Assembly (NCBI GenBank): GCA_903871875.1 | Contig: CAIQIR010000039.1 | Span: 62,001 to 126,000 of the forward strand | Length of the DNA stretch: 64,000 nt | Direction of reading: 5' to 3' | Origin: an uncultured Schlesneria sp. | Lineage (GTDB): Bacteria; Planctomycetota; Planctomycetia; Planctomycetales; Planctomycetaceae | Shown here: piece after piece, positions 1 to 64,000 of the stretch | Numbering within the stretch: the first letter of the stretch is position 1 | Layout: every line of letters begins with the position of its first letter | Program-made: the position numbers and the translations under genes | Notes under the pieces: generated by a model | What the model saw: only the letters and a program-made list of their open reading frames with translations | What the model was told of the DNA's origin: nothing | Databases searched by the model: none

Positions 1-992
1 AAATCGTCGAGCAATTCGGGATGGCTGGCCGGATTTTTTTCGTCGAAATCATCCACAGGATCGACGATGCCAATCCCGAAAAAGTGAGCCCAGACTCGGT
101 TCACTGTGGCGCGGGCAAAGTACCTGTTCTCTTTTGCTGTGACCCAGTTCGCCAGAATCGCTCGTGACGTTACCTGACCCGTGGCGCTGGGCTGGCTTCC
201 GTCCAGGAACGCGGCCTGAACTTCTTTGTCGGTGTCGGGAATCATGATTTTCCGTCCACCCGTTCCAGTCGAAGTATTGTTTCCGATGGCGCCATCACCA
301 TAGAACGCGGCCAGTTTCCAGAAATCTTCGCGTTGCCATTTGGCAAACGGATGGTTGTGGCATTGGGCACATTCCAGGCGAACCCCCAGGAAGGCCCGGG
401 CTGTTCCCGCGGCCAGGTTTTCGGCTTTGCCTTCTTTCAGCCGATCGAAGGCGAGCGGCGACCCTTCACTGCGGGATTCGGTCGTCCCAGTGATGACTTC
501 GCGAACGATGCGATCAAAACCATCGTTGCGGTCTAGTCGTTCGCGCAGCCAGGTTTCAAACCGTGGGACATCACTGCGTTGAACCAATAGATTGTCGGCA
601 CTGGCCGCTTCAGGCACGATCACGTCGCGCCAAACTGCCGTGAAATTCGAGAGGTAACCAGGTGAGTCGAGCAGTCGTTCGATCAGCTCGCGCCGCTTGT
701 GAGGCGAGGTTTCATCCAGGAATTCCAAGACCTCATACACCGAGGGGATACGGCCAATGACATTCAGATAGGTGCGCCGGAGAAATTCCGAATCGTCGGC
801 CTGCGGCGCAGGTTCGATCTTGTTACGTTCCCAACCGTCGGCAATTCGACGATCGATCACTGTCGTCAATTCATCTGCAGCGTCTTGTACGGGTGCACCA
901 GCCTGCTGTGCGTCAACTTGTGATTCTGCGAAAAGAATTCCCGCCATCACCAGTAACGCCAGCGATTTCAGTCGCATTGTCAACGGGGTCAT
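1..992 (-). CDS. DUF1549/DUF1553 (PSCyt2/PSD1) protein, C-terminus beyond window edge
   Basis: The reading frame is open from an ATG at 992 to the left edge, so the C-terminus is missing. An AGGAG sits 8 bases before the ATG. The product begins with a hydrophobic export signal (about residues 6-25, ending near SQVDAQ). A DUF1549-like region follows, including LRRTYLNVIGRIPS, and then a CAQCHNHPFAKW motif with one potential heme-binding CxxCH. The last visible part, with FARATVNRVWAHFFG, is the start of the DUF1553 domain. These proteins are abundant in planctomycetes and are thought to be exported; their role is not established. The stop of the WD40 gene lies about 30 bases upstream on the same strand, so the two are probably co-transcribed. 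Confidence 0.9.
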   Translation of the reverse strand, partial: MTPLTMRLKSLALLVMAGILFAESQVDAQQAGAPVQDAADELTTVIDRRIADGWERNKIEPAPQADDSEFLRRTYLNVIGRIPSVYEVLEFLDETSPHKRRELIERLLDSPGYLSNFTAVWRDVIVPEAASADNLLVQRSDVPRFETWLRERLDRNDGFDRIVREVITGTTESRSEGSPLAFDRLKEGKAENLAAGTARAFLGVRLECAQCHNHPFAKWQREDFWKLAAFYGDGAIGNNTSTGTGGRKIMIPDTDKEVQAAFLDGSQPSATGQVTSRAILANWVTAKENRYFARATVNRVWAHFFGIGIVDPVDDFDEKNPASHPELLDD

Positions 993-1022
993 GCTTTCGT
1001 CTCCTCGAGAGTCATTCAATTG

Positions 1023-3161
1023 CTATTCGGCTTTGCTGACGGTATCGGACGGTGGTTCAACGGCGGTGCGGATACTGGCCCACGGGGTTTGGGCGAGACG
1101 ACCTTGTTCGTCTTCGGCGAAAAAGACAAAGTCCGTTTCCAGAATTTTTTCGTCGCCATATTTCACGTGGCCATGCGCATCCATCGTGACATAACCGCCT
1201 CCTTCGCCCAGCAACGATTGCCATTCGGTTTCACCCGATCCGGCGTTCCACATGCGCACTGTTCCATCATCGCCACACGAGAACAAGTGGCGACCGTCGT
1301 GAGACCACTGAACGCCATAGACACCCCCTTCATGGCCTCGCAAGACCGAGACGGGTGAGCCATCTCGTTTCCAGATGCGTACCGTGTGGTCCCAGCTTCC
1401 CGACGCCAGCAAGGTGCCCGTGGGATCAAAATCCAGTGTCTCGACATATCCGCCGTGCCCGCCCACGGTCGTCTCGGATTCCCCTTCGATGGTCCAGAAT
1501 CGAATCGTGCCATCTTCCGTTCCGGTCGCCAGCAATTTGCCGTCATTGGCCAACGCCAGTCCACGAATCGAAGTCGCGATCGCTTCGAAAACCTTTCCCG
1601 GTTTGCCGTCACGCGACCAGAACCGGACGCAGCCGTCAAACCCCGTTGAACAAATCTGCTGTTGATCGGGGGTGAAGCGAACTTGCGTAATTCCATGTGC
1701 TTGTTTGCCAATCTGCGTGGCGGTCTTCGCTTCCAGATCGACCAGAATCACGGTCATCCCGTCCCCACCCGCGGCGAAGTATTTTCCATCGCGCGACCAA
1801 TCGCCGCTGCGGACGGAGGTGGGCAGACGAATGGGTTGTCCCAGTGCTTTTCCCGTGGGATCATACTGCTGGATCGTTGGTGCCAGACGCTGCAGCGGAA
1901 TAAACGAGGTCCCGTCAGGGCTCCAGTAGAACGCAACCGACTGTCCTCGCTGTCCCGTGGTCAAACTATAGGTTTGCTTTCCCTCAATGCTGTAGAGGGA
2001 GAAAGATCCGCCGGTTCGTCCCACTCCCAGCAATGATTGGTCAGGGCTTTGTGCGACCGAGGTCAGTTGAATATTCCGCAGCGGAATGGAATTGACGGCG
2101 AACGCGTTCGGGTTTTGCAACTGCGTTCCTGTGATGATCAGGTCTCCTGACGGTCGCCACGCAACGGGAACATTGACACCGAGTGCCCGCAATGCGCCCC
2201 TGACCGGCGGTCGGCGTTCGGCGACAGTCCAGATCCAGAATCCCATCGAGCCGCCTGCCAAGGCCCGTTTTCCATCGGGTGACCAGCAAACATGTGTCAG
2301 CGGGGCATCAATGGTCAACGAATTCACTTGTTCGCCCTGCGTGTTCCAGACCTTCACGTGGGCGATATCGTCTTTCGTATTGTCGCTGGCTTCGATTCCC
2401 AGATCGCAGGACAAGAGTTGCGAACCGTCGAAGTTCCAGGCCAGAGACCTCACCGATCCGATATGCCCTTCAGCAACGGGGCCTTTCTCGCCGTCCGGCG
2501 ACCAGTACCGAATGACCTTGTTCTGACAACCGGAGGCAAGGATTTTCCCATCGGGACTCCACGCGACGGCATTGACCGGTGCTTCATGGTCGCTCAAGGT
2601 CGCAATCGTGTTTCCATCGATCGACCAGATGCGCACGGTGCCATCGGCGCTCGCCGAGGCCAACCGTTGACCATTTGGATGCCATGCCACGTCGTGCACC
2701 GCGTCTTCGTGTTCGCCATAGGTCCGCTGAACGCGACCCTCTCGATCCCAAATTCGAACGGTTCCGTCCAACGAAGCTGTGGCGATCAATTCGCCGCCAG
2801 GGCTGAAGCGGACCGCACGGATGAAATCCCCATGTCCCACCAAGATTTTCTGAAACTCGGGTGCACCATTCATTTCGAACAGCCGCACCGCGCGCCCTGT
2901 GGCCATGGCCAGCCAACGACCATCGGGACTCCAATCGACCGCACCAGCGATTAAGCCCGGATTTTTGCAGAACATCTGCCAGCGGCGATTGCCCGACAGC
3001 AGTGGAGGATTGGAAATTAATCCTGGCAGCGGGGTGCTGGCCTGAGGCGTTGATGCGGCAATGGCCGTTTCAGCTTCTGCCGCGAGCAGCAGCGAAGTGC
3101 TGCCGCAGAGTAACGTCAAGAATGTTGCAAGGATCGAACGTGCCGTCGTTGGTCGCAACAT
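1023..3161 (-). CDS. Exported WD40-repeat beta-propeller protein
   Basis: The 712-residue product opens with a signal peptide (MLRPTTARSILATF, then a Leu-rich core ending near LLAAEAE). About a dozen or more WD40 repeats follow, visible as recurring WSPDG and FSPGG turns and VRIW/VRFW strand ends, for example DGTVRIW twice and DHTVRIW. The number of repeats suggests two seven-bladed propellers. I chose the ATG at 3161 over a longer frame from 3191 because it places the signal peptide at the N-terminus and has a GAAGAAAG stretch upstream. No catalytic domain is visible; the protein is probably a binding scaffold. The DUF1549/DUF1553 gene follows within about 30 bases, a common planctomycete pairing. 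Confidence 0.9.
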   Translation of the reverse strand: MLRPTTARSILATFLTLLCGSTSLLLAAEAETAIAASTPQASTPLPGLISNPPLLSGNRRWQMFCKNPGLIAGAVDWSPDGRWLAMATGRAVRLFEMNGAPEFQKILVGHGDFIRAVRFSPGGELIATASLDGTVRIWDREGRVQRTYGEHEDAVHDVAWHPNGQRLASASADGTVRIWSIDGNTIATLSDHEAPVNAVAWSPDGKILASGCQNKVIRYWSPDGEKGPVAEGHIGSVRSLAWNFDGSQLLSCDLGIEASDNTKDDIAHVKVWNTQGEQVNSLTIDAPLTHVCWSPDGKRALAGGSMGFWIWTVAERRPPVRGALRALGVNVPVAWRPSGDLIITGTQLQNPNAFAVNSIPLRNIQLTSVAQSPDQSLLGVGRTGGSFSLYSIEGKQTYSLTTGQRGQSVAFYWSPDGTSFIPLQRLAPTIQQYDPTGKALGQPIRLPTSVRSGDWSRDGKYFAAGGDGMTVILVDLEAKTATQIGKQAHGITQVRFTPDQQQICSTGFDGCVRFWSRDGKPGKVFEAIATSIRGLALANDGKLLATGTEDGTIRFWTIEGESETTVGGHGGYVETLDFDPTGTLLASGSWDHTVRIWKRDGSPVSVLRGHEGGVYGVQWSHDGRHLFSCGDDGTVRMWNAGSGETEWQSLLGEGGGYVTMDAHGHVKYGDEKILETDFVFFAEDEQGRLAQTPWASIRTAVEPPSDTVSKAE

Positions 3162-3350
3162 GTCAGGACTTTCTTCAACACGGAGATGCAAGACGGGATC
3201 GGTTGCGTCATGAGCAGTCGACCTCAGATTCTAAAGCGATTAGAAGCTTTCTGTCTATAGACGGAATGTCGCAGTCAGGCGCTTTTTCTAAGTCCGCGCG
3301 GAATCGGAAAGGTGGCCGGTCCTGTTATCGCGGCGGCTCCCGCTTCTTGA

Positions 3351-5279
3351 TCAAGATCCGGTCGGCGGAGCCAGAAGTGCTCCGGGTTTCCATTCCAATC
3401 CACGTCGCTTCAAGATCCATTGGCCAAGAAAGTAGCCGAGGAAACTGGCGGCCAGGCCATATAAATCTGCAGAGATCGTGCCGAGGACCATCATGATGCG
3501 ATGGGGAAGGGGACCGATCTTGTCAGGTCCATAGCGCAGGTCGATGTAGGTGATCCAAGCGAAACCAGTTTCAAAATAGACTTCGGTCAATCGACTCGCT
3601 TCGGCAGGCGAAACATACTTGGTCAGTTCGGTGCGCATTTCGGATCGCGCTTGCTCTTTCGCCTGAGTGATTGTGGCTCGCACGATCTCGTGAGACCTTC
3701 TGTCGACCGCCGACATTGATTTTTTGAGTACATCGAAATTCGATTGCACGGTACCGTAAGGGCCAAGTGCGTCAGGGAGTGGCGCGATCAATTCTTCGGG
3801 CAGATTGCGACCCAGGAAACAGGCAAGTCCGAGTACCGTGGCCAGAATCGCCGCGAGTTCTCCGCGTGGCTTTCCGTACAATCCCATCGTCAGCGGGACA
3901 AACAGGCTGACCAGGGCGATTGACAAGGACAAGTCGAGCAATCCGAAAGTGGATTCGCCCGAGTAGGCCAGGGCCAATCCCCCGAGGGAAACCAGCAAGA
4001 CGCAAATCCGTTCCAGTAACAGTTTGTCTTTTTGCAGGCACTTCACCCGGCCAAGAAAGTTATGTCCCAGGATCGCGGCGGGGGCCAGCACGGCGCTGCA
4101 GGCGGTCGACATCACGATCGAAACGAAACTGACCACGAAAATCACCGTGAGATAGACGTTCATGTTCTTGCCGGCCATGTACATCAGCACTTTGACTTTG
4201 ACCACCGTTTCTTCCAGCGGCAATTCCAGGCGTGACATCAATCCAATGGCGACGGGGATCAGGCCGAATAGCAGGTAGAACAGGCCAGCTCCAATACAGG
4301 CGGCCCGGGCCGTATTCGCATCTTTGGCCGAGAAGATCCGCTGTTGCAGATCCTGGCCGGGCAGGTTTCCAAACAGCCCCGTCGCCCAGGTTCCCGCATA
4401 CGCCAGCAGGAAGGCCAACGTCGCATCCGGCGGTGGCAACAACGAAAGATCATCCGCAGGGACATTGTCAAAAAACTTCGAGAGGCCGGCACCGATATTG
4501 GCCAGCGTGATCGAGGGCGCCGCAGTGTCCAGTGGAGGGTTTCCAAATGCAGAGAATGAGGCCGCAGCCAGAACCAATAACCCCGCAAAGGCAATAACGA
4601 TCTGCACCGTGTCGGTGAGCGTGACAGACCACATGCCGCCGACCATCGTGTAAACCAGTGCGATCGCGAATGCGATGAAGATGCCCCCTTTTTCATCGAT
4701 ACCAAAATAGGCCTGTTGGACCGCCGCCAGCGAAATGTATTGGCCGGCAATCCAGCCAAAATAACTGGGAATCTGGACGGCACAGCAGGCTAATTCTGCC
4801 TGGCGGCCATACACACGGCGAAAGAAGTCGCCTGTCGTCAGTAGTTTCATCCGCCAGAGGCGCGGGGCGTAAAAAATGCCGGCGATCAGCAGCGTCAGGG
4901 AACTGGTCCAAGGGTCCAGAATGGTTCCCCGCAGTCCTTCGGCACGAGCGGCGGTCGAGGATCCCGTCAGGGTTTCGGCGCCAAACCATGTGGCAATCAG
5001 GCTGCCCCAGCAGAGAAACAGTCCCAGACGGCGGCCGGCAACGAGAAAATCCTCTTCGTTTTCGATCTTTTTGGACGCAAACAGGCTCAGTGTGAACAAG
5101 GCCAAGAGATACACAGACAGCGCCACTGCCAGAATCGTCTGTCCCGAAACGTTGTCACGATTCAGATCGATAAAATCGACCATCACCGCGGCTTCGTTAG
5201 CTGCCAGCAACAGGTTTTCCAATTCCGTTACGATTCTTTCGCAATGGGATTCTTGCGAGATCCCGGAAATCAGGGTCAT
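3351..5279 (-). CDS. Sodium:solute symporter (SSS family)
   Basis: This 642-residue protein has about 13 strongly hydrophobic segments, starting near residue 47 (ILAVALSVYLLALFTLSLF). It carries the SSS-type N-terminal block: FLVAGRRLGL, then a WFGAETLTG segment in TM2 where Na+-coupled symporters have conserved Gly/Ala/Ser residues. Further matches are YTMVGGMWSVTLTDTVQ and GQDLQQRIFSAK. A soluble charged insertion (about residues 520-580) precedes the final membrane helix. It is presumably an inner-membrane Na+-driven importer; the substrate cannot be told. The start is uncertain: neither the ATG at 5279 nor the one at 5183 (MVDFIDLNRD) has a good ribosome binding site, and the shorter form fits the family length better. 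Confidence 0.88.
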   Translation of the reverse strand: MTLISGISQESHCERIVTELENLLLAANEAAVMVDFIDLNRDNVSGQTILAVALSVYLLALFTLSLFASKKIENEEDFLVAGRRLGLFLCWGSLIATWFGAETLTGSSTAARAEGLRGTILDPWTSSLTLLIAGIFYAPRLWRMKLLTTGDFFRRVYGRQAELACCAVQIPSYFGWIAGQYISLAAVQQAYFGIDEKGGIFIAFAIALVYTMVGGMWSVTLTDTVQIVIAFAGLLVLAAASFSAFGNPPLDTAAPSITLANIGAGLSKFFDNVPADDLSLLPPPDATLAFLLAYAGTWATGLFGNLPGQDLQQRIFSAKDANTARAACIGAGLFYLLFGLIPVAIGLMSRLELPLEETVVKVKVLMYMAGKNMNVYLTVIFVVSFVSIVMSTACSAVLAPAAILGHNFLGRVKCLQKDKLLLERICVLLVSLGGLALAYSGESTFGLLDLSLSIALVSLFVPLTMGLYGKPRGELAAILATVLGLACFLGRNLPEELIAPLPDALGPYGTVQSNFDVLKKSMSAVDRRSHEIVRATITQAKEQARSEMRTELTKYVSPAEASRLTEVYFETGFAWITYIDLRYGPDKIGPLPHRIMMVLGTISADLYGLAASFLGYFLGQWILKRRGLEWKPGALLAPPTGS

Positions 5280-5448
5280 TGACAGGACAAATATCGCGCC
5301 GCGACAGTATCACAGCCCCGTGAGGGATTCGAGGGTTCCCGTTCCGATTGAATTTGTGCAATAACACCTTCTGCGCAAACGATTTTGCGACGGCGACGTA
5401 AATGAGCGAGTTTCCCATCCTTTGATCGTGCCTGGAACGTGTTGATTC

Positions 5449-6543
5449 ATGTGGCTGTTTATCGCTGGCTGTCTGATTTCCGCGTTTTGGATGTCGTTTT
5501 TGGCGACGGGCTTGATGCGATTAATTGCGCCGCGGATCGGCCTGATCGATAAGCCGGCGGCGCGCAAAGTTCACGTGGTTCCCACGCCGCTCGGTGGAGG
5601 CATCGGGATTTGGTGTGGAGTCGTATTGCCGTTGCTCGTGGCTCAGATCCTGATCTGGATCTGGCGAAAGAATCCCCCTGAATGGTTGCCGTTGGAACTC
5701 ACCCAGCATCTGGCCGGTGCTAACTTTCGGGCACGCGAGTTGTGGGGAATCATCGCCGCGGCAACGGTCTTGTCGATCACCGGATTGGTCGATGACTTTC
5801 GGCCGTTGTCCTGGAGGCTGCGAATTGCCTTGCAGTTTGGAGTTTCGATTGCCGTGGTCTTGTCGGGGGTACGGGCGACGGTGTTTGTCAGCAATCCCTG
5901 GATCGGCATCGTCGCATCGGTGATCTGGTTTGTCGTCATGGTCAATTCGTTCAATTTTCTCGACAACATGGACGGGCTTTCCGGCGGGATCGCGTTGATC
6001 GTCAGTACGATCTTTGCCGTGATGATGTTGACGAAACCCGGCGATCCGCACTGGTTTGTCGGAGGATTCTTTCTCATCGTGGCGGGGTCCTTGATCGGGT
6101 TCTTGTGCCACAACTGGTCGCCGGCCCGGATTTTCATGGGGGATGCGGGGAGTTATTTTCTCGGGTTTGCGATTGCGTCCATGACGATCCTAGGCACGTT
6201 TTATACGCCGTCGGATCATAATCGGCATGTGATTCTGGCCCCGCTGTGTGTGCTGGCAGTTCCGCTGTACGACATCTGTTCCGTGGTCCTAATTCGAATC
6301 AGGGAAGGGCGAAGTCCGTTCCAACCCGATAAGAAACACTTCTCGCATCGGTTGGTGGCGCTCGGTCTGACGAAGGTTCAAGCAGTGCTGACTGTCCAAT
6401 TGACCACGTTGACCACAGGCTTGCTGGGACTGATGTTGTATGCTGTCACGACCTGGAACGCGGCCGTCGTGATCGTGGCCTGTGTCGGATGCGTGCTGAT
6501 GTTAATTGCGATCCTCGAAGCGGCCCCTCGTGAGAGTTTCTGA
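5449..6543 (+). CDS. Undecaprenyl-phosphate sugar-1-phosphate transferase (WecA/TagO type)
   Basis: This 364-residue integral membrane protein belongs to the MraY/WecA/TagO superfamily, which transfers a sugar-1-phosphate from a UDP-sugar to polyprenyl phosphate to begin surface glycan synthesis. Diagnostic motifs are visible in order: DKPAARKVH and TPLGGG near the N-terminus, DDFRPLSWRLR, NSFNFLDNMDGLSGG (catalytic Asp region), RIFMGDAGSYFLG, and the C-terminal DKKHFSHRL motif. The absence of MraY-specific features and the HFSHRL motif favour a WecA/TagO role over peptidoglycan synthesis. The next gene, an O-antigen-ligase-like protein, begins 21 bases downstream, supporting a surface polysaccharide function. 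The exact sugar is not determinable. Confidence 0.92.
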   Translation: MWLFIAGCLISAFWMSFLATGLMRLIAPRIGLIDKPAARKVHVVPTPLGGGIGIWCGVVLPLLVAQILIWIWRKNPPEWLPLELTQHLAGANFRARELWGIIAAATVLSITGLVDDFRPLSWRLRIALQFGVSIAVVLSGVRATVFVSNPWIGIVASVIWFVVMVNSFNFLDNMDGLSGGIALIVSTIFAVMMLTKPGDPHWFVGGFFLIVAGSLIGFLCHNWSPARIFMGDAGSYFLGFAIASMTILGTFYTPSDHNRHVILAPLCVLAVPLYDICSVVLIRIREGRSPFQPDKKHFSHRLVALGLTKVQAVLTVQLTTLTTGLLGLMLYAVTTWNAAVVIVACVGCVLMLIAILEAAPRESF

Positions 6544-6564
6544 GGCTGGGGGGAAGGAGACCGA

Positions 6565-8781
6565 TTGTCGAAGCTGATCGCACCGCCGCGCTACTTGATA
6601 CCGCCATCGCTCGCTCGGCAGTTTGCCAGCGCGGTGGTGCTGGTTCTTTTTTTGACCCGCTATTTTTATGTCACCGAGTCGGCTGGGCAGGGCGATACGC
6701 TGTGGGTCGTGGCGTTTTGGCTGTTGGGTCTATTGATTTGGACCGCAGCTTCACGCGGCACCGCGTTCCGTAACGTGTCCTGGGGTTGGCTCGACTTGAG
6801 CGTCGGGCTGCTTGCAGGCGGTCACATCATTTCGGCCCTGATCGTGGTCGCAACGGGTGGCGAAAAGCGACTGGCCATCAACCTGGCGTGGGAATGGTGC
6901 GGGGTGGTCGTTGGCTGGTTTTTGTTACGACAGGCGTGTCGTCAGGAGGCGTTTCGGCGCGATCTTCTGATGGGGCTGATGGCGACAGGCACGGCCGTGG
7001 CAGGGTTGGGGCTGTACCAACATTATGTCGATTTCCCTCAGTTGGCCGCGAAGTATGGTCCTTTGTTTGATCGCTTAAGGGTGGCCGGGCCGACGGAAGC
7101 CGCCACGATCCGCCAGAAACTGGCGATCGATCAAATTCCCGTCGACGGTCCTGGCGTGAAGTTGTTTGAAATGCGACTGCGTGACAGTCGCGAACCGCTG
7201 GGATTTTTTGCCCTGGCCAACACGTTGGGCGGATTTTTGGCGGTTTGTTTAGTACTGGCGGTCAGTGGGATCGCCTCGGTTCGACAGCAGGGACTTCGTT
7301 GGATCTCGGCGCGGATGATGCTGTGGATTTCGATGATTGTCTTATTGGGATGGTGTTTGCTGCTGACGAAAAGCCGTACGGCCTGGATCGGGACGGCAGC
7401 TGGGCTGGTCTTATGGGGGTTTGGTTCGCAACGCCTCGTTGTGACCCGGGGGCGGCTAGCCGTGATTGGCGGTGTGATTGTTTGCCTGGCGGTTGGCGGT
7501 TGGACGCTCAGCCGGATCGGCGGCCTGGACCGGCAGGTCATCACAGAAGCACCGAAATCGCTGCAATATCGCCTTCAGTACTGGTCGGCCACGCTGCCGA
7601 TGATCAGAGATCACATTTTGTTCGGTGTGGGGCCCGGACAGTTTCGTTCGCATTACCTGTACTACAAGCTGCCCGAAGCCAGTGAAGAGATTTCTGATCC
7701 GCACAATCTGGTTTTGGACGTCGCCGCGAACGGAGGCCTAATTGCTCTCGTGGGGCTGTTTGCGATCGGTTTGCTATTCATCGTGAATGGGAATTCACCA
7801 AAGGGCAACGTTCAACCGTCAGAGGAACCGGTCTCCGACTTCTACGTTCCCCGTGTTCTTTCCGGACTGGTCGCGGCGATCTGGTGCTGCCTGCTGTGCA
7901 CGGGATATGACGACCGTTTGCTCGTGTTTCTTCCCGCCGCCGTGGTGATGTATTGGGTGCTGCGAGGGGTTGTTGGATCAGGGAATGCTGACGAACGTAT
8001 TTGGCGGGTCAGTGCGGTTTGTGCCGGGTTCGCCTTGTTTGTTCATTTGCTCGGTGCCGGCGGCATTGGCATGCCGGCGGTCAGCCTGCTGCTATTGGGA
8101 TTGGTGGCTCTGGCCGACGGCGGACGGAGCCCAGCCCCAAGATTTTCCTGGGACAATTCCCAGGGGGCGTTCGCCACCACGATGGTCTTCGGTGTTGGTT
8201 TGTTGGGGGCACTTTTCTTCACCGCCTTGCAGCCGGTCGCAGTCGTCGCGACGAGATTGCAGCAGGGAGATCGGTTGGTTCAGAAGGGGCTTTCAGAAGC
8301 GGCGGACGCGGAATATGGTCTGGCCACGTCAGCGGATACGTTCAGCGGCGAACCGTGGCGGAAACGGGCCGAGGTCGCTTTTCGCCGGGCGGAAGCCGAT
8401 CGATTTCGATCCAACGATTCGTTTGTGAATGCCGTACGTCTGATGCGCGAAGCGGCGGCGCGTGATCCGGTCAATTTTCAGGACGACCGCCGAATCGGTG
8501 ACTGGTGGCTTTCACGGTGGCAGGTGACCCATGAATTGAAGGATGCTCAGGAAGCTGTGGCGGCTTTCGAGCAAGCGTCAGCGCGTTATCCGACAAATGC
8601 GATGTTAATGGCCGAATTAGCCTTCGCCTTTGATGCCGCTGAAAAAGGTGGGGACGCAAGCATGGTTGCCCATAAGGCGATCGCGCAAGATCAGATCAAT
8701 CGCGAACGAGGACATGTTGATCGAGTTCTTGCCGATTCGGTTCGCACACGGTTGGAAAGGCTGTCGGCCACGCCGAATTGA
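6565..8781 (+). CDS. O-antigen ligase/polymerase-like membrane protein with C-terminal TPR-like tail
   Basis: The start is a TTG at 6565, preceded by GGAAGGAG with a 5-6 base spacer. The first 480 or so residues are a polytopic membrane domain. It contains the Wzy_C/O-antigen-ligase features: EPLGFFALANTLGGF, LTKSRTAWIG, and the large periplasmic-loop motif GVGPGQFRSHY followed by DPHNLVLDVAANGG. After a last hydrophobic cluster (about residues 480-565) the C-terminal 170 residues are soluble and helical, with TPR-like periodicity (AEYGLATSAD, AVAAFEQASARYP). It probably polymerises or ligates lipid-linked glycan made by the upstream transferase. The TPR-type tail may bind partners; this is inference from helical repeats only. 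Confidence 0.85.
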   Translation: MSKLIAPPRYLIPPSLARQFASAVVLVLFLTRYFYVTESAGQGDTLWVVAFWLLGLLIWTAASRGTAFRNVSWGWLDLSVGLLAGGHIISALIVVATGGEKRLAINLAWEWCGVVVGWFLLRQACRQEAFRRDLLMGLMATGTAVAGLGLYQHYVDFPQLAAKYGPLFDRLRVAGPTEAATIRQKLAIDQIPVDGPGVKLFEMRLRDSREPLGFFALANTLGGFLAVCLVLAVSGIASVRQQGLRWISARMMLWISMIVLLGWCLLLTKSRTAWIGTAAGLVLWGFGSQRLVVTRGRLAVIGGVIVCLAVGGWTLSRIGGLDRQVITEAPKSLQYRLQYWSATLPMIRDHILFGVGPGQFRSHYLYYKLPEASEEISDPHNLVLDVAANGGLIALVGLFAIGLLFIVNGNSPKGNVQPSEEPVSDFYVPRVLSGLVAAIWCCLLCTGYDDRLLVFLPAAVVMYWVLRGVVGSGNADERIWRVSAVCAGFALFVHLLGAGGIGMPAVSLLLLGLVALADGGRSPAPRFSWDNSQGAFATTMVFGVGLLGALFFTALQPVAVVATRLQQGDRLVQKGLSEAADAEYGLATSADTFSGEPWRKRAEVAFRRAEADRFRSNDSFVNAVRLMREAAARDPVNFQDDRRIGDWWLSRWQVTHELKDAQEAVAAFEQASARYPTNAMLMAELAFAFDAAEKGGDASMVAHKAIAQDQINRERGHVDRVLADSVRTRLERLSATPN

Positions 8782-8885
8782 CGGTTAGGCTGCTCGGTGT
8801 AAGTGATTGATTGGCAAGTTCTTTCCGATCTCGGCAGACTGTTGGTGTGAGACGCGAAATGGAAAAATTGAAACGTCCGGCCGAA

Positions 8886-8913
8886 TTGCAGTGACGTTCG
8901 ATTCGTTTATACT
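8886..8913 (+). promoter_or_regulatory. Candidate sigma70-type promoter for the DUF1573 operon
   Basis: TTGCAG (8886-8891) and TATACT (8908-8913) are separated by 16 bases, close to the housekeeping consensus. The site lies in the 195-base gap after the O-antigen-ligase-like gene and about 65 bases before the GTG start at 8977. Identified by eye only. Confidence 0.45.
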
Positions 8914-8976
8914 CGAAGTGACCAATGCTTCATGACGCGGGGTGTCGTGAAGCGACAAATCTGAGGGGTGGCATCA

Positions 8977-10311
8977 GTGAAACCGTTTGCGATCTTAGCG
9001 ACAATTATTTTCGGGCTGGCTTCTCTCGGTCTGGTGGTCTGGCTTGGGCAGTACAAGGGCACCGGGCTGATCCCCTCCATCAATCCGCCCAAAGGGACGA
9101 TTGATGAAGCGATGCCGTTGCCAAAGGCGGGGCCGTACGGCAAAGTCGAAATCGATGCGATTGAGCACAAATTTGGTGCGAAAACTGTGGGGGCAATTGA
9201 CGAACATGTCTTTGCCATCAAGAACGTCGGCGAAGGTCCTTTGGATCTGAAGCTGGGCAAGCCGACATGTCAATGTACGGTCGGTGAAATTGTCAAAGTG
9301 GGTAGCGATCCGTCGAAGCAGGATGCCCTCAAAACCACGGACCAGGTCTCGCTGGCTCCGGGCGAGGCGGTGAACATCCTGGTCAAATGGGTGATGAAGG
9401 CGGAAATCGACAAATTCCACCAGCAGGTGCCCGTTTTTACCACCGACCCGGAACGTCGACAGATTGATCTCAAAATCACCGGTTCGGTCGATAATCCGAT
9501 TCGTCTAGCTCCCTTGGGATTCTGGGACCTGGGTGTCATTTCGAAGACCGAGCCAACCAAGGGCGAAGGAATTGTCTATTCGAAGGTGCTGAACGATTTT
9601 GTCTTGACGGAAGTTCCCCGCGAAAAGAGTTTCGTTAAAGTCACTTTGACGCCGGCCGATCCTGATGCTCTCGAATCAAAAGAAGCCAAATGTGGTTACA
9701 AAGTCGCGGTGGAAGTGGGGCCGAATATTCCCATTGGGCTCCTGTTGGAAACGATCAAGCTGAAGGCCGTCTATGGCAAGGCGGAGCCGGAAGCGGCTGC
9801 GGGCGAGAAGCCGGAAGTGGCCAGCAGTGAAAATTCGGAAGGCGACAAGACCGAAGTGGAAAAGGCGGATGGCGAAAAAGCAGAGGGAAGCAACCTGGAT
9901 CCGGGCCAGAGTGAAGTCTTTCGAGAATTCACCGTTTCGGCTCGTCGATCCGGGCCGATTGATATCCGCGGGGTCGTTGGAGCTGGTTTCAATCCCACTT
10001 CCAATCGCCTGATTTTCACCGATTTCCCCGCCTCTGAGGGCAAAAAGGCCAAATTGACGCTCTTCGTGAAGGGGATGGACGAAGAGCTGGTGCTGAAATC
10101 GGTCGAGCCAGCAGATACCCGATTCAAGGCCCGAATTGTCGACGGTGGCAAGGTTTTGGGGAATTCGAAGAGCTATCAGATTGAGGTCGAAATTCCACCG
10201 GGCCCGGCCGGCAACCATCGCGAGTTGAAATCGGAATCGATTGATTTGATGCTCAATCATCCAGAAGCTCCTGACTTGAAATTGATCCTCGACTACAATG
10301 CCCTTCGTTAG
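8977..10311 (+). CDS. DUF1573 domain protein, membrane-anchored or exported
   Basis: The product is about 444 residues. It begins with one hydrophobic helix (FAILATIIFGLASLGLVVWL), a signal anchor or signal peptide. A DUF1573-type Ig-like domain follows, recognisable by EHVFAIKNVGEGPLDL and the cysteine pair in KPTCQCTVGEI. A second beta-rich region comes after a Glu/Lys/Ala-rich linker at about residues 270-310 (AAAGEKPEVASSENSEGDK). I start it at GTG 8977 rather than GTG 8968 because GAGGGG lies 8 bases before it. DUF1573 proteins are common in planctomycetes and Bacteroidetes and their function is unknown. The cytochrome-fusion gene follows at about 50 bases, so they are likely one operon. 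Confidence 0.85.
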   Translation: MKPFAILATIIFGLASLGLVVWLGQYKGTGLIPSINPPKGTIDEAMPLPKAGPYGKVEIDAIEHKFGAKTVGAIDEHVFAIKNVGEGPLDLKLGKPTCQCTVGEIVKVGSDPSKQDALKTTDQVSLAPGEAVNILVKWVMKAEIDKFHQQVPVFTTDPERRQIDLKITGSVDNPIRLAPLGFWDLGVISKTEPTKGEGIVYSKVLNDFVLTEVPREKSFVKVTLTPADPDALESKEAKCGYKVAVEVGPNIPIGLLLETIKLKAVYGKAEPEAAAGEKPEVASSENSEGDKTEVEKADGEKAEGSNLDPGQSEVFREFTVSARRSGPIDIRGVVGAGFNPTSNRLIFTDFPASEGKKAKLTLFVKGMDEELVLKSVEPADTRFKARIVDGGKVLGNSKSYQIEVEIPPGPAGNHRELKSESIDLMLNHPEAPDLKLILDYNALR

Positions 10312-10365
10312 GAGTTGCCGCACCGATTACGGTGGTGGTGCCGTAAACGGATTCCAGGAGGGATT

Positions 10366-11949
10366 GTGACTCACTCTTCGATGGTCAATTTCAAATGTTG
10401 TGCCGGGGTGACGGCTCTGTTTCTCGCTCTGTGTGCAGGGTGTAAACCGCCTGTTAGCGCCGAACCCCCGGCCAAAGTTTCTGCATCCCGGGCTGAATCA
10501 AGATCGATTCCTGTGATGCCTTTTCTGGACGGTTGGAAAAAGCCCGCAGTGGCGCTGCTGCTGAGTGGCGAACAACATGGCTATCTTGAGCCTTGCGGAT
10601 GTTCTGAAACCCAGTCCGGCGGGATGGCCCGACGTGCCGACTTGCTGCGGATCCTGGTCGAAGAGAAAGGCTGGGACGTCGTGGGGCTCGACGTGGGAGG
10701 GACGCTCAGGCGTTCCCGGCGACAGGACGAGATCAAGTTTGAGAAGATGTTCGAGGCATTTCAGCAGATGAACTACGCCGCCGTGGGTGTCGGCGTCGAA
10801 GAATTGAAAATGGGGCCCGAGTTTATTCTCACCCAGATGAAGGCAGATCCTGAGGAACTGGCCCGCTCTGCCGCGCTGGTCTCGGCGAACGTCGAGTTAT
10901 TTGGTCAGCCGGATCTCGGTTGGCCGCTGCCGTATCGCATGATCGAAAAAGGGGGAGTTAAGATCGGTGTTACCGCGATATTCGGGCCCAGTCTGACCGA
11001 CAAAGTGGCTCCGGCCGGTGTGAACACAAATATTAAAATTCTCGATCCCGATACTGTTTTGCCCGGCGTGATCAAAACGATTGAAGATCAAAAGCCAGAT
11101 CTGATGGTGCTGTTGTGTCATGGCAATGATGCGGAAGCGTTGAAATTCGCCCAGACCTATCCCCAGTTTCGGATCGTTCTGGCGGCGGGGGGCTATGAAG
11201 AGCCGGATGGCAAGCCAATTCAGGTCGGAAAAACGTGGGTTTTGAACGTCGGCCACAAAGGGAAACGGGTCGGCGTGTTGGGGTTTTATCCGGATAACAC
11301 CGCCGAGCCGTTTCGTTTCGAGTTGATTCAACTCGATAAGGATCGCTTCAAGAATCATCCTGCCATGCGCGAGTTGATGAAAAACTATCAACAGCAACTG
11401 GAAGATGAGGATATCGCTGCTTCGGACCTGTTTTTCATCAGCGAGCATCCGTCCCATGCGACCTTTGTCGGAGCCGAAAAATGTGGTACGTGCCATACCA
11501 AGGCCTTTGAACAGTGGAAAGGCACCGGCCACGCCGTCGCTTTCACAACGCTCAAAGAGGGGCCATGGCATGAAAATCGTGCGGACGAAAAAATCGGCTG
11601 GATCAAGCGACAGTTTGATCCTGAATGTCTGTCGTGCCACGTGACAGGCTGGAATCCGCAAGAAATGCTGCGCTACGGAAGCGGTTACGTCAAAGAGTCG
11701 CTATCGCCCCATTTGTTGGGCCAGCAATGCGAGAACTGTCACGGCCCCGGCAGCGCGCATGTGACGCTGGAAGAAAGCGGTGCTAGTATGGACGAGTTGC
11801 TCGAAGGGCGTCGCAAGGTGCGACGCACCGTGGCGGAAGCGAAGAAATCGATGTGTGTCGAATGTCACGATCCCGATAATAGTCCCAAGTTCACGCCCGA
11901 ACGATTCGATGAATTTTGGGAACAGGTCAAGCATCCGTTCAAGGACTAA
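10366..11949 (+). CDS. Lipoprotein: 5'-nucleotidase-like domain fused to tetraheme cytochrome module
   Basis: The N-terminus has a lipoprotein-like signal (LFLALCAGC). Residues about 55-330 resemble the metallophosphoesterase/5'-nucleotidase fold seen in planctomycete multiheme proteins: HGYLEPCGCSETQSGGMARR near the start, then LDVGGTLRR and LMVLLCHGNDAEAL. The C-terminal 170 residues carry four CxxCH heme sites (CGTCH, CLSCH, CENCH, CVECH). Their spacing and the EQWKGTGHA and CHGPGSAH contexts are as in cytochrome c554-like proteins. It probably sits outside the inner membrane and carries electrons. GTG 10366 is taken as start because AGGAGG precedes it; an ATG at 10381 is an alternative. 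Whether the nucleotidase half is catalytic is unclear because the usual metal-binding set is not complete by eye. Confidence 0.82.
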   Translation: MTHSSMVNFKCCAGVTALFLALCAGCKPPVSAEPPAKVSASRAESRSIPVMPFLDGWKKPAVALLLSGEQHGYLEPCGCSETQSGGMARRADLLRILVEEKGWDVVGLDVGGTLRRSRRQDEIKFEKMFEAFQQMNYAAVGVGVEELKMGPEFILTQMKADPEELARSAALVSANVELFGQPDLGWPLPYRMIEKGGVKIGVTAIFGPSLTDKVAPAGVNTNIKILDPDTVLPGVIKTIEDQKPDLMVLLCHGNDAEALKFAQTYPQFRIVLAAGGYEEPDGKPIQVGKTWVLNVGHKGKRVGVLGFYPDNTAEPFRFELIQLDKDRFKNHPAMRELMKNYQQQLEDEDIAASDLFFISEHPSHATFVGAEKCGTCHTKAFEQWKGTGHAVAFTTLKEGPWHENRADEKIGWIKRQFDPECLSCHVTGWNPQEMLRYGSGYVKESLSPHLLGQQCENCHGPGSAHVTLEESGASMDELLEGRRKVRRTVAEAKKSMCVECHDPDNSPKFTPERFDEFWEQVKHPFKD

Positions 11950-11964
11950 CTCGAAAGATCATTC

Positions 11965-12279
11965 GTGACCGATAATGTGCCCCCGCAATCGCTTCGAGCC
12001 TTGAAAGACGCCGGTGTTTTCGAAATCGCGTGGCCCGATGGCCGCTCGGCGCGTCTGCCGTTTAAGCTGGTCCGGTGTGAATGTCCTTGTGCCCAGTGTG
12101 TCGACGAGATCACCGGAGTTCGTACGCTGCGTCCCGAGGCCATTCCCGACGATATTCGTCCGGTCGGATTGGACTATTCCGGCAACTACGCCTTGAAGAT
12201 CGTCTGGAGTGATCAACACGGCTCGGGGATTTACACCTGGGATCGGTTGCGTCGGCTTTGCGAACTGTCGCAAACCTGA
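11965..12279 (+). CDS. DUF971 (GBBH-like) domain protein
   Basis: This 104-residue protein starts with GTG, 15 bases after the cytochrome-fusion stop. It has the DUF971 pattern: IAWPDGRSARLPFKLVR, the cysteine pair CECPCAQC, then DIRPVGLDYSGNYALKIVWSDQHGSGIYTWDRLRRL. The last part is the hallmark of the family, which includes the N-terminal domain of gamma-butyrobetaine hydroxylase and small proteins linked to Fe-S or Mrp/ApbC contexts. Its four-cysteine stretch could bind zinc or a cluster, which is inference. Position in an operon with a multiheme protein suggests a role in cofactor or redox protein handling. Confidence 0.85.
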   Translation: MTDNVPPQSLRALKDAGVFEIAWPDGRSARLPFKLVRCECPCAQCVDEITGVRTLRPEAIPDDIRPVGLDYSGNYALKIVWSDQHGSGIYTWDRLRRLCELSQT

Positions 12280-12322
12280 TCGGGCCATCGTGGATGGCAG
12301 CCAGGCGTCGCGACGGTTGTGC

Positions 12323-13639
12323 TCACTTCGAGGTCGTCGCCTCTTTCCAGGCGACACCGTCGGGAAACGAGTACTCCTTAATCGAACTCGCTTTCATCGT
12401 GATGCTGTATCCTGCTGCGGTGGGAGGGACGTAGTGTCCGTTGCGCATCTCGACTGGGTGTTCGAAATGCTCGTGCAAGTGGCCAGCATACTCACATAAT
12501 CGATTCTCCAACGAACCGCTAATACAGACGAAGTCGATCATTGCCAGATGCTGAACATATTCGCATAGGCCCACTCCCCCGGCATGCGGGCAGACAGGGA
12601 CACCGAATTTGGCGGCCAGCAACAGTACCGCCAGTACTTCGTTGACTCCGCCGAGCCGGCAACTATCGATCTGACAAATGCCGATAGCTCCCGATTGCAG
12701 AAATTGTTTAAACATGATGCGATTCGCACAGTGTTCACCCGTCGCGACCTGGATTGGAGCGATCGCTTTCGCAATCGCCAGATGTCCCAGGACATCGTCG
12801 GGACTGGTGGGTTCTTCGATAAACCAGGGTTTGAACTGGGCTAACGAGTGCATCCATTCAATGGCCTGCGCCACGTCCCACACTTGATTGGCGTCGACCA
12901 TCAGTCGCCGTTCCCAGCCGATCTCTTCGCGAATGATACGGCACCGGCGAATGTCGTCGTGCAGATCGCGGCCGACTTTGATTTTGAAGACGTTCCAACC
13001 TTGTGCCAGGCAGTCGCGACACAGGCGTCGTAGCTTTTCATCATCGTAGCCCAGCCAACCAGCTGATGTGGTGTATGCGGGATAGCCCTCACGTTCGAGT
13101 TGCGCAATTCGAGCAGATTTCGTTGGTTCAATTCGCCGTAACAGTTGGATCGCTTCGTCCGGTGTCAGGACGTCGGTCAGGTAGCGAAAATCGACACAGC
13201 CCACGAGTTGCTCAGGTGTCAGATCGGACACCAGCCGCCACAGCGGTCGGTTGGTCGTTTTCGCCCAGAGATCCCAGACGGCATTGACGACCGCCGCAGT
13301 CGCGAGATGAATCACGCCTTTGTCTGGTCCGACCCAACGCAATTGGCTGTCGCCAGTGATCAGTCGCCAAAAGCCCGCCATGTCAGCCGTAAATGATTCC
13401 AGCGTTCGTCCCACAACTAAGGGGGCCAGGGCATGAATGGCTGCGACGCACAACTCGTTTCCACGCCCAATCGTGAACGTCATCCCATGTCCTGCCGCGC
13501 CATCAGCCCGGTCCGTTTCCAGCACGACATAGGCGGCCGAGTAATCAGGGTCGGGATTCATCGCATCCGAGCCATCCAGCGTTCGCGAGGTCGGAAAGCG
13601 AATGTCATGTGCGGTCAGTCGAGTGATGGTTGTCAGCAT
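12323..13639 (-). CDS. L-fuconate dehydratase-like enolase-superfamily enzyme
   Basis: The 438-residue product matches the mandelate racemase/enolase superfamily, fuconate dehydratase/ENOSF1 branch. Evidence is the opening VRFPTSR-like segment (IRFPTSRTLDGSDAMNPDPD), which is characteristic of FucD, followed by the barrel motifs KIKVGRD (catalytic Lys), MVDANQ, FIEEPT and ATGEHC (metal ligands) and VCPHAGGVGL (catalytic His). It would dehydrate L-fuconate to 2-keto-3-deoxy-L-fuconate. The start is ambiguous: a longer frame from TTG 13687 has AGGAG in front of it, but homologues begin at the residue equivalent to ATG 13639, which I use. No other fucose-pathway gene is adjacent, so its pathway context is not shown here. 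Confidence 0.85.
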   Translation of the reverse strand: MLTTITRLTAHDIRFPTSRTLDGSDAMNPDPDYSAAYVVLETDRADGAAGHGMTFTIGRGNELCVAAIHALAPLVVGRTLESFTADMAGFWRLITGDSQLRWVGPDKGVIHLATAAVVNAVWDLWAKTTNRPLWRLVSDLTPEQLVGCVDFRYLTDVLTPDEAIQLLRRIEPTKSARIAQLEREGYPAYTTSAGWLGYDDEKLRRLCRDCLAQGWNVFKIKVGRDLHDDIRRCRIIREEIGWERRLMVDANQVWDVAQAIEWMHSLAQFKPWFIEEPTSPDDVLGHLAIAKAIAPIQVATGEHCANRIMFKQFLQSGAIGICQIDSCRLGGVNEVLAVLLLAAKFGVPVCPHAGGVGLCEYVQHLAMIDFVCISGSLENRLCEYAGHLHEHFEHPVEMRNGHYVPPTAAGYSITMKASSIKEYSFPDGVAWKEATTSK

Positions 13640-13919
13640 GGTGGGTGAACGGCACTTTCCAGAGAAGACTTCAAGCATTCCCGGCAAATCCTAACTCCTG
13701 GGAGGCGTCAGTACTATCCGCCAGTGGCCCCTGTTCATTGTGGGGGGGGCGGCAGGCGCCTTGGCATTTTAACCATCGGGAAGCTCCTACAATCGCTTTC
13801 ACCGGCACAGTCACCGGCAGTCGGAAAACTTTCCGAAATCCGGAAGGTCTTCGTTAATTGCCTGGACTACTGTCAGTCGACTTTCTCCAGAGTACCCAAA
13901 TAGAACTTGGAGAGCGGAC

Positions 13920-14933
13920 ATGGACTATGACTTGCTGGTGATTGGCGAAGACCGCGGCGGAATTGAGCGAGCGATCGCAGCAGCTCAGCAGGGGGACCGC
14001 GTGGCGATCGTGGGAACCGGTCAGTCGGCTCCGTCGTTGGATTCGATGCGTCTGGCGATCATTAATCTCGCCGAGCAACGCGAGGTGACGATGGCGGCTT
14101 GGCGAGCTGAAGTGTCCCGACTGAATCGTTGCCAGTTGCAGTCCGACAATGCCGAGTTGGACTGTTTCGGCGTTGAACGAATCACCGGTCAGGCAAAATT
14201 CGTTTCACCTCGTACCGTGACGATTTCTCACTCTCACGAGCAGAGAATCGTCTCTAGCACCGAGATTGTTCTGGCGTGTGGCTCGAGGTCACAACGTCCA
14301 CCGTATCTTCGGTGTGACGATCATTTTGTGCTGACTATCGAATCGCTGTTGGGTCTGGTGGACGTTCCCCGATCGACGATTATCGTGGGTGCGGGGGAAA
14401 CCGGACTTTCGGCCGCGATAATGCTGGCCGATTTGGGAGTCGACGTCACTGTCGTGGATGAACATGTCACCCTGCTCGAATTGTGTGGGATGTTTGATCC
14501 GACATTCGATGCAATTCAGTCGCTCGACATTGCCTTTCGTTTGGACGACGCGGTGATTGGAACGGAACTTCGGCCGGATCTTCAGGCGGGTGTGCGGCTG
14601 GCGAGCGGCCGAGTGATCGTTGCCGATTCGGTGTTGATTTGCGTGGCGCAGGAAGGGCGAACCGACGGATTGAATCTGGAAACGGCCGGCGTAGGAGTGG
14701 ATGAAAGGGGCCGCGTATGGTGCGATGACAGCGGCCGGACGTGGGCACCGACGATTGCTGCCGTGGGACGCGTGGCAGGTTTGTCGAGGACCGAACGTCA
14801 CTCAAGGTCGGACATCGAATTGTCAGCGATTGCGTTCGATTACCCAGTTGCGACGAACGTCCGCGGTGAACCGGGTGTTCACCATTTTCCGTCCGTTCGA
14901 CCGTTGATTTCAGCGGGTGCTGCTATTCGGTGA
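13920..14933 (+). CDS. Degenerate flavoprotein related to soluble pyridine nucleotide transhydrogenase (SthA-like)
   Basis: The order of blocks follows the pyridine nucleotide-disulfide oxidoreductase family and resembles SthA most. The NAD-binding Rossmann motif is intact (IIVGAGETGLSAA, residues 154-166), and LNLETAGVGVDERGRVW matches the family's C-terminal part of the NAD domain. However, the N-terminal FAD motif reads GEDRGG instead of GxGxxG. The usual TIPSK segment after the first Rossmann unit is absent. The FAD-contacting Asp of the usual VGDV motif is Arg (AVGRVAG, 281-287). At 337 residues it also lacks the dimerisation domain of the roughly 460-residue family. The frame is open with normal local codon use, so it may be a functional relic rather than a pseudogene. 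Confidence 0.7.
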   Translation: MDYDLLVIGEDRGGIERAIAAAQQGDRVAIVGTGQSAPSLDSMRLAIINLAEQREVTMAAWRAEVSRLNRCQLQSDNAELDCFGVERITGQAKFVSPRTVTISHSHEQRIVSSTEIVLACGSRSQRPPYLRCDDHFVLTIESLLGLVDVPRSTIIVGAGETGLSAAIMLADLGVDVTVVDEHVTLLELCGMFDPTFDAIQSLDIAFRLDDAVIGTELRPDLQAGVRLASGRVIVADSVLICVAQEGRTDGLNLETAGVGVDERGRVWCDDSGRTWAPTIAAVGRVAGLSRTERHSRSDIELSAIAFDYPVATNVRGEPGVHHFPSVRPLISAGAAIR

Positions 14934-14970
14934 CCGGCCGTGATCGGCGTCAGACTTTCCTGCTTGTGGG

Positions 14971-15810
14971 CTATTTTCCCATCACCTTACGGCCGCCGCT
15001 GAAGGCGTCGAGATTGCGATTGGCCGCGGGGGACTGGTACGTACCATAAACGCCATAAGTCCCGCCTTCACGTTCGTGCAAGTCATCGTGCAATGAACGA
15101 AGTTCTTCGTAAGACCAGTTTTCAATTGCTCCGTATGCGACGCTGGCATGTCCGTGATTGGGCCCACGCAAATGGTCCAAAACATGTTGTTTCGTCGGAT
15201 TGGGATCACCCTCCAGCGACCAGTGATTGCCGCGCAACCGGTAATTGCCCGTCGTTTCCACCCGAGCGGCTTCCGAAATGGCTGATTGGGGGCGTTCGTT
15301 TTGACCTTTGATCAACCATCCAAATGTCCAGGCGTCCAATGGTGTGGTGCATCCGTCTTTGAATGACCGAACAATTTCGCCATCGACGACACAAGCGACC
15401 GTCGGGTATTCGCGAACTTTCAGTAAGCGAACCAGATCGGGGATTTCGTCGCGATCGACGATCTGAACATGATTTTCCGGGCCTTCACCGATCTTCCAGC
15501 CCAAGGATTTCATGATTTCAAATTCGCCGCCGGGTTTTCGCAAGCGATTCAACTCTTGTTCGCAGCGCTCACAACCTTTCGTGGTAATGAACAGCACTCG
15601 GGCGCTGCCATTCGTCGTCCCGCGTCGTTTAGATTCCAGTTGGCTTTCGGACGGGGAACGCAACAAATTCGACTCAATCGGCACTTTTCGTGTCTCAACC
15701 TCGACGCCGTCCTGTCCCGTTTTGTCTGCGGAGAGGGTGATCCCCGCCACGACAATCAGCGTTAATGCGGATAAAATGGGCAATTTCCCTGTCATCCGAT
15801 GTGACCTCAA
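14971..15810 (-). CDS. Exported thioredoxin-fold protein
   Basis: The 279-residue product has a signal peptide (MRSHRMTGKL followed by an Ile/Leu/Val-rich core ending near LSADK). A thioredoxin-like domain comes next. VLFITTKGCERCEQELNRL supplies a CxxC at residues 80-83, and YPTVACVVDGE near residue 135 fits the cis-proline strand. The last 100 residues (RLRGNHWSLEGDPNPTKQHVLDHLRGPNH) are outside the fold and recur, as I recall, in planctomycete exported proteins; I do not recognise a named domain. It could be a periplasmic thiol-disulfide protein. The start may alternatively be the second ATG at 15795. Confidence 0.7.
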   Translation of the reverse strand: MRSHRMTGKLPILSALTLIVVAGITLSADKTGQDGVEVETRKVPIESNLLRSPSESQLESKRRGTTNGSARVLFITTKGCERCEQELNRLRKPGGEFEIMKSLGWKIGEGPENHVQIVDRDEIPDLVRLLKVREYPTVACVVDGEIVRSFKDGCTTPLDAWTFGWLIKGQNERPQSAISEAARVETTGNYRLRGNHWSLEGDPNPTKQHVLDHLRGPNHGHASVAYGAIENWSYEELRSLHDDLHEREGGTYGVYGTYQSPAANRNLDAFSGGRKVMGK

Positions 15811-16198
15811 AGCATAGGAATTGGGAATGGGATTTTGGCTAATTTGGCCAAAATGATGCCGTTTTGCTGACTTGAAATGCGATTCTCAGATCGGCCCAAG
15901 GGGGAAGCCCTGGCGATTTCAAGGGCGCGGACGGGTAGAGGCATACCGTGTGCCGCGCGGACCGGCAGAAACTGCGACTTAGCATTTTTTCGACGCCGGC
16001 ACGATCTCCGCTTTCGTTAAGGAGGTCGACTTTGTCTCGTGATCATGCAACTTGTGGGAGTGTGTCCGCGCAGAACGGATTGTCGGTCAATCTTGCGAAA
16101 GATGTTTGACCAATGCGAGCGCAGCCGATTAGGATCAATAGCTGCCGATGCGTTGACGCCTGCCTGAATTCCCGCCCTGATCGGAAAGGCTCGCCTGT
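15811..16198. other. Intergenic region between divergent genes, no gene seen
   Basis: This 388-base gap separates the thioredoxin-fold gene (minus) from a DUF1501 gene (plus), so promoters for both should lie here. I see one small inverted repeat, ATTTTGG (15832-15838) and CCAAAAT (15848-15854), 20-45 bases upstream of the minus-strand gene, which could be an operator. No convincing -35/-10 pair or coding frame was found. Confidence 0.4.
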
Positions 16199-17578
16199 AT
16201 GTTTCGCCTTGAACTCGGTTCGACTGGCCGTTACTGCGATGGAGTAACTCGCCGCAGCTTCATTCAATTGGGAATGGCTGGGATGGCGTCGGTCGGTCTC
16301 CCGCAACTGCTGCGTGCGAAGGACGATGCGGCCCAGCGGGGAAGCCCGAGCAAGAAAACATCGGTGATCCTGCTGTGGCTCGACGGTGGTCCGAGTCATC
16401 TCGATTTGTATGATCTTAAGCCTCAGGCTCCCGCCGAATGTCGGGGAATCTGGAATCCCATTCGGACTAATGTTGACGGGATCGAGATCAGCGAGCTGTT
16501 TCCGAAACAGGCGAAATGCGCGGACAAATTCTCGATCATACGGTCGTTGCATCACGGGACCGGTGATCATTTCACTGCTGGCCATTTCATGTTGACCGGT
16601 CGTGGTGGTGTCAGCGGCGCAGATACACAAGGGAAGTCACCGTTCGTCGGTTCGATCGCGACAAAGCTGACGGGGGCTCGTCAGCCCGGGATGCCGCCTT
16701 ACGTCGCCGTCCCGTTTGGGATGAGTATTGGATTGCGGCCGGGGTATTTCGGGGCCAATTACGTTGGCGCTTCCCATAATCCGTTTGAAACGGAAGGCGA
16801 CCCGAATGCCGAGAATTTTAAGGTTCAGAATGTTCAATTGCCGGGGGGCATGTCGGTCGATCGTTTAGACGATCGCGCTGTGCTCGCCAAGCATTTTGAC
16901 CGTTTGCGGCGCGATGTCGAAACGAAGGGGATGTTGGACGCAATGGATCGGTTTGATCGTCAGGCGATCGAACTGGTAACGGGATCTGCCGCGCGAACTG
17001 CCTTCGATATTGGATTGGAAGACCCGCGGGTGCGGGATCGATACGGTCGACAGAGTTTCGGTCAAAGCGTTTTGCTGGCTCGACGTCTGGTCGAAGCGGG
17101 GACGGCATTTGTCACGGTTCATTTTGGCGGCTGGGATCACCATTGGAATTTGCAATCCGGCATGGAGAATTATCTGCCCCAAGTGGATACCGCCTTGTCT
17201 GCCTTGTTAGAGGATTTGTCGCAACGAGGTCTGTCCGATGACGTGCTCGTGATGTTGTGCGGCGAATTCAGTCGAACGCCTCGGATGAACAACGGAGGTA
17301 ATGGCGGTCCACCGCTCAGTATGGGGACACCGGGTCGCGATCACTGGGGGAATGCGATGTTCTGCCTGATGGGCGGCGGGGGCGTGCGGGGTGGACGGAT
17401 TGTGGGTTCCACAAATCGCCTGGGCGAGGTTCCACAAGATCGCCCGGTGACTCCTGCGGACATTCATCACACGATGTTTCACGTATTGGGCATTGATCCC
17501 CATGTCAATTTCCTCAATCATAGCGGGCGACCGACGTCGGCTCTGGAACCGGGTTCGGTCATCCAGGAATTGCTATAA
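16199..17578 (+). CDS. DUF1501 family protein, Tat-exported
   Basis: The 459-residue product starts with a Tat-like leader containing TRRSFIQLG at residues 17-25 and a short hydrophobic stretch. DUF1501 (sulfatase/alkaline-phosphatase-like fold) hallmarks follow: VILLWLDGGPSHLDLYDLKP, the histidine-rich GDHFTAGHFMLTGR, VHFGGWDHHWN, and MLCGEFSRTPRMN near the C-terminus with DHWGNAMFCLMGGGGVRGG. The start ATG has AAAGG 9 bases upstream. Members of this family are numerous in planctomycetes and usually sit beside a DUF1549/DUF1553 gene; here that partner is missing. The substrate is unknown. Confidence 0.9.
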   Translation: MFRLELGSTGRYCDGVTRRSFIQLGMAGMASVGLPQLLRAKDDAAQRGSPSKKTSVILLWLDGGPSHLDLYDLKPQAPAECRGIWNPIRTNVDGIEISELFPKQAKCADKFSIIRSLHHGTGDHFTAGHFMLTGRGGVSGADTQGKSPFVGSIATKLTGARQPGMPPYVAVPFGMSIGLRPGYFGANYVGASHNPFETEGDPNAENFKVQNVQLPGGMSVDRLDDRAVLAKHFDRLRRDVETKGMLDAMDRFDRQAIELVTGSAARTAFDIGLEDPRVRDRYGRQSFGQSVLLARRLVEAGTAFVTVHFGGWDHHWNLQSGMENYLPQVDTALSALLEDLSQRGLSDDVLVMLCGEFSRTPRMNNGGNGGPPLSMGTPGRDHWGNAMFCLMGGGGVRGGRIVGSTNRLGEVPQDRPVTPADIHHTMFHVLGIDPHVNFLNHSGRPTSALEPGSVIQELL

Positions 17579-17779
17579 TCGCCCAAAATCGTGTCTCGTG
17601 CGGGAAAAAAGGGGGCGATTATCGTCCTTCTGGGTTGGTCGTTGATCTGATCCTTGACCATCATTTCCCATTCGCGTACCATTCGCCGCTTTACTCGGCA
17701 GAGAAATTCTCGCCACCCAGTGGCCGAGATCGCTTTCTGTCCGCTCAACCTTGCCTCGATTTCGTTGGGATAACTCAAC

Positions 17780-17959
17780 ATGGCCGCCCCGAAGCGTCGT
17801 CAGTCCAAAGGTCGTTCACGTCGTCGTCGAAGTCACGATGCCCTGACGCCCGTTCAGCTCCACAATTGCCCGAAGTGCCAGACGAAGATCCCGTCGCATG
17901 TCGTTTGTCCGACGTGTGGGGATTATATGGGGCGGACGCTCGTCGAAATCGAGGAATAG
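17780..17959 (+). CDS. rpmF: 50S ribosomal protein L32
   Basis: This small gene encodes 59 residues. The N-terminal block MAAPKRRQSKGRSRRRR is typical of L32, and the zinc-binding pairs CPKC (30-33) and CPTC (43-46) follow, with GDYMGRTLVEIEE at the end. It sits 6 bases before plsX, the standard rpmF-plsX arrangement, so translation is probably coupled. The 200 bases before it hold no gene. It belongs to the large ribosomal subunit. Confidence 0.97.
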   Translation: MAAPKRRQSKGRSRRRRSHDALTPVQLHNCPKCQTKIPSHVVCPTCGDYMGRTLVEIEE

Positions 17960-17965
17960 TCCTCT

Positions 17966-18973
17966 ATGCGGATTGCACTGGACGCAATGGGCGGCGATTT
18001 CGGCCCCCAGCCCAATTTTGATGGAGCGATTGCGGCGCTTGGGGAAAATCCGGAATTGTGCGTCACGCTAGTGGGTGACGCTTCGACGCTCGAGTCTCTC
18101 GTTGCGCAGTCCGGGTTCTCGGCGGATCGACTAACGGTTTGCCCCGCCGAAGGTTGGGTTGAAATGGGCGAAAAGCCTGTGGATGCCCTGCGGAAAAAGC
18201 CGAATTGTTCGATCATTGTCTGCTGGCAGTTGATGGCGACGCAACAGGTCGACGCTGTTGTCAGTGCCGGGCATACTGGCGCGGTGGTGGCGGCTGGTCT
18301 GCGGACGCGCCTGTTTCTCAAAGGGGTGAAACGCCCCGGGATTGCCGTTGTCTTGCCGACAACGAAAGGCAAAACTGTGCTCATGGACGTCGGGGCCAAT
18401 CCTGGCGCTCGTCCCGAGCATTTGGTTCAGTACGGCACGATGGGCTCGATTTACGCCCGCGAGGTATTGGGGATCGAGCAACCAACGGTCGGTTTGATGA
18501 ATATCGGTAGCGAAGACGGTAAGGGGACCGACGATGTGCGGGCTTCGCATGCGCTGTTTTCTCGTAGTCCGTTTCGTCAGCGTTTCGTGGGCAACGTCGA
18601 GGGGCGTGATCTTTACCAGGGCGGTGCGGACGTTGTCATCTGCGAAGGTTTCGTCGGCAACGTGTTGCTGAAGGCCGCTGAAGGCATGGTCGATATGCTG
18701 ATGAAGACGGTTTCCGCCGAGGTTTTGAATTCGCTTGATGTTGAGCGGCCGCGGGCGGTGGAAGCGTTCAAGATGCTTGGTCGGCGATTCGAATATCACG
18801 AGGCAGGGGGAGCGCCGTTGCTCGGCATCGACGGTATCGCAATTATCTGCCACGGATCAAGTAATTCACGGTCGATTTACAACGCGCTGCGCGTGGCGAC
18901 AACGCTGAAAAGTCGGCGAATCAACGAACAGATTGTCGACGAGCTTTCCGCTGACCCGGGTAGTGCGGGTTGA
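17966..18973 (+). CDS. plsX: Phosphate acyltransferase PlsX
   Basis: The 335-residue protein begins MRIALDAMGGDFGP, the diagnostic PlsX N-terminus. It also contains VVSAGHTGAVVAAG, LMDVGANPGARPEHL, IGSEDGKGTD, VEGRDLYQGGADVVICEGFVGN and HGSSN near the end. PlsX converts acyl-ACP to acyl phosphate at the membrane surface, supplying PlsY for phosphatidic acid synthesis. Length matches the family. It lies between rpmF and fabD with a 3-base gap to the latter's frame, in a typical fatty-acid/phospholipid cluster. No strong ribosome binding site precedes the ATG, consistent with coupling to rpmF. Confidence 0.97.
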   Translation: MRIALDAMGGDFGPQPNFDGAIAALGENPELCVTLVGDASTLESLVAQSGFSADRLTVCPAEGWVEMGEKPVDALRKKPNCSIIVCWQLMATQQVDAVVSAGHTGAVVAAGLRTRLFLKGVKRPGIAVVLPTTKGKTVLMDVGANPGARPEHLVQYGTMGSIYAREVLGIEQPTVGLMNIGSEDGKGTDDVRASHALFSRSPFRQRFVGNVEGRDLYQGGADVVICEGFVGNVLLKAAEGMVDMLMKTVSAEVLNSLDVERPRAVEAFKMLGRRFEYHEAGGAPLLGIDGIAIICHGSSNSRSIYNALRVATTLKSRRINEQIVDELSADPGSAG

Positions 18974-18985
18974 AAGTTGAGGGGT

Positions 18986-19897
18986 ATGGTGGCCAAGACC
19001 GCGTTCCTGTTTCCGGGGCAGGGGGCTCAGCATGTGGGGATGGGCAAGGTCATCTCCTCGCGATTTCCTGCTGCGAAAGCCCTTTACGACAAGGCGAACG
19101 AGATTCTTGGTTTCGACTTGGCGTCGCTCTGCTTTGAAGGGCCGGCCGAACGGCTTGATACCACGGTCATCAGCCAGCCGGCCTTGTTCGTCAGTAGTCT
19201 GGCCGCGCTCGAGATGCTGCGGGCGGAAAGTCCGGAGATTGTCGACAGTTGCGCGATGTCGGCTGGCTTAAGTCTGGGGGAATATACCGCGTTGGTGTTC
19301 GCAGGGGCGATGTCCTTCGAGGACGGGTTACGAGTCGTGCAGCGACGCGGCGAGGCGATGCAGCAGGCAGCGGACGCGAATCCTTCAGGGATGGTCAGCG
19401 CATTAATTCTGGGTCACGACCAGGTGGCCAAGGTTCGCGAGGACGCAACTGCAGCTGGCCAGATCTGGGTTGCCAACTATTTGTGTCCTGGAAATACCGT
19501 CTTGTCGGGCGACAAGCCGGCCTGTGCGAAAGCGGCCGAACTGATCGAGCAGGCAGGGGGCGGGGCCCGGATGTTGACGGTGGCGGGCGCATTCCATACG
19601 CCGCTGATGGGTTCGGCTTGTGAGCGACTGGAAGAGGTGTTGCGATCAGTGCCGATTCAGTCACCACGGATTCCTGTGGTTTCTAATGTCGACGCCAAGG
19701 TTCACGAGGGGGCTGATCGCGTGCGCGAGATCCTGGTGCGGCAAGTGACGCAACCAGTTCTGTGGGAAGGTTGTGTTCGGGAATTGCTGGCGCAGGGGTG
19801 CGACCGATTCTACGAAATCGGTCCGGGAAAAGTATTGAAGGGATTGATGAAGCGAATTGATCGTAAGGTCGAATGCCTGACAGTGAACGACGACTGA
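18986..19897 (+). CDS. fabD: Malonyl CoA-ACP transacylase
   Basis: The protein of about 303 residues opens with KTAFLFPGQGAQHVGMG, the FabD N-terminus with oxyanion Gln. The nucleophile motif reads GLSLGEYTALVFAGA, with Ser at residue 96; the usual GHSxG has Leu in place of His. The second catalytic residue lies in VAGAFHTPLM. FabD moves malonyl from CoA to ACP for chain elongation. The start is uncertain: ATG 18986 is used; GTG 18989 is better spaced from GAGGGG, and a TTG at 18977 is in frame. It is 12 bases after plsX, so the genes are presumably one transcript. Confidence 0.95.
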   Translation: MVAKTAFLFPGQGAQHVGMGKVISSRFPAAKALYDKANEILGFDLASLCFEGPAERLDTTVISQPALFVSSLAALEMLRAESPEIVDSCAMSAGLSLGEYTALVFAGAMSFEDGLRVVQRRGEAMQQAADANPSGMVSALILGHDQVAKVREDATAAGQIWVANYLCPGNTVLSGDKPACAKAAELIEQAGGGARMLTVAGAFHTPLMGSACERLEEVLRSVPIQSPRIPVVSNVDAKVHEGADRVREILVRQVTQPVLWEGCVRELLAQGCDRFYEIGPGKVLKGLMKRIDRKVECLTVNDD

Positions 19898-20010
19898 ACC
19901 TCGTTCGCTGAGCGGTCGGGAGGGGGCTGATTTGGGCTCTGGCCGCTCACGGGAAGGGCCATGGCAGAGGGCTTCCCTTTCGAATTCATCGGCGGATCTT
20001 TTCGTTGCGG

Positions 20011-20039
20011 TTTACACGACTCTGAAAACCCGGTATACC
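20011..20039 (+). promoter_or_regulatory. Candidate promoter for acpP-fabF
   Basis: TTTACA (20011-20016) and TATACC (20034-20039) are 17 bases apart. The -10 hexamer lies inside a perfect 10-base palindrome, CGGTATACCG (20031-20040), which could be a regulator site. It would give a leader of roughly 235 bases before acpP. Identified by eye. Confidence 0.4.
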
Positions 20040-20154
20040 GTGCCGACATCAGAGAAGGAACTGCATCTTAATTCGGTAATTTCACTTGTTCACTTTGTGC
20101 AGCAAGCAATGGGTGAATTGCCGGTTTGGTGAATGTCAGGGCTGACAGGTCTGT

Positions 20155-20187
20155 GACGAGGCATGTTCGATTCCTGCATGTCTCGTC
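20155..20187 (+). promoter_or_regulatory. Stem-loop in acpP leader (11-bp stem)
   Basis: GACGAGGCATG (20155-20165) pairs with CATGTCTCGTC (20177-20187), with a single G-U pair and an 11-base loop. No T run follows, so it is not an ordinary terminator. It lies about 93 bases before the acpP start. Confidence 0.45.
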
Positions 20188-20216
20188 GATAAATGCGGAA
20201 AAACCATGATAAAACA

Positions 20217-20239
20217 CCCAGTACGATGGCCGTGCTGGG
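20217..20239 (+). promoter_or_regulatory. Stem-loop just upstream of acpP
   Basis: CCCAGTACG (20217-20225) pairs with CGTGCTGGG (20231-20239) around a 5-base loop, with one wobble pair, and is followed by ATTTTC. It ends 28 bases before the acpP ribosome binding site. It could be a weak terminator/attenuator or an RNA-stabilising element. Confidence 0.45.
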
Positions 20240-20279
20240 ATTTTCGGATTACCAAGATTCGGCTCCAAAGGAGTGAGGC

Positions 20280-20516
20280 GTGGCGTCGTCGATTGAAGAG
20301 AAAGTCATCGGGATTGTCAGTGAACAACTGAATATTCCAAAAGAAGATATCAAATTGAACAGCGATTTCGTTGCTGATTTGAAGGCCGATTCGCTCGATT
20401 TGGTGGAACTCGTCATGGAGTTCGAAGACGAGTTTGGCGTTCAGATCCCTGAGTCGGATCAAGAAAAGATCAAATCTGTTGGTGATGCAGTCAAGTACAT
20501 CACGGAGAAGCAGTGA
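20280..20516 (+). CDS. acpP: Acyl carrier protein
   Basis: This 78-residue acidic protein starts at GTG 20280, preceded by AAGGAG with a 6-base spacer. It contains the ACP signature DLKADSLDLVELVMEFED. Ser38 is the expected site for the 4'-phosphopantetheine arm, and the C-terminal EFGVQIPESDQEKIKSVGDA is typical. ACP carries growing acyl chains for FabD, FabF and PlsX. fabF begins 4 bases after its stop. Its long, structured upstream region suggests separate transcription from rpmF-plsX-fabD. Confidence 0.98.
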   Translation: MASSIEEKVIGIVSEQLNIPKEDIKLNSDFVADLKADSLDLVELVMEFEDEFGVQIPESDQEKIKSVGDAVKYITEKQ

Positions 20517-20519
20517 CGG

Positions 20520-21758
20520 ATGTCCAGACGCGTCGTCGTGACAGGGATGTCGGTCATCACCGCTCTTGGCTCGGAGGTTTCCGAGTTTTGGGAGCGCCTG
20601 TGCGCGGGCAAAAGCGGTGTCGGCCGGCTGGAGCGATTTGATTGCTCCGACTTCAAGGTCAGCTTTGGTGGCGAAGTCAAAGACTTCCGCCCCGAAGACC
20701 ATTTTGATTCCAAAGAAGCCAAGCGGCTTGATCGTTTTAGTCAGTTTGCCTTAGCGTCGGCGCAAAAAGCGATTCATCAATCGGGTATCGATTTTCAGAA
20801 GATCGCCGATCCCTACCGCTGCGGTGTGATTATTGGCAGTGGCATCGGTGGCTTGAACGAGATCGAAGAACAGCACGCCAAGTTGTTCGACCGCGGTCCG
20901 TCGCGGGTTTCGCCGTTCATGATTCCGAAATTAATGGTCAATGCGGCTACCGGAAATATTTCGGTCCAATTTGGTTTGAAAGGCCCGAGCAGTGCGGTGG
21001 CGACGGCTTGCGCTTCGGCGACGAATGCAATTGGAGATGCTTACCGACTGATTCAGCACGACGTGGCTGATATCCTGATCGCCGGCGGAAGCGAAGCGGC
21101 GATCACGCCGATGGGGCTTTCGGGTTTCGCCAGAATGGGGGCTTTGTCGACTCGCAATGATTGTCCTCAATCGGCCAGTCGACCGTTCGATCGTGATCGA
21201 GATGGCTTTGTTCTGGCCGAAGGGGCCGGCGTGGTTGTCTTGGAAGAATATGAGCACGCGAAAAAACGGGGTGCCGCGATCCTGGGTGAAGTGCTTGGTT
21301 ACGGTGTCTCGTCTGACGGTTCCCATATGACGGCTCCTGACCCCGAAGGGACAGGAGCGGCCATGGCGATGAGTTTGGCGCTAAAGGATGCCCGGGTGGG
21401 TGTCGAAGAGGTCAGCTACATCAACGCGCACGGGACGAGTACGCCACTTGGTGACAAGGCTGAGACGAACGCCATTAAGCGAGTGTTTGGGGCGGAGTCA
21501 AAGCGAGTTTGTGTTTCGAGCACGAAAAGTCAGTTGGGGCATTTGTTGGGGGCTTCAGGTGGGGTTGAGTTTGTCATCTCCATTTTGGCGTTGTCGCATC
21601 ATGTCATCCCTCCAACCATTAATATGGAAACTCCCGATCCCGATTGTGATCTCGATTACGTTCCGAACAAGGCGCGTGGAATGCGGGTTAATCGGGTGAT
21701 GTCCAATAGTTTCGGTTTTGGCGGTCATAACGCCTGTTTGGTCGTGGGACGGGTGTGA
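20520..21758 (+). CDS. fabF: 3-oxoacyl-ACP synthase II
   Basis: The 412-residue protein starts RRVVVTGMSVITALG and has all KAS II catalytic residues. Cys164 lies in TACASATNAIG, His304 in NAHGTSTPLGD, and Lys336 and His341 in STKSQLGHLLGASG. The C-terminal FGFGGHNACLVVGR is also standard. It condenses malonyl-ACP with acyl-ACP to extend fatty acids. Length and order acpP-fabF are canonical. It is followed, after about 180 bases, by a related protein without the active-site cysteine, so this one is the working enzyme. Confidence 0.97.
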   Translation: MSRRVVVTGMSVITALGSEVSEFWERLCAGKSGVGRLERFDCSDFKVSFGGEVKDFRPEDHFDSKEAKRLDRFSQFALASAQKAIHQSGIDFQKIADPYRCGVIIGSGIGGLNEIEEQHAKLFDRGPSRVSPFMIPKLMVNAATGNISVQFGLKGPSSAVATACASATNAIGDAYRLIQHDVADILIAGGSEAAITPMGLSGFARMGALSTRNDCPQSASRPFDRDRDGFVLAEGAGVVVLEEYEHAKKRGAAILGEVLGYGVSSDGSHMTAPDPEGTGAAMAMSLALKDARVGVEEVSYINAHGTSTPLGDKAETNAIKRVFGAESKRVCVSSTKSQLGHLLGASGGVEFVISILALSHHVIPPTINMETPDPDCDLDYVPNKARGMRVNRVMSNSFGFGGHNACLVVGRV

Positions 21759-21936
21759 TGGCCAAGCCAGATCACATGGCGTTTTTTTCGTTATGATTCG
21801 CAATGTGATTGACGACGCCACTATTGGGCCGTGACACTTTTTGTGTGAAATGTGATAAGTTTTTGCCAGCCAATTTGATTGGCCTTTGCGTTCTTGCCAA
21901 ATCGATGGTTCGCTTGGCAGGACCGCTTGGACGTGG

Positions 21937-23280
21937 ATGATTGACGCCAACGAGCAAATAATTGTGACCAGATCCTCTTCGCCTCGAGAAGTTGTCATTA
22001 CCGGTATCGGGATTGTAAGCCCGATCGGGATTGGCATTAGTACGTTCTGGGAGAACCTCTCCCAGGGGCGATCTGGTATTGCTCATGGTAAATTATTCCC
22101 GGGATTTGCCGCGCCCGACGGAGTGGGCGGTGAAGTGCGAGAGTTCACCGATGAGTCGGCTCGTAAAGTTTATTTGAAAGAGCAACGCAAGAATCTGAAG
22201 GCGATGTGTCGCGAAATTCAGTTGGGCGTCGCCTCGGCCCTGCTCGCTTTGCAAAATGCGAACGTCAATCTGGAACAAATCAACCACGATCGTCTGGGGG
22301 TTGAGTTTGGCGCCAATTTGATGCTCAGTCCGCCTGAGGTTCTGTTGGAAGGTTGTTCGGCGTGCTGCGAAGAAGGAACCGACGTGTTCCAGAAATCTCG
22401 CTGGGGCCAGATGGGGTTAACCAAGCTGGAACCGCTGTGGTTGCTTCGATATCTGCCTAATATGCCGGCCTGTCACATCAGTATTTCCGCAGACGCCCGT
22501 GGTCCCAGCAATTCACTGACACTCGACGATGCGTCCGGTAACACTGTGGTGGGTGAAGCGATGCGAATCATCTTACGCGGCGACGCGGATTTGATGATCG
22601 TCGGTGTGACCGGAACGACGCTACATCCGATCAAAACTTTGCATCTGGCGCTATGGGACGATTTGGCTCGGACCCCAGAAGCTCCCGAATCGCGTGCTCG
22701 ACCGTTCGATCTGAATCGATCGGGGCGGGTTGTTGCCGAAGGTTCGTGTTCGTTCATTTTGGAAGATCGAGCGCACGCCGAACAGCGTGGTGCAAAGATC
22801 TGGGGCCGCGTGCTCGGAACCGGTTCGTCATGTGTGATGGATCCGCAAAAGGGTGCGAATTACCGCCTCGCGATGGCGAACGCCATGCGTGCCGCGTTGC
22901 GTGATGCCGGTTTGCGTCCTGATCAGATTGGGCATATCAACGCCCATGGCTTGGGGACGCGGGATGTCGATATTGCCGAATCTCAAGCGATCCTGGACGT
23001 ATTCGGAGATGATCTGGGGCGGCGCATTCCAGTCACGGCTATGAAAAGCTTCCTCGGTAACTCGGGAGCGGGTTCGGGATTGTTAGAGCTCGCCGGGTCG
23101 ATCGTGGGGTTGGCACACGGCGTGATTCCTTACACGCTGAACTACGAGACTCCTGATCCTGCTTGTCCTTTGAATGTGGTCTCCAAGGAACTGCTGGCGA
23201 CATCAAATCGGGTGGTCATGAGCGTTAACGTCACTCGCGTTGGGCAAGCGGCGGCTGCCATCGTCGAAGTGCAAAGTTAG
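21937..23280 (+). CDS. Ketosynthase-like protein lacking the active-site cysteine
   Basis: The 447-residue product is clearly a beta-ketoacyl synthase by overall order: REVVITGIGIVSPIG at the start, RPFDLNRSGRVVAEG, INAHGLGTRD, then TPDPACPLNVV. At the nucleophile position, fabF's TACASAT aligns with LDDASGN here, so Cys is replaced by Asp198. The first catalytic His is kept (His337) and the Lys is kept (Lys370), but the second His is Asn375 in FLGNSGAGSG. It may act like a chain-length-factor subunit, a decarboxylase, or a structural partner of FabF; none is proven. The ATG at 21937 is preferred to a TTG at 21886 because the family starts just after it. Confidence 0.85.
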   Translation: MIDANEQIIVTRSSSPREVVITGIGIVSPIGIGISTFWENLSQGRSGIAHGKLFPGFAAPDGVGGEVREFTDESARKVYLKEQRKNLKAMCREIQLGVASALLALQNANVNLEQINHDRLGVEFGANLMLSPPEVLLEGCSACCEEGTDVFQKSRWGQMGLTKLEPLWLLRYLPNMPACHISISADARGPSNSLTLDDASGNTVVGEAMRIILRGDADLMIVGVTGTTLHPIKTLHLALWDDLARTPEAPESRARPFDLNRSGRVVAEGSCSFILEDRAHAEQRGAKIWGRVLGTGSSCVMDPQKGANYRLAMANAMRAALRDAGLRPDQIGHINAHGLGTRDVDIAESQAILDVFGDDLGRRIPVTAMKSFLGNSGAGSGLLELAGSIVGLAHGVIPYTLNYETPDPACPLNVVSKELLATSNRVVMSVNVTRVGQAAAAIVEVQS

Positions 23281-23677
23281 TTCATCCGAGTCGGTTCGTC
23301 AGAAATGTTGAGCGGATGTTGGGGCGTTTCTTGGCCCGGCAGCTGAATTCTCTCTGGGTGACACCACCGTTGCAGTGTGTAGTCGGGTTCAGTGTGCCTC
23401 AGGCCAAGATTTCGTGTCGCTGGAAGTCGTCAAAAACCATCGTCGCGTTCGGTCAATCGCTCTCGGTGAAATCGTGGTATTTCTCCGGCGAAATGCCGAG
23501 CTCTGGGTTTAGGGAGCTGGCCCATTCGATCGGCCCATCGGTGACCATTGAGTGTGAAATGGCAGACGGGGCGTACTCGGTCGGCGCATTCCTGACGGTG
23601 CTGTTGTGTCGGGCTGCACCGGTTCCAGGAATCCATTCGATCGTGGAACCGGGTGGTCACTGATTTGAGGCGACCGC
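23281..23677. other. Gap between ketosynthase-like and TPR genes
   Basis: This stretch lies between a plus-strand stop and a minus-strand stop. Apart from the unassigned frame at 23316-23663, I see no RNA gene, repeat or clear terminator. Confidence 0.4.
23316..23663 (+). CDS. Unrecognised small ORF, possibly coding
   Basis: An open frame of 115 codons runs from an unspecified start near 23316 to a stop at 23663. Its codon choice (frequent TCG, GTC, ATC, CTG) resembles genuine genes nearby, but there is no clear ribosome binding site. The product (with FSGEMPSSGFRELAHSIG in the middle) matches no family I know. It lies directly after the ketosynthase-like gene on the same strand with a 35-base gap. 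It may be a real small protein, a decayed gene or chance. Confidence 0.3.
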   Translation: MLGRFLARQLNSLWVTPPLQCVVGFSVPQAKISCRWKSSKTIVAFGQSLSVKSWYFSGEMPSSGFRELAHSIGPSVTIECEMADGAYSVGAFLTVLLCRAAPVPGIHSIVEPGGH

Positions 23678-25096
23678 TTATTTGCTGCCGAATGACTGCA
23701 GGGCGAATTGAGCACCGCGATAAGCTGACAATTGGGTTTCCTTGGTCGTCAACACATGCTGGTAGAAGGCTGCGGCTTTCTCTTTGTCATTGGCTTGGGA
23801 GCGACGTTCGCCGATGAAATAGTAGGCTTCGCAGAGTTGGCGGCTTTTCAGGATCGGATCAGTGGTCTTGGTTACAAAATCCACAAGTTCCTTCTCGGAA
23901 ATCTTCCCATTCAGAAACAGCACCTGTGCATCGATCCAATCTCGATCTTTTTCCGGTTTGTTCATGCTAACGCTCGCAATCGCATCGATTGCGTCAGGCT
24001 TGCCCGCCAGCACCAGTGACCAGACTTTCCAGGGGGCCAGGTATCGCATTCCGTTCGCATCGATTTGGGACGCTTGGTCGAAAGAGGCATACGCCCCTTC
24101 GAAGTCCTTCGAGAAGTACTTGGCAAATCCCAGGTCCGCCTGTGCCACGGGGTTTTGCGGGTTGAGCTGCAGGGCTTGAGTATAGTCTTCAATGGCTCCG
24201 CGAACGTTGCCTTGTGACAGTCGGCAAGTTCCCCGAAGGCTGGTGAACAACGGGTTCCCTGGTTCGAGGCTCAGGGCTTTGGTGAAATCGGCTTCTGCCG
24301 CAGCCAGGTTTCCCAGCCCTTGGTTGGTGAAGCCCCGGTTGGTGTAAGCCGTGGCAAACGCAGGGTCGAGTTCGATCGCTTTGTTGAAATCGTTCAATGC
24401 CTCCTGTGCCTTGCCCTGTTGTTGCAGGAACAGTCCGCGATTGTTGTAGGCCAGTTGGTTGTTGAGCGTTTCCACTGCTGACGTAAATGTCGCCAGGGCT
24501 TTGTCCGTTTGTCCTGAAATGATGTAGCATTGAGCTAAGCCCATGTACGAACCCACGTGTCCAGGAAAGCTCTTGATGGCCGTCTGATAGTCTTCAATCG
24601 CGGAATTGAGGTCCTTGAGAAACAGATGGGCGTTGGCGCGTTGGTACAAAACATTAGCCCGCTGTTCAGGGGTCAATGTCGTCTTGCCGAGTACGGTTTT
24701 GGCGACCTCCAATGCAACATTGGCGTGGTCTTTCTTGTCTTCAAGGGTGGCCAGCGAGACCATTCCATAGAGGTAGGGAAGGTAGTAGTTGATCTCGGAT
24801 CCACCGCCAATTTTCAGCGATTCGCGGGAGTCCTCGATCCCTTCGCGGATCTCTTTCAGATCATGCTTCATGACGCCCAGTTCAACTCGTGAGCTGGCGC
24901 GAAGATACAATGCCGCATGGTCTTTCGGGTTTTGGGCGAGAATGCGGTTCGTCAGGTCCTTGGCGACCGCAAAGTCACCCTTGTCATAGGCCGTTCTCGC
25001 TTCCGCCCGCATTTTGTCTTGTTCGGGGGTGGGCTGCGCTGCGGCGATCGTTCCCCAACACAGAACAAGAACAATCATCCAATAGCGACCATGCAT
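23678..25096 (-). CDS. Exported TPR-repeat protein
   Basis: The 472-residue product has a signal peptide (MHGRYWMIVLVLCWGTIAAAQ). About nine or ten tetratricopeptide repeats follow, visible as ALYLRASSRVELG, AIEDYQTAIKSFPGHVGSY, ALNDFNKAIELDPAFATAY and AIEDYTQALQLNPQNPVAQ. ATG 25096 is chosen over a frame opening at 25288 because CGGAG lies 7 bases upstream and the signal peptide then comes first. TPR arrays bind other proteins; no catalytic domain is visible. It is alone on the minus strand, with nusA divergent and 640 bases away. Confidence 0.88.
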   Translation of the reverse strand: MHGRYWMIVLVLCWGTIAAAQPTPEQDKMRAEARTAYDKGDFAVAKDLTNRILAQNPKDHAALYLRASSRVELGVMKHDLKEIREGIEDSRESLKIGGGSEINYYLPYLYGMVSLATLEDKKDHANVALEVAKTVLGKTTLTPEQRANVLYQRANAHLFLKDLNSAIEDYQTAIKSFPGHVGSYMGLAQCYIISGQTDKALATFTSAVETLNNQLAYNNRGLFLQQQGKAQEALNDFNKAIELDPAFATAYTNRGFTNQGLGNLAAAEADFTKALSLEPGNPLFTSLRGTCRLSQGNVRGAIEDYTQALQLNPQNPVAQADLGFAKYFSKDFEGAYASFDQASQIDANGMRYLAPWKVWSLVLAGKPDAIDAIASVSMNKPEKDRDWIDAQVLFLNGKISEKELVDFVTKTTDPILKSRQLCEAYYFIGERRSQANDKEKAAAFYQHVLTTKETQLSAYRGAQFALQSFGSK

Positions 25097-25359
25097 GGTT
25101 GACTCCGGGATTTGGCTGGCGAATAAATTCGAAACTTTGCGGGCTGATGACGACCGAACGCTGGCATGATTCAATACGGAAACGGCTCGTGCGTCAACCT
25201 GTGGTTCTGAAACGATCTTAACGGGTTTACAGCACAGACGCGGCGGACCGCAGCGTTCAGTCTCGCATGATCGGTGGAAATCGTTCAATTATCAACGACA
25301 ATCGCTGGATCTTGGTACGGTACGTTGAGGCGCCAAGCGTCAGAACGAGGGCCAACTCC

Positions 25360-25388
25360 TTGACATCACGAGTGGTGGTCAGTATCGT
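25360..25388 (+). promoter_or_regulatory. Near-consensus sigma70 promoter upstream of nusA
   Basis: TTGACA (25360-25365) matches the -35 consensus exactly and TATCGT (25383-25388) matches four of six -10 positions, with the ideal 17-base spacer. Transcription would start near 25395, about 340 bases before nusA. Confidence 0.55.
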
Positions 25389-25562
25389 CATTCTCGCACG
25401 GAAGGGATGTTCCTCTGCAGGTCGACAGACACAATCACTCGTCTGAGGCGAATTTCGGTGGATGAGCATTCATGAAGTGCGGTATTGAGTCTCAGCTTAA
25501 GAGCGGGGGCATTGTCCATGTAGCCTGAAAATCGGCAGGTTTCTGGTCGGCACCGCGAATGG

Positions 25563-25580
25563 CAACCAGCTGTCTGGTTG
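25563..25580 (+). promoter_or_regulatory. Stem-loop in nusA leader
   Basis: CAACCAG (25563-25569) and CTGGTTG (25574-25580) form a perfect 7-bp stem with a CTGT loop, 44 bases before the terminator stem. Confidence 0.4.
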
Positions 25581-25623
25581 TGGGCAGGTGTCATGGTCGG
25601 CTCTTCGGAGTTTGGCTGCGAAC

Positions 25624-25650
25624 AAAGTGGGACTTGTGCCCGCTTTTTTT
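25624..25650 (+). terminator. Rho-independent terminator or attenuator before nusA
   Basis: AAAGTGGG (25624-25631) pairs with CCCGCTTT (25639-25646) with one wobble, around a 7-base loop, and the 3' side runs into seven T residues (25644-25650). It lies between the candidate promoter and the nusA start, so it either ends a small RNA or attenuates nusA-infB-rbfA transcription. Confidence 0.65.
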
Positions 25651-25734
25651 GTTTTCAGAGTCGATTTTTTTGAAGTCAGCAGTTGAAGTCGGTCGGTGTA
25701 GTGGTTTTCGCAGCTCGGCAGTAGAGGTAACACA

Positions 25735-27135
25735 ATGAACGGTCCTGAACTCTTGAGAATCGTGGATGCGATTCATCGAGATAAGAGCATTGACAAGGAA
25801 ATTGTGTTCGAAGGGATCGAGCAAGCCATTCTTTCGGCGGCGCGGAAGCACTACGGCGAAGAGGAAGTTATCGAAGTTCACGTTGATCGGACCACGGGTC
25901 ATCCGACCGTCAAGACGAACGGTCAGGAAGTCGATTCCGATGCTTTGGGTGAGTTGCTGGGGCGAATTTCCGCTCAAACCGCCAAGCAGGTGATGATTCA
26001 AAAGATTCGCGAAGCAGAACGCGACGCGCTGTTTGACGAATATGTCGAGCAACGCAACCAGATCGTGACCGGAACGGTTTCGAAGCTGGAGGGTGGCTCG
26101 TCCATCGTTAATCTCGGGAAGGTCGAAGGGTTGCTGCCTCGCGGTGAGCAAATCCCCGGTGAAGGCTTTCGCGTGGGTGATCGAGTCAGGGCGATTGTTC
26201 TGGAAGTTCGCAAGTCGGGCAGCCGCGTCAAGATTATTCTTTCGAGAATTCACGTCGAATTCGTGCGGCGATTGTTCGAGTTGGAAATCCCGGAAGTTTC
26301 TGAGCGAATTATCGAAGTTCGGTCGTTGGCTCGCGAAGCTGGCTATCGGTCGAAAGTGGCGGTCAGCTGCATTGACAACAACATCGACGCGGTCGGAGCT
26401 TGTGTTGGTGTTCGCGGGGCGCGGATCAAGAATATTACGGGTGAGCTGGGCGACGAAAAGATCGATATTGTTCGCTGGAATGATTCGTTGCAGGTGCTTG
26501 TTCCCAATGCGCTGCAGCCAGCCGAAGTGGAAGACGTGATTCTCTGTCCGATGTTGGGGCGAGTGATCGTGCTGGTGCGCGACGATCAATTGTCGCTCGC
26601 CATCGGCAAGCGGGGGCAAAATGTCCGGCTCGCGTCGAAGCTCGTGGGTTGGGATATTGAAGTGATGACGCGAGAGGAGCTGGATGAGCAGCTTGAGCGA
26701 GCCGTTCAGGCCTTCTCGGAGACTCCGGGTGTCACGGCTGATTTGGCCGAGAGTTTGGTGGCCCAGGGCTTTTTGAGCTTTGATGACTTGTCGGTGATCG
26801 AGCCCGATCAGTTGGCGGAGATGGGTGGGCTGACAGAAGAGCAGTGTGACATCATCGTGGCCCACGCCGAGAACGAAAGTGAACGGCTGGAACGCGAAGA
26901 AAAGCTACGACGCGCTCAAGAGAAGGCGCAGGCATCGATCAATTCGCATCACGAGCATGAAGAGCGACGGAAGCCAGGTGTTCCAGAAAAGGTTGAGCCG
27001 GTGGTCGAGGCCGCCCCAGAGGTGGTCGAGACGCCAGTTGACACTGAAGTAGCGTCGGCTGATACTGAGGCCGCATCGCCAGAGGCTGAAGTGACAACCG
27101 ACATGAATGAAGTAGGGCATCAGTCCGGTCCGTGA
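25735..27135 (+). CDS. nusA: Transcription termination/antitermination factor NusA
   Basis: The 466-residue protein has the NusA order. The N-terminal RNA-polymerase-binding domain ([17 protein letters not shown]) comes first, then an S1 domain ([18 protein letters not shown] to KIILSR) and two KH domains with [19 protein letters not shown] and [22 protein letters not shown] helix-hairpin-helix-like segment ([21 protein letters not shown]) then precedes an acidic, Glu/Val-rich tail. NusA controls pausing and termination. GAGG lies 7-8 bases before the ATG. infB follows after 409 bases and rbfA after that, the usual cluster. Its leader contains a terminator, which fits NusA-dependent control of its own operon. 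Confidence 0.97.
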
Positions 27136-27544
27136 GTTTTGAGGGTCGGGTCGAGTTGACTCGATGTTTGTTTGATCTGCATTTCATCGATTGAGGTATC
27201 TGTCATCGTCGAGGCGATGGTGGGGTCTCAGGAGTGGTAGGGCGCAGAGCCTCTTTTAGGGAAACAGTGAAGCCCGTAAGAAGTGCCGATTTGGGTTGGC
27301 AGCCCGAAGTTCAACGTCGTCATCACAATCATGAACAAAGTGCTGGCGAACACGAATCGCTGGATGTGAATGGACCGTCAGCGTTTGACGGGGCGTGACA
27401 AGAGCGATTCGGTTCCGATGGCGTTTGAGAAAATACAATTCGGGCAGCGGTTCCGGGACTGAGTATCGTTCCGGCGTCCCCCCCCTGGTCGTCGCAAATA
27501 CTCCGGCAATTCCGGTTGGGCATTTCCCTACGAAGGACTGGCGT
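27136..27544. other. nusA-infB intergenic region, no gene assigned
   Basis: In many bacteria ylxR and an L7Ae-type gene sit here. I looked for the YlxR pattern and did not find it. A 54-codon frame beginning GTG near 27234 has an upstream AGGA but no recognisable product. No terminator is evident, so infB may still be transcribed with nusA. Confidence 0.4.
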
Positions 27545-30415
27545 TTGAAAATACGAATCTTCGCTCTTGCCAAAGAGCTTGATATCGATAGCAAATTATT
27601 GATCGATTACTGTGCCAAGGCCGGGATCACGATCAAGAATTCTGCATTGGCGAGTATCTCGCCGGAAGAACGCGATCGCGTTCTGGATGTCATGCGATCA
27701 AGTGGTCCTGCGGCTTCCACAGCTGCCGCTCCAGGTGTCCCTGTTCCGGCCGCTTCGGCGCCGGTGATGGCGTCGCGCGACCCCGTTGTCGATTTGGCCG
27801 TCAAATCGCGGCCGATCCGAGTCATGGGTGCCAAGCCGCCTTTGATGGTGCCTCGTTCGCGGATGAGCGACGCCGATTCCGCCAAACCGGTCGCCGAGGC
27901 GCCCGCTGCGGTTGATGTCGAGGAAACTCCGGTCGTCGAACCTGTCGAATCGATCGAAATGGCCCCGCCGGTGGCTGTCGAAGAGGTTGTTGCCAAAGAA
28001 TCGCCGCGGAAGCCCGAAAGCCGTGGCAAATCGGGTGGTATTCCGTCGTCTCCCCAGCCGCCGCAAGGTGAGCCCGTCGACGATTCCACTCTAGCACCGC
28101 CCAAGACAACGGTCGCATCAGCGGTCGAAAGCAAAGACAAGGGTGGGCCCGTTCAGCCGCCCGTTTCGCGAAGTGATTTTGCGGGGCCGTCCTCGCCACA
28201 AAAATCGATGCGTGTCATGGTCTCGCGTGGAACCGCTGATATGGCAGGTGCCAAAGCGGGAGCCCCGATCAAGAAGGCGAAAGCGGCTGGGCCCCAAATC
28301 GCAGAAATTCCGCGATTCAAGGCGCCTCCCTCGAATAAAACGCCAAAACCCGAAGAAGCCACTCCGCAGCGGCCCGTCCAGCGATTCAATGCCGATGGTC
28401 CGACAAAAGAAGCTCCGTTGGGGCCGATTTTGAGGAAGCGGCCTGAGACGACGACGAAAAAGAAACCGGGTGAAGACGAGCCGGATGATACGAAGGCCAA
28501 GAAACACGTCGGCGGTGCATCCTTGCAGGATGCCCGCAATCAACGGCGCAAAGTCAGTTTGAAGGATATCGACGAAGAGGAAGATCGCGGTGGGCGTGGA
28601 TCGCGAGTTCGCCCGAAACCTCATCGGCGTTCGGGGCCGGTACCGTTGAAGTCGACGGCCGAACTTGAGCTGCCTTTGACCGTGCGATCTCTGTCCGAAG
28701 GGATCGGTCGTCCTGCCAAGGCGATCATGCAGATTCTCTGGCAGCGGGGTGACATGGTGACGATCAATTCTGCGTTGGAAGAAGACGTTGCGATTGAGAT
28801 CTGTCTTGAACTTGGCGTTGATCTGCAGATTCGCCGTGAAAAAACCATCGAAGACGAAGTCACCGAAGTCGTCTCTGGAGAAGATCTTCCCGAAGATCTG
28901 CTGCCTCGTCCGCCGATCATCACGATCCTGGGGCACGTCGATCACGGAAAGACGACACTGGTCGACAAATTGCGATCCGCGAATGTGGCGGGATCGGAAT
29001 ATGGAGGTATCACCCAGCATATTGCCGCCTATCAGATCGAACATAACGGTCAGAAGCTGACTTTTGTGGATACACCCGGTCACGCGGCATTCGGTGAGAT
29101 GCGTGCCCGCGGTGCGAACGTGACGGACATTGTCGTACTGGTTGTTGCGGCCAACGACGGCGTCATGCCGCAAACCGTGGAATGTATTTCCCACGCCCGT
29201 GCAGCGAATGTTCCGATCGTCGTGGCGATGAACAAAATCGACTTGCCGGAACGCAACGAACAGCGCGTGCTGACGGAACTGTCGGCGCAAAACGTTCTGG
29301 CGGCCGAATGGGGCGGCGACGTCGAAGTCGTACGGACTTCGGGACTCACCGGTCAGGGCTTGCCTGAACTGCTGGACACGTTGCTGCTGACCTCGGAACT
29401 TCACGAGTTCAAAGCGAACCCAAACCGACCTGCATCGGGTGTCTGTCTGGAAGCGTTCCGGGACGAGGGGCGCGGGCCGTTGGCCTGGTTGATCGTCCAG
29501 AAAGGCACTCTTCGCGTCGGCGATGTCATGTTGTGCGGCGAGGCCTATGGTCGTATTCGTGCGATGTACAACGAACGCGACGAAGAACTGCAAGAGGCTC
29601 TTCCTTCGACCCCGGTCAAAGTCGCTGGTCTCGACATCGTTCCCGGTGCCGGAGGACAATTCCTGGTGCTGTCGGATGTCGAAGCGGCTCGCGAGGCGGC
29701 CGAATCACGTCGTCAAAAGGGACGTGCTTCCGTGCTGGCCAACATGGGTGGCAAACGCACCCTGGAGGATATTCTGAATGCCGCGCTGGAAGGCGAGATC
29801 CAGGATCTGGCCGTGATCGTCAAGGCCGATTCGCCGGGATCGCTCGAAGCACTGAGAAGCGAATTGGGCAAGTTCGAACATGCCGAAGTTCGAGTCAAAC
29901 TGCTGCACGAGGGTGTCGGTGGTGTCAACGAAAGCGATGTCTATCTGGCCTCGGCCTCGAACGCGGTCATCTTCGCGTTCCATGTCATTGCCGAAGACCG
30001 GGCTCAGTTGCTGGCTCAACAGGAAGGTGTCGAAATCCGTCGTTACAACATCATTTATGAAGTGATGGACGAGATTCGCCGGATCCTGGAAGGCATGCTC
30101 AGGCCCGAACAGAAGGAAGTCGCTACCGGTCGTGCGATCGTGTTGCGAACCTTCAGTATTACTCGCTTTGGGACGATCGCCGGATGTCGCGTGCTGAACG
30201 GGACCATCGAACGATCGAGTCGCATCCATCTGATTCGTGATCAACGAGTGATCAACACCTACAACATCGCCTCACTGAAACGTGAAAAAGACGATGCACG
30301 CGACGTTCGCGAAGGGATGGAATGCGGGATTCGACTCGAGAACTTCAACGACGTCAAAGAAGGTGATTTGCTGGAAGCGTTCAAGATCGAAGAAGTCAAA
30401 CGATCGTTGGAATAA
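27545..30415 (+). CDS. infB: Translation initiation factor IF-2
   Basis: The product is about 956 residues. I start it at TTG 27545, where AAGGA lies 7 bases upstream and translation gives [22 protein letters not shown], the IF2 N-terminal domain; a longer frame from 27395 is not supported. A long Pro/Ala/Lys/Glu-rich linker (about residues 60-400) is followed by a second IF2_N-like segment ([19 protein letters not shown]). The GTPase domain comes next, with [27 protein letters not shown] and NKIDLPE. It brings fMet-tRNA to the 30S subunit. Linker length varies widely between species and is long here. rbfA follows at 79 bases. Confidence 0.96.
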
Positions 30416-30494
30416 GATTACAAGGTCCGCGGATCGCCACCAGGTGAACGAGCCGAAGTAGGTGGCCAGACTGGCCGAATGAGTTCGAGGTTTC

Positions 30495-30941
30495 ATGAAT
30501 ACACGTCGCGTCGCCAAAGCTGCGGAAGCCATCCGAGAATCGGTCAGCATGACGATTCTGGTCGGGCTGCGCGATCCTCGCATCAAGCATGTCACCGTGT
30601 TGCGGGTGGAAGTGAGCGGTGATTTGCGGGCTGCGAAGATCTACGTGTCGGTCATGGGAGATGCCAAGACTCAGGCTCTCACGATGCACGGACTGGATTC
30701 GGCTCGGGGATTTATTCAGTCGAAGGTTGCGGACCGTTTGCAGACCAAGAACACGCCCGTACTGAAATTTGTGCTCGATCCGGGCGTCAAGTTCAGTGCC
30801 GAAACATCCCAGACTTTGCGTGAAGTCTTCCCGACAGATTCGACCTCGGTCGAGGAAAAGGAATCTCGCGATTCCGAATTCGAAGCCGGAAACGACGAGA
30901 TAAATGACGAAAGCGTGTCGGGGAGTGCCGATACGCGGTAG
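30495..30941 (+). CDS. rbfA: Ribosome-binding factor A
   Basis: The 148-residue protein starts MNTRRVAKAAEAIRESVSM and contains VTVLRVEVSGDLRAAKIYVSVMG and ARGFIQSKVADRLQTKNTPVLKFVLDPG, the RbfA KH-like domain; the usual family core is about 110-120 residues. The extra 30-residue tail is acidic and Ser-rich. GAGG lies 5 bases before the ATG. RbfA assists 16S rRNA 5'-end maturation in the 30S subunit. It completes the nusA-infB-rbfA order. Confidence 0.95.
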   Translation: MNTRRVAKAAEAIRESVSMTILVGLRDPRIKHVTVLRVEVSGDLRAAKIYVSVMGDAKTQALTMHGLDSARGFIQSKVADRLQTKNTPVLKFVLDPGVKFSAETSQTLREVFPTDSTSVEEKESRDSEFEAGNDEINDESVSGSADTR

Positions 30942-31047
30942 ACGCGAGTACGTCAGGTAAGGTTTTATTCCTCGCGCGGTCGTGAGTTCAGACATTTTTA
31001 AAGATTGTTCGCATTCGTTATCCGAGAAATCGTTGATGCGACTAAGC

Positions 31048-31066
31048 CAACGGGGGCGTCCCGTTG
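31048..31066 (+). terminator. Possible terminator stem after rbfA
   Basis: CAACGGG (31048-31054) and CCCGTTG (31060-31066) form a perfect 7-bp stem with a 5-base loop in the gap between rbfA and the next gene. No T run follows, so termination is only a possibility. Confidence 0.3.
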
Positions 31067-31120
31067 ACAAATGTTGAATCCAATGCCGAACGCAGCATAG
31101 AACGGAGTTGAGACAAGCCC

Positions 31121-32011
31121 ATGGTTGTAGCGTCCCGTGCCAAGGCGTCCGATCGGGCATCGCTTCTCAAGAAGCTGTTTCCAATCATCAAGAAGCGTTA
31201 CAAGATTCTAATTCCCAAAGGCGGCAAGCCGGTTTTGGAGACGATGCTTTATGCCATCTGTCTCGAAGATTCGACCGTCGAACTGGCCGACGAATCTTTT
31301 CGAAGATTGTTCGCGGAATTTCCCGACTTGAACGAAGTACGCGTCAGTACGGTGGGAGAAATCGAACGCGCCTTTGATGGGCAGGCGGCTGCGGAATGGC
31401 GGGCGTTTCGTGTGATTTCGGTCTTGAAGTTCGTCTTCGACAAATCGTACGCCTTCGAGTTCGAAAGTCTGCGGAAGAAAACGCTCGATCTGGCCACGAA
31501 GCAATTGGCGAAGATCAAGGATTTGTCACCGTTCGTGCGCGACTACACGCTGCACGAAGTCACCGGTGCGCACATGATCCCGATCGATCCGGCAACGGCG
31601 CGTCTGCTGATCTGGCTGGGATTGGCATTGCCGAACCAGACTCAGGAACAAATCGGCGAAACGATGAAGGGCGCTGTTCGCAAGGCAGAAGTCGAAACCT
31701 TCGTGTTCACGATGCGATGCCTGGCTTCGGACCCCAGCCTGTCACCCGCGTTTGATGCGACCAAATATCCGGCGCCCGAGGGTGGGCACGATACGGATAC
31801 CGCGATTGACCGCCTAAACGATCTCGTGAAGAATGGACTGGAAAAACCGGTCAAGGCCGCTGCGGCCAAGGTGGCTGTGACGAAGAAGGCCGTTGTGAAA
31901 AAAGAGCCTGCGAAAGCCCCCGACAAGTCGCATCACAAGCCCACGGCGCCGTCGAAGCCCCCCGAAAAGAAGGCCGTCGTTGCGAAAAAGCCGCTCAAGA
32001 AAAGTCGCTGA
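31121..32011 (+). CDS. HhH-GPD/endonuclease III-like protein without catalytic residues, lysine-rich tail
   Basis: The first 215 residues follow the helical layout of the endonuclease III superfamily: PVLETMLYAICLEDSTVELADE matches the opening LL..IL..Q..D region, FRRLFAEFPDLNEVRVST the next helix, and TGAHMIPIDPATARLLIWLGL the VDTHV..R..NRLGL block (Asp156 at the catalytic Asp position). The helix-hairpin-helix LPGVGRKTA with its catalytic Lys and the four-Cys iron-sulfur cluster are absent. Residues 241-296 are a Lys/Ala/Pro-rich tail resembling histone H1. A role in DNA binding is inferred, not shown. It lies 179 bases after rbfA. Confidence 0.7.
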   Translation: MVVASRAKASDRASLLKKLFPIIKKRYKILIPKGGKPVLETMLYAICLEDSTVELADESFRRLFAEFPDLNEVRVSTVGEIERAFDGQAAAEWRAFRVISVLKFVFDKSYAFEFESLRKKTLDLATKQLAKIKDLSPFVRDYTLHEVTGAHMIPIDPATARLLIWLGLALPNQTQEQIGETMKGAVRKAEVETFVFTMRCLASDPSLSPAFDATKYPAPEGGHDTDTAIDRLNDLVKNGLEKPVKAAAAKVAVTKKAVVKKEPAKAPDKSHHKPTAPSKPPEKKAVVAKKPLKKSR

Positions 32012-32191
32012 TACAAGCCTTGTCGTGATCGTGGGAGACGAGTTTTCAATTCCGTTGAAAGAGGGAATCGAAGTGGCGAGATCCGGTCATTCGGCGAGCT
32101 GGGGTTGACATAAGCCCCGTGGAAACGGAATTTCAAGCAATATCGGCGTTCCCCCCACGAGCGCCATCGGCGGTTTGAAGGAGATCAGGCG

Positions 32192-34477
32192 ATGCGTTCC
32201 GCACTGCAGCAGCGGTTTTTCGTTGCGGTTCTGTTGTTTTCCGGCGTCGCTCGATTGGATGCCCAAGCGCCGCCGGCGGTAACGAAGCCCGCCGATTCAG
32301 TGGATCCCGGCGGCGCCCTGCGAAGCGGTTATCGCCTGCAAGAGGCGGACGATCTGGCGGTGCCCTTGCAGCCGCTCGTTCCGCGGTCTGCGGCGATTGA
32401 ATCCCGGAATGAAGCATTGTCCTGGTATATGACCGGACGATTGCTCGATTCCGATCATCGTAACGAGCCGCGCAAGGCGCTTGAGGCTTATCGGAAAGCC
32501 GTGAAGCTGGATCCCGAAGCGATCGAGATTTATCGAAATCTGGTGCCGCTCGAGTTTGCCTTCAACAATATCGAGGCTGCGGTTGTTTTTGCGGCGAAAG
32601 CCGTGCAACTGGATCCCGACGATTACAAGATTCTGGAATTGCTGGCGATCCAGGCGGCCGATTCGAAAGAGCTTCCCGACGCGATCAAGTATCTTGAGCT
32701 GGCCATCAAGTCGCCCCGCATCGACAAGCACTCTCCCGAATTCGTCATGCTGAATAAGAGCCTCGGCATGTTGTATGCCGCGACGGGACAGCGAGAACGG
32801 GCTGCCGATTGCTATGAAATTGTCTTCGATGCGATCAAGACACCCGAAAAATATGAGATGGATCAACGCCTGAAAACGGCGCTGCTGAACGATGCTCCGA
32901 CCAGTTACGAAAACCTTGGCCAAGTTCTGCTCGATGGAAATCGGTTGAAGCTGGCCCTGGAGGCGTTTGAGTTGGCTGCGGGAAAATCGTCCCGCGCCGG
33001 CGCGGGTAATCTGATTTTCAATCGCGCCAAGATTCTCTTCCTGTCGGAAAAATACGAAGAGGCTTTGACCGAACTGGAAAAGTATTTTGACGCTCAGCGA
33101 ACATCCAAAGGCCGTCTTCCTTACCAGTTGCTGGCTGACATTCTGGCAAAGCTGAATCGATCCGATGAATTGATTCGTCGTCTGGAAGCGATGGCCGAGA
33201 ACGATGCCCAGAACGCATTCTTGTTGTACTTCCTGGCGGATAAGCTGGCGGATGTCAACGAACTGGAGCGGGCACGAGCGATCTACGATGCCAAGCTTCG
33301 CAGTGGTGGCGATGCATCGGGGTATGTGGGGTTGGCCCGCGTGCTGCGGAAAATGCAGAAAGCCGATGAACTACTCGAAGTGTTGGGGCGTGGCATCGCG
33401 CGGGGCGAAGAATCAATTGCCCTGCTTGAACCGGAAATCAAGGCCCTCTCGGAAGATAAGACCTTGATGCCGCGGATGATCGAATCGGGGCGGGCCCGTG
33501 CGAAATCCAATCAGCTGAAGTTTGAAGAGGCTTATTTGTTGGCCAAATTCGCGGCCGCCCTGAAAGAACCCGAAACGTCGGCCGAGTTTTATCGTCTGGC
33601 CATTGAATTGAATCACAATCCGGCTCGGCCCGTGGTGATGATTCAGATGGAAATGGCCGACATGCTGCTGGAACTGCGCAAGTATCGCGAAGCGGCCGAT
33701 GCCTACAATGAATTGCTGGCGACCAAGCAATTGAGCGAACACGGTCAGGCGCGGACCTATTGGCTGCTGTCTCAGGCACTGGCTTTTGAAAATCGTATGG
33801 ATGAGGCGCTCGACGCCATTTCCAAAGCCATTCAACTGGATGACAACGACCCACGTTATCGTTTTTATGAAGCTCGAATTTACAGCAGCGCGAAACGTTG
33901 GGACGACGCAATTCTGAAGTTTGATCAGTTGATGAAAGATTTTGCGGATAACAAGGAAGTGGTCTTGCTGGGGCAATTCAGCCTGTCGAACGTCTACGTT
34001 CAGAAAGGCGAGTTGCGTAAGGGCGAGGAAATCCTCGAGAAGGTATTTGAGGTCAATCCCGACAATCCTCAGGTAAATAATGATTTGGGATATTTGTGGG
34101 CCGACCAGGGAAAGAACCTGGAACAAGCCGAGAAAATGATTCGCAAGGCACTGACGGTCGAACCAGAAAATGGTGCCTATCTCGATAGTTTGGGCTGGGT
34201 GTTGTTCAAACTGGGTCGATACGAAGAAGCGATTCCGCCTTTGGAACAAGCGACACAGAAAATTCTCGGCGGCGATGCCACGGGTTGGGATCACCTGGGG
34301 GATGCTTTACTGAAGGCGATGCGGGTTGAAAAGGCGGTCGAAGCATGGAAAACGGCACTCCAGCATTCGGAAGAAGACTCCACACCCGACCCCCAATTGA
34401 TCGAGCGTCTTAAGGACAAACTCAAACAACATGAATCCAAAACCGAGCCGAAGCCGGCAGAGAAGGGTTCACCTTGA
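32192..34477 (+). CDS. Exported TPR-repeat protein (761 residues)
   Basis: A signal peptide (RFFVAVLLFSGVARLDAQ) leads into a long array of TPR units. Examples are ALEAYRKAVKLDPEAIEIYRNL, AVVFAAKAVQLDPDDYKILEL, ALDAISKAIQLDDNDPRYRFYEA and QAEKMIRKALTVEPENGAYLDSLGWVL. The final 40 residues are charged (LIERLKDKLKQHESKTEPKP). GGAG precedes the ATG by 8 bases. It resembles periplasmic TPR proteins that bind partners at the envelope; no enzyme domain is visible. It lies between the HhH-like gene and yebC, all on the plus strand. Confidence 0.88.
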   Translation: MRSALQQRFFVAVLLFSGVARLDAQAPPAVTKPADSVDPGGALRSGYRLQEADDLAVPLQPLVPRSAAIESRNEALSWYMTGRLLDSDHRNEPRKALEAYRKAVKLDPEAIEIYRNLVPLEFAFNNIEAAVVFAAKAVQLDPDDYKILELLAIQAADSKELPDAIKYLELAIKSPRIDKHSPEFVMLNKSLGMLYAATGQRERAADCYEIVFDAIKTPEKYEMDQRLKTALLNDAPTSYENLGQVLLDGNRLKLALEAFELAAGKSSRAGAGNLIFNRAKILFLSEKYEEALTELEKYFDAQRTSKGRLPYQLLADILAKLNRSDELIRRLEAMAENDAQNAFLLYFLADKLADVNELERARAIYDAKLRSGGDASGYVGLARVLRKMQKADELLEVLGRGIARGEESIALLEPEIKALSEDKTLMPRMIESGRARAKSNQLKFEEAYLLAKFAAALKEPETSAEFYRLAIELNHNPARPVVMIQMEMADMLLELRKYREAADAYNELLATKQLSEHGQARTYWLLSQALAFENRMDEALDAISKAIQLDDNDPRYRFYEARIYSSAKRWDDAILKFDQLMKDFADNKEVVLLGQFSLSNVYVQKGELRKGEEILEKVFEVNPDNPQVNNDLGYLWADQGKNLEQAEKMIRKALTVEPENGAYLDSLGWVLFKLGRYEEAIPPLEQATQKILGGDATGWDHLGDALLKAMRVEKAVEAWKTALQHSEEDSTPDPQLIERLKDKLKQHESKTEPKPAEKGSP

Positions 34478-34504
34478 ACGCTGAAAAAATTCGCCGGGGG
34501 TGAC

Positions 34505-34510
34505 TATAAT
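34505..34510 (+). promoter_or_regulatory. Perfect TATAAT -10 box upstream of yebC-like gene
   Basis: TATAAT at 34505-34510 matches the -10 consensus exactly. The best -35 candidate at suitable distance is CTGAAA (34481-34486, 18-base spacer), which is weak. It would give a leader of about 180 bases. Confidence 0.35.
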
Positions 34511-34583
34511 CGCCGTCCTGGTGTCTGTGGCATTGGGGATTTCTCGTGGCCGTCGTCGCCGCTCACTTCAGGGTTCGGTTCAT

Positions 34584-34607
34584 TTCCGCAAGGCGGTGAT
34601 TGCGGAA
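34584..34607 (+). promoter_or_regulatory. Perfect 8-bp stem-loop in yebC leader
   Basis: TTCCGCAA (34584-34591) and TTGCGGAA (34600-34607) are perfect inverted repeats with an 8-base loop, about 90 bases before the gene. It may be an RNA structure or a protein-binding site. Confidence 0.35.
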
Positions 34608-34694
34608 CCCGGCATTGTTTCATGTTGTCGGAATCGTATTCGAATTCGAGGACGGTTTCCGTTTTCCATTACTCCCGATTTGATTTCAGAGACC

Positions 34695-35450
34695 ATGGCA
34701 GGACATTCCCATTGGGCGAATATCGCCTTCAAGAAAGGCCTCGTCGACAAGAAGCGAGGCAAATTGTTTGGCAAGCTGGCGCGTTACATCATCGTCGCCG
34801 CCCGACGCGGAGGTGGTGACCCCGCTGCCAATCTGGCGTTGAGGTATGCGATTGATCGGGCTCGCAAGGCGTCGATGTCAAACGACACCATCGAAAGGGC
34901 CGTCAAAAAGGGAACCGGTGAGCTTGAGACCGAGACCTACGACGAAGTCTTGTACGAGGGATACGGACCGCACGGAGTGGCCATCCTCTGCGAGATTTTG
35001 ACCGAAAACCGTAATCGGACGGCCGGTGAAATTCGCAAATTTTTCGAAGTCAACGGCGGAAACCTTGGCAGCACGGGTTGCGTCGCCTGGATGTTCGAAC
35101 GGAAGGGAATTATTCAGATTTCCACCAAAGCAGTAGCGGAAGATCGCTTGTTTGAGATCGCCCTCGACGCGGGTGCATCAGACGTACAACAAGTCGGCGA
35201 AACATTCGAAGTCAGTTGTACTCCGGACTCGTTTCAAGCGGTGAATGCAGCGATTGAAGCGGCCAATATTCCGACCGAGTCGGCTGAAGTTATGCGCGTG
35301 GCGGCAAATACCGTCGATCTGGATGCCGACGCGGCGCGAGCGGTGCTCAAGTTGATGGAGATTTTGGAAGATCACGACGACGTTCAAAGCGTCACCGCCA
35401 ACTTCAACATTCCAGAATCGGTCATGGCCGAATTGGAAGCTGACGCCTAA
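34695..35450 (+). CDS. YebC/PmpR family DNA-binding regulatory protein
   Basis: The 251-residue protein begins MAGHSHWANIAFKKGLVDKKRGK, the family's diagnostic start. It then has KLARYIIVAARRGGGDPAANLALRYAI, YEGYGPHGVAILCEILTENRNRT and GSTGCVAWMFERKG. I use ATG 34695; an open frame extends upstream to 34500 but lacks homology. YebC-family proteins have been described as transcriptional regulators and, more recently, as ribosome-associated factors that help translate difficult proline stretches. In many bacteria the gene lies near ruvC/ruvA/ruvB, but here ruvB is 24 kb away. Confidence 0.95.
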   Translation: MAGHSHWANIAFKKGLVDKKRGKLFGKLARYIIVAARRGGGDPAANLALRYAIDRARKASMSNDTIERAVKKGTGELETETYDEVLYEGYGPHGVAILCEILTENRNRTAGEIRKFFEVNGGNLGSTGCVAWMFERKGIIQISTKAVAEDRLFEIALDAGASDVQQVGETFEVSCTPDSFQAVNAAIEAANIPTESAEVMRVAANTVDLDADAARAVLKLMEILEDHDDVQSVTANFNIPESVMAELEADA

Positions 35451-35489
35451 CGGGGATGCCGTGATCAAAGTGATGCTGATCATGACCGT

Positions 35490-37025
35490 CTACAAGGCAT
35501 TCTGAGCTTGCAGCTCGGTTCCCTCGTCCCGAAACGGCTTCTGCTGTTCGTACAGTTTCAGGCGTTCCGGGATCAGCCGTTTTGCTTTGCCTGACTTCGC
35601 TCGTTCGAGGGCTTTGGTGGCCCATTCTTTCGCTTGATCCCAGGCGCGATTTTCGGCGTAGGCTGCTGCCAGTGTGTTGTAGTCAGAGCATCTCTTCCCC
35701 CCGTCCAGCTGATAGGCCTTGTTGGCGTTCTCAAACGCTTTCTTCGCGTCGCGAAACTGCTCGTCAGGACAGGTCGCCTGAATCCAGGCGAGGTCATTTA
35801 ATGCTTTGCGATCATTGGGGGTCGTCGTCGCCAGTTTCTCGCGAATGGCGAGTGCTCGCGCGTAGTGCAGTTTGGCTTCGTCGTCTTTTCCCTGGGCTCG
35901 CTTCAAGTCGGCTAACGCTTTCAGCGGCGGTGCCATCTCGGCACGTTCCGGCCCTTTGATTTTCTCAATGATGATCAGGGCCCGAGTCAGCATCGGTTCT
36001 ACTAGATCGTATTTTCCCTGCTTGAAGTAAAGATTGGCAAAATCTTGTAGTAATACTGAGATGTAGGGATGCTCCATCCCCAGGCTTTTTTCCCAGATCT
36101 GCTGCGTCCGCTTAAATTCCTGCTCTGCCAGATCGTACCTTCCCGTTTCCAGGTACAAATCGGCAAGATTTTTATGATTCGTTCCGACATCGGCATGCTC
36201 TGGTCCCAACACGCGTTCCCAGACCGTCAGAGATCGTTTGAATAACTGTTCGGCGCGGTCGTAGTTGCCCATCTGAAAATAGAGAAACGCGATGTTGTTG
36301 ATGATTTGCGACGTATCGGGATGATCCTGTCCCTGTGCTTCGCGGATCGGTAGGGCGCGACGGTAAAGCGCGTCGGCCTCTTCAAACCGGCCCAGTTCGG
36401 TGTACATCACCGCGAGATTACTGAGACGCGATGCGACTTCGGGATGGAGGGGGCCGAAGGTGGCTTCTGCGATCGCCAGCGACCGCTTGTAAAGGTTTTC
36501 GGCCTGATCGAATTTGTTGAGCTCGGAATAAACGCCCGCCAGGTTATTGAGGACGATCGAAGTTTTGTAATGGTTAGGCCCCAGCTGCGTTTCCACGTCG
36601 GAAACCGCCCGGTTGAGCAAGGCTTCCGCCTCTTCGAGCTTGCCAAAGCGACTTAAAAACGATGCCAGATTGCTGAGGACAGTTGCCGTTTCGGAATCGT
36701 CCGGGCCCCGCAACTGCTGCATCATTTGCAGAGCGCGAATGTAGAGTGGTTCAGCCTCGGCATAACGCCCCTGAGCTTCATAAACGAGTGCCAGATCGTT
36801 CAGTGTTTTGGCAACGCGGCCGCCTGACGGATTGTACGCCTCGGCATCCTGTAATGCTGTCCGCAGGAGTTTTTCCGCTTCCGGATAGTGGCCCGCCCGA
36901 TATTGGGCCACGCCGGCATCTCGATAGGTTTCCCACAAGACTCCCTGTGCGTTGGCCGTCTGGCCGAAAATCAGCAGCGCGAACGCCGCGATGACGGCCG
37001 GTGACACACGAGATGTTATACGCAT
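35490..37025 (-). CDS. Exported kinesin-light-chain-type TPR protein, copy 1
   Basis: The 511-residue product has a signal peptide (MRITSRVSPAVIAAFALLIFG, then QTANAQG). An array of long 42-residue TPRs of the kinesin-light-chain type follows, for example TATVLSNLASFLSRFGKLEEAEALLNRAV and TSQIINNIAFLYFQMGNYDRAEQLFKRSL, with the typical LGPEH/GPDDSET linkers. The C-terminal 110 residues (LNDLAWIQATCPDEQFRDAKKAFENANKA) form a separate TPR-like block with WA..AL repeats. ATG 37025 is preferred over 37052 because the signal peptide begins there. It is closely related to the next gene upstream (37219-38757) on the same strand, a tandem duplication. Confidence 0.9.
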   Translation of the reverse strand: MRITSRVSPAVIAAFALLIFGQTANAQGVLWETYRDAGVAQYRAGHYPEAEKLLRTALQDAEAYNPSGGRVAKTLNDLALVYEAQGRYAEAEPLYIRALQMMQQLRGPDDSETATVLSNLASFLSRFGKLEEAEALLNRAVSDVETQLGPNHYKTSIVLNNLAGVYSELNKFDQAENLYKRSLAIAEATFGPLHPEVASRLSNLAVMYTELGRFEEADALYRRALPIREAQGQDHPDTSQIINNIAFLYFQMGNYDRAEQLFKRSLTVWERVLGPEHADVGTNHKNLADLYLETGRYDLAEQEFKRTQQIWEKSLGMEHPYISVLLQDFANLYFKQGKYDLVEPMLTRALIIIEKIKGPERAEMAPPLKALADLKRAQGKDDEAKLHYARALAIREKLATTTPNDRKALNDLAWIQATCPDEQFRDAKKAFENANKAYQLDGGKRCSDYNTLAAAYAENRAWDQAKEWATKALERAKSGKAKRLIPERLKLYEQQKPFRDEGTELQAQNAL

Positions 37026-37218
37026 GGCAAATCTTTCTAGTCTGTGAATCAACGCGGTTTGCCGACCTGTGTTTAAAGAAAAACGAAGAGCTGGCAGGTC
37101 GCCTCAATCGATCGGGTCAAACTCCCTGTCCACGAATCAACAGGCATTAACAACGGGATTCGTGTTGGACATTGATTTTGAAGCCGAGATCGGCGGCACT
37201 GTCAAGTTGGAAGTCACA

Positions 37219-38757
37219 CTATAGGGCTCGCTGTGTTTGAAATTCTTTTCCCTCGTCCCGAAACGGCTTCTGTTGCTCATACAGCTTGATCTGGTCGAGG
37301 ATGATTTTTTTCGAACGGTCCGACGTCGTTTTCTGGACGGCTTTCGCGGCCCATTCCTTGGCTTGGTCGTAGGCTCGATTTTCGGCATAAGCCGCGGCCA
37401 GTGTATGGAAGTAGGTGCTGCTGTTTCCCCCGTCCATCTGGTAGGCCTTGTTGGCATTTTCAAAAGCCTTAGCCGCATTGCGAAACTGTTCATCAGGACA
37501 AGTCGCCTGCATCCATGCCAGATCGTTTAGCGCGTTGGAATCCTGTGGATTGTTCGTTGCGTTCCTTTCACGAATGGCCAGAACTCGCTTGTAGTACGAT
37601 TGAGCGTCGTCGATTTGCCCTTGTGCTCGCTTGAGATCCGCCAGAGCCTTGAGGGGAATTGCCATCTCGGTCCGGTCCGGCCCTTTCCTATTTTGAATGC
37701 TTTCGGCGGCCCGATGGAGCAGCAGTTCGGCTTGATCGTACTTTCCTTGTTGAAAATACAACTGGGCTAGATATTGCTGCACCATGGCCACGCTCGGGTG
37801 ATGGGGCCCGAGGGCCTTGTCCATGATCGTCAGTGCTCGAATGTAGTACTGCTCGGAAAGATCGAATTTCTCTTTCGCTTTGTAAACGTTTCCCAGGCTC
37901 TTGAGACTGAACGCGACATGGGAGTGTTCTGGTCCCAAAGACTTTTCCCACGACGCTGTCGATTGCAGCAGCAGTTGTTCGGCCTGGTCATATGTTCCCA
38001 GCAGATAACTCAGATGACCAAGGTTGTTAATGGTTTCGGCGACATCCGGATGTTCTTTACCCAAGGTGTTCTCGCGAATCGTCAGGGCTCTTCGAAGCAG
38101 GCTTTCCGCCAGATCAAAACGCCCTTGCAGGATATTGAGACAGCCCAAGTTGCTGATCGGCGTGGCCACTTCAGGATGCTGGGGACCATAGATGTTTTCC
38201 ATCAATGCCAGCGAACGTTTGTAAAGCGGCTCGGCCTCGCCGTATTTTTCCAATTGCGTATAGATCGCGGCCATATTATTGAGCACGGTCGGGGTGTTGG
38301 GGTGTCCCGGACCGAGCCGAGCTTCAATTGTGGCGAGTGCTCGTTTGACCATCGCTTCGGCCTCGTCATTCTTGCCTGCTCGGCTATAAAACGAGGCCAG
38401 ATTGGCGAGAACCGTGGCCGTCTCGGAATCATCTGGACCGCGAGTCGCCAACAGATTGTTTAGCGCACGGACGTAGAGCGTCTCGGCTTCGAGGAATTTT
38501 TCCTGGGCTTCATAGACGATTGCCAAGTCGCTGAGTGTCTTCGCAACGCGGCCCCCGGATTGATTGAACGATTCCGCCGCCTGTAACGCCGCTCGCAGAA
38601 GTCGTTCCGCTTCCGCGTAGTGTCCCGCTGCGTACTGCTGATTTCCCGCGTCGCGGTAGGTGTCCCACAGCGCTTGCTGGGCGAAGATTGCCTGGCTTGA
38701 TCCGATCAATATCAACCCGGCGATGACCGTTCGGAACAAGCGATGATTGCTTCGCAT
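37219..38757 (-). CDS. Exported kinesin-light-chain-type TPR protein, copy 2
   Basis: This 512-residue protein has the same architecture as its neighbour: a signal peptide (LFRTVIAGLILIGSSQAIFA), then ALWDTYRDAG, then KLC-type TPRs (TPTVLNNMAAIYTQLEKYGEAEPLYKRSL, HPDVAETINNLGHLSYLLGTY), and the shared C-terminal block with LNDLAWMQATCPDEQFR. AAGGG lies 6-7 bases before the ATG. The two copies are separated by about 190 bases without a gene and are collinear from end to end, so they arose by tandem duplication and then diverged. No catalytic domain is seen; a protein-binding role in the periplasm is inferred. Confidence 0.9.
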   Translation of the reverse strand: MRSNHRLFRTVIAGLILIGSSQAIFAQQALWDTYRDAGNQQYAAGHYAEAERLLRAALQAAESFNQSGGRVAKTLSDLAIVYEAQEKFLEAETLYVRALNNLLATRGPDDSETATVLANLASFYSRAGKNDEAEAMVKRALATIEARLGPGHPNTPTVLNNMAAIYTQLEKYGEAEPLYKRSLALMENIYGPQHPEVATPISNLGCLNILQGRFDLAESLLRRALTIRENTLGKEHPDVAETINNLGHLSYLLGTYDQAEQLLLQSTASWEKSLGPEHSHVAFSLKSLGNVYKAKEKFDLSEQYYIRALTIMDKALGPHHPSVAMVQQYLAQLYFQQGKYDQAELLLHRAAESIQNRKGPDRTEMAIPLKALADLKRAQGQIDDAQSYYKRVLAIRERNATNNPQDSNALNDLAWMQATCPDEQFRNAAKAFENANKAYQMDGGNSSTYFHTLAAAYAENRAYDQAKEWAAKAVQKTTSDRSKKIILDQIKLYEQQKPFRDEGKEFQTQRAL

Positions 38758-39157
38758 TGGGAACCCTTATTGATTGCTCGAAATACCGTCGAAACCGGAC
38801 CTCGGATTCTGAAATGAAATCGAAGCTTTTTCGTGACGGAAGTTTCTCTGCGGGCCCGCAGGTGAAAAGCAAATACGAATGCCGCGACACAGTACGATGA
38901 ACCGAGGGCTAATTCCATCGGCCGGTTTCGATTCTTATGGTTTTGAGAGAGTTCGCCGGGCTGGCTATCTGGATTTATCTTACGAAAACGACAGTAAGAC
39001 GTCGGGCGTTTGAAAAACCGTTTCGATTGTTCAGGCGTGAATGATGACTGCCGTTGACCGTTTTGAAAGGGACACATAATCTTCGCCCGTTCAGGGAAGA
39101 GGATCGACCCTGCTGCGTTGCGCTCGTACGTCGCCTGTGAAATTCAGGGAGGACAGG
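38758..39157. other. Intergenic region between divergent genes, nothing recognised
   Basis: This 400-base gap separates KLC-type TPR copy 2 (minus) from the GT87-like gene (plus). I saw no small gene, no repeat and no promoter pair close to consensus, though promoters for both neighbours should be here. Confidence 0.35.
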
Positions 39158-40426
39158 ATGTCCAAGGTAACCTCTTTGTTGGCAGAGCATAACCGAGCTG
39201 GATGGCTCGTCTGGCTGACGCTGGCAGGATCAATTACCTTCACCGTCTTGTTGTCGATCTGGCTGGGTCAAGAACGTTCGGTGACTCCCGCGTATTGCTC
39301 TGCGGTCGAGAACTGGTTTGCCGGCGAACCTCTTTACACCATGCAAGGGCACGGATTTCTGTATCTTCCACAGGCTGCATTAGTCTTTGCACCTTGGGCC
39401 ATCTTGCCGCATTCCACCTGCGAAATTGTCTGGCGATTGTCAATCATCGCGGTTCTGGCGTTCAGCGTCGTTCGACTCACACGTCTTCTGAACGGAGATG
39501 GTCGCTGGTATGGCGTGCTTTCCCTTGCGGCAGCCGCCATGGGGTGGGGCTGTGCGCGCAATGGACAATCCACGCTATTGATCACGGGATTGATGATTTT
39601 GGCCGTGGTCGACCTCGCCGAATCGCGCTGGTGGCGGGCGACGATCCTGCTGGCCATCGCATTTGCATTCAAGCCGTTCGCGATCGTACTCATTTTGCTT
39701 GCGGCCGTGATCTATCCCCAGATGTCATGGCGGCTGGCCATCGGTTTGTTCGTGGTGGCAATCGCACCCTTTGCGATGCAGCGACCGGACTATGTGATTT
39801 CGCAATACGTGGCGTTTAATCAAAGCTTGCAGATCACCATTGATGTGGGTGACAGCGAGAAGTGGGCACAGGTCTTTGGAATGCTGGAGGTGGCAGGGCT
39901 CAAAGTTCCGTCATCCGCACGGACGATTTTACGGTTGATCGCCGCGGTGGCAACGTTGTTCCTGTGCTGGAAAGCGTCGCGAAATCTGTCACCGCAACGC
40001 AGCGCCTATTACCTGTATTCGCTGGCCGCCTGCTATCTGATGTTGTTCAATTCACGGACCGAAGGAAACACTTATGCCATGGTGGGGCCTGTTTATGGGG
40101 TTCTACTGGCAGAAGCCCTGTTTCAAAAGAACCGCGGGACAGTCGTCGTCTGGGCGATGAGTTCCGCGATCGTTTTGAGTGTGCTGAATTATGATTTGGC
40201 GGTTCTCATTACGAGCCGACCCGATGCCATCTGGATTTCGCCGCTGGTTTGTGTGGGCGTCACTGGCTACTTGGTGTTGCGACTGTGTCAGGATTTGCGA
40301 AGGGCTTCGTCGGCAAGGCGGGAGTCGCTCAAGACGGGCGATTCGTTGTCGCATCCCCTCGAACGAGCCGTCGTGCTGGAAAAGGTTCGTTATCCGCTGG
40401 CCCCCGTATTGCGCGGTGAGACGTAA
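39158..40426 (+). CDS. GT87/DUF2029-like polytopic membrane glycosyltransferase
   Basis: The 422-residue product has about ten hydrophobic segments. It also has the early extracytoplasmic motif with YCSAVENWFAGEPLYTMQGHGFLYLPQAAL, which resembles the D/E-rich loop and FxYxP block of DUF2029/GT87 polyprenyl-phosphate-mannose-dependent transferases. Later segments include KPFAIVLILLAAV and FNSRTEGNTYAMVGPVYG. GGGAGG lies 6 bases before ATG 39158, which I prefer to the frame opening at 39137. Such enzymes use lipid-linked sugars on the outer face of the membrane. The acceptor is unknown and no glycan genes are adjacent. Confidence 0.8.
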   Translation: MSKVTSLLAEHNRAGWLVWLTLAGSITFTVLLSIWLGQERSVTPAYCSAVENWFAGEPLYTMQGHGFLYLPQAALVFAPWAILPHSTCEIVWRLSIIAVLAFSVVRLTRLLNGDGRWYGVLSLAAAAMGWGCARNGQSTLLITGLMILAVVDLAESRWWRATILLAIAFAFKPFAIVLILLAAVIYPQMSWRLAIGLFVVAIAPFAMQRPDYVISQYVAFNQSLQITIDVGDSEKWAQVFGMLEVAGLKVPSSARTILRLIAAVATLFLCWKASRNLSPQRSAYYLYSLAACYLMLFNSRTEGNTYAMVGPVYGVLLAEALFQKNRGTVVVWAMSSAIVLSVLNYDLAVLITSRPDAIWISPLVCVGVTGYLVLRLCQDLRRASSARRESLKTGDSLSHPLERAVVLEKVRYPLAPVLRGET

Positions 40427-40467
40427 AACGCCGAACGAGTTGGTTGGATCGATCGGTGCTTGAGGCC

Positions 40468-42444
40468 TCAATCTTTCAGTCGATCGTTAAGCCCGCTTGA
40501 GAAGAGATCCTCGCCCTTCGAACGTTCAGTCGGGCTACGGTCGATCAGGTCAAGATGCTGAGCCCACACCAAGCGGCGGCCGAGATCATCTCGCGAGCCG
40601 TTGACCTCGGGAACAGCAACCGACGGATGAACGACCAGGCAGTCCCATTCCTGATGACCAAAGCTGAGCGACCAATTCATGATCCAGGAATAGCCGTGAA
40701 CGAATTGCTCGTCCGTCTCCGCCGTCGCGTCGCGAGGAACAGCCAACACGACGAGATCCGGTTTCAACGGTCGAACTAAGGTTTTCGCTTCCTGTTCCAA
40801 GGTCGCAATCGATTTCCCGGCGGTGTTCCAAGTGGTGACTTCGACCTTGGCGTCAGGGCTTAACTTCTTCAATGCCGGGCCAGTCAATTCGTCGTAGGGA
40901 GGCATGGCAAGCACTCGGATCACCTGCTGCTTCTGCAACAAGGATTTGACATGCGACAGCGAAGGGCGCGGCGGGCCGGCAGACTCGAGCGAGAGCGACT
41001 GATTCGCAATCACGCGGCACAGCTCTTCGGCCATTCGTTTGTGACCGTCCATGTTTGGATGAATCTCGTCACTCAGCGTCAGTCGCCACGTCCAAGGGGC
41101 TCGACGACGCAGCTGGGTTCCCACTCGATACTGATCGCACAGCGGGACCGACAGCTCACGAGCCACAGTCCGAATCGTTTCACAATAAGTATTCAGCTTG
41201 TCGACGGGACGCGCAGCAGTATCAATTACGGCATTAGGCGTGCAAAGCACGACTTGACTGTTTTGCTCGCGACATCGTTTGACCAGCAATTCGAGGTTGG
41301 CGCGAAATTGTTCTGGAGCCACTCGGACCAGATCGTTCAGTCCAAAGCTGATTGTGACCAGATCAGGATGGTGACAGAGTACGTCCCGCTCCAGTCGTTC
41401 GAGTCCCTCCTGCGTGGTGTGGCCGCTGATTCCCGCATTGATGACCTTCAACGGCGCATGGGGAAACAACTGATGCAAACCCAGTTCGAGCATTTCGGGA
41501 TACGCTCGAACGCCGCCTGTGTGGTAATAGACGCCCGTGACACTGTCTCCCAGGCAGACAATCGTTCGCGGTTGATCGCCAAAGGTCAGCAGCGGTTTCG
41601 CGGAGGAGTCATTTGGCCGGCTTTTGGCGATGACAAATTCGAAGGCCTGCCGGGCGTCGGCGTAATTTGTCTCGTGGCCACCTTCCGGTCGGTGGATGAG
41701 AAGAACCGAAGCCTCGCGCTGCTTCAGGACGTTTGCCAAACGTAGCACGCTTGCCGCAGGAACCAGTGTATCGCGACCGCCTGTGGTCAGTCCCAGCGGC
41801 ATCGTCATTCGTTCGGGGAAAAGTTCCGCCGATCGTTTGTGATATAAGTCTGGCTGATCCGCTTTGGTCCCTCCGTAGGATGTGGCGATGGCCTCCACGA
41901 ATCCTTCGTATTCCACCAGATTTGCAGTCCCATTCATTGCGACGACCCCGTCGACGAGATCGGGATGTAATGCGGCAAAAGCCAGTGCCGACGTCGCTCC
42001 CATCGAGCCGCCGCAGAGAATGACCTGTTCAATCCGATATCGCCCCTGCAGGTCGTCCAGGATCTGGAGCATGTCCGATTCCGCCGCCGGTCCCATCCAC
42101 GATGTGGTTGCGCGATAGTCGGGGGAGACGTAAATCATCCCATGCTGGGCCGCTGCATCACGAGCGGCACGACATTCGTCTCGTGGTTGAGTAACGAACT
42201 GCCAACGATCAGAACCGTGGCCGTGTAGAGCCACCAGCAGGCGATGGGGACGATCGGGGTTGAAGTCGACGGGCAAACGCACCACATAACGTTGCTCGGT
42301 GCCATCTTGCCGTGAGATGAAGGCGATATCCTGCGATGGCCCTAGTTCCTGAACCGTATCGGCTGCCCCTGCTGCCATTGTGTTTGAGACCAACAGCAAC
42401 AGTAGCAGCGTCGAAGTGACCGAGCGGCAATGACAGGCAAACAT
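40468..42444 (-). CDS. Exported alpha/beta-hydrolase and SGNH hydrolase fusion
   Basis: The signal peptide is at residues 1-28. Residues about 40-280 form an alpha/beta hydrolase with LLVALHGHGSD, the nucleophile motif CGGSMGATSAL near residue 146, GGRDTLVP and GGHETNYADA. Residues about 290-490 form an SGNH/GDSL hydrolase with CLGDSVTG (block I), NAGISGHTT (II), FGLNDLV (III) and SDEIHPNMDGH (V). A C-terminal region (about 510-630) with RVLAMPPYDELTG and LVVLAVPRDA resembles a degenerate further SGNH unit. It probably removes acyl or acetyl groups from a polysaccharide. GAGGA precedes the ATG. The downstream neighbours on the minus strand are separate genes. Confidence 0.85.
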   Translation of the reverse strand: MFACHCRSVTSTLLLLLLVSNTMAAGAADTVQELGPSQDIAFISRQDGTEQRYVVRLPVDFNPDRPHRLLVALHGHGSDRWQFVTQPRDECRAARDAAAQHGMIYVSPDYRATTSWMGPAAESDMLQILDDLQGRYRIEQVILCGGSMGATSALAFAALHPDLVDGVVAMNGTANLVEYEGFVEAIATSYGGTKADQPDLYHKRSAELFPERMTMPLGLTTGGRDTLVPAASVLRLANVLKQREASVLLIHRPEGGHETNYADARQAFEFVIAKSRPNDSSAKPLLTFGDQPRTIVCLGDSVTGVYYHTGGVRAYPEMLELGLHQLFPHAPLKVINAGISGHTTQEGLERLERDVLCHHPDLVTISFGLNDLVRVAPEQFRANLELLVKRCREQNSQVVLCTPNAVIDTAARPVDKLNTYCETIRTVARELSVPLCDQYRVGTQLRRRAPWTWRLTLSDEIHPNMDGHKRMAEELCRVIANQSLSLESAGPPRPSLSHVKSLLQKQQVIRVLAMPPYDELTGPALKKLSPDAKVEVTTWNTAGKSIATLEQEAKTLVRPLKPDLVVLAVPRDATAETDEQFVHGYSWIMNWSLSFGHQEWDCLVVHPSVAVPEVNGSRDDLGRRLVWAQHLDLIDRSPTERSKGEDLFSSGLNDRLKD

Positions 42445-42459
42445 GCTGGAGAATCCTCG

Positions 42460-43497
42460 TTAACCGGAGACACGCTGAGTTTGGCCCGTTTCCGCCGCGC
42501 GATAACAGGCGAAGACAGTTTTCAGCACTTGCAGACTTTCAGCGCCGGTAATCGGCAATGGAGCTTTGTGATCCAGGCAACCTTTCACGCAGGCCTCAAC
42601 CAGTGGTGTGTAGCTGCTGTCATCAGCCGGACCGGCGTATTTCTGGATCTGCGCTGACGACTCATCATTGAGATACCACTGGAGTGTTCCGGTGCCATCC
42701 AATTCCAATTGCAGCCAACCCTTTGATCCCCAGATTTTGACATGCATCTGCTTACCGCGATCAAGGTAATAACCACTGGTCATGGTGCCGAAACTGCCAT
42801 TATCAAAACGCAGGGCCATGGCGGCAGAGTCTTCGATCTTCAGCGGTTGACCGCCCACGATGCCGGTGAACCCAGCCGCTTCCTGGATTTGCGAACCGGT
42901 TAAATACGTGACCAGATCGATCCAGTGAATACCCAGCCACATCAAATGCCCACCTCCTGAACGACTGCGGTCGGCGAACCAGGATTGGTGGTAGCTGGGG
43001 TCTTTCAATCGAGTTTGATCGGCGATCAAATGCAGTTCAGAACCGTAAACCTGTCCGATCTGCCCTGACTGAATCAGTCTTCTGGCCGCGCGTACTGTGC
43101 CGCGAAGTCGATTGGCCATCGCCAGCATCAGATGACGATGCTTCATATCGGCCCATCGCACGAGCGGTTCGAAGTCTTCCGCGCGAACGCAGGACGGTTT
43201 TTCCGCCAGCACGTGACAGTTCGCTTCGAGTGCCGCCTGAATCGCAGCCGCTGCCTGCGTCGCTTCCATCGTCACGATGGCCAGTGGCGGCCGAGAATCG
43301 ACGAGAGCCCGCTGGTGATCTCGTTCAAATCGAACGAGCTTTGGTCCCAGCATTTTTTTCGCCAACGCTTCACAGGAACCGCTGGGGTCCGCGACAACAA
43401 CGGCGCTCACCTGATCGGTGGAAGCCAGTCCTGCGAAGTATCCATCCAGATGAGCGGCCCCGGATCCGGTGAGCACCGCAACGGTGAATTCAGGCAT
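42460..43497 (-). CDS. Gfo/Idh/MocA family oxidoreductase
   Basis: The product is about 345 residues. It begins with a Rossmann fold (FTVAVLTGSGAAHLDGYFAGL) and continues with LAEKPSCVRAEDFEPLV, which holds the catalytic EKP lysine. MLAMANRLRGTVRAARRLIQSGQIG and the C-terminal beta-sheet domain, with GGHLMWLGIHWIDLVTYLTG, follow. The last matches the HxxD motif (HWID) of the family. ATG 43497 is chosen because GAGGG lies 4-5 bases upstream; the longer frame from 43575 lacks support. It uses NAD(P) to oxidise or reduce a sugar or related substrate; which one is not clear. It ends 16 bases before the esterase fusion start, so they may be co-transcribed. Confidence 0.88.
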   Translation of the reverse strand: MPEFTVAVLTGSGAAHLDGYFAGLASTDQVSAVVVADPSGSCEALAKKMLGPKLVRFERDHQRALVDSRPPLAIVTMEATQAAAAIQAALEANCHVLAEKPSCVRAEDFEPLVRWADMKHRHLMLAMANRLRGTVRAARRLIQSGQIGQVYGSELHLIADQTRLKDPSYHQSWFADRSRSGGGHLMWLGIHWIDLVTYLTGSQIQEAAGFTGIVGGQPLKIEDSAAMALRFDNGSFGTMTSGYYLDRGKQMHVKIWGSKGWLQLELDGTGTLQWYLNDESSAQIQKYAGPADDSSYTPLVEACVKGCLDHKAPLPITGAESLQVLKTVFACYRAAETGQTQRVSG

Positions 43498-43613
43498 TTG
43501 TCCCTCACCAGAAATGAAACCTCGCTTGAAACGGGAACTTGTCAGTCGAAGTTTCGAGCAGTCGTTATCGGTCAACCATCACAGGAGTTGACACAATCGA
43601 AATTCGCGAAGGC

Positions 43614-46199
43614 TTAGTTATTCGAGGCATGTTTGGTGGGCAAGGGATGATCGAGTGTGTCTTTGTTCGGTTGGAATCCGTCCCCGTTAATGTCCACGAA
43701 AATCGGGTTGGTCAGGGCCGCAGGTTGAGCTTTGCCTCGGTCGGTGCCATAAATCGAACTCAGTTTTCCTTCCGAATTCCCGGCGACGACGATCACGTAG
43801 GCATCCTCTTTCAGTTCGAGATCCAGTGTTCGATCGAACTTCACGACGCCACTCCGAAACGCATCGGGCGTCTTGTCGCGAGAATATTGATGAGTCGGAT
43901 GGGGCCGACCGTTCACCAGCACGAAGACTCGATTGACGTCCAACCAGTTGGGGCACTGCACGCGAACTTTCAACGAGATTTTCCCGCTGGTCGCTTTGAT
44001 GTCCTGACCGGCGACAAAGCGGCCGGTCGTGCCCGTCTCGCCGGCGGTCATTTCGAGATAGGGGCCGTTAGACATGACCATCCGACCGCGCTCGGCCGCA
44101 TGGACCATTTCCATCGAGTCGATTTTGGACGGCTCATCCGTCGATGATTGAATCCAGTTCCGCAACCAACCCGATCCGTGATAGTTGTAGTGGGCGTCGG
44201 TGTTGACGACGCCGTAGATGCGGAAGCCTTGATTCAACAGTTGCAGCCAGCTGAACACCGTATTGGGATATTGCTTACCATTGTATTCGGATTCGGGGCT
44301 CAGGTTCAGTATGCGATCGATCGGATGGATCTCGATGACATCCATGAAGGGAAATGCGCGCTCGAACCCGCTGTCGGGTTTGCCATCGCCGTCCTTGTCG
44401 TAAAACATCCAGCCAATATCGGGGTGATTCACCTGAATCAGCTTTTCGCTGCGATTGTCATGCAACGCCAGTCGCTCAATTTGTGTCTCGAGATCCGGAC
44501 CGGCGATGGGCGCACCGCCATCTTGAGTGCGGGGCGTCAACTTCATCGGAAAAGCATTTTCATGGTTCAGCGGCAGCGGTTCGGAAGTGAGTTCCATTCC
44601 CGATACGGTCGCCATCAGAGAACTGATGCCTAATCGCTCGATGTGCGGCTGATAGGTGCTGATCCGGTTGTGTTCGGTGCAGGGGGCGAACTCGATTTGT
44701 TCCGCGACCAGATTAAGCACCCGTCCCAGTTGGCTGGAGGTATTGTCACCCGACGGCGTGCTGTGGCTGTGAAAGTCTCCACTGACCCAACCGGGTGTCT
44801 CGACTGTCCGAATCAGTTTGGCGACCAGTGGGACAATTTCGCCCGGTGCGACGGTGATCTCAGTGAACACCGCATCGAATTCGGGGCCGTGACTGATGGT
44901 GACCGTGTACTTGCCGGGGGGGATCGTCTGCTGAAATTTCCCGTGGGCCGTATAGACCAGGTTGCGGACTGCGAATTCGCCAGTTTCCGGGCCGAAATCC
45001 AATTTGGGTTCGTCACCAAGTGCCGTAAACTCCACTTTGCAGGGAATCGATTTGCCCCCACCGTCGGTGACCAATGCGGCGACGATGCCCGGCTCGAAAT
45101 CGGCGGTCAGGACCACGGGTCGTTGGTCAACGGAAAGCGTCAGATCTTTTGCGATCTGACGGCCATAAGCAAAAACATCTGCCGTGAGTGGTTCCTGGGG
45201 AAGCACGACAGTAACCATCCCTTCGCCGTCGGTGCGCGCCGTCCCGTACGCCGTTCCACCTCGCTTGAATTCGATCAGCGCGCGTGCGATCGCCTGGTTG
45301 CGTTTGTTCTTCAGCGCCAACTGAACAGTAGACGAATTGGCCGGCTTCAAGTTCGTGGCAATGGCATGGACATCAACCAAATTGGCACCGGGATAGAAAC
45401 GTCTCTTCAATTGGTAGGACTGGCCGGGTGGCAACGTGACCGTGGTGTTTCCGTCCCCGGTGACGTATTTGATTTGGGTGACTCGTGAATCGCTAGTCAG
45501 CTGCAATTGATATCCGTCGGCATCCAGTCCATATCCTTGTCCCCAATAGCGGTCGTCGAGCCAGAATCGATCCACTGTTCCGTTGGGGGTCCGCACCATC
45601 TCCTCTTTACCTCCGTCCACTCGAAGATCATCTTCGAGTGAAACGGTTTGAGCCTGTGCCGAGCGGTTGGTGAACGTGGTTGTCACCGTCAGGAACCTGT
45701 CCGAGGGACTTAATTCGTAAGCGACGACCGCTTCAGGTCGTTCGTTGGTTCCGTCGGCTTTTACGGCAACCGCCAGCGGTTTCGGGGACGCGACCGGCGA
45801 CGAGATCACCAGTTCCGCTCCGTCCGCGCCGTGGGCCACGACGGCACGATAAGGGAACGTGGTTTTTCCCGGATAGAAGGCGGCCAGTTGATCGTTTGAT
45901 GTTCCCTGAACCGCCAGGTCAATGATGGCCCCCGCGACATTGCGAACCGTCATGTTCGCGTTTCGTGTCGGCAATGGCTGAGCAATCACCGCGGTCAGGT
46001 AACCGTTTTTCAGGACCAGATCGCCATAAATGGCATCGACTTCTTTTCCACCAGGAACGAATTGATCCCAATTCGTTTCATTCAACACGGCAATTTCAAC
46101 AGGCTTGGTCGTCTCGGCCGCGGGCGGCCGCGCGGTGCTCAGTCCGACGGCCAACCCCAGTAAGACAACCGTGCCAACGAGACCAAACAGAGACTTCAT
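43614..46199 (-). CDS. CehA/McbA-type PHP-domain metallohydrolase, exported
   Basis: The 861-residue product has a signal peptide (FGLVGTVVLLGLAVGLSTA). The N-terminal half is beta-rich, and a bacterial Ig/carboxypeptidase-regulatory-like region is visible around residues 300-350 (GTARTDGEGMVTVVLPQ). The PHP catalytic domain starts near residue 473 with GDFHSHSTPSGDNTSS, a metal-binding HxH motif. It continues with FAPCTEHNRIS, VNHPDIGWMF and VNTDAHYNYHGSG, as in the CehA/McbA group. Several planctomycete exported proteins have this layout. AAGGAA lies before the ATG. The substrate, perhaps a phosphoester or ester, cannot be inferred from the sequence. Confidence 0.87.
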   Translation of the reverse strand: MKSLFGLVGTVVLLGLAVGLSTARPPAAETTKPVEIAVLNETNWDQFVPGGKEVDAIYGDLVLKNGYLTAVIAQPLPTRNANMTVRNVAGAIIDLAVQGTSNDQLAAFYPGKTTFPYRAVVAHGADGAELVISSPVASPKPLAVAVKADGTNERPEAVVAYELSPSDRFLTVTTTFTNRSAQAQTVSLEDDLRVDGGKEEMVRTPNGTVDRFWLDDRYWGQGYGLDADGYQLQLTSDSRVTQIKYVTGDGNTTVTLPPGQSYQLKRRFYPGANLVDVHAIATNLKPANSSTVQLALKNKRNQAIARALIEFKRGGTAYGTARTDGEGMVTVVLPQEPLTADVFAYGRQIAKDLTLSVDQRPVVLTADFEPGIVAALVTDGGGKSIPCKVEFTALGDEPKLDFGPETGEFAVRNLVYTAHGKFQQTIPPGKYTVTISHGPEFDAVFTEITVAPGEIVPLVAKLIRTVETPGWVSGDFHSHSTPSGDNTSSQLGRVLNLVAEQIEFAPCTEHNRISTYQPHIERLGISSLMATVSGMELTSEPLPLNHENAFPMKLTPRTQDGGAPIAGPDLETQIERLALHDNRSEKLIQVNHPDIGWMFYDKDGDGKPDSGFERAFPFMDVIEIHPIDRILNLSPESEYNGKQYPNTVFSWLQLLNQGFRIYGVVNTDAHYNYHGSGWLRNWIQSSTDEPSKIDSMEMVHAAERGRMVMSNGPYLEMTAGETGTTGRFVAGQDIKATSGKISLKVRVQCPNWLDVNRVFVLVNGRPHPTHQYSRDKTPDAFRSGVVKFDRTLDLELKEDAYVIVVAGNSEGKLSSIYGTDRGKAQPAALTNPIFVDINGDGFQPNKDTLDHPLPTKHASNN

Positions 46200-46559
46200 C
46201 GGTGAGGTTCCTTGGGGCGGCCGAAAGACACACGAAGAACTGATTGAAGTTTGCGAGCCGAGATTCTAAGACCGCCGTGAGAAGAAAAGTAGAGTGAGCC
46301 GCGCACCCCTCGTTCAACTCGTGGCAAATGTCACGGGATTGCCTGGCAAGACACCGATTTTTCGGTCTTTGTCGTTCGCCGTCTCGGTCTGTTTTCGTCG
46401 GGACGTTTTCTCGTTGGCAAATCGGCTATACTTCGGATGACATCGCAATTGTTTCAGCCCACGGCAGGTGATAACTTGTTTCGACAAGCCTGAAGTCGGG
46501 TTCCTCCGACGGTAATATTGGAAACGATCACACCCAGACTTGGATGACCAGTTACCCGT
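46200..46559. other. Intergenic region between divergent genes
   Basis: This 360-base gap between the CehA/McbA-type gene (minus) and the YheT-type gene (plus) contains a -10-like TATACT at 46427-46432, without a convincing -35 at the right distance. No gene, repeat or terminator was recognised. Confidence 0.35.
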
Positions 46560-47618
46560 ATGTCCGCGACGCCTTCAAAGCCTGCTTCCTTAGAACCGCA
46601 ACGATTAGCCGATCAGCGCGATTTGTTTCATCCACCCTGGATGTTGCGGAACGGTCATGTACAAACATTGGCCGGGGCCTATCTGTTTGATCGCTGGCCA
46701 AATCGTTACGCGTTGCCCAAGAGTACGTCCACGATTGGCGAAGTGGATCTTGGAGACGGTGACCGGCTGTCCTTTCATGAAGATTGCCCGGCCGACTGGC
46801 AGCCAGGGGACCGGATCGCGCTGTTACTACATGGATTGGCGGGAAGCCACGACAGTCCCTACATGCGACGGATTGCCAGTCTGTTGTACCGTCGACGCGT
46901 ACGCACGGTCCGGCTGAACTGGCGGGGTTGCGGAACCGGGATGTCGCTGGCCCGTTATCCTTACCACAGTGGACGAACGGAGGATCTGCGAGCCGCCGTC
47001 GTCGAATTCCAGCAACGCTTTCCTCATTCGCCGATCAGTCTGATCGGTTTTTCGATGGGGGGAAACATCGCCCTGAAATTCCTGGGAGAAACCAGCGCGA
47101 TCGATGGAGTTGCGGCCAGTATCTCGCGTGCCGTGGCCGTCTGTCCGCCGATCGACTTGTCGGTGACCGTCGATTTTCTCCGCAACGGATTGGCCCGCTG
47201 GTACGACAGCTATTTCACACGGGTTTGTATTGGCAATGTGCGTCGTCGCCTGCAGGCGCGTTCGGACGTCGTCATTCCTGACGGTTGGTTCTCGCGTCTG
47301 CCGCGCGGAATGCGCGAATTCGACGATTCGTTCACCGCGCCGGTTTGTGGTTTTGCATCCGCAGCCGAGTACTATGCCCGTTGCAGCGCGAATCAATTTT
47401 TGCCGAATATCACGGTTCCGACTCTGATTATTGCCGCGCAGGATGATCCGGTGGTCCCCTACACGCCGTATTCAGATGCGAAACTTTCGCCTGTGATTGA
47501 GCTGCTCGCTCCGAAATATGGCGGGCATTTGGGCTTCGTGGCGGGAGGCAGTCCGCGATGGCTGGATCGAGAAGTCATCGATTGGACGTTGGGTGGTCGG
47601 ACATCCGAACTTTCCTAA
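46560..47618 (+). CDS. YheT-family alpha/beta hydrolase
   Basis: The 352-residue protein has the family start HPPWMLRNGHVQTL, then LLLHGLAGSHDSPYMRRIA (oxyanion region), VRLNWRGCGTG, the nucleophile elbow GFSMGGNIALKFLGE and a C-terminal IAAQDDPVVPY with GGHLGF (Asp and His). YheT proteins are cytoplasmic hydrolases of uncertain substrate. The start ATG at 46560 has no obvious ribosome binding site. No signal peptide is seen. A DUF1501 gene lies 80 bases downstream on the same strand. Confidence 0.92.
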   Translation: MSATPSKPASLEPQRLADQRDLFHPPWMLRNGHVQTLAGAYLFDRWPNRYALPKSTSTIGEVDLGDGDRLSFHEDCPADWQPGDRIALLLHGLAGSHDSPYMRRIASLLYRRRVRTVRLNWRGCGTGMSLARYPYHSGRTEDLRAAVVEFQQRFPHSPISLIGFSMGGNIALKFLGETSAIDGVAASISRAVAVCPPIDLSVTVDFLRNGLARWYDSYFTRVCIGNVRRRLQARSDVVIPDGWFSRLPRGMREFDDSFTAPVCGFASAAEYYARCSANQFLPNITVPTLIIAAQDDPVVPYTPYSDAKLSPVIELLAPKYGGHLGFVAGGSPRWLDREVIDWTLGGRTSELS

Positions 47619-47698
47619 TCAGCCCCAACTGTTTACGATAAACGCATCGGTCGATGTTAATCTGTGTAGGGAATGTTTCCGACAGGGGATTGCCGCGT

Positions 47699-49114
47699 AT
47701 GACTGCTCGGACCAATGATTCGATGACACATGCGGCCGAACACCAACTCCAGACGGCCCGATCACCGTTCCAGCCCGCGGCTCGAGACCTGATTCGAGTC
47801 GGTGGATCACGACGGTGGTTTTTGCAAACGGGTCTCGCCGGGATGGGTGGCCTTTCCTTGCCAGCGATCCTGCAGTTGCAGAATCAATCATCGGCCGCCG
47901 CCAGCGAATCGAGCGGTCCGCGGGAAAAGAAATCGGTGATTCTGTTTTGGCTTTCGGGCGGACCCAGCCAGATCGACATGTGGGATCCCAAGCCCGATGC
48001 GCCGACCGAAATTCGCGGTCCCTATTCGACCATTTCGACAAAAGTGCCGGGCGTGGCACTTTGCGAACATCTGCCGTTACAGGCCAGCATTGCCGACAAA
48101 CTGTCGTTCCTGCGTGCCGTCGATTGCAAGGCCAGCAATCACACTCCGATCACGATGCAGGCGGGCAATCCGTTGGCACGTCGGACCGATGACAACAAAG
48201 ATGGCGGCGGATATCCCTCGATGGGTTCGGTGGTGGCCAAATTCCGTGGCCCCAATCATCCCGATCTGCCGCCGTTCGTGGGACTCGCTCCGGCGTGGGC
48301 GGCCGACGTCTGGGAATCGGGGCATCTGGGGTCGGCTTACAAGCCGGTTAAGGGCCTGGAACTGGTCGGTAAATTTGGTTTGCCGCAAGGCGTACAATTG
48401 AATCGTCTGGAAGACCGTGACCGTTTGCGGCAATCTTTCGATCGCCTGCGCCGTGACCTGGATGGCAATCATGTGCTCGAAAGTCTCGAACGCTACAACG
48501 CGCAAGCGTTCGAGATGGTCTCGAGTGGTCGGGTACAAAAAGCGTTCGATCTGACGTCCGAAGCGGAGACGACACGCGATTTGTATGGCCGGAATGGAAT
48601 CGGCGAAAAAGCGATCCTGGCGCGCCGACTGGTTGAATCGGGCGTCACGTTTGTCCTCGTCAGCGGTGCCTGGGGTTATTTCGATCATCATGGCGATTCG
48701 GTGCAATGGGGCGGAATCGCTAAAGGTCTGACTCCATTGCTACCTCATGTCGATCGGGCGTTATTCGGCCTGGTGACAGATCTTGAGCAACGTGGACTGC
48801 TCGATTCGACCTTGGTGCTGATGATGGGCGAATTTGGCCGTGCCCCGGTGATCAATAAAGATCTCGGGCGTGATCACTGGACGAACGTCATGTCGATGGT
48901 GGTCGCGGGAGGTGGGTTGCGACATGGCCAGGCTGTCGGCAGCACCGATTACAAAGGCTACGACATTAAAGACGGTTTGGTGCGGCCGCAGGATCTGGCC
49001 GCGACGGTGTTCCGCCATCTGGACATCGATCTCGCGACTCACTGGACCAGTCCTCAAGGGCGTCCGACTCCGATCGTCGTCGAGGGTGGTCGTCCCATCC
49101 CGGAACTAATCTGA
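47699..49114 (+). CDS. DUF1501 family protein, Tat-exported
   Basis: The product, about 471 residues, has a Tat-like SRRWFLQTGLAGMGG leader near residues 36-50. DUF1501 motifs follow: VILFWLSGGPSQIDMWDPKPDAP, RSFDRLRRDLDGN-like LRQSFDRLRRD, LVSGAWGYFDHHGD, MMGEFGRAP and DHWTNVMSMVVAGGG. ATG 47699 is chosen over an upstream ATG at 47654; neither has a strong ribosome binding site. The gene is not beside a DUF1549/DUF1553 partner. Function unknown, as for the other two copies in the window. Confidence 0.9.
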   Translation: MTARTNDSMTHAAEHQLQTARSPFQPAARDLIRVGGSRRWFLQTGLAGMGGLSLPAILQLQNQSSAAASESSGPREKKSVILFWLSGGPSQIDMWDPKPDAPTEIRGPYSTISTKVPGVALCEHLPLQASIADKLSFLRAVDCKASNHTPITMQAGNPLARRTDDNKDGGGYPSMGSVVAKFRGPNHPDLPPFVGLAPAWAADVWESGHLGSAYKPVKGLELVGKFGLPQGVQLNRLEDRDRLRQSFDRLRRDLDGNHVLESLERYNAQAFEMVSSGRVQKAFDLTSEAETTRDLYGRNGIGEKAILARRLVESGVTFVLVSGAWGYFDHHGDSVQWGGIAKGLTPLLPHVDRALFGLVTDLEQRGLLDSTLVLMMGEFGRAPVINKDLGRDHWTNVMSMVVAGGGLRHGQAVGSTDYKGYDIKDGLVRPQDLAATVFRHLDIDLATHWTSPQGRPTPIVVEGGRPIPELI

Positions 49115-49141
49115 TCGCGTCGGTGACGGGTTTGAGCCGTG

Positions 49142-50380
49142 TTACGGTGCCAAGTCGACACAGACCAATTTGCCGGCGGCGTTTCGACCGTAGACATGCT
49201 TGTCGAACAGCACCGGAACGGTCCAGCAACGGCCAGTGAGGAACGGGGACGTCGCCAGTTCTTCGAATCCTTGAGCGGTGGCGTTGGCCAGGACCAGCGT
49301 CCCTTTTTCGCTCAGAATCAGCAGTTTTCCGTCGGCCATCATCAGTGAACCGCAACCCAGGCCGCGTTGCTGCCAGGCGACTTTACCGGTGGCGAATTCC
49401 ATGCAGGTCAATTGGACAACTCGACCAAGATTCGAGTTGCCATCGAAACCATACAGGTAACCATTCCAGAGAATGCTGTTATTAAAATGATTCCGCATTT
49501 CGCGATTCGCATAGATCTTTTTCAGCTGCTGTCCGTCGAATTCGAACAATCCGCAGCCGACGTTATACGCCGTGGAAATGAAGATCTGGTTCCCCTCGAC
49601 AATCGGCGTGGTCGAATTGGTTCGAAACGGTGACGGCCAGGGTTGAAACGCGACGTCGTCACCATTGTTCAGTCGAGTGATTCGTAATCCCTCGCAGTCC
49701 AATGTGGCCACGAACGAGGGCTCGGGCTCGCCAGGGAAAATCGCCGCCGAGCCGTAACCCGCCTGGTGCATGGCTGACTGCCAGTTCTTCTTGCCGGTGT
49801 GTTTGTCATAAGAGACGACTCGACCTGCTTCGAGAAGCAGTTGGTTGCCGACGATGACAGGCGATCCGGCAAATCCCCATTCGGGCAACGGAACTCCCAG
49901 ATCTTTCTGAAGTGAGACTTCCCAAATCACGGTCCCGTTCGCGAAATCCAAACAAATCAGCTGCCCCTCTTTACCGACGGTGTAGACGCGGTCTTCGTCG
50001 ATGGTCGGGGTTGAACCGGGGCCCCCTTCGTGCAGATTATCGTTCAACTCGCACGGATAGTCGTGATTCCAGATCACGTCGCCCGTCTGTGCATCCAGGC
50101 ACCAGACGATTTCTTTCCCGTCGACATGTCCCATCGACAACAGTCGTCCCTGCGCCAGCGAGATCGAGCTGAATCCGATTCCAATCTCGCGCGACCACAC
50201 GACAGGCAAGCCGGCCGCGGGCCAGTTGGAACTCCAATCCTTTTCGGTCGAAACGCCATTGCGCTGCGGCCCCATCCAATTCGGCCAGGATGTGGGCATT
50301 TCAGGATCGGCCGCGTTGCCGCGAGTTGCCAGTAATACTGCCACGATCAATAAGATTGGCCAGCTACGACAAGCAAACAT
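49142..50380 (-). CDS. Exported PQQ-binding-like beta-propeller protein
   Basis: The 412-residue product has a signal peptide (SWPILLIVAVLLATRGNA). Repeated propeller blades follow, with the WxxxxG-type docking pattern: GKEIVWCLDAQTGDVIWNHDYPC, GQLICLDFANGTVIWEVSL, GRVVSYDKHTGKKNWQSAM and TCMEFATGKVAWQQ. The family includes PQQ dehydrogenases and BamB, but the catalytic dehydrogenase residues are not visible, so it is probably a non-catalytic scaffold or binding protein. It ends 27 bases from the convergent DUF1501 gene. It is divergent from the next hydrolase gene across a 281-base gap that contains no evident gene. Confidence 0.9.
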   Translation of the reverse strand: MFACRSWPILLIVAVLLATRGNAADPEMPTSWPNWMGPQRNGVSTEKDWSSNWPAAGLPVVWSREIGIGFSSISLAQGRLLSMGHVDGKEIVWCLDAQTGDVIWNHDYPCELNDNLHEGGPGSTPTIDEDRVYTVGKEGQLICLDFANGTVIWEVSLQKDLGVPLPEWGFAGSPVIVGNQLLLEAGRVVSYDKHTGKKNWQSAMHQAGYGSAAIFPGEPEPSFVATLDCEGLRITRLNNGDDVAFQPWPSPFRTNSTTPIVEGNQIFISTAYNVGCGLFEFDGQQLKKIYANREMRNHFNNSILWNGYLYGFDGNSNLGRVVQLTCMEFATGKVAWQQRGLGCGSLMMADGKLLILSEKGTLVLANATAQGFEELATSPFLTGRCWTVPVLFDKHVYGRNAAGKLVCVDLAP

Positions 50381-50661
50381 TGGTAATAAACCCCGCGTGG
50401 AACAGGTTGCCAGAAACCACGCTTATACAGGGAAGCCGGTGTGGTCGAAACAGAGCCGGATGGCGTTTGGCTGGGCGTGAAGCGTTCCAGGACGTCGCAG
50501 AACGAAACCTGTTCCTCATCCGGCGGGTAAAAATACAGACGGACCGATGCTCGTCGGAAAGAGGCCGGTTCGTTACTCTTTTCTGTATCGGGGATCGAAG
50601 CGTGGTTTCCCACACCGATGCTCATCCCGGTCATTCGGTTTCTGCTTTAAGGGTACTGACG

Positions 50662-51573
50662 ATGTCCAGTCTGCGAGTATTTTCCGCCACAATGTTGTTG
50701 TTTGCCTTGGCTGCGGTCACTGGTTTCGCGGACGAGAAACCAGTCCCCTACAAAACGACCGACGACATCGTTTACGGGCAGAAGGACGGATTGGCGTTAA
50801 CCCTCGACGTCTTCGAGCCGGAAGGGGCTCGGAAGCAGCGAGGGGTAATTCTGGTCTCGAGCGGAGGGTGGGAGTCCAAGAAGTCAAATATCCCGGAAGA
50901 AAATCATCACCGCATGCAGACGGATCACTGGGCTCAGGGATTGCTGAAGGGGGGTTACACGGTGTTTCTCGTCCGTCACGGAAGCAGCCCACGCTATTCG
51001 GTTCCTGAAATGATTCCCGACATGAATCGATCGGTGCGATTCATCCGGTCGATTGCCAAAAAGTTCGACGTCGACCCTGATCATCTGGGAATCACCAGTG
51101 GTTCTTCCGGCGGGCACTTGGCGTTGATGGCCGCCATGACGGGAGATGATGGCAAATCCGATTCGAAAGACCCGATCGAACGGCTCAGCAGCCGCGTCCA
51201 ATGTGTCGTCGCCTGGTTTCCTCCGACCGACCTGATCAATTGGGGTGCCCCCGGTGGTTACAGCCTGATCGAGTTCGCTCGACCAGGCTTTTTGAAACGG
51301 GTGCTGGGAGAAGTCAAAGATGTCGAACCGCAGTTGAAGTCGATTTCGCCGTTGTATTTCGTCACCAAGGAATCGCCGCCGCTGTTGCTGATTCACGGTG
51401 ACAGCGACAAGACCGTTCCGCTGCAGCAGTCCGAGATTCTGAAGGCGAAGTACGAACAGTTGGGCTTGCCGGTTAAGCTGGTCGTCCAACCAGGCGGCGG
51501 TCACAGCTCATGGCCGGGAATCATGGATCAGTATCCGATCGTCTGGGAATGGTTCGACAAATATCAGAAATAG
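50662..51573 (+). CDS. Exported alpha/beta hydrolase (acetylxylan-esterase-like)
   Basis: The product is 303 residues, with a signal peptide (VFSATMLLFALAAVTGFADE). The alpha/beta hydrolase motifs are VILVSSGGWES, the Ser elbow GITSGSSGGHLALM (GSSGG), HGDSDKTVPLQQSE (Asp) and GGGHSSWPG (His). I start at ATG 50662, with AAGGG about 9 bases before it; an open frame extends 370 bases further upstream but has no signal peptide and overlaps the divergent gene's start. It may remove ester groups from a polysaccharide. Another hydrolase gene begins 63 bases downstream. Confidence 0.85.
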   Translation: MSSLRVFSATMLLFALAAVTGFADEKPVPYKTTDDIVYGQKDGLALTLDVFEPEGARKQRGVILVSSGGWESKKSNIPEENHHRMQTDHWAQGLLKGGYTVFLVRHGSSPRYSVPEMIPDMNRSVRFIRSIAKKFDVDPDHLGITSGSSGGHLALMAAMTGDDGKSDSKDPIERLSSRVQCVVAWFPPTDLINWGAPGGYSLIEFARPGFLKRVLGEVKDVEPQLKSISPLYFVTKESPPLLLIHGDSDKTVPLQQSEILKAKYEQLGLPVKLVVQPGGGHSSWPGIMDQYPIVWEWFDKYQK

Positions 51574-51636
51574 GCTGCTCCGGGGTCGCTCTGGGGCTCA
51601 TCACAGTTTGGTGGCAATCACTCACGGATTCGCAAT

Positions 51637-52926
51637 ATGAAACAAGCGGCTGTCGATGTTCGTTTGGTGATTGCGCAACTGGCGTGGGCTCTCTGTCTGT
51701 TGTGTCTGGGCGGACCATCGAGTAGCCGGGCTGACGATTTGGCAGGTCAGGCATCGCCCGATCGTTCGGCGAATGTCCTGTCCATGCGAGATCGTTTCGA
51801 TCTCTCGCAGCTTTCCAAGACGCCGGAAGTCTTTCCCGCCCCTCAATTGCAGGTCGAAGGCGTCAAGGCCTTCTTCTATCAAGGGATCAACTATCACGGA
51901 CAACCGACTCGAGTCTTCGCCTACTCGGGAGTCCCGGCGAATGGGGAAGGCCGCCAGGATCAGAAGTTTCCTGCGATGGTTTTGATTCACGGCGGCGGCG
52001 GGACGGCGTTCGATCGATGGGTCAAACTATGGAACTCGCGAGGTTATGCGGCGATTGCGATGGACCTGTGCGGTTGCATTCCCGTCGGTGCTTATGGCAA
52101 GTGGGAACGGCATGAGCATGGGGGCCCGCCGGGTTGGGGGGCGAGTTTTGAGCAGCTGAACGACCCAATCGAAGATCAGTGGACCTATCAAGCAACGAGC
52201 GCCGCGATTCTGGCGCACTCGTTGATTCGTTCGTATCCTGAAGTGGATCCCGAGCGGATCGGTGTCACGGGGATTTCCTGGGGAGGATATTTGACCTGTG
52301 TGGTGGCGGGGGTTGATTCGCGATTCAAATTCGCGGCTCCCGTATATGGCTGCGGATTTCTTGGCAGCAATTCGGCCTGGCTGCCTTCGTTCGAAAAATT
52401 GGGGCCTGAATTGGCCAACCGCTGGCTCACGCAATGGGATCCTTCGGCCTATCTCGGACAGGTGAAGATGCCGATGCTCTGGGTTAACGGCACCAATGAC
52501 TTTGCTTACCCCATGGATTCCTGGCAGAAGTCGTACCGCCTGCCCACGGGGCCTCGGCAGCTTTGTCTACGTGTCCGCATGCCGCATGGGCACGGTCCCG
52601 CGGGTGAAAACCCCGAAGAGATCCACGTATTTGCCAATTCCATTCTCACACAAGGCAAGCCGCTGGCGCAGATCGCGTCTCAAGATCAGAACGACAACGA
52701 AGTGTGGGCGACCTTTCAGTCGGATGTCCCGATCGTCAGTGCCGAATTGAATTACACCGCCGACACCGGAAAATGGCCCGATCGCAAATGGGAACAACTG
52801 CCGGCAAAGATTGATCCGCAGACGAACCGTGTGACGGCTCAGATTCCTTCTGATGCCAAAGTCTATTACCTGAATCTGTTCGACGAACGCCAGTGCGTCG
52901 TCAGCACCCAGCACGTTGAGCGATGA
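51637..52926 (+). CDS. Exported dienelactone-hydrolase-like esterase with C-terminal extension
   Basis: The 429-residue product has an N-terminal hydrophobic signal (LVIAQLAWALCLLCLGG). The alpha/beta hydrolase core has AMVLIHGGGGTAFDRWV, AIAMDLCGC, the nucleophile elbow GVTGISWGGYLTCVVA, WVNGTNDFAYPMDS and MPHGHGPAG. The last 90 residues (VWATFQSDVPIVSAELNYTADTG) form a separate beta-rich domain, perhaps a carbohydrate- or surface-binding module. It lies 63 bases behind another exported hydrolase and the two may be an operon. The substrate is unknown. Confidence 0.85.
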   Translation: MKQAAVDVRLVIAQLAWALCLLCLGGPSSSRADDLAGQASPDRSANVLSMRDRFDLSQLSKTPEVFPAPQLQVEGVKAFFYQGINYHGQPTRVFAYSGVPANGEGRQDQKFPAMVLIHGGGGTAFDRWVKLWNSRGYAAIAMDLCGCIPVGAYGKWERHEHGGPPGWGASFEQLNDPIEDQWTYQATSAAILAHSLIRSYPEVDPERIGVTGISWGGYLTCVVAGVDSRFKFAAPVYGCGFLGSNSAWLPSFEKLGPELANRWLTQWDPSAYLGQVKMPMLWVNGTNDFAYPMDSWQKSYRLPTGPRQLCLRVRMPHGHGPAGENPEEIHVFANSILTQGKPLAQIASQDQNDNEVWATFQSDVPIVSAELNYTADTGKWPDRKWEQLPAKIDPQTNRVTAQIPSDAKVYYLNLFDERQCVVSTQHVER

Positions 52927-53001
52927 TTGTTGGAATCGCTCGCTCCAGAATTTTCGTGCATCGGACTGCGGCCGTTCTTCGTTCGCCGCTTCGCGCGTCC
53001 G

Positions 53002-53727
53002 TCATCCCCGTTGATTGAGAATGTGATCCGTGAGTGTCGACAGGGACGTTTTCTGTTGACCGCTCGGATCAAAATTCGCCGGAGCCAGCCAGGACTGGAA
53101 CGCCGCCTTCATGGCCGGCCATTCTTCGTCGATTGCGGCGTACCAGGCGGTGTCGCGGTTGCGGCCTTTATAGACGGCGGCCTGGCGGAACACGCCTTCG
53201 AACGACAAACCAAACCGTTGCGCGGCGCGGCGTGATTTGGCATTGAGTGAATGGCACTTCCATTCGTAGCGTCGGTAACCCAGTTCAAAAGCCCGTTCCA
53301 TCATCAGATACATTGCTTCCGTAGCCACCGGTGTGGCTTGAAGCAGCGGCGAAAAACTGAGATGCCCGACTTCGATCGAACCATGTCTCGGGTCAATTCG
53401 CAGATAGCTGCAAAGCCCCACCGCTTTTTTTGTTGCCTGGTCGATGATCGCAAAAAATAGCGGGTCGTTGCTCGTCACCCATTGCCCAAGCCAGGTGTTG
53501 TATTCCTCGAATGTGGCGAAGGGGCCGTAGGGCAGGTACGTCCAGATCCGACCTTCCGTGTCGAGCGAATTCGCCTGATAGAGATCTTGGGCGTGCAGGT
53601 CAGGGTTGACCGGTTCCAATCGGCAGAAACGACCCTGAAACGATTCTCGGCCGGGCAGGGCCGGTGATTGCCAGTTCGGGACGGGTTTTCCAATTGGCTG
53701 TCCCAAGTCATTCGTATCGTGCGGCAT
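53002..53727 (-). CDS. GNAT acetyltransferase (RimJ/RimL type)
   Basis: The product is about 241 residues. It shows the GNAT fold in the RimJ/RimL pattern: VNPDLHAQDLYQANS, IWTYLPYGPFATFEEYNTWL, FFAIIDQATKKAVGLCSYLRI, GSIEVGHLSFSPLLQATPVATEAM (acetyl-CoA region), YRRYEWKCHSLNAKSRRAAQRFGLSFEG. ATG 53727 is chosen because GAGG lies 6-7 bases upstream; the frame opens earlier at 53802. It would acetylate an N-terminus or a small amine; target unknown. It is convergent with the exported esterase gene. Confidence 0.9.
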   Translation of the reverse strand: MPHDTNDLGQPIGKPVPNWQSPALPGRESFQGRFCRLEPVNPDLHAQDLYQANSLDTEGRIWTYLPYGPFATFEEYNTWLGQWVTSNDPLFFAIIDQATKKAVGLCSYLRIDPRHGSIEVGHLSFSPLLQATPVATEAMYLMMERAFELGYRRYEWKCHSLNAKSRRAAQRFGLSFEGVFRQAAVYKGRNRDTAWYAAIDEEWPAMKAAFQSWLAPANFDPSGQQKTSLSTLTDHILNQRG

Positions 53728-53979
53728 CAGCATCCTCGGCAAGCGATCAATGAATCGAGCGAATTCCCAGGGACGAAGTATAGCGTCTCTTTTGATTCCC
53801 ACGATTCGAGTGACTCGTGGATTGTGTCGTTGGCTGGCGCGGGCTCTTCGGAGAGGGAACTGGACGTAAAATGACGTTGTTCGCCCTGGTGTGGCAGTGA
53901 TCAGAATTGGTTTGAATTCTCATCGGCTCAATGACAGGCGGAATTCATTCCGCCTGTCGAACGCGGTACAATCGCCGGT

Positions 53980-56900
53980 ATGAGATCCCACGCACGAATT
54001 CTTTGTTTTTTGATGTTGATCTGCGGGTGGACGATTGCGTGGGGGACGGTACGGCCCGTGCATGCGGCCGATGAAGCGGATCTGCCTTGGTCTTTTCGGC
54101 CGGTTCATTCCGTTGTCGAGCCCGCAGTGCGGGATCAGGCGTGGGTGAAATCGCCCGTGGATGCGTTCATTCTGGCGAAACTGGAAGCACGAGGATTGCA
54201 TCCTGCGGCGGCTGCCGATCGCCGGACGCTGATTCGCCGGGCGACATTTGATCTGACGGGCCTGCCTCCAACGCCGGACGAGGTGCAGGCCTTTCTCAAT
54301 GACGATTCGCCAGCGGCGTTTGCCAAGGTTGTTGACCGATTGCTGGAATCGACCTGCTACGGTGAACGGTGGGGACGGCACTGGCTGGACGTCGTTCGCT
54401 ATGCCGATGCACGCGACTTGATTCAGCTGCCGGCGGAAAGTGATTTTCGCGAGGCGTGGCGCTATCGCGATTGGGTGGTGGCTTCGTTCAATCGAGATCT
54501 TCCCTACGATCAATTCCTCCAGCTGCAAGTGGCAGGTGATCTGCTGCAACCTGCCGACAAGAGCCAGATCGATGCCGACGCACTGATTGCCACCGGCATG
54601 CTGGCGATTGCCGACTTTGTTCCTGGCGACGTCGACAAACAACAGATGATTGCCGACTACGTGAACGACCAGATCGACGTGGTGGGACGAGCCATTCTGG
54701 GGCTGACGCTGGCCTGTGCCCGATGTCACGATCATAAATTCGATCCGATCACGACTGAGGACTATTATGGCCTGGCGGGTATTTTCTTCAGTACACGGCT
54801 GATTCCGGGGCCGGTGAAAGGGAATACTCCTCTGGTTCGCGTTCCGCTGTTGCCGCCTGCCGAAATCGCGGCGATTGAGGCCGAACAAGCTCGTGACAAA
54901 GCACGGTTCGCCGAATTGTCGCGTGACGTTAGTCAGTTCGGCGAACGGGAATACCAGTCATATCTCGAGCAACGGGTCACGAGCGAGACGCAGCAGTACT
55001 TACTGGCAGTGTGGGAACTGTTGCATTCGCCCGTCGGCCAGGAACGACCGGCCGTGGCCCAGTTCGCTCAACAGAAGGGCCTCGATGAAACGGTTCTGAA
55101 CCGTTGGGTCGCGTACTTGGACCGAAAACAACTGCATTCAGCGTTGGCGAGCACTCGCGGTGCGACGGACAGAATGGCCGCCGAGCAAGCTGCTCGCCAA
55201 CTCACGACGAATCTGGTCGAGTTTGCTGCCGTTCGTCGAGCGCAACTGGCCAGCGACCCGATCGCGAAAGCGTTGGTGGAATCCTCGGTCCTGCAATTCC
55301 GAGCCGATGATCGGCGACTCGTTATGAATGAAGCTCGCCAGGTGACAATCTGGCCGAATTGCGGTCGAACTCCCGCGAATGCGAGTGCGGTCCCCGAAGT
55401 GGCCGTCCCCGGAATTACGAACTCGTTCATTAATGACTCGGAACGAACCGTCGTTCATTTTTCTGGCAATGAACTGTTGCAGGCACCCATTGCGGTTCCA
55501 GCGGTCGGCAGTTTGTTGGTGGTCTTTCGGCCTGATCCCGCAGGAGCCGCTGGCCAACGACTTGTCGGTTGGGAAGATTCGGCGGGTGGGCAACATGGCC
55601 TCGGGATCATGACCGATGCCGCGGGTTCGATGCACGTCATTCTGCGGCGTAACGGAGCCAACGGCGATGTCGTTGTCCCGGCACCAGCCTCGGCGATTTC
55701 GACCTCTGGCTTTCAGGCCGTTTGCATCACCTGGGGACCCGGTGGTGTGGCTGTCTATCGCAATGGGCAATCGGTTGGCAGCAACAACGGCATCGATTCC
55801 GTGTCATCTGACCCTGCCATCACGGCCTTGCGGATCGGTGGGCCAGGCTCAGGCTCGAGTGCTCGGTTCCAGGGAGACATCGCGGAATTACGAGTCTACA
55901 ACACACCGCTCGATGATCCGACTCGTTCACGTGTGGAAGGCGAATTAAGCAAACGCTGGTTCAGTCCGCCCGAGAATTCCGAGCACGTGGATTCCCTGGG
56001 GGATCTGTACGAGGAATTGGCTTCCGGGCAAAGTCCTTTCCGCTTGGAGCCGGCCGAACGAGACAAAGTCTTGCCCGACGGATCGCGTCAGCAGTTGGCC
56101 AAGCTGCGAGAGGAAATCGAGCAACTCAAGAAAAAATCACCGCCGGAGATCCCTCGCGCCGTCGTTGTTCAAGAAGGGGGACCTCCCGAAACGCCGCATG
56201 AGGGGTTCCGGGATGCGCATGTCTACCTGCGTGGAAATCACTTGAACCTCGGCAAAGCCGTGCCGCGTGGTTTCCCCAAAGTCTTTACCGGCCCCGAGCC
56301 ATCAGCCATCCGCGAAGGCAGTGGGCGGCGGGAACTGGCCTACTGGCTGGCGAGCCCCGATAACCCACTGACCGCACGAGTCATGGTCAATCGCATCTGG
56401 CAGCACCATTTTGGTGTTGGTCTGGTTCCAACGTCGGCGAACTTTGGGGCGATGGGTGATGACCCCAGTCACCCCGAGTTGCTCGATCTTCTCGCGGCAC
56501 GGTTTGTTGCGTCCGGCTGGTCGATCAAAGCCATGCATCGGCTGATCATGTTGTCGAATGTCTATCAGCAGAACTCGGCGCCGAATGCCGCCAGTCTGGC
56601 CGCCGATCCCGAGAATCGGTTGCTGTGGCGGATGAATCGGCGTCGGTTGGAGGCAGAAGCCTTCCGTGACAGTCTGTTCGCCGTCGCGGGGCGGCTCGAT
56701 TTCAAGCTGGGAGGTCCCGGCTTCCAAGATGCCGCGACGCCGCGACGTGGCCTGTATTTGATGTCGGTTCGTACGGGAGCAAAAACGGCCGAATTCGGTC
56801 CTTTATTCGACGCCCCCGATTGCAGTGGGATTGTCGAACGCCGCAACGAATCGATCGTTGCACCGCAAGCCCTGTTTCTGATGAACGATCCCTTGGTCGC

Positions 56901-57123
56901 CGAACTGGCGAAGACGCTCGGCGAACGTGTGTCACGTGAAGTTGCCGGGAAGGGGGGGCGCGATCGGATTCAGCGACTGTACGAAATCGCGTTCGGACGA
57001 TTACCGACGGAGGAAGAATATCAGATTGGATTGTCACTGCTGGCGAATTCGTCCGATCCCGCGGCTTGGTCCGGTTACTGCCGACTGATTGTGTCGATGA
57101 ATGAGTTCATGTTTGTGGATTAA
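53980..57123 (+). CDS. DUF1549/LamG/DUF1553 (PSD1) exported protein
   Basis: The 1047-residue product has a signal peptide (FLMLICGWTIAWG). The DUF1549 domain follows with DAFILAKLEARGLHPAAAADRRTL, FDLTGLPPTPDEVQAFL, and the heme-type CARCHDHKFDPI near residue 246. Residues about 480-670 form a concanavalin/LamG-like domain (SGFQAVCITWGPGGVAVYRNGQSVGSNNGI, ELRVYNTPLDDPTRSRV). The C-terminal DUF1553 domain starts near residue 770 with LAYWLASPDNPLTARVMVNRIWQHHFG and ends QIGLSLLANSSDP. There is no separate N-terminal PSCyt1 domain. A DUF1501 gene follows after about 95 bases, the classical pair. Confidence 0.93.
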   Translation: MRSHARILCFLMLICGWTIAWGTVRPVHAADEADLPWSFRPVHSVVEPAVRDQAWVKSPVDAFILAKLEARGLHPAAAADRRTLIRRATFDLTGLPPTPDEVQAFLNDDSPAAFAKVVDRLLESTCYGERWGRHWLDVVRYADARDLIQLPAESDFREAWRYRDWVVASFNRDLPYDQFLQLQVAGDLLQPADKSQIDADALIATGMLAIADFVPGDVDKQQMIADYVNDQIDVVGRAILGLTLACARCHDHKFDPITTEDYYGLAGIFFSTRLIPGPVKGNTPLVRVPLLPPAEIAAIEAEQARDKARFAELSRDVSQFGEREYQSYLEQRVTSETQQYLLAVWELLHSPVGQERPAVAQFAQQKGLDETVLNRWVAYLDRKQLHSALASTRGATDRMAAEQAARQLTTNLVEFAAVRRAQLASDPIAKALVESSVLQFRADDRRLVMNEARQVTIWPNCGRTPANASAVPEVAVPGITNSFINDSERTVVHFSGNELLQAPIAVPAVGSLLVVFRPDPAGAAGQRLVGWEDSAGGQHGLGIMTDAAGSMHVILRRNGANGDVVVPAPASAISTSGFQAVCITWGPGGVAVYRNGQSVGSNNGIDSVSSDPAITALRIGGPGSGSSARFQGDIAELRVYNTPLDDPTRSRVEGELSKRWFSPPENSEHVDSLGDLYEELASGQSPFRLEPAERDKVLPDGSRQQLAKLREEIEQLKKKSPPEIPRAVVVQEGGPPETPHEGFRDAHVYLRGNHLNLGKAVPRGFPKVFTGPEPSAIREGSGRRELAYWLASPDNPLTARVMVNRIWQHHFGVGLVPTSANFGAMGDDPSHPELLDLLAARFVASGWSIKAMHRLIMLSNVYQQNSAPNAASLAADPENRLLWRMNRRRLEAEAFRDSLFAVAGRLDFKLGGPGFQDAATPRRGLYLMSVRTGAKTAEFGPLFDAPDCSGIVERRNESIVAPQALFLMNDPLVAELAKTLGERVSREVAGKGGRDRIQRLYEIAFGRLPTEEEYQIGLSLLANSSDPAAWSGYCRLIVSMNEFMFVD

Positions 57124-57218
57124 GTTTTCCGTGCGCCCTTTTCAAAAGCCGGTGCGCGAATGAGTATAAGTTTGTGGGATAGTCATTGTGTTGAATTTCA
57201 TGTCACTCGGATGAATTG

Positions 57219-58661
57219 ATGATGGAATCTCGGCCTTTTGATTCGCTGATCGATCGACGAGCGGCTGACATGCTGACTCGGCGTGATTTGCTGCGTCGTT
57301 CGGGGGCCGGTTTCGGTTCACTCGCGCTAGGAGCTTTGCTGGCCCAAGAATCGGGGTTGGCTGCGGAATCGAAAACCGGCGATCCGATCGACCCGCTATC
57401 CGCCAGGCGACCGCACCACACGGCGACGGCGAAACGGGTCATTTTTCTGTTCATGCCGGGCGGACCTTCGCAGGTCGACACCTTCGACCCGAAGCCACAA
57501 CTGACCAAAGATGACGGGAAGCCGGCGCCCAAGTTGTATCTCGGTCAACAACGGAACTTATTGGCTTCGCCCTGGAAATTTCAGCGGTACGGTGAGTCGG
57601 GGCTGGATGTCAGCGAACTCTTTCCACGTACGGCTCAATGTGTCGACGACTTGTGCGTGATTCGTTCGATGGTCACCGATGATCCGAATCATCCCGGCGG
57701 ATGTTTGCTGATGAACACCGGCGAACGGGTCTCATCGCGGCCCAGTCTGGGATCGTGGGTCACTTACGGATTGGGTACGGAAAACCGTGATTTGCCCGGG
57801 TTCGTGGCGATTGGGCCGGGGCCGATTATCGAAGGGGCTCGTCAGTACGGAGCCAGTTTTCTTCCGGCCACTTATCAGGGGACTTTTGTCTCGAACATGG
57901 ATCAGCCGCTGAAGAATCTTTCTCGAGCGGTGGGACAAGATCAACAGCGACGCGAACTGGATGCGTTGATGCGTCTGAATGAACTGCACCGCGACCGTCG
58001 CGATGACGACAGTCGATTGAGTGCCCGGATCAATTCATTTGAGCTGGCGTATCGGATGCAGACCGCCGCTCCCGAGGCATTCAGCCTGGCAGGCGAAACA
58101 GAGGAAACGGGGCGATCGTACGGAATCGATCAGCCCGCCACGGAAATCTTCGGCAAGCAGTGCCTTTTGGCGCGACGGCTAGTCGAACGCGGCGTGCGGT
58201 TCGTACAGCTTTACCACACGACCGGCGGCTTTCAGCCGTGGGACCAGCACAGCGATCTGAAGGGTGGTCACGAAAAAAATGCGCTGGCCACCGATTTGCC
58301 GATCGCCGGCCTGTTGCGCGACCTCAAACAGCGAGGACTGCTCGAAGACACTCTGGTGATCTGGGGAGGAGAATTCGGTCGGACACCGGCTCGCGAGGGG
58401 ACGGCCAACGGTCGCGACCATCATCCGTTTGGTTTCACGATGTGGATGGCGGGCGGTGGAGTCAAACGAGGGATCGCTTACGGAGCGACCGACGAATACG
58501 GCTGGGATGCCGTCGAGAACCCGGTCCACGTTCATGATTTGCACGCCACCATTCTGCACCTGCTGGGCCTGGATCATGAGCGGCTGACCTATCGCTTTGC
58601 TGGCCGCGACTTCCGCTTGACGGACGTTTACGGCAACATCGTGAAAGGCATTCTGGCATAG
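57219..58661 (+). CDS. DUF1501 family protein, Tat-exported
   Basis: The 480-residue product begins with a Tat leader, RRDLLRRSGAGFGSLALGALLA, preceded by MESRPFDS. DUF1501 motifs follow: VIFLFMPGGPSQVDTFDPKPQ, SGLDVSELFPRTAQ, VRFVQLYHTTGGFQPWDQHSD and VIWGGEFGRTPAREG. GRDHHPFGFTMWMAGGGVKRG comes last. Three possible starts lie next to each other (TTG 57216, ATG 57219, ATG 57222); none has a strong ribosome binding site. It lies directly after the DUF1549/DUF1553 gene and is probably in one operon with it. Confidence 0.92.
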   Translation: MMESRPFDSLIDRRAADMLTRRDLLRRSGAGFGSLALGALLAQESGLAAESKTGDPIDPLSARRPHHTATAKRVIFLFMPGGPSQVDTFDPKPQLTKDDGKPAPKLYLGQQRNLLASPWKFQRYGESGLDVSELFPRTAQCVDDLCVIRSMVTDDPNHPGGCLLMNTGERVSSRPSLGSWVTYGLGTENRDLPGFVAIGPGPIIEGARQYGASFLPATYQGTFVSNMDQPLKNLSRAVGQDQQRRELDALMRLNELHRDRRDDDSRLSARINSFELAYRMQTAAPEAFSLAGETEETGRSYGIDQPATEIFGKQCLLARRLVERGVRFVQLYHTTGGFQPWDQHSDLKGGHEKNALATDLPIAGLLRDLKQRGLLEDTLVIWGGEFGRTPAREGTANGRDHHPFGFTMWMAGGGVKRGIAYGATDEYGWDAVENPVHVHDLHATILHLLGLDHERLTYRFAGRDFRLTDVYGNIVKGILA

Positions 58662-58715
58662 GCGAGTCGGTGTTCGCTGCGCATTGCCAGTCTTTTGGAT
58701 GCGACGGGAACTCGG

Positions 58716-59051
58716 ATGGACTTCATCGCAGAAGAGCAGCTCGACGTTTTGTACCCCGATGGCGAACTTGTTCCCGTGGAACTGCGGATCGGAACTCCGC
58801 AACGTCGCGAGGATCGAAATGGCTGGGGGTGCGTCGCACAGGCCGAAGGTTTACGTGCTGAGGGGCGGCCGAGAGAGATGTACGGATTGAGTTCGCTGCA
58901 GAGTTTGATGATTGCCTGCTGTTTCCTCTATCGGATGCTGTTGATCGAAGTCGAGCAGGGAGCCATTCTACGCGAGCGCGACCGCCCGGAAGAATTCAGT
59001 TTGGATACGCTCTTCATTTTCACCAGAAATCGCGATGCCACGGATTGGTAA
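58716..59051 (+). CDS. Small DUF6968-like protein
   Basis: The product is 111 residues with ATG 58716; an in-frame TTG at 58695 is an alternative. Its pattern resembles DUF6968 proteins: a short beta hairpin with LDVLYPDGELVPVELRIGTPQ, then WGCVAQAEGLR and YGLSSLQSLMIACCFLYRMLLIEV. The last suggests a buried helix. No signal peptide or catalytic residues are evident. Function is unknown. It lies 55 bases after the DUF1501 gene on the same strand and may simply be in the same transcript. Confidence 0.55.
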   Translation: MDFIAEEQLDVLYPDGELVPVELRIGTPQRREDRNGWGCVAQAEGLRAEGRPREMYGLSSLQSLMIACCFLYRMLLIEVEQGAILRERDRPEEFSLDTLFIFTRNRDATDW

Positions 59052-59204
59052 CGAGTTACGCGCCGTTTCCTGTCTCGCCGCCGCTATAGTCTATGCCTGA
59101 AGGCGAGTGGATTCCGCGGGTGTCCAAGGGCAGGTGATCGGCGAATGCCTGTCATCCCTGCGGGACAGGCGATACATTTCGTTTCGGCAAGTTCTTAATT
59201 CGTG

Positions 59205-60317
59205 ATGGATCGTGGTGAGATGGCTCGACAGAAAGTCATACAGGGCGGGGAAGATGACGGCGACAAGATGCCGTCGATTCCGCCGGGGTTTGGAACGGGC
59301 GGGGAATTCAATCCGGATGACGACAAGTTTGATGACGAACTGCGGCCGCAAAAACTGGCTGATGTTGTCGGTCAGAAGAAGGTTGTCGACCGGCTGAAGA
59401 TCGTGCTGGACGCCACCCTGCGCCGCAAGGAACCGCTCGGACATATTCTGTTCGACGGGCCACCCGGGCTCGGCAAGACGACGCTGGCGATGACGTTGGC
59501 TCGCGAGATGGGCACGGAATGTCAGATCACATCCGGTCCTTCGCTGATGGCGCCGAAAGACCTGCTGTCCTACCTCACCAATGCCAGTTATGGCTCGGTG
59601 CTGTTCATCGATGAAATTCATCGTCTGCCGCCCGCCGTCGAAGAATTCATCTATCCGGTGATGGAAGATTTTCGTGTCGACATTGTGCTGGGTGAAGGCC
59701 TGAACGCACGAACGATCAATATGAAGCTGAAGCCGTTCACGATCATCGGCGCGACCACACGCAGCGGCATGCTGACCGCCCCTCTGCGCGATCGCTTCGT
59801 GCATCGTGAGCATCTCGATTTTTATGATCTGCCGGAATTGACCGAGATCATCAATCGGAATTCCAACAAGCTGCGGACGAAAATCGTCGACGAGGCGGCG
59901 CGTTTGATCGCCGACCGCAGCCGAGGCACGCCGCGTAAAGCAAATAACCTGCTGCGTTGGACCCGAGACTTTGCCACGGTGCGCGAGCCCGAAGGGCACA
60001 TCACCAAAGTCGCCGCCGACAACGCGCTGGCCATGTTGGAAGTCGATTCCGTCGGCTTGGAAGCCCAGGATCGTCGCTACCTGCAAACGCTGGTGGCCGT
60101 GTTCAGCGGAGGACCGGCAGGCCTGTCGGCCATCGGACATACGATGAATGTCCCTCCCGACACGCTGGAAGACGAAGTCGAACCGTTCCTGCTGCGCGTC
60201 GGATTCATTCAGCGCACCCCGCGCGGCCGCATGATCACGGCCGCAGGACTCAATCATCTGGGACTGACCCCGCCCGCACAGCCCGATCCCGACGATTCCC
60301 AAAAGCGGCTGTTTTGA
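59205..60317 (+). CDS. ruvB: Holliday junction branch migration ATPase RuvB
   Basis: The 370-residue protein has the RuvB order: [24 protein letters not shown], Walker [12 protein letters not shown], Walker [11 protein letters not shown], sensor [17 protein letters not shown] (with the arginine finger region) and the C-terminal winged helix [10 protein letters not shown]-like [13 protein letters not shown]. It drives branch migration together with RuvA and RuvC. Neither ruvA nor ruvC is in the window. Starts at GTG 59202, ATG 59205 and ATG 59220 are all in frame without a strong ribosome binding site; I chose 59205. A basic, Gln/Pro-rich N-terminal 30 residues precede the core. Confidence 0.95.
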
Positions 60318-60399
60318 GACCAAGCGATCTCGTTACGGACCGTGACCGTCGCGGACTGTTGCGCCGTTCCTTTGAGATACGGAGATCAGACAAGTAATA

Positions 60400-60509
60400 T
60401 TGAAACACGAAGGTCACAGAGAGAATGCGGAGAATGAGAGAAGGGCAATTCAGCCAATCTTAACTTAACCTCCTCTTATCTCCGTGCCCTCCGTCGCTCT
60501 GTGTTTCAA
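60400..60509. repeat. 110-base imperfect palindromic element after ruvB
   Basis: Perfect 9-base inverted ends TTGAAACAC (60400-60408) and GTGTTTCAA (60501-60509) bound the element. Inside, CACAGAG (60415-60421) pairs with CTCTGTG (60497-60503) and CGGAGA (60428-60433) with TCTCCG (60479-60484), so most of it can fold as one long hairpin. It lies in the gap between ruvB and a convergent GNAT gene, so it may be a terminator-type structure or an interspersed REP-like repeat. Confidence 0.5.
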
Positions 60510-60566
60510 ATCCTCGCTTTTCGGCCTTCCCAACAAATACTTAACCGGCATTCGATCGCGTTGATG

Positions 60567-61628
60567 CTACCGCCAAAGCACGTGGATCTGCCGGAGCGGT
60601 GGAATTGGCTGCGGATTGCTAATCCACCGGACGATCACATGCGAATCCGCCGGCCGAAAGAACCAGCCGCGCCGCAGGAACAATCCGCGCGGATAATCGC
60701 CCACACGCAGCTTCAAGGCCACGATGGCGCCGAGTTGTTTCAACGCCATCAATGCGGCATCCAGCAGTTCCACACGGGCCGCCCGTGAGAGATCCGAGAC
60801 GATCACCAGATCGATTACACCGACCGGGGCTTCCGTTCGCCCCAGCATCGGCAACAGATGAAACGTGATCAAGCCACGTACCTCACCTTGTTCTTCCGCA
60901 ACCAGCGCGTGACTAAATCCGTGCAGCCCCAGTTGCCGGGCCAACGAATCGGCGTTCCACACGATTCGGAGGTCGCAATGTCGAGTCGACTGATCCACCA
61001 GTGTCAGACAGCGGGGCAGATCCCGATTTTCGGCGGCGCGGATGACCAGTTTTGAATCGGGGCGCTGACGAAGCGTCGGAATGAACGGCGTCGCCAGACG
61101 CGTCAGCCAGCTCTCGAACCGATCGACGTTCCAATCGGCGGCCTGTGCCGGGTCGAGGACCCGCACCCAGAATCCCGCGGTGCGAATGACTTTGGAATGC
61201 TCCATTTGCGACTTCAGCCAGAACTTCGGCCCCAGTGACGCACGACGTCCGTAATAAGTGAATCCAAGTTTGATGCGACATCCCCACTCCCGATGCACGG
61301 CCATCGATTTTTCGATCATGGCATTTCCGACCCCCTGACGTCGAAAGTCTGGCGAGACACTCAACCAACTCTGTTGAGAGGCCTTCATTTGTTCCCCTGC
61401 CAACGAAAACACCGTTGGAAAGTGACAGATGACTCCCGCCAGACGAGTCCCTTCGTAGGCGGCGATCAGATGCCGCCGATACTCGGGCTCATCCATCCTC
61501 AGCTGCCAACGAAAATAGTCGCCGCTCCAACAGGGCACACCCATTTTGCCACGGTAAGAGGCGGTCCATTGACCGACCACAAACTCGGAAAGTTCTTCAG
61601 GAGAACCGTCAAAGGATCGGACTTCCAA
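60567..61628 (-). CDS. Tandem GNAT-domain N-acetyltransferase
   Basis: The 353-residue product, started at TTG 61628 with GAGGAG about 11 bases upstream, has two GNAT-like halves. The first contains LIAAYEGTRLAGVICHFPTVF and the acetyl-CoA loop SVSPDFRRQGVGNAMIEKS. The second has ALVAEEQGEVRGLITFHLLP and VIVSDLSRAARVELLDAALMAL; it lacks a clear Q/RxxGxG/A loop and may be non-catalytic. It is separate from the other GNAT in the window (53002-53727), and the two are unrelated in sequence. The substrate is unknown. Confidence 0.82.
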   Translation of the reverse strand: MEVRSFDGSPEELSEFVVGQWTASYRGKMGVPCWSGDYFRWQLRMDEPEYRRHLIAAYEGTRLAGVICHFPTVFSLAGEQMKASQQSWLSVSPDFRRQGVGNAMIEKSMAVHREWGCRIKLGFTYYGRRASLGPKFWLKSQMEHSKVIRTAGFWVRVLDPAQAADWNVDRFESWLTRLATPFIPTLRQRPDSKLVIRAAENRDLPRCLTLVDQSTRHCDLRIVWNADSLARQLGLHGFSHALVAEEQGEVRGLITFHLLPMLGRTEAPVGVIDLVIVSDLSRAARVELLDAALMALKQLGAIVALKLRVGDYPRGLFLRRGWFFRPADSHVIVRWISNPQPIPPLRQIHVLWR

Positions 61629-62015
61629 AATTTGGGCATCTCCTCAAGACAAAAGCTCGACGAGGAAACAACTCGTCGATCGGTCGCATCATTGGAATCA
61701 CGATGAAAAACGGCATCGGGAGAAATACAAAGCTTCAATCGGCCGAATGCCGCTGCCATGACGATCCTGATCCTGATCTCCCTCGCGCACGAAGTCAAGA
61801 AACGGAACGATCGGCGTTGAAAAGGCCTCTGATCAATTCTTGGCCGCGTCAGCTCCGGAAAGCTCAAGGATGAGACGGGTGCTCGGCCGCTGAACCGTCA
61901 CTATTGGACCTGACCCCTTTGCCATTCTCCGTCCACTGCGCAAATCCACCGGAAACGGCATCCAGCTTGATTTGAGCATTCAGTTCGGACGACGTATAGT
62001 CAAAATGCCTCTATT
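61629..62015. other. Intergenic region between divergent genes, nothing recognised
   Basis: This 387-base gap separates the tandem GNAT gene (minus) from the RDD gene (plus). I found no small gene, repeat or convincing promoter pair. Confidence 0.35.
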
Positions 62016-63938
62016 GTGCGCCTTCCGTCCGTTCAGTCGATTCAAACACAAGTCATAACAAGGGCCGCCACATTGCTTCTCAAGATCGGCTATCCAACCG
62101 TCGTGATTTTTGTGGCGATCCTGTTTTCGATACCATTCGCTGTTTTTTTGTTGATGTTCGCCGATGATTTCTATGCCTCACGAAGATGGCCATTCGCGAC
62201 CATTCCCGGATTCGGTCAAACGACGGGATATGTGAATCCAGCGTATATTGAGCCGTTTTGGCACGACCATTTTGTCAAATCCATTCCTCGCGATAAAGCC
62301 TATTTGTTGTCGGTGGGGCCTGGAACAATTGCCAGTCAACTGGGCATCGCAACCTCTTCGCCTGGCCAGGCTCTACCGGCTGAGGAGCAACAGAAATGGG
62401 ACGTTGATCTGATCCTGACCAATCCCGAGACGGGAACAAAAACCGAATCGGTCGTGACACTTCCGACACAGCTTTACTTTGTCAGGAGCTATGGAGATCG
62501 CCTGTTTTTCGTGAGCAATCCTGATTCATTCGAATTCGTCGACGGCGAGCCGCAGCCGTCCGACTATCGAAGCCCTCATTTCGATCCTGAACTGAATGGA
62601 TGCTTTTCGACGAACGGTGAACTCGCGCTGATTGAAAATACTCATCATCCGTTTTTCTTCATTTGTCAATTTCAAAACGGTTCATGGAACCGATTCGCGA
62701 TCCTGCTGCCAGATCTCGATCAAACTTGGCCGTTCGGCAAAACTCATTTGAATTTCAAAAATGCCACGAACTTGAGTTGTGTCCAACACGGCAACGTGAT
62801 TCATCTCTTTTTGAAGGTCGATGGACGCTTGCTGCATCACCAGGGATTGGATCTGCAACCGGAGGCGACGAGTCGAATTGCGCCGGGGCGTCAGGCCCCG
62901 TTCGTCATCGACCCAACCGAAATGACGGTTTCCGCTTTGATGCCAAGCAATGACATCACCGCGATCGCAGGTTGGTCACTCGTGGGTGTCGCTCCAGAAG
63001 ATCGTGCGGCATCGACGGATTCTCGAACTCGTGTCCAGGAAGGGTTCCTCATCGACGGCCACCCGGCGGCCTTGATCGTTGACGAATCACGGAAGGGTTA
63101 CCCCGTCGGAGATCTGTACCGAATGAATGACGGAATCTGGTCCCAAATGGGGTCGATCGAATTTCCGTTCGGGACCACAGAATTCCGCACATTGACGACG
63201 GCCGACAGTCAAAAGGCATACATCCTGGCTTCGTCTTCCATGGGTGGGGGCACATTTTACTGTGTCGACGGAGAGGGAATTCGTCTGACACGAACGGACC
63301 CTCCCAACTTCGACCAGACAATCGCCGCAATTCGTCAGCATGTGATGCCGCCGAACGTGGGGCTGATGATGGGGATTCCTGTTGGCCTTTTCGTCTGGCT
63401 GATCATGTGGATGTTCAAAAAACCGGATTATGAATTCGGAATCCAATCTGTGAAACTCGCTTCGCTGGGGCGTCGAGGTCTCGCACGATTGATCGATCTG
63501 GCCCTGATCCTCTCGACAACCCTGGGACTCGGTTGGTTCCTGACTCGAGGTTTCGATTGGCTGACATTGCAGGAGGCACTCAATCTGCATCTCGATCATC
63601 CGACGTTTCAGTCTGCCGTTCGGATCGGTGTACTTCTCGGGATCTGGATGACATTTGCCGCATTGTCATTCATCGTCATGCAAGGTCGGAACGGCCTGAC
63701 ACCGGGTAAATGGATCTGCGGCCTGCGAACTTTGAGAACGACGTTGCGGCCATGCGGGTTTGCTCGAAGTCTGGCTCGCGAACTGATGATGTGCGTCGAT
63801 ACCTGCAACTTCCTGCTGTGGACCCCCGGCATTGTCAGCATTGCGTTGACGAAGGATCGACAACGACTGGGTGATCTGATTGCAGAGACCGTGGTTGTGC
63901 AGCGCCGGTCATTACCTTCCAATTGTCCTTCCCGGTAA
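62016..63938 (+). CDS. RDD family membrane protein with large extracytoplasmic domain
   Basis: The 640-residue product has an N-terminal membrane segment (VVIFVAILFSIPFAVFLLMF). About 380 residues of soluble, beta-rich sequence follow, with DGEPQPSDYRSP and ALIVDESRKGYPVGDLYRMNDG but no family I recognise. At about residue 450 there is a further membrane helix (LMMGIPVGLFVWLIMWMF). The C-terminal RDD domain then shows the family motif GRRGLARLIDLALI, GLTPGKWICGLRTLR and RQRLGDLIAETVVV. The start is a GTG without a clear ribosome binding site. RDD proteins are polytopic and some act as ion antiporters; the role here is unknown. Confidence 0.85.
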   Translation: MRLPSVQSIQTQVITRAATLLLKIGYPTVVIFVAILFSIPFAVFLLMFADDFYASRRWPFATIPGFGQTTGYVNPAYIEPFWHDHFVKSIPRDKAYLLSVGPGTIASQLGIATSSPGQALPAEEQQKWDVDLILTNPETGTKTESVVTLPTQLYFVRSYGDRLFFVSNPDSFEFVDGEPQPSDYRSPHFDPELNGCFSTNGELALIENTHHPFFFICQFQNGSWNRFAILLPDLDQTWPFGKTHLNFKNATNLSCVQHGNVIHLFLKVDGRLLHHQGLDLQPEATSRIAPGRQAPFVIDPTEMTVSALMPSNDITAIAGWSLVGVAPEDRAASTDSRTRVQEGFLIDGHPAALIVDESRKGYPVGDLYRMNDGIWSQMGSIEFPFGTTEFRTLTTADSQKAYILASSSMGGGTFYCVDGEGIRLTRTDPPNFDQTIAAIRQHVMPPNVGLMMGIPVGLFVWLIMWMFKKPDYEFGIQSVKLASLGRRGLARLIDLALILSTTLGLGWFLTRGFDWLTLQEALNLHLDHPTFQSAVRIGVLLGIWMTFAALSFIVMQGRNGLTPGKWICGLRTLRTTLRPCGFARSLARELMMCVDTCNFLLWTPGIVSIALTKDRQRLGDLIAETVVVQRRSLPSNCPSR

Positions 63939-64000
63939 TGACGTGCATCTTGCTGCTGCGTCGTACTGAGGGGGGCAGGTGGGTCGTTCGGTTCTTCCCA

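What the first reader, a model, noticed from the sequence alone, without database searches (positions are those of the whole stretch)
21937..23280. Pseudo-ketosynthase beside fabF: catalytic Cys replaced by Asp and second His by Asn
Alignment by eye with fabF (20520-21758) puts Asp198 where fabF has Cys164 and Asn375 where fabF has His341, while the first His (His337) and the Lys (Lys370) are kept. Known chain-length factors of type II polyketide synthases also lost the Cys, but usually to Gln. A decarboxylase or FabF-partner role, or a specialised lipid role, is possible. Its position directly after fabF makes a FabF heterodimer the simplest hypothesis.
Basis: partly seen in the sequence, partly recalled or inferred. 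Interest (0 to 1): 0.7.

Follow-up and report, generated by a model that had tools for sequence, protein, structure and literature searches.

The report
Dead ketosynthase, likely silent enzyme partner
A gene beside the core fatty-acid genes of a planctomycete makes a conserved ketosynthase look-alike that has lost its catalytic cysteine; it probably serves as the silent half of a two-protein lipid-building enzyme whose active half is encoded in a second operon elsewhere in the genome.

Summary
At 21937-23280 lies a full-length KS-fold protein with Asp198, His337, Lys370 and Asn375 where FabF has Cys164, His304, Lys336 and His341.

It is not a decaying gene. All 28 same-family genomes searched carry it, dN/dS is 0.03-0.08, and the Cys position is acidic in 144 of 148 readable relatives, never Cys. 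It follows fabF in only 16 of 28.

The tree derives it from an active KS ("KS1"; support 100/97) whose slot is just upstream of another active KS ("KS2") in a second operon. In 17 other genomes the dead KS still sits beside or near KS2. In the window's genome that operon is intact but the slot is empty. Among 199 phylum genomes, KS1-type (dead or active) and KS2 occur together in 30, KS2 alone in none, KS1-type alone in 2, both cut at contig ends.

Best reading: a KSbeta/chain-length-factor-like subunit, descended from KS2's partner and moved beside fabF. FabF pairing remains possible; no interaction was tested. The residue loss was reported for Rhodopirellula baltica in 2009 (PMC2649909).

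The parts
21937..23280 (+). pKS (subfamily A): catalytically dead ketosynthase homologue, 447 aa
   Evidence: AlphaFold model pLDDT 93.5, pTM 0.91, best solved-structure matches are FabF chains
22528..22530 (+). codon of Asp198, in place of the nucleophile Cys
   Evidence: acidic in 144 of 148 relatives
22945..22947 (+). codon of His337 (first catalytic His, kept)
   Evidence: His in 116 of 148 relatives
23044..23046 (+). codon of Lys370 (kept)
   Evidence: Lys in 143 of 147 relatives
23059..23061 (+). codon of Asn375, in place of the second catalytic His
   Evidence: Asn in 104 of 147 relatives
22432..22467 (+). segment PLWLLRYLPNMP (residues 166-177), highly conserved; Trp168 aligns with E. 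coli FabF Phe133 (numbering and interface role recalled)
   Evidence: Trp in 146 of 148, Lys/Arg at 171 in 140 of 148; 13 of 37 invariant columns of A1 lie in residues 156-195
20520..21758 (+). fabF, KAS II with Cys164-His304-Lys336-His341
   Evidence: TIGR03150 626 bits, over the cut-off
20280..20516 (+). acpP, acyl carrier protein, 3 bp before fabF
   Evidence: PF00550; spacing
18977..19897 (+). fabD, malonyl transferase
   Evidence: PF00698
17966..18973 (+). plsX
   Evidence: PF02504
23678..25288 (-). TPR protein; context only, neighbour in many of the relatives
25735..30415 (+). nusA (25735-27135) and infB/IF-2 (27395-30415); context only, neighbours in many of the relatives

Best explanation
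The gene encodes a non-catalytic KSbeta-like (chain-length-factor-like) subunit. Supported by tree and gene order: it descends from an active ketosynthase (KS1) whose gene lay directly upstream of a second active ketosynthase (KS2) in a type II FAS/PKS-like operon (FabA-like dehydratase, FabG-like reductase in some, ACP, FabA-like dehydratase, KS1, KS2). In other lineages the dead copy is still there beside KS2. In the window's family it left the operon, duplicated (copies A and B), and copy A lies between fabF and nusA in many genomes. Inferred: it heterodimerises with KS2 in trans. KS2 (Cys-His-His) does the condensations, while the dead subunit supplies the other half of the dimer and, through the nearly invariant Trp at the FabF Phe133 position, the floor of KS2's acyl tunnel, so it sets chain length or substrate choice. 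The Asp/Glu that replaces Cys, with the kept Lys, probably holds the empty pocket in shape. Its place beside fabF would tie its supply to the core fatty-acid genes. The product of the KS2 operon is unknown; a ketoreductase and two dehydratases without an enoyl reductase in the operon hint at an unsaturated or hydroxylated acyl chain.
For: Dead KS family is one clade (100/99) with KS1 (Cys-His-His) as sister (100/97), inside a KS1+KS2 clade that also holds four G354 rows (99/100), apart from FabF. The 97-row quick tree agrees on the dead clade (99) and its KS1 sister (92) but leaves KS2's place unresolved. Seventeen genomes keep the dead KS in tandem with or near KS2; 14 of 17 spacings are 70 bp or less, overlaps of longest ORFs included. 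Thirteen of 20 loci fetched have dehydratase-(reductase)-ACP-dehydratase-KS2 with the slot empty, the window's own genome among them; G377, the basal branch of the same class in the tree, has a like operon with the dead KS inside. Co-occurrence in 199 genomes: 30 both (26 dead, 4 active KS1), 0 KS2 only, 2 KS1-type only (both at contig ends), 167 neither (counted by hand). KS2 carries an acidic E-x-E-Q-E segment, with its first two Glu invariant in 14 aligned, where FabF and the dead KS have K/R and hydrophobic residues; that form was not seen in the four KS2s paired with an active KS1. Purifying selection.
Against: No interaction was tested. In 16 of 28 genomes copy A follows fabF, and in two same-class genomes it lies two or three predicted genes from acpP-fabF, so a link to core FAS is real. 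A second match of 42-47% (copy B) is found in 28 of 28 family genomes, while 8 of 10 of them searched with the KS2 profile have one KS2, so at least one copy may have another partner. The first His and the Lys are mostly kept, unlike the two His positions of the three chain-length factors compared. Co-occurrence is not corrected for relatedness (KS2 lies in 12 family groups), and its dead-KS search was cut at E 1e-90, so a diverged copy in a genome without KS2 could be missed: G172's copy matched in part, at only 236 bits. K/R at residue 171 is also Lys in FabF, so the charge argument rests on KS2 alone.
Confidence: 0.58

Rival explanations
1. FabF partner: copy A pairs with the adjacent FabF and changes chain length or substrate choice of core fatty acid synthesis.
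For: Downstream of fabF on the same strand in 16 of 28 family genomes and in 10 of 13 further loci looked at (2 of the other 3 are cut by the contig start); two same-class f2 genomes keep it two or three predicted genes from acpP-fabF and one from nusA (L098, L099).
Against: 12 of 28 genomes have no fabF in the fetched stretch; the fabF-to-pKS spacing is 127-855 bp in 15 of 16 cases and 15 bp in one, while acpP-fabF is 3 bp in the window; KS matches occur in 378 of 392 genomes, and the 13 borderline genomes read have a Cys-His-His FabF-like KS without this family showing; descent is from KS2's neighbour.
Confidence: 0.2
2. Independent enzyme with an acid-His-Lys-Asn site, for instance a malonyl-ACP decarboxylase making acetyl-ACP, or a hydrolase; the His-Asn pair recalls KAS III (recalled).
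For: The signature acid-His-Lys-Asn is kept in 90 of 147 fully readable rows (EHKN 73, DHKN 17); Asp/Glu is kept in 144 of 148.
Against: First His lost in 32 of 148, including 4 of 28 direct orthologues; the GFGG gate is lost in the copies A and B that were read; the acid shifts between Asp and Glu and is once Gly within the 28.
Confidence: 0.13
3. A homodimeric acyl-ACP or malonyl-ACP sensor or carrier without a KS partner.
For: Copies A and B are freestanding in many genomes; the fold is confidently predicted.
Against: Tandem or near tie to KS2 in 17 genomes and co-occurrence.
Confidence: 0.07
4. Decaying duplicate without function.
For: Catalytic residues lost.
Against: dN/dS 0.03-0.08, an open frame without stops in all 28 family genomes (27 cover the query nearly whole; the one in G344 runs to 3 bases from its contig end), 146 of 148 keep Trp168.
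Confidence: 0.02

Closest known systems
Chain-length factor (KSbeta) of type II polyketide synthases, e.g. ActKSbeta (1tqy_B)
   Same: KS fold, no catalytic Cys, Lys kept, relatives encoded in tandem with an active KS, an ACP and tailoring enzymes
   Different: Asp/Glu, not Gln/His, at the Cys position; first His kept and second His to Asn, where three plasmid-borne CLFs have Asp and Arg; separate place in the tree (though a joint clade is not rejected, AU p 0.198); in the window's genome not encoded with its proposed KS
Rhodopirellula baltica FabF paralogues NP_866153 (Glu163-His298-Lys328-Asn333) and NP_865682 (Asp163-His298-Ile328-His333), Rattray et al. 2009, PMC2649909
   Same: Same acid-for-Cys loss and, for NP_866153, the same His-Lys-Asn set; same phylum
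   Different: Reported as residue deviations in the context of ladderane lipids; the passages and the one section read give no KS2 partner or operon origin for them. Sequence identity with the window protein not tested here
Non-canonical KSs of anammox bacteria (Kuste3606, Kuste2805, Kuste3348)
   Same: KS homologues without Cys-His-His; Kuste3606 and the like genes read here lie next to an active KS, Kuste3606 with ACP and FabZ
   Different: Val/Phe-Asn/Cys-Lys-Glu signature in the eight read here, second gene of the pair, and a separate clade in the tree (joint clade AU p 0.058). The Kuenenia proteins themselves were not in hand
KSQ loading domains and FabF C163Q mutants
   Same: Cys replaced in an otherwise intact KS fold
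   Different: Gln with both His kept (recalled); here an acid with Asn for the second His
ApeO-ApeC of aryl polyene clusters (PMC8358021, passages read) and highly reducing type II PKSs such as ishigamide Iga11-Iga12 (recalled)
   Same: Heterodimer of an active KS and a chain-length factor working with a reductase and dehydratases
   Different: ApeC is about half-size with one thiolase fold; the protein here is full length; product unknown

Membership tests
FabF / KAS II (TIGR03150) | score over the equivalog cut-off | tested here: not met
   251 bits against 493.75
FabF / KAS II (TIGR03150) | Cys-His-His-Lys active site | tested here: not met
   Asp198-His337-Asn375-Lys370
FabF / KAS II (TIGR03150) | GFGG gating loop (PMC7138838, passages) | tested here: not met
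   VNVTRVGQA
KS fold (PF00109/PF02801) | both domains over gathering score and KS structure | tested here: met
Type II PKS chain-length factor (KSbeta) | no nucleophilic Cys | tested here: met
Type II PKS chain-length factor (KSbeta) | Gln (or His) at Cys, Asp and Arg at the two His, as in 3 annotated CLFs | tested here: not met
   Q/D/K/R, H/D/K/R, Q/D/K/R in CLFs; D/H/K/N here
Type II PKS chain-length factor (KSbeta) | gene adjacent to its cognate KS | tested here: inconclusive
   met in relatives: 17 genomes beside or near KS2; in the window the neighbour is FabF and KS2 is on another contig
Type II PKS chain-length factor (KSbeta) | common descent with actinobacterial CLFs | tested here: inconclusive
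   ML tree separates them; AU test does not reject a joint clade, p 0.198; only 3 CLFs used
Type II PKS chain-length factor (KSbeta) | heterodimer with KS and control of chain length | not testable with these tools
   needs protein
KSQ malonyl decarboxylase | Gln at Cys position with both His kept (recalled) | tested here: not met
   Asp and Asn

The most novel reading that the evidence does not exclude
The dead subunit is a mobile KSbeta shared between two lipid machines: released from the KS2 operon and duplicated, copy A beside fabF competes for or bridges FabF and KS2, so that core fatty acid synthesis and the second pathway are coupled through exchange of one silent subunit. It would be an independently evolved class of KSbeta with an acid in the nucleophile place.
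Probability: 0.2. Interest if true: 0.78.

Novelty: new variant of a known kind. Interest (0 to 1): 0.6.

Why it matters
Type II polyketide chain-length factors are the textbook dead ketosynthases. Here a probably separate origin can be read step by step: active KS1-KS2 pair, then dead KS1 beside KS2, then dead KS1 moved out and duplicated. It names a testable partner for a protein otherwise likely to be annotated as another FabF, and points to a second type II lipid or polyketide operon, with its KS2 found in 12 family groups of Planctomycetota, for which the searches run here found no description.

Tried and rejected
Pseudogene: rejected by dN/dS 0.03-0.08.

Fixed Asp: rejected; Glu is commoner.

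Always after fabF: rejected, 16 of 28.

Member of the anammox dead-KS group: not supported by the ML tree, borderline by AU test (p 0.058).

Common origin with actinobacterial CLFs: not favoured by the ML tree, but not rejected (p 0.198); the CLF branch is long (1.54).

Hydrazine synthase (PF18582) as a marker of anammox genomes: 76 of 392 genomes match, so it is not specific. I read the groups f46, f77, f95 and f99 as anammox from ORF length (about 800-845 aa) and copy number; that is inference.

Promoter/terminator scan between fabF and the gene: at chance level.

Structure match: only says KS fold, nearest FabF; it does not tell partners. Dimer prediction was not possible with the tool.

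Neighbours of copy B, in the four B loci clustered, show no shared gene apart from one in two loci; the later B loci were not clustered.

Rows dropped: one search left out near-identical pKS rows and most FabF rows; one search used a hand-picked 63; one search dropped 6 duplicates, 2 rows could not be read and one is cut after the first His; its rows do not include the 15 dead KSs first read (13 acidic, 1 Ser, 1 Asn). pKS membership was assigned by best BLAST hit, not by residues. The KS2 threshold (A2 at least 520 bits) was set after seeing the scores.

Full report
What is there. The window is part of a Schlesneria-like planctomycete (closest named locus L126, 82% identity, titled uncultured Schlesneria). 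The region reads plsX, fabD, acpP, fabF, the finding, a TPR gene on the other strand, nusA, infB. The finding is a 447-aa KS homologue, 31-32% identical to its neighbour FabF, well under the FabF cut-off. Its AlphaFold model is confident (pLDDT 93.5, pTM 0.91) and closest to FabF structures. Residues are Asp198, His337, Lys370 and Asn375 against Cys164, His304, Lys336 and His341. The GFGG gate described for FabF (PMC7138838, passages read) is TRVGQ here.

Orthologues. Of 392 phylum genomes searched, 28 are of the same family (own genome included), and all 28 have a 47-100% match. In these 28 the Cys position is Glu 23, Asp 4, Gly 1; first His kept in 24 (Asn 2, Ser 1, Gly 1); Lys in 28; second His replaced by Asn in 25 and Ser in 3. 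All 28 also have a second match of 42-47% (copy B); 19 of these 28 were read and all 19 have Asp or Glu. A wider census of 150 distinct family members (2 unreadable) gives Glu 113, Asp 31, Ser 2, Gly 1, Asn 1 and no Cys. Fifteen more dead KSs read later give 13 acidic, 1 Ser, 1 Asn. dN/dS in eight pairs is 0.029-0.081; fabF in five of the same pairs is 0.000-0.016. So the protein is under clear purifying selection, though looser than fabF.

Gene order. Copy A follows fabF on the same strand in 16 of 28 genomes, in two of these (L056, L058) with a predicted ORF of about 190 aa between; the other 12 fetched stretches show no fabF. In some the gene keeps the nusA neighbour without fabF (L046, L051, L057, L062). 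The fabF-to-pKS spacing is mostly about 400 bp (range 15-855 to the longest ORF start; 178 bp to ATG in the window), against 3 bp between acpP and fabF in the window. In two same-class genomes (L098, L099) the order is acpP-fabF-two or three predicted genes-pKS-one gene-nusA. The link with the core locus is therefore probably old but loose.

Origin. A 63-row tree puts all dead KSs of this family in one clade (100/99) with three active KSs, here called KS1 (L117, L119, L121), as sister (100/97). KS1, KS2, the dead KSs and four G354 rows form a clade (99/100) apart from FabF, actinobacterial KS/CLF and the anammox dead KSs. A 97-row quick tree agrees on the dead clade (99) and the KS1 sister (92) but does not resolve where KS2 belongs. 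Against a separate origin, the AU test does not reject a joint clade of dead KS and actinobacterial CLF (p 0.198) and is borderline for the anammox group (p 0.058).

The second operon. In G013 and G042 the order is dehydratase-ACP-dehydratase-KS1(Cys-His-His)-KS2. In G055 it is dehydratase-reductase-ACP-dehydratase-deadKS-KS2-GH3-methyltransferase-DUF362. In G377, a same-class genome on the basal branch of the class's dead KSs, it is dehydratase-ORF-ACP-dehydratase-deadKS-KS2-hydrolase-GH3. In the window's own genome, contig C24 has dehydratase-reductase-ACP-dehydratase-KS2-hydrolase with nothing between the second dehydratase and KS2 (15 bp). Of 20 loci fetched, 13 have this empty-slot arrangement (9 with the reductase, 4 without), 4 have KS2-type genes without these neighbours, 2 have KS1-KS2, and 1 held no KS2. 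Dead KS and KS2 side by side or near were seen in 17 genomes: 14 at 70 bp or less (some longest ORFs overlap, by up to 274 bp), 3 at 373-661 bp. The tandem state in outgroups and the empty slot here suggest that the gene left the operon. The four f7 genomes G002, G034, G095 and G172 also have both genes at separate places, while a fifth, G270, has them 600 bp apart.

Co-occurrence. Using profiles of the dead KS (A1) and KS2 (A2) on the same 199 genomes, 30 have KS2 (at least 520 bits). All 30 have a dead (26) or active (4: G013, G042, G063, G132) KS1; two of them, G002 and G172, only showed it when searched with a looser limit. Two genomes (G093, G075) have KS1-type without KS2, and both have it cut at a contig end. 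167 have neither; 13 of these with borderline A1 matches were read and all 13 are Cys-His-His, but weaker matches in genomes without KS2 were not looked at. A KS match is found in 378 of 392 genomes. The numbers were read by hand from the tables and are not corrected for kinship.

Mechanism. Shown: loss of the nucleophile and of the second His, a confidently predicted KS fold, conservation of the segment PLWLLKYLPNM (Trp168 in 146 of 148), and the tie to KS2. Inferred: heterodimer with KS2. In FabF the residue aligned with Trp168 is Phe133, which reaches into the partner's acyl pocket (recalled). KS2 has an acidic E-x-E-Q-E run in the same segment, which one would not expect in a homodimer (inference). 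The acid at the nucleophile place with the kept Lys is probably structural. A catalytic role is not excluded for the window protein, which keeps His337 and Lys370.

Known work. Rattray et al. 2009 (PMC2649909; passages and section 9 read) already listed two R. baltica FabF paralogues with Asp and Glu for Cys163, one with His298, Lys328 and Asn333. So the residue observation is in print. Kuste3606 and its cluster appear there and in PMC4790861 (passages read). The searches listed no paper whose title or abstract start treats this family's partner or operon. A type II PKS catalogue names Planctomycetes once among KS-CLF carriers (PMC10132072, passages) and may include the tandem pairs. Preprints and most subscription papers were not covered.

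Verdict. A real, conserved, dead KS with a traceable origin, best read as a KSbeta-like subunit displaced from its ancestral partner's operon; partner identity remains to be tested.

Noticed in passing
L212 (G000:C24:29000-48300), 7046-12094 minus strand: Second type II FAS/PKS-like operon in the window's genome (FabA-like, FabG-like, ACP, FabA-like, KS2, alpha/beta hydrolase) with no KSbeta in it; product unknown.
   Followed up: partly
window 19898-20279: No fabG between fabD and acpP in the window's core locus, whereas G377 and G057 have a FabG-like gene there (L279, L292); the KS2 operon of the own genome has a FabG-like gene. Other FabG-like genes were not searched for.
   Followed up: no
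L076 (G000:C79:224000-240000), 7015-9673: A further tandem of a FabF-like KS (56% to fabF) and a KS2-clade KS, both Cys-His-His, 97 bp apart, downstream of a MarR-like gene.
   Followed up: no
L264, L265, L267, L268, L271, L272, L274, L277: Probable anammox genomes carry tandem active KS plus dead KS (Val/Phe, Asn or Cys, Lys, Glu at the four sites); the six put in the tree fall in a separate clade from the planctomycete dead KS.
   Followed up: partly
L273 (G354:C107:9000-28000): Cluster with four KSs, two Cys-His-His and two with Phe/Ala for Cys and Asp for the first His, plus fabD-, FabG-, ACP- and FabZ-like genes.
   Followed up: no
L146: Contig titled Candidatus Kuenenia stuttgartiensis carries a Planctomycetaceae-type copy (55% identity); probably a mislabelled bin.
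   Followed up: no
L284, 8633 onward (G034:C1): A 281-aa, weakly similar KS fragment lies one gene after the dead KS in G034.
   Followed up: no
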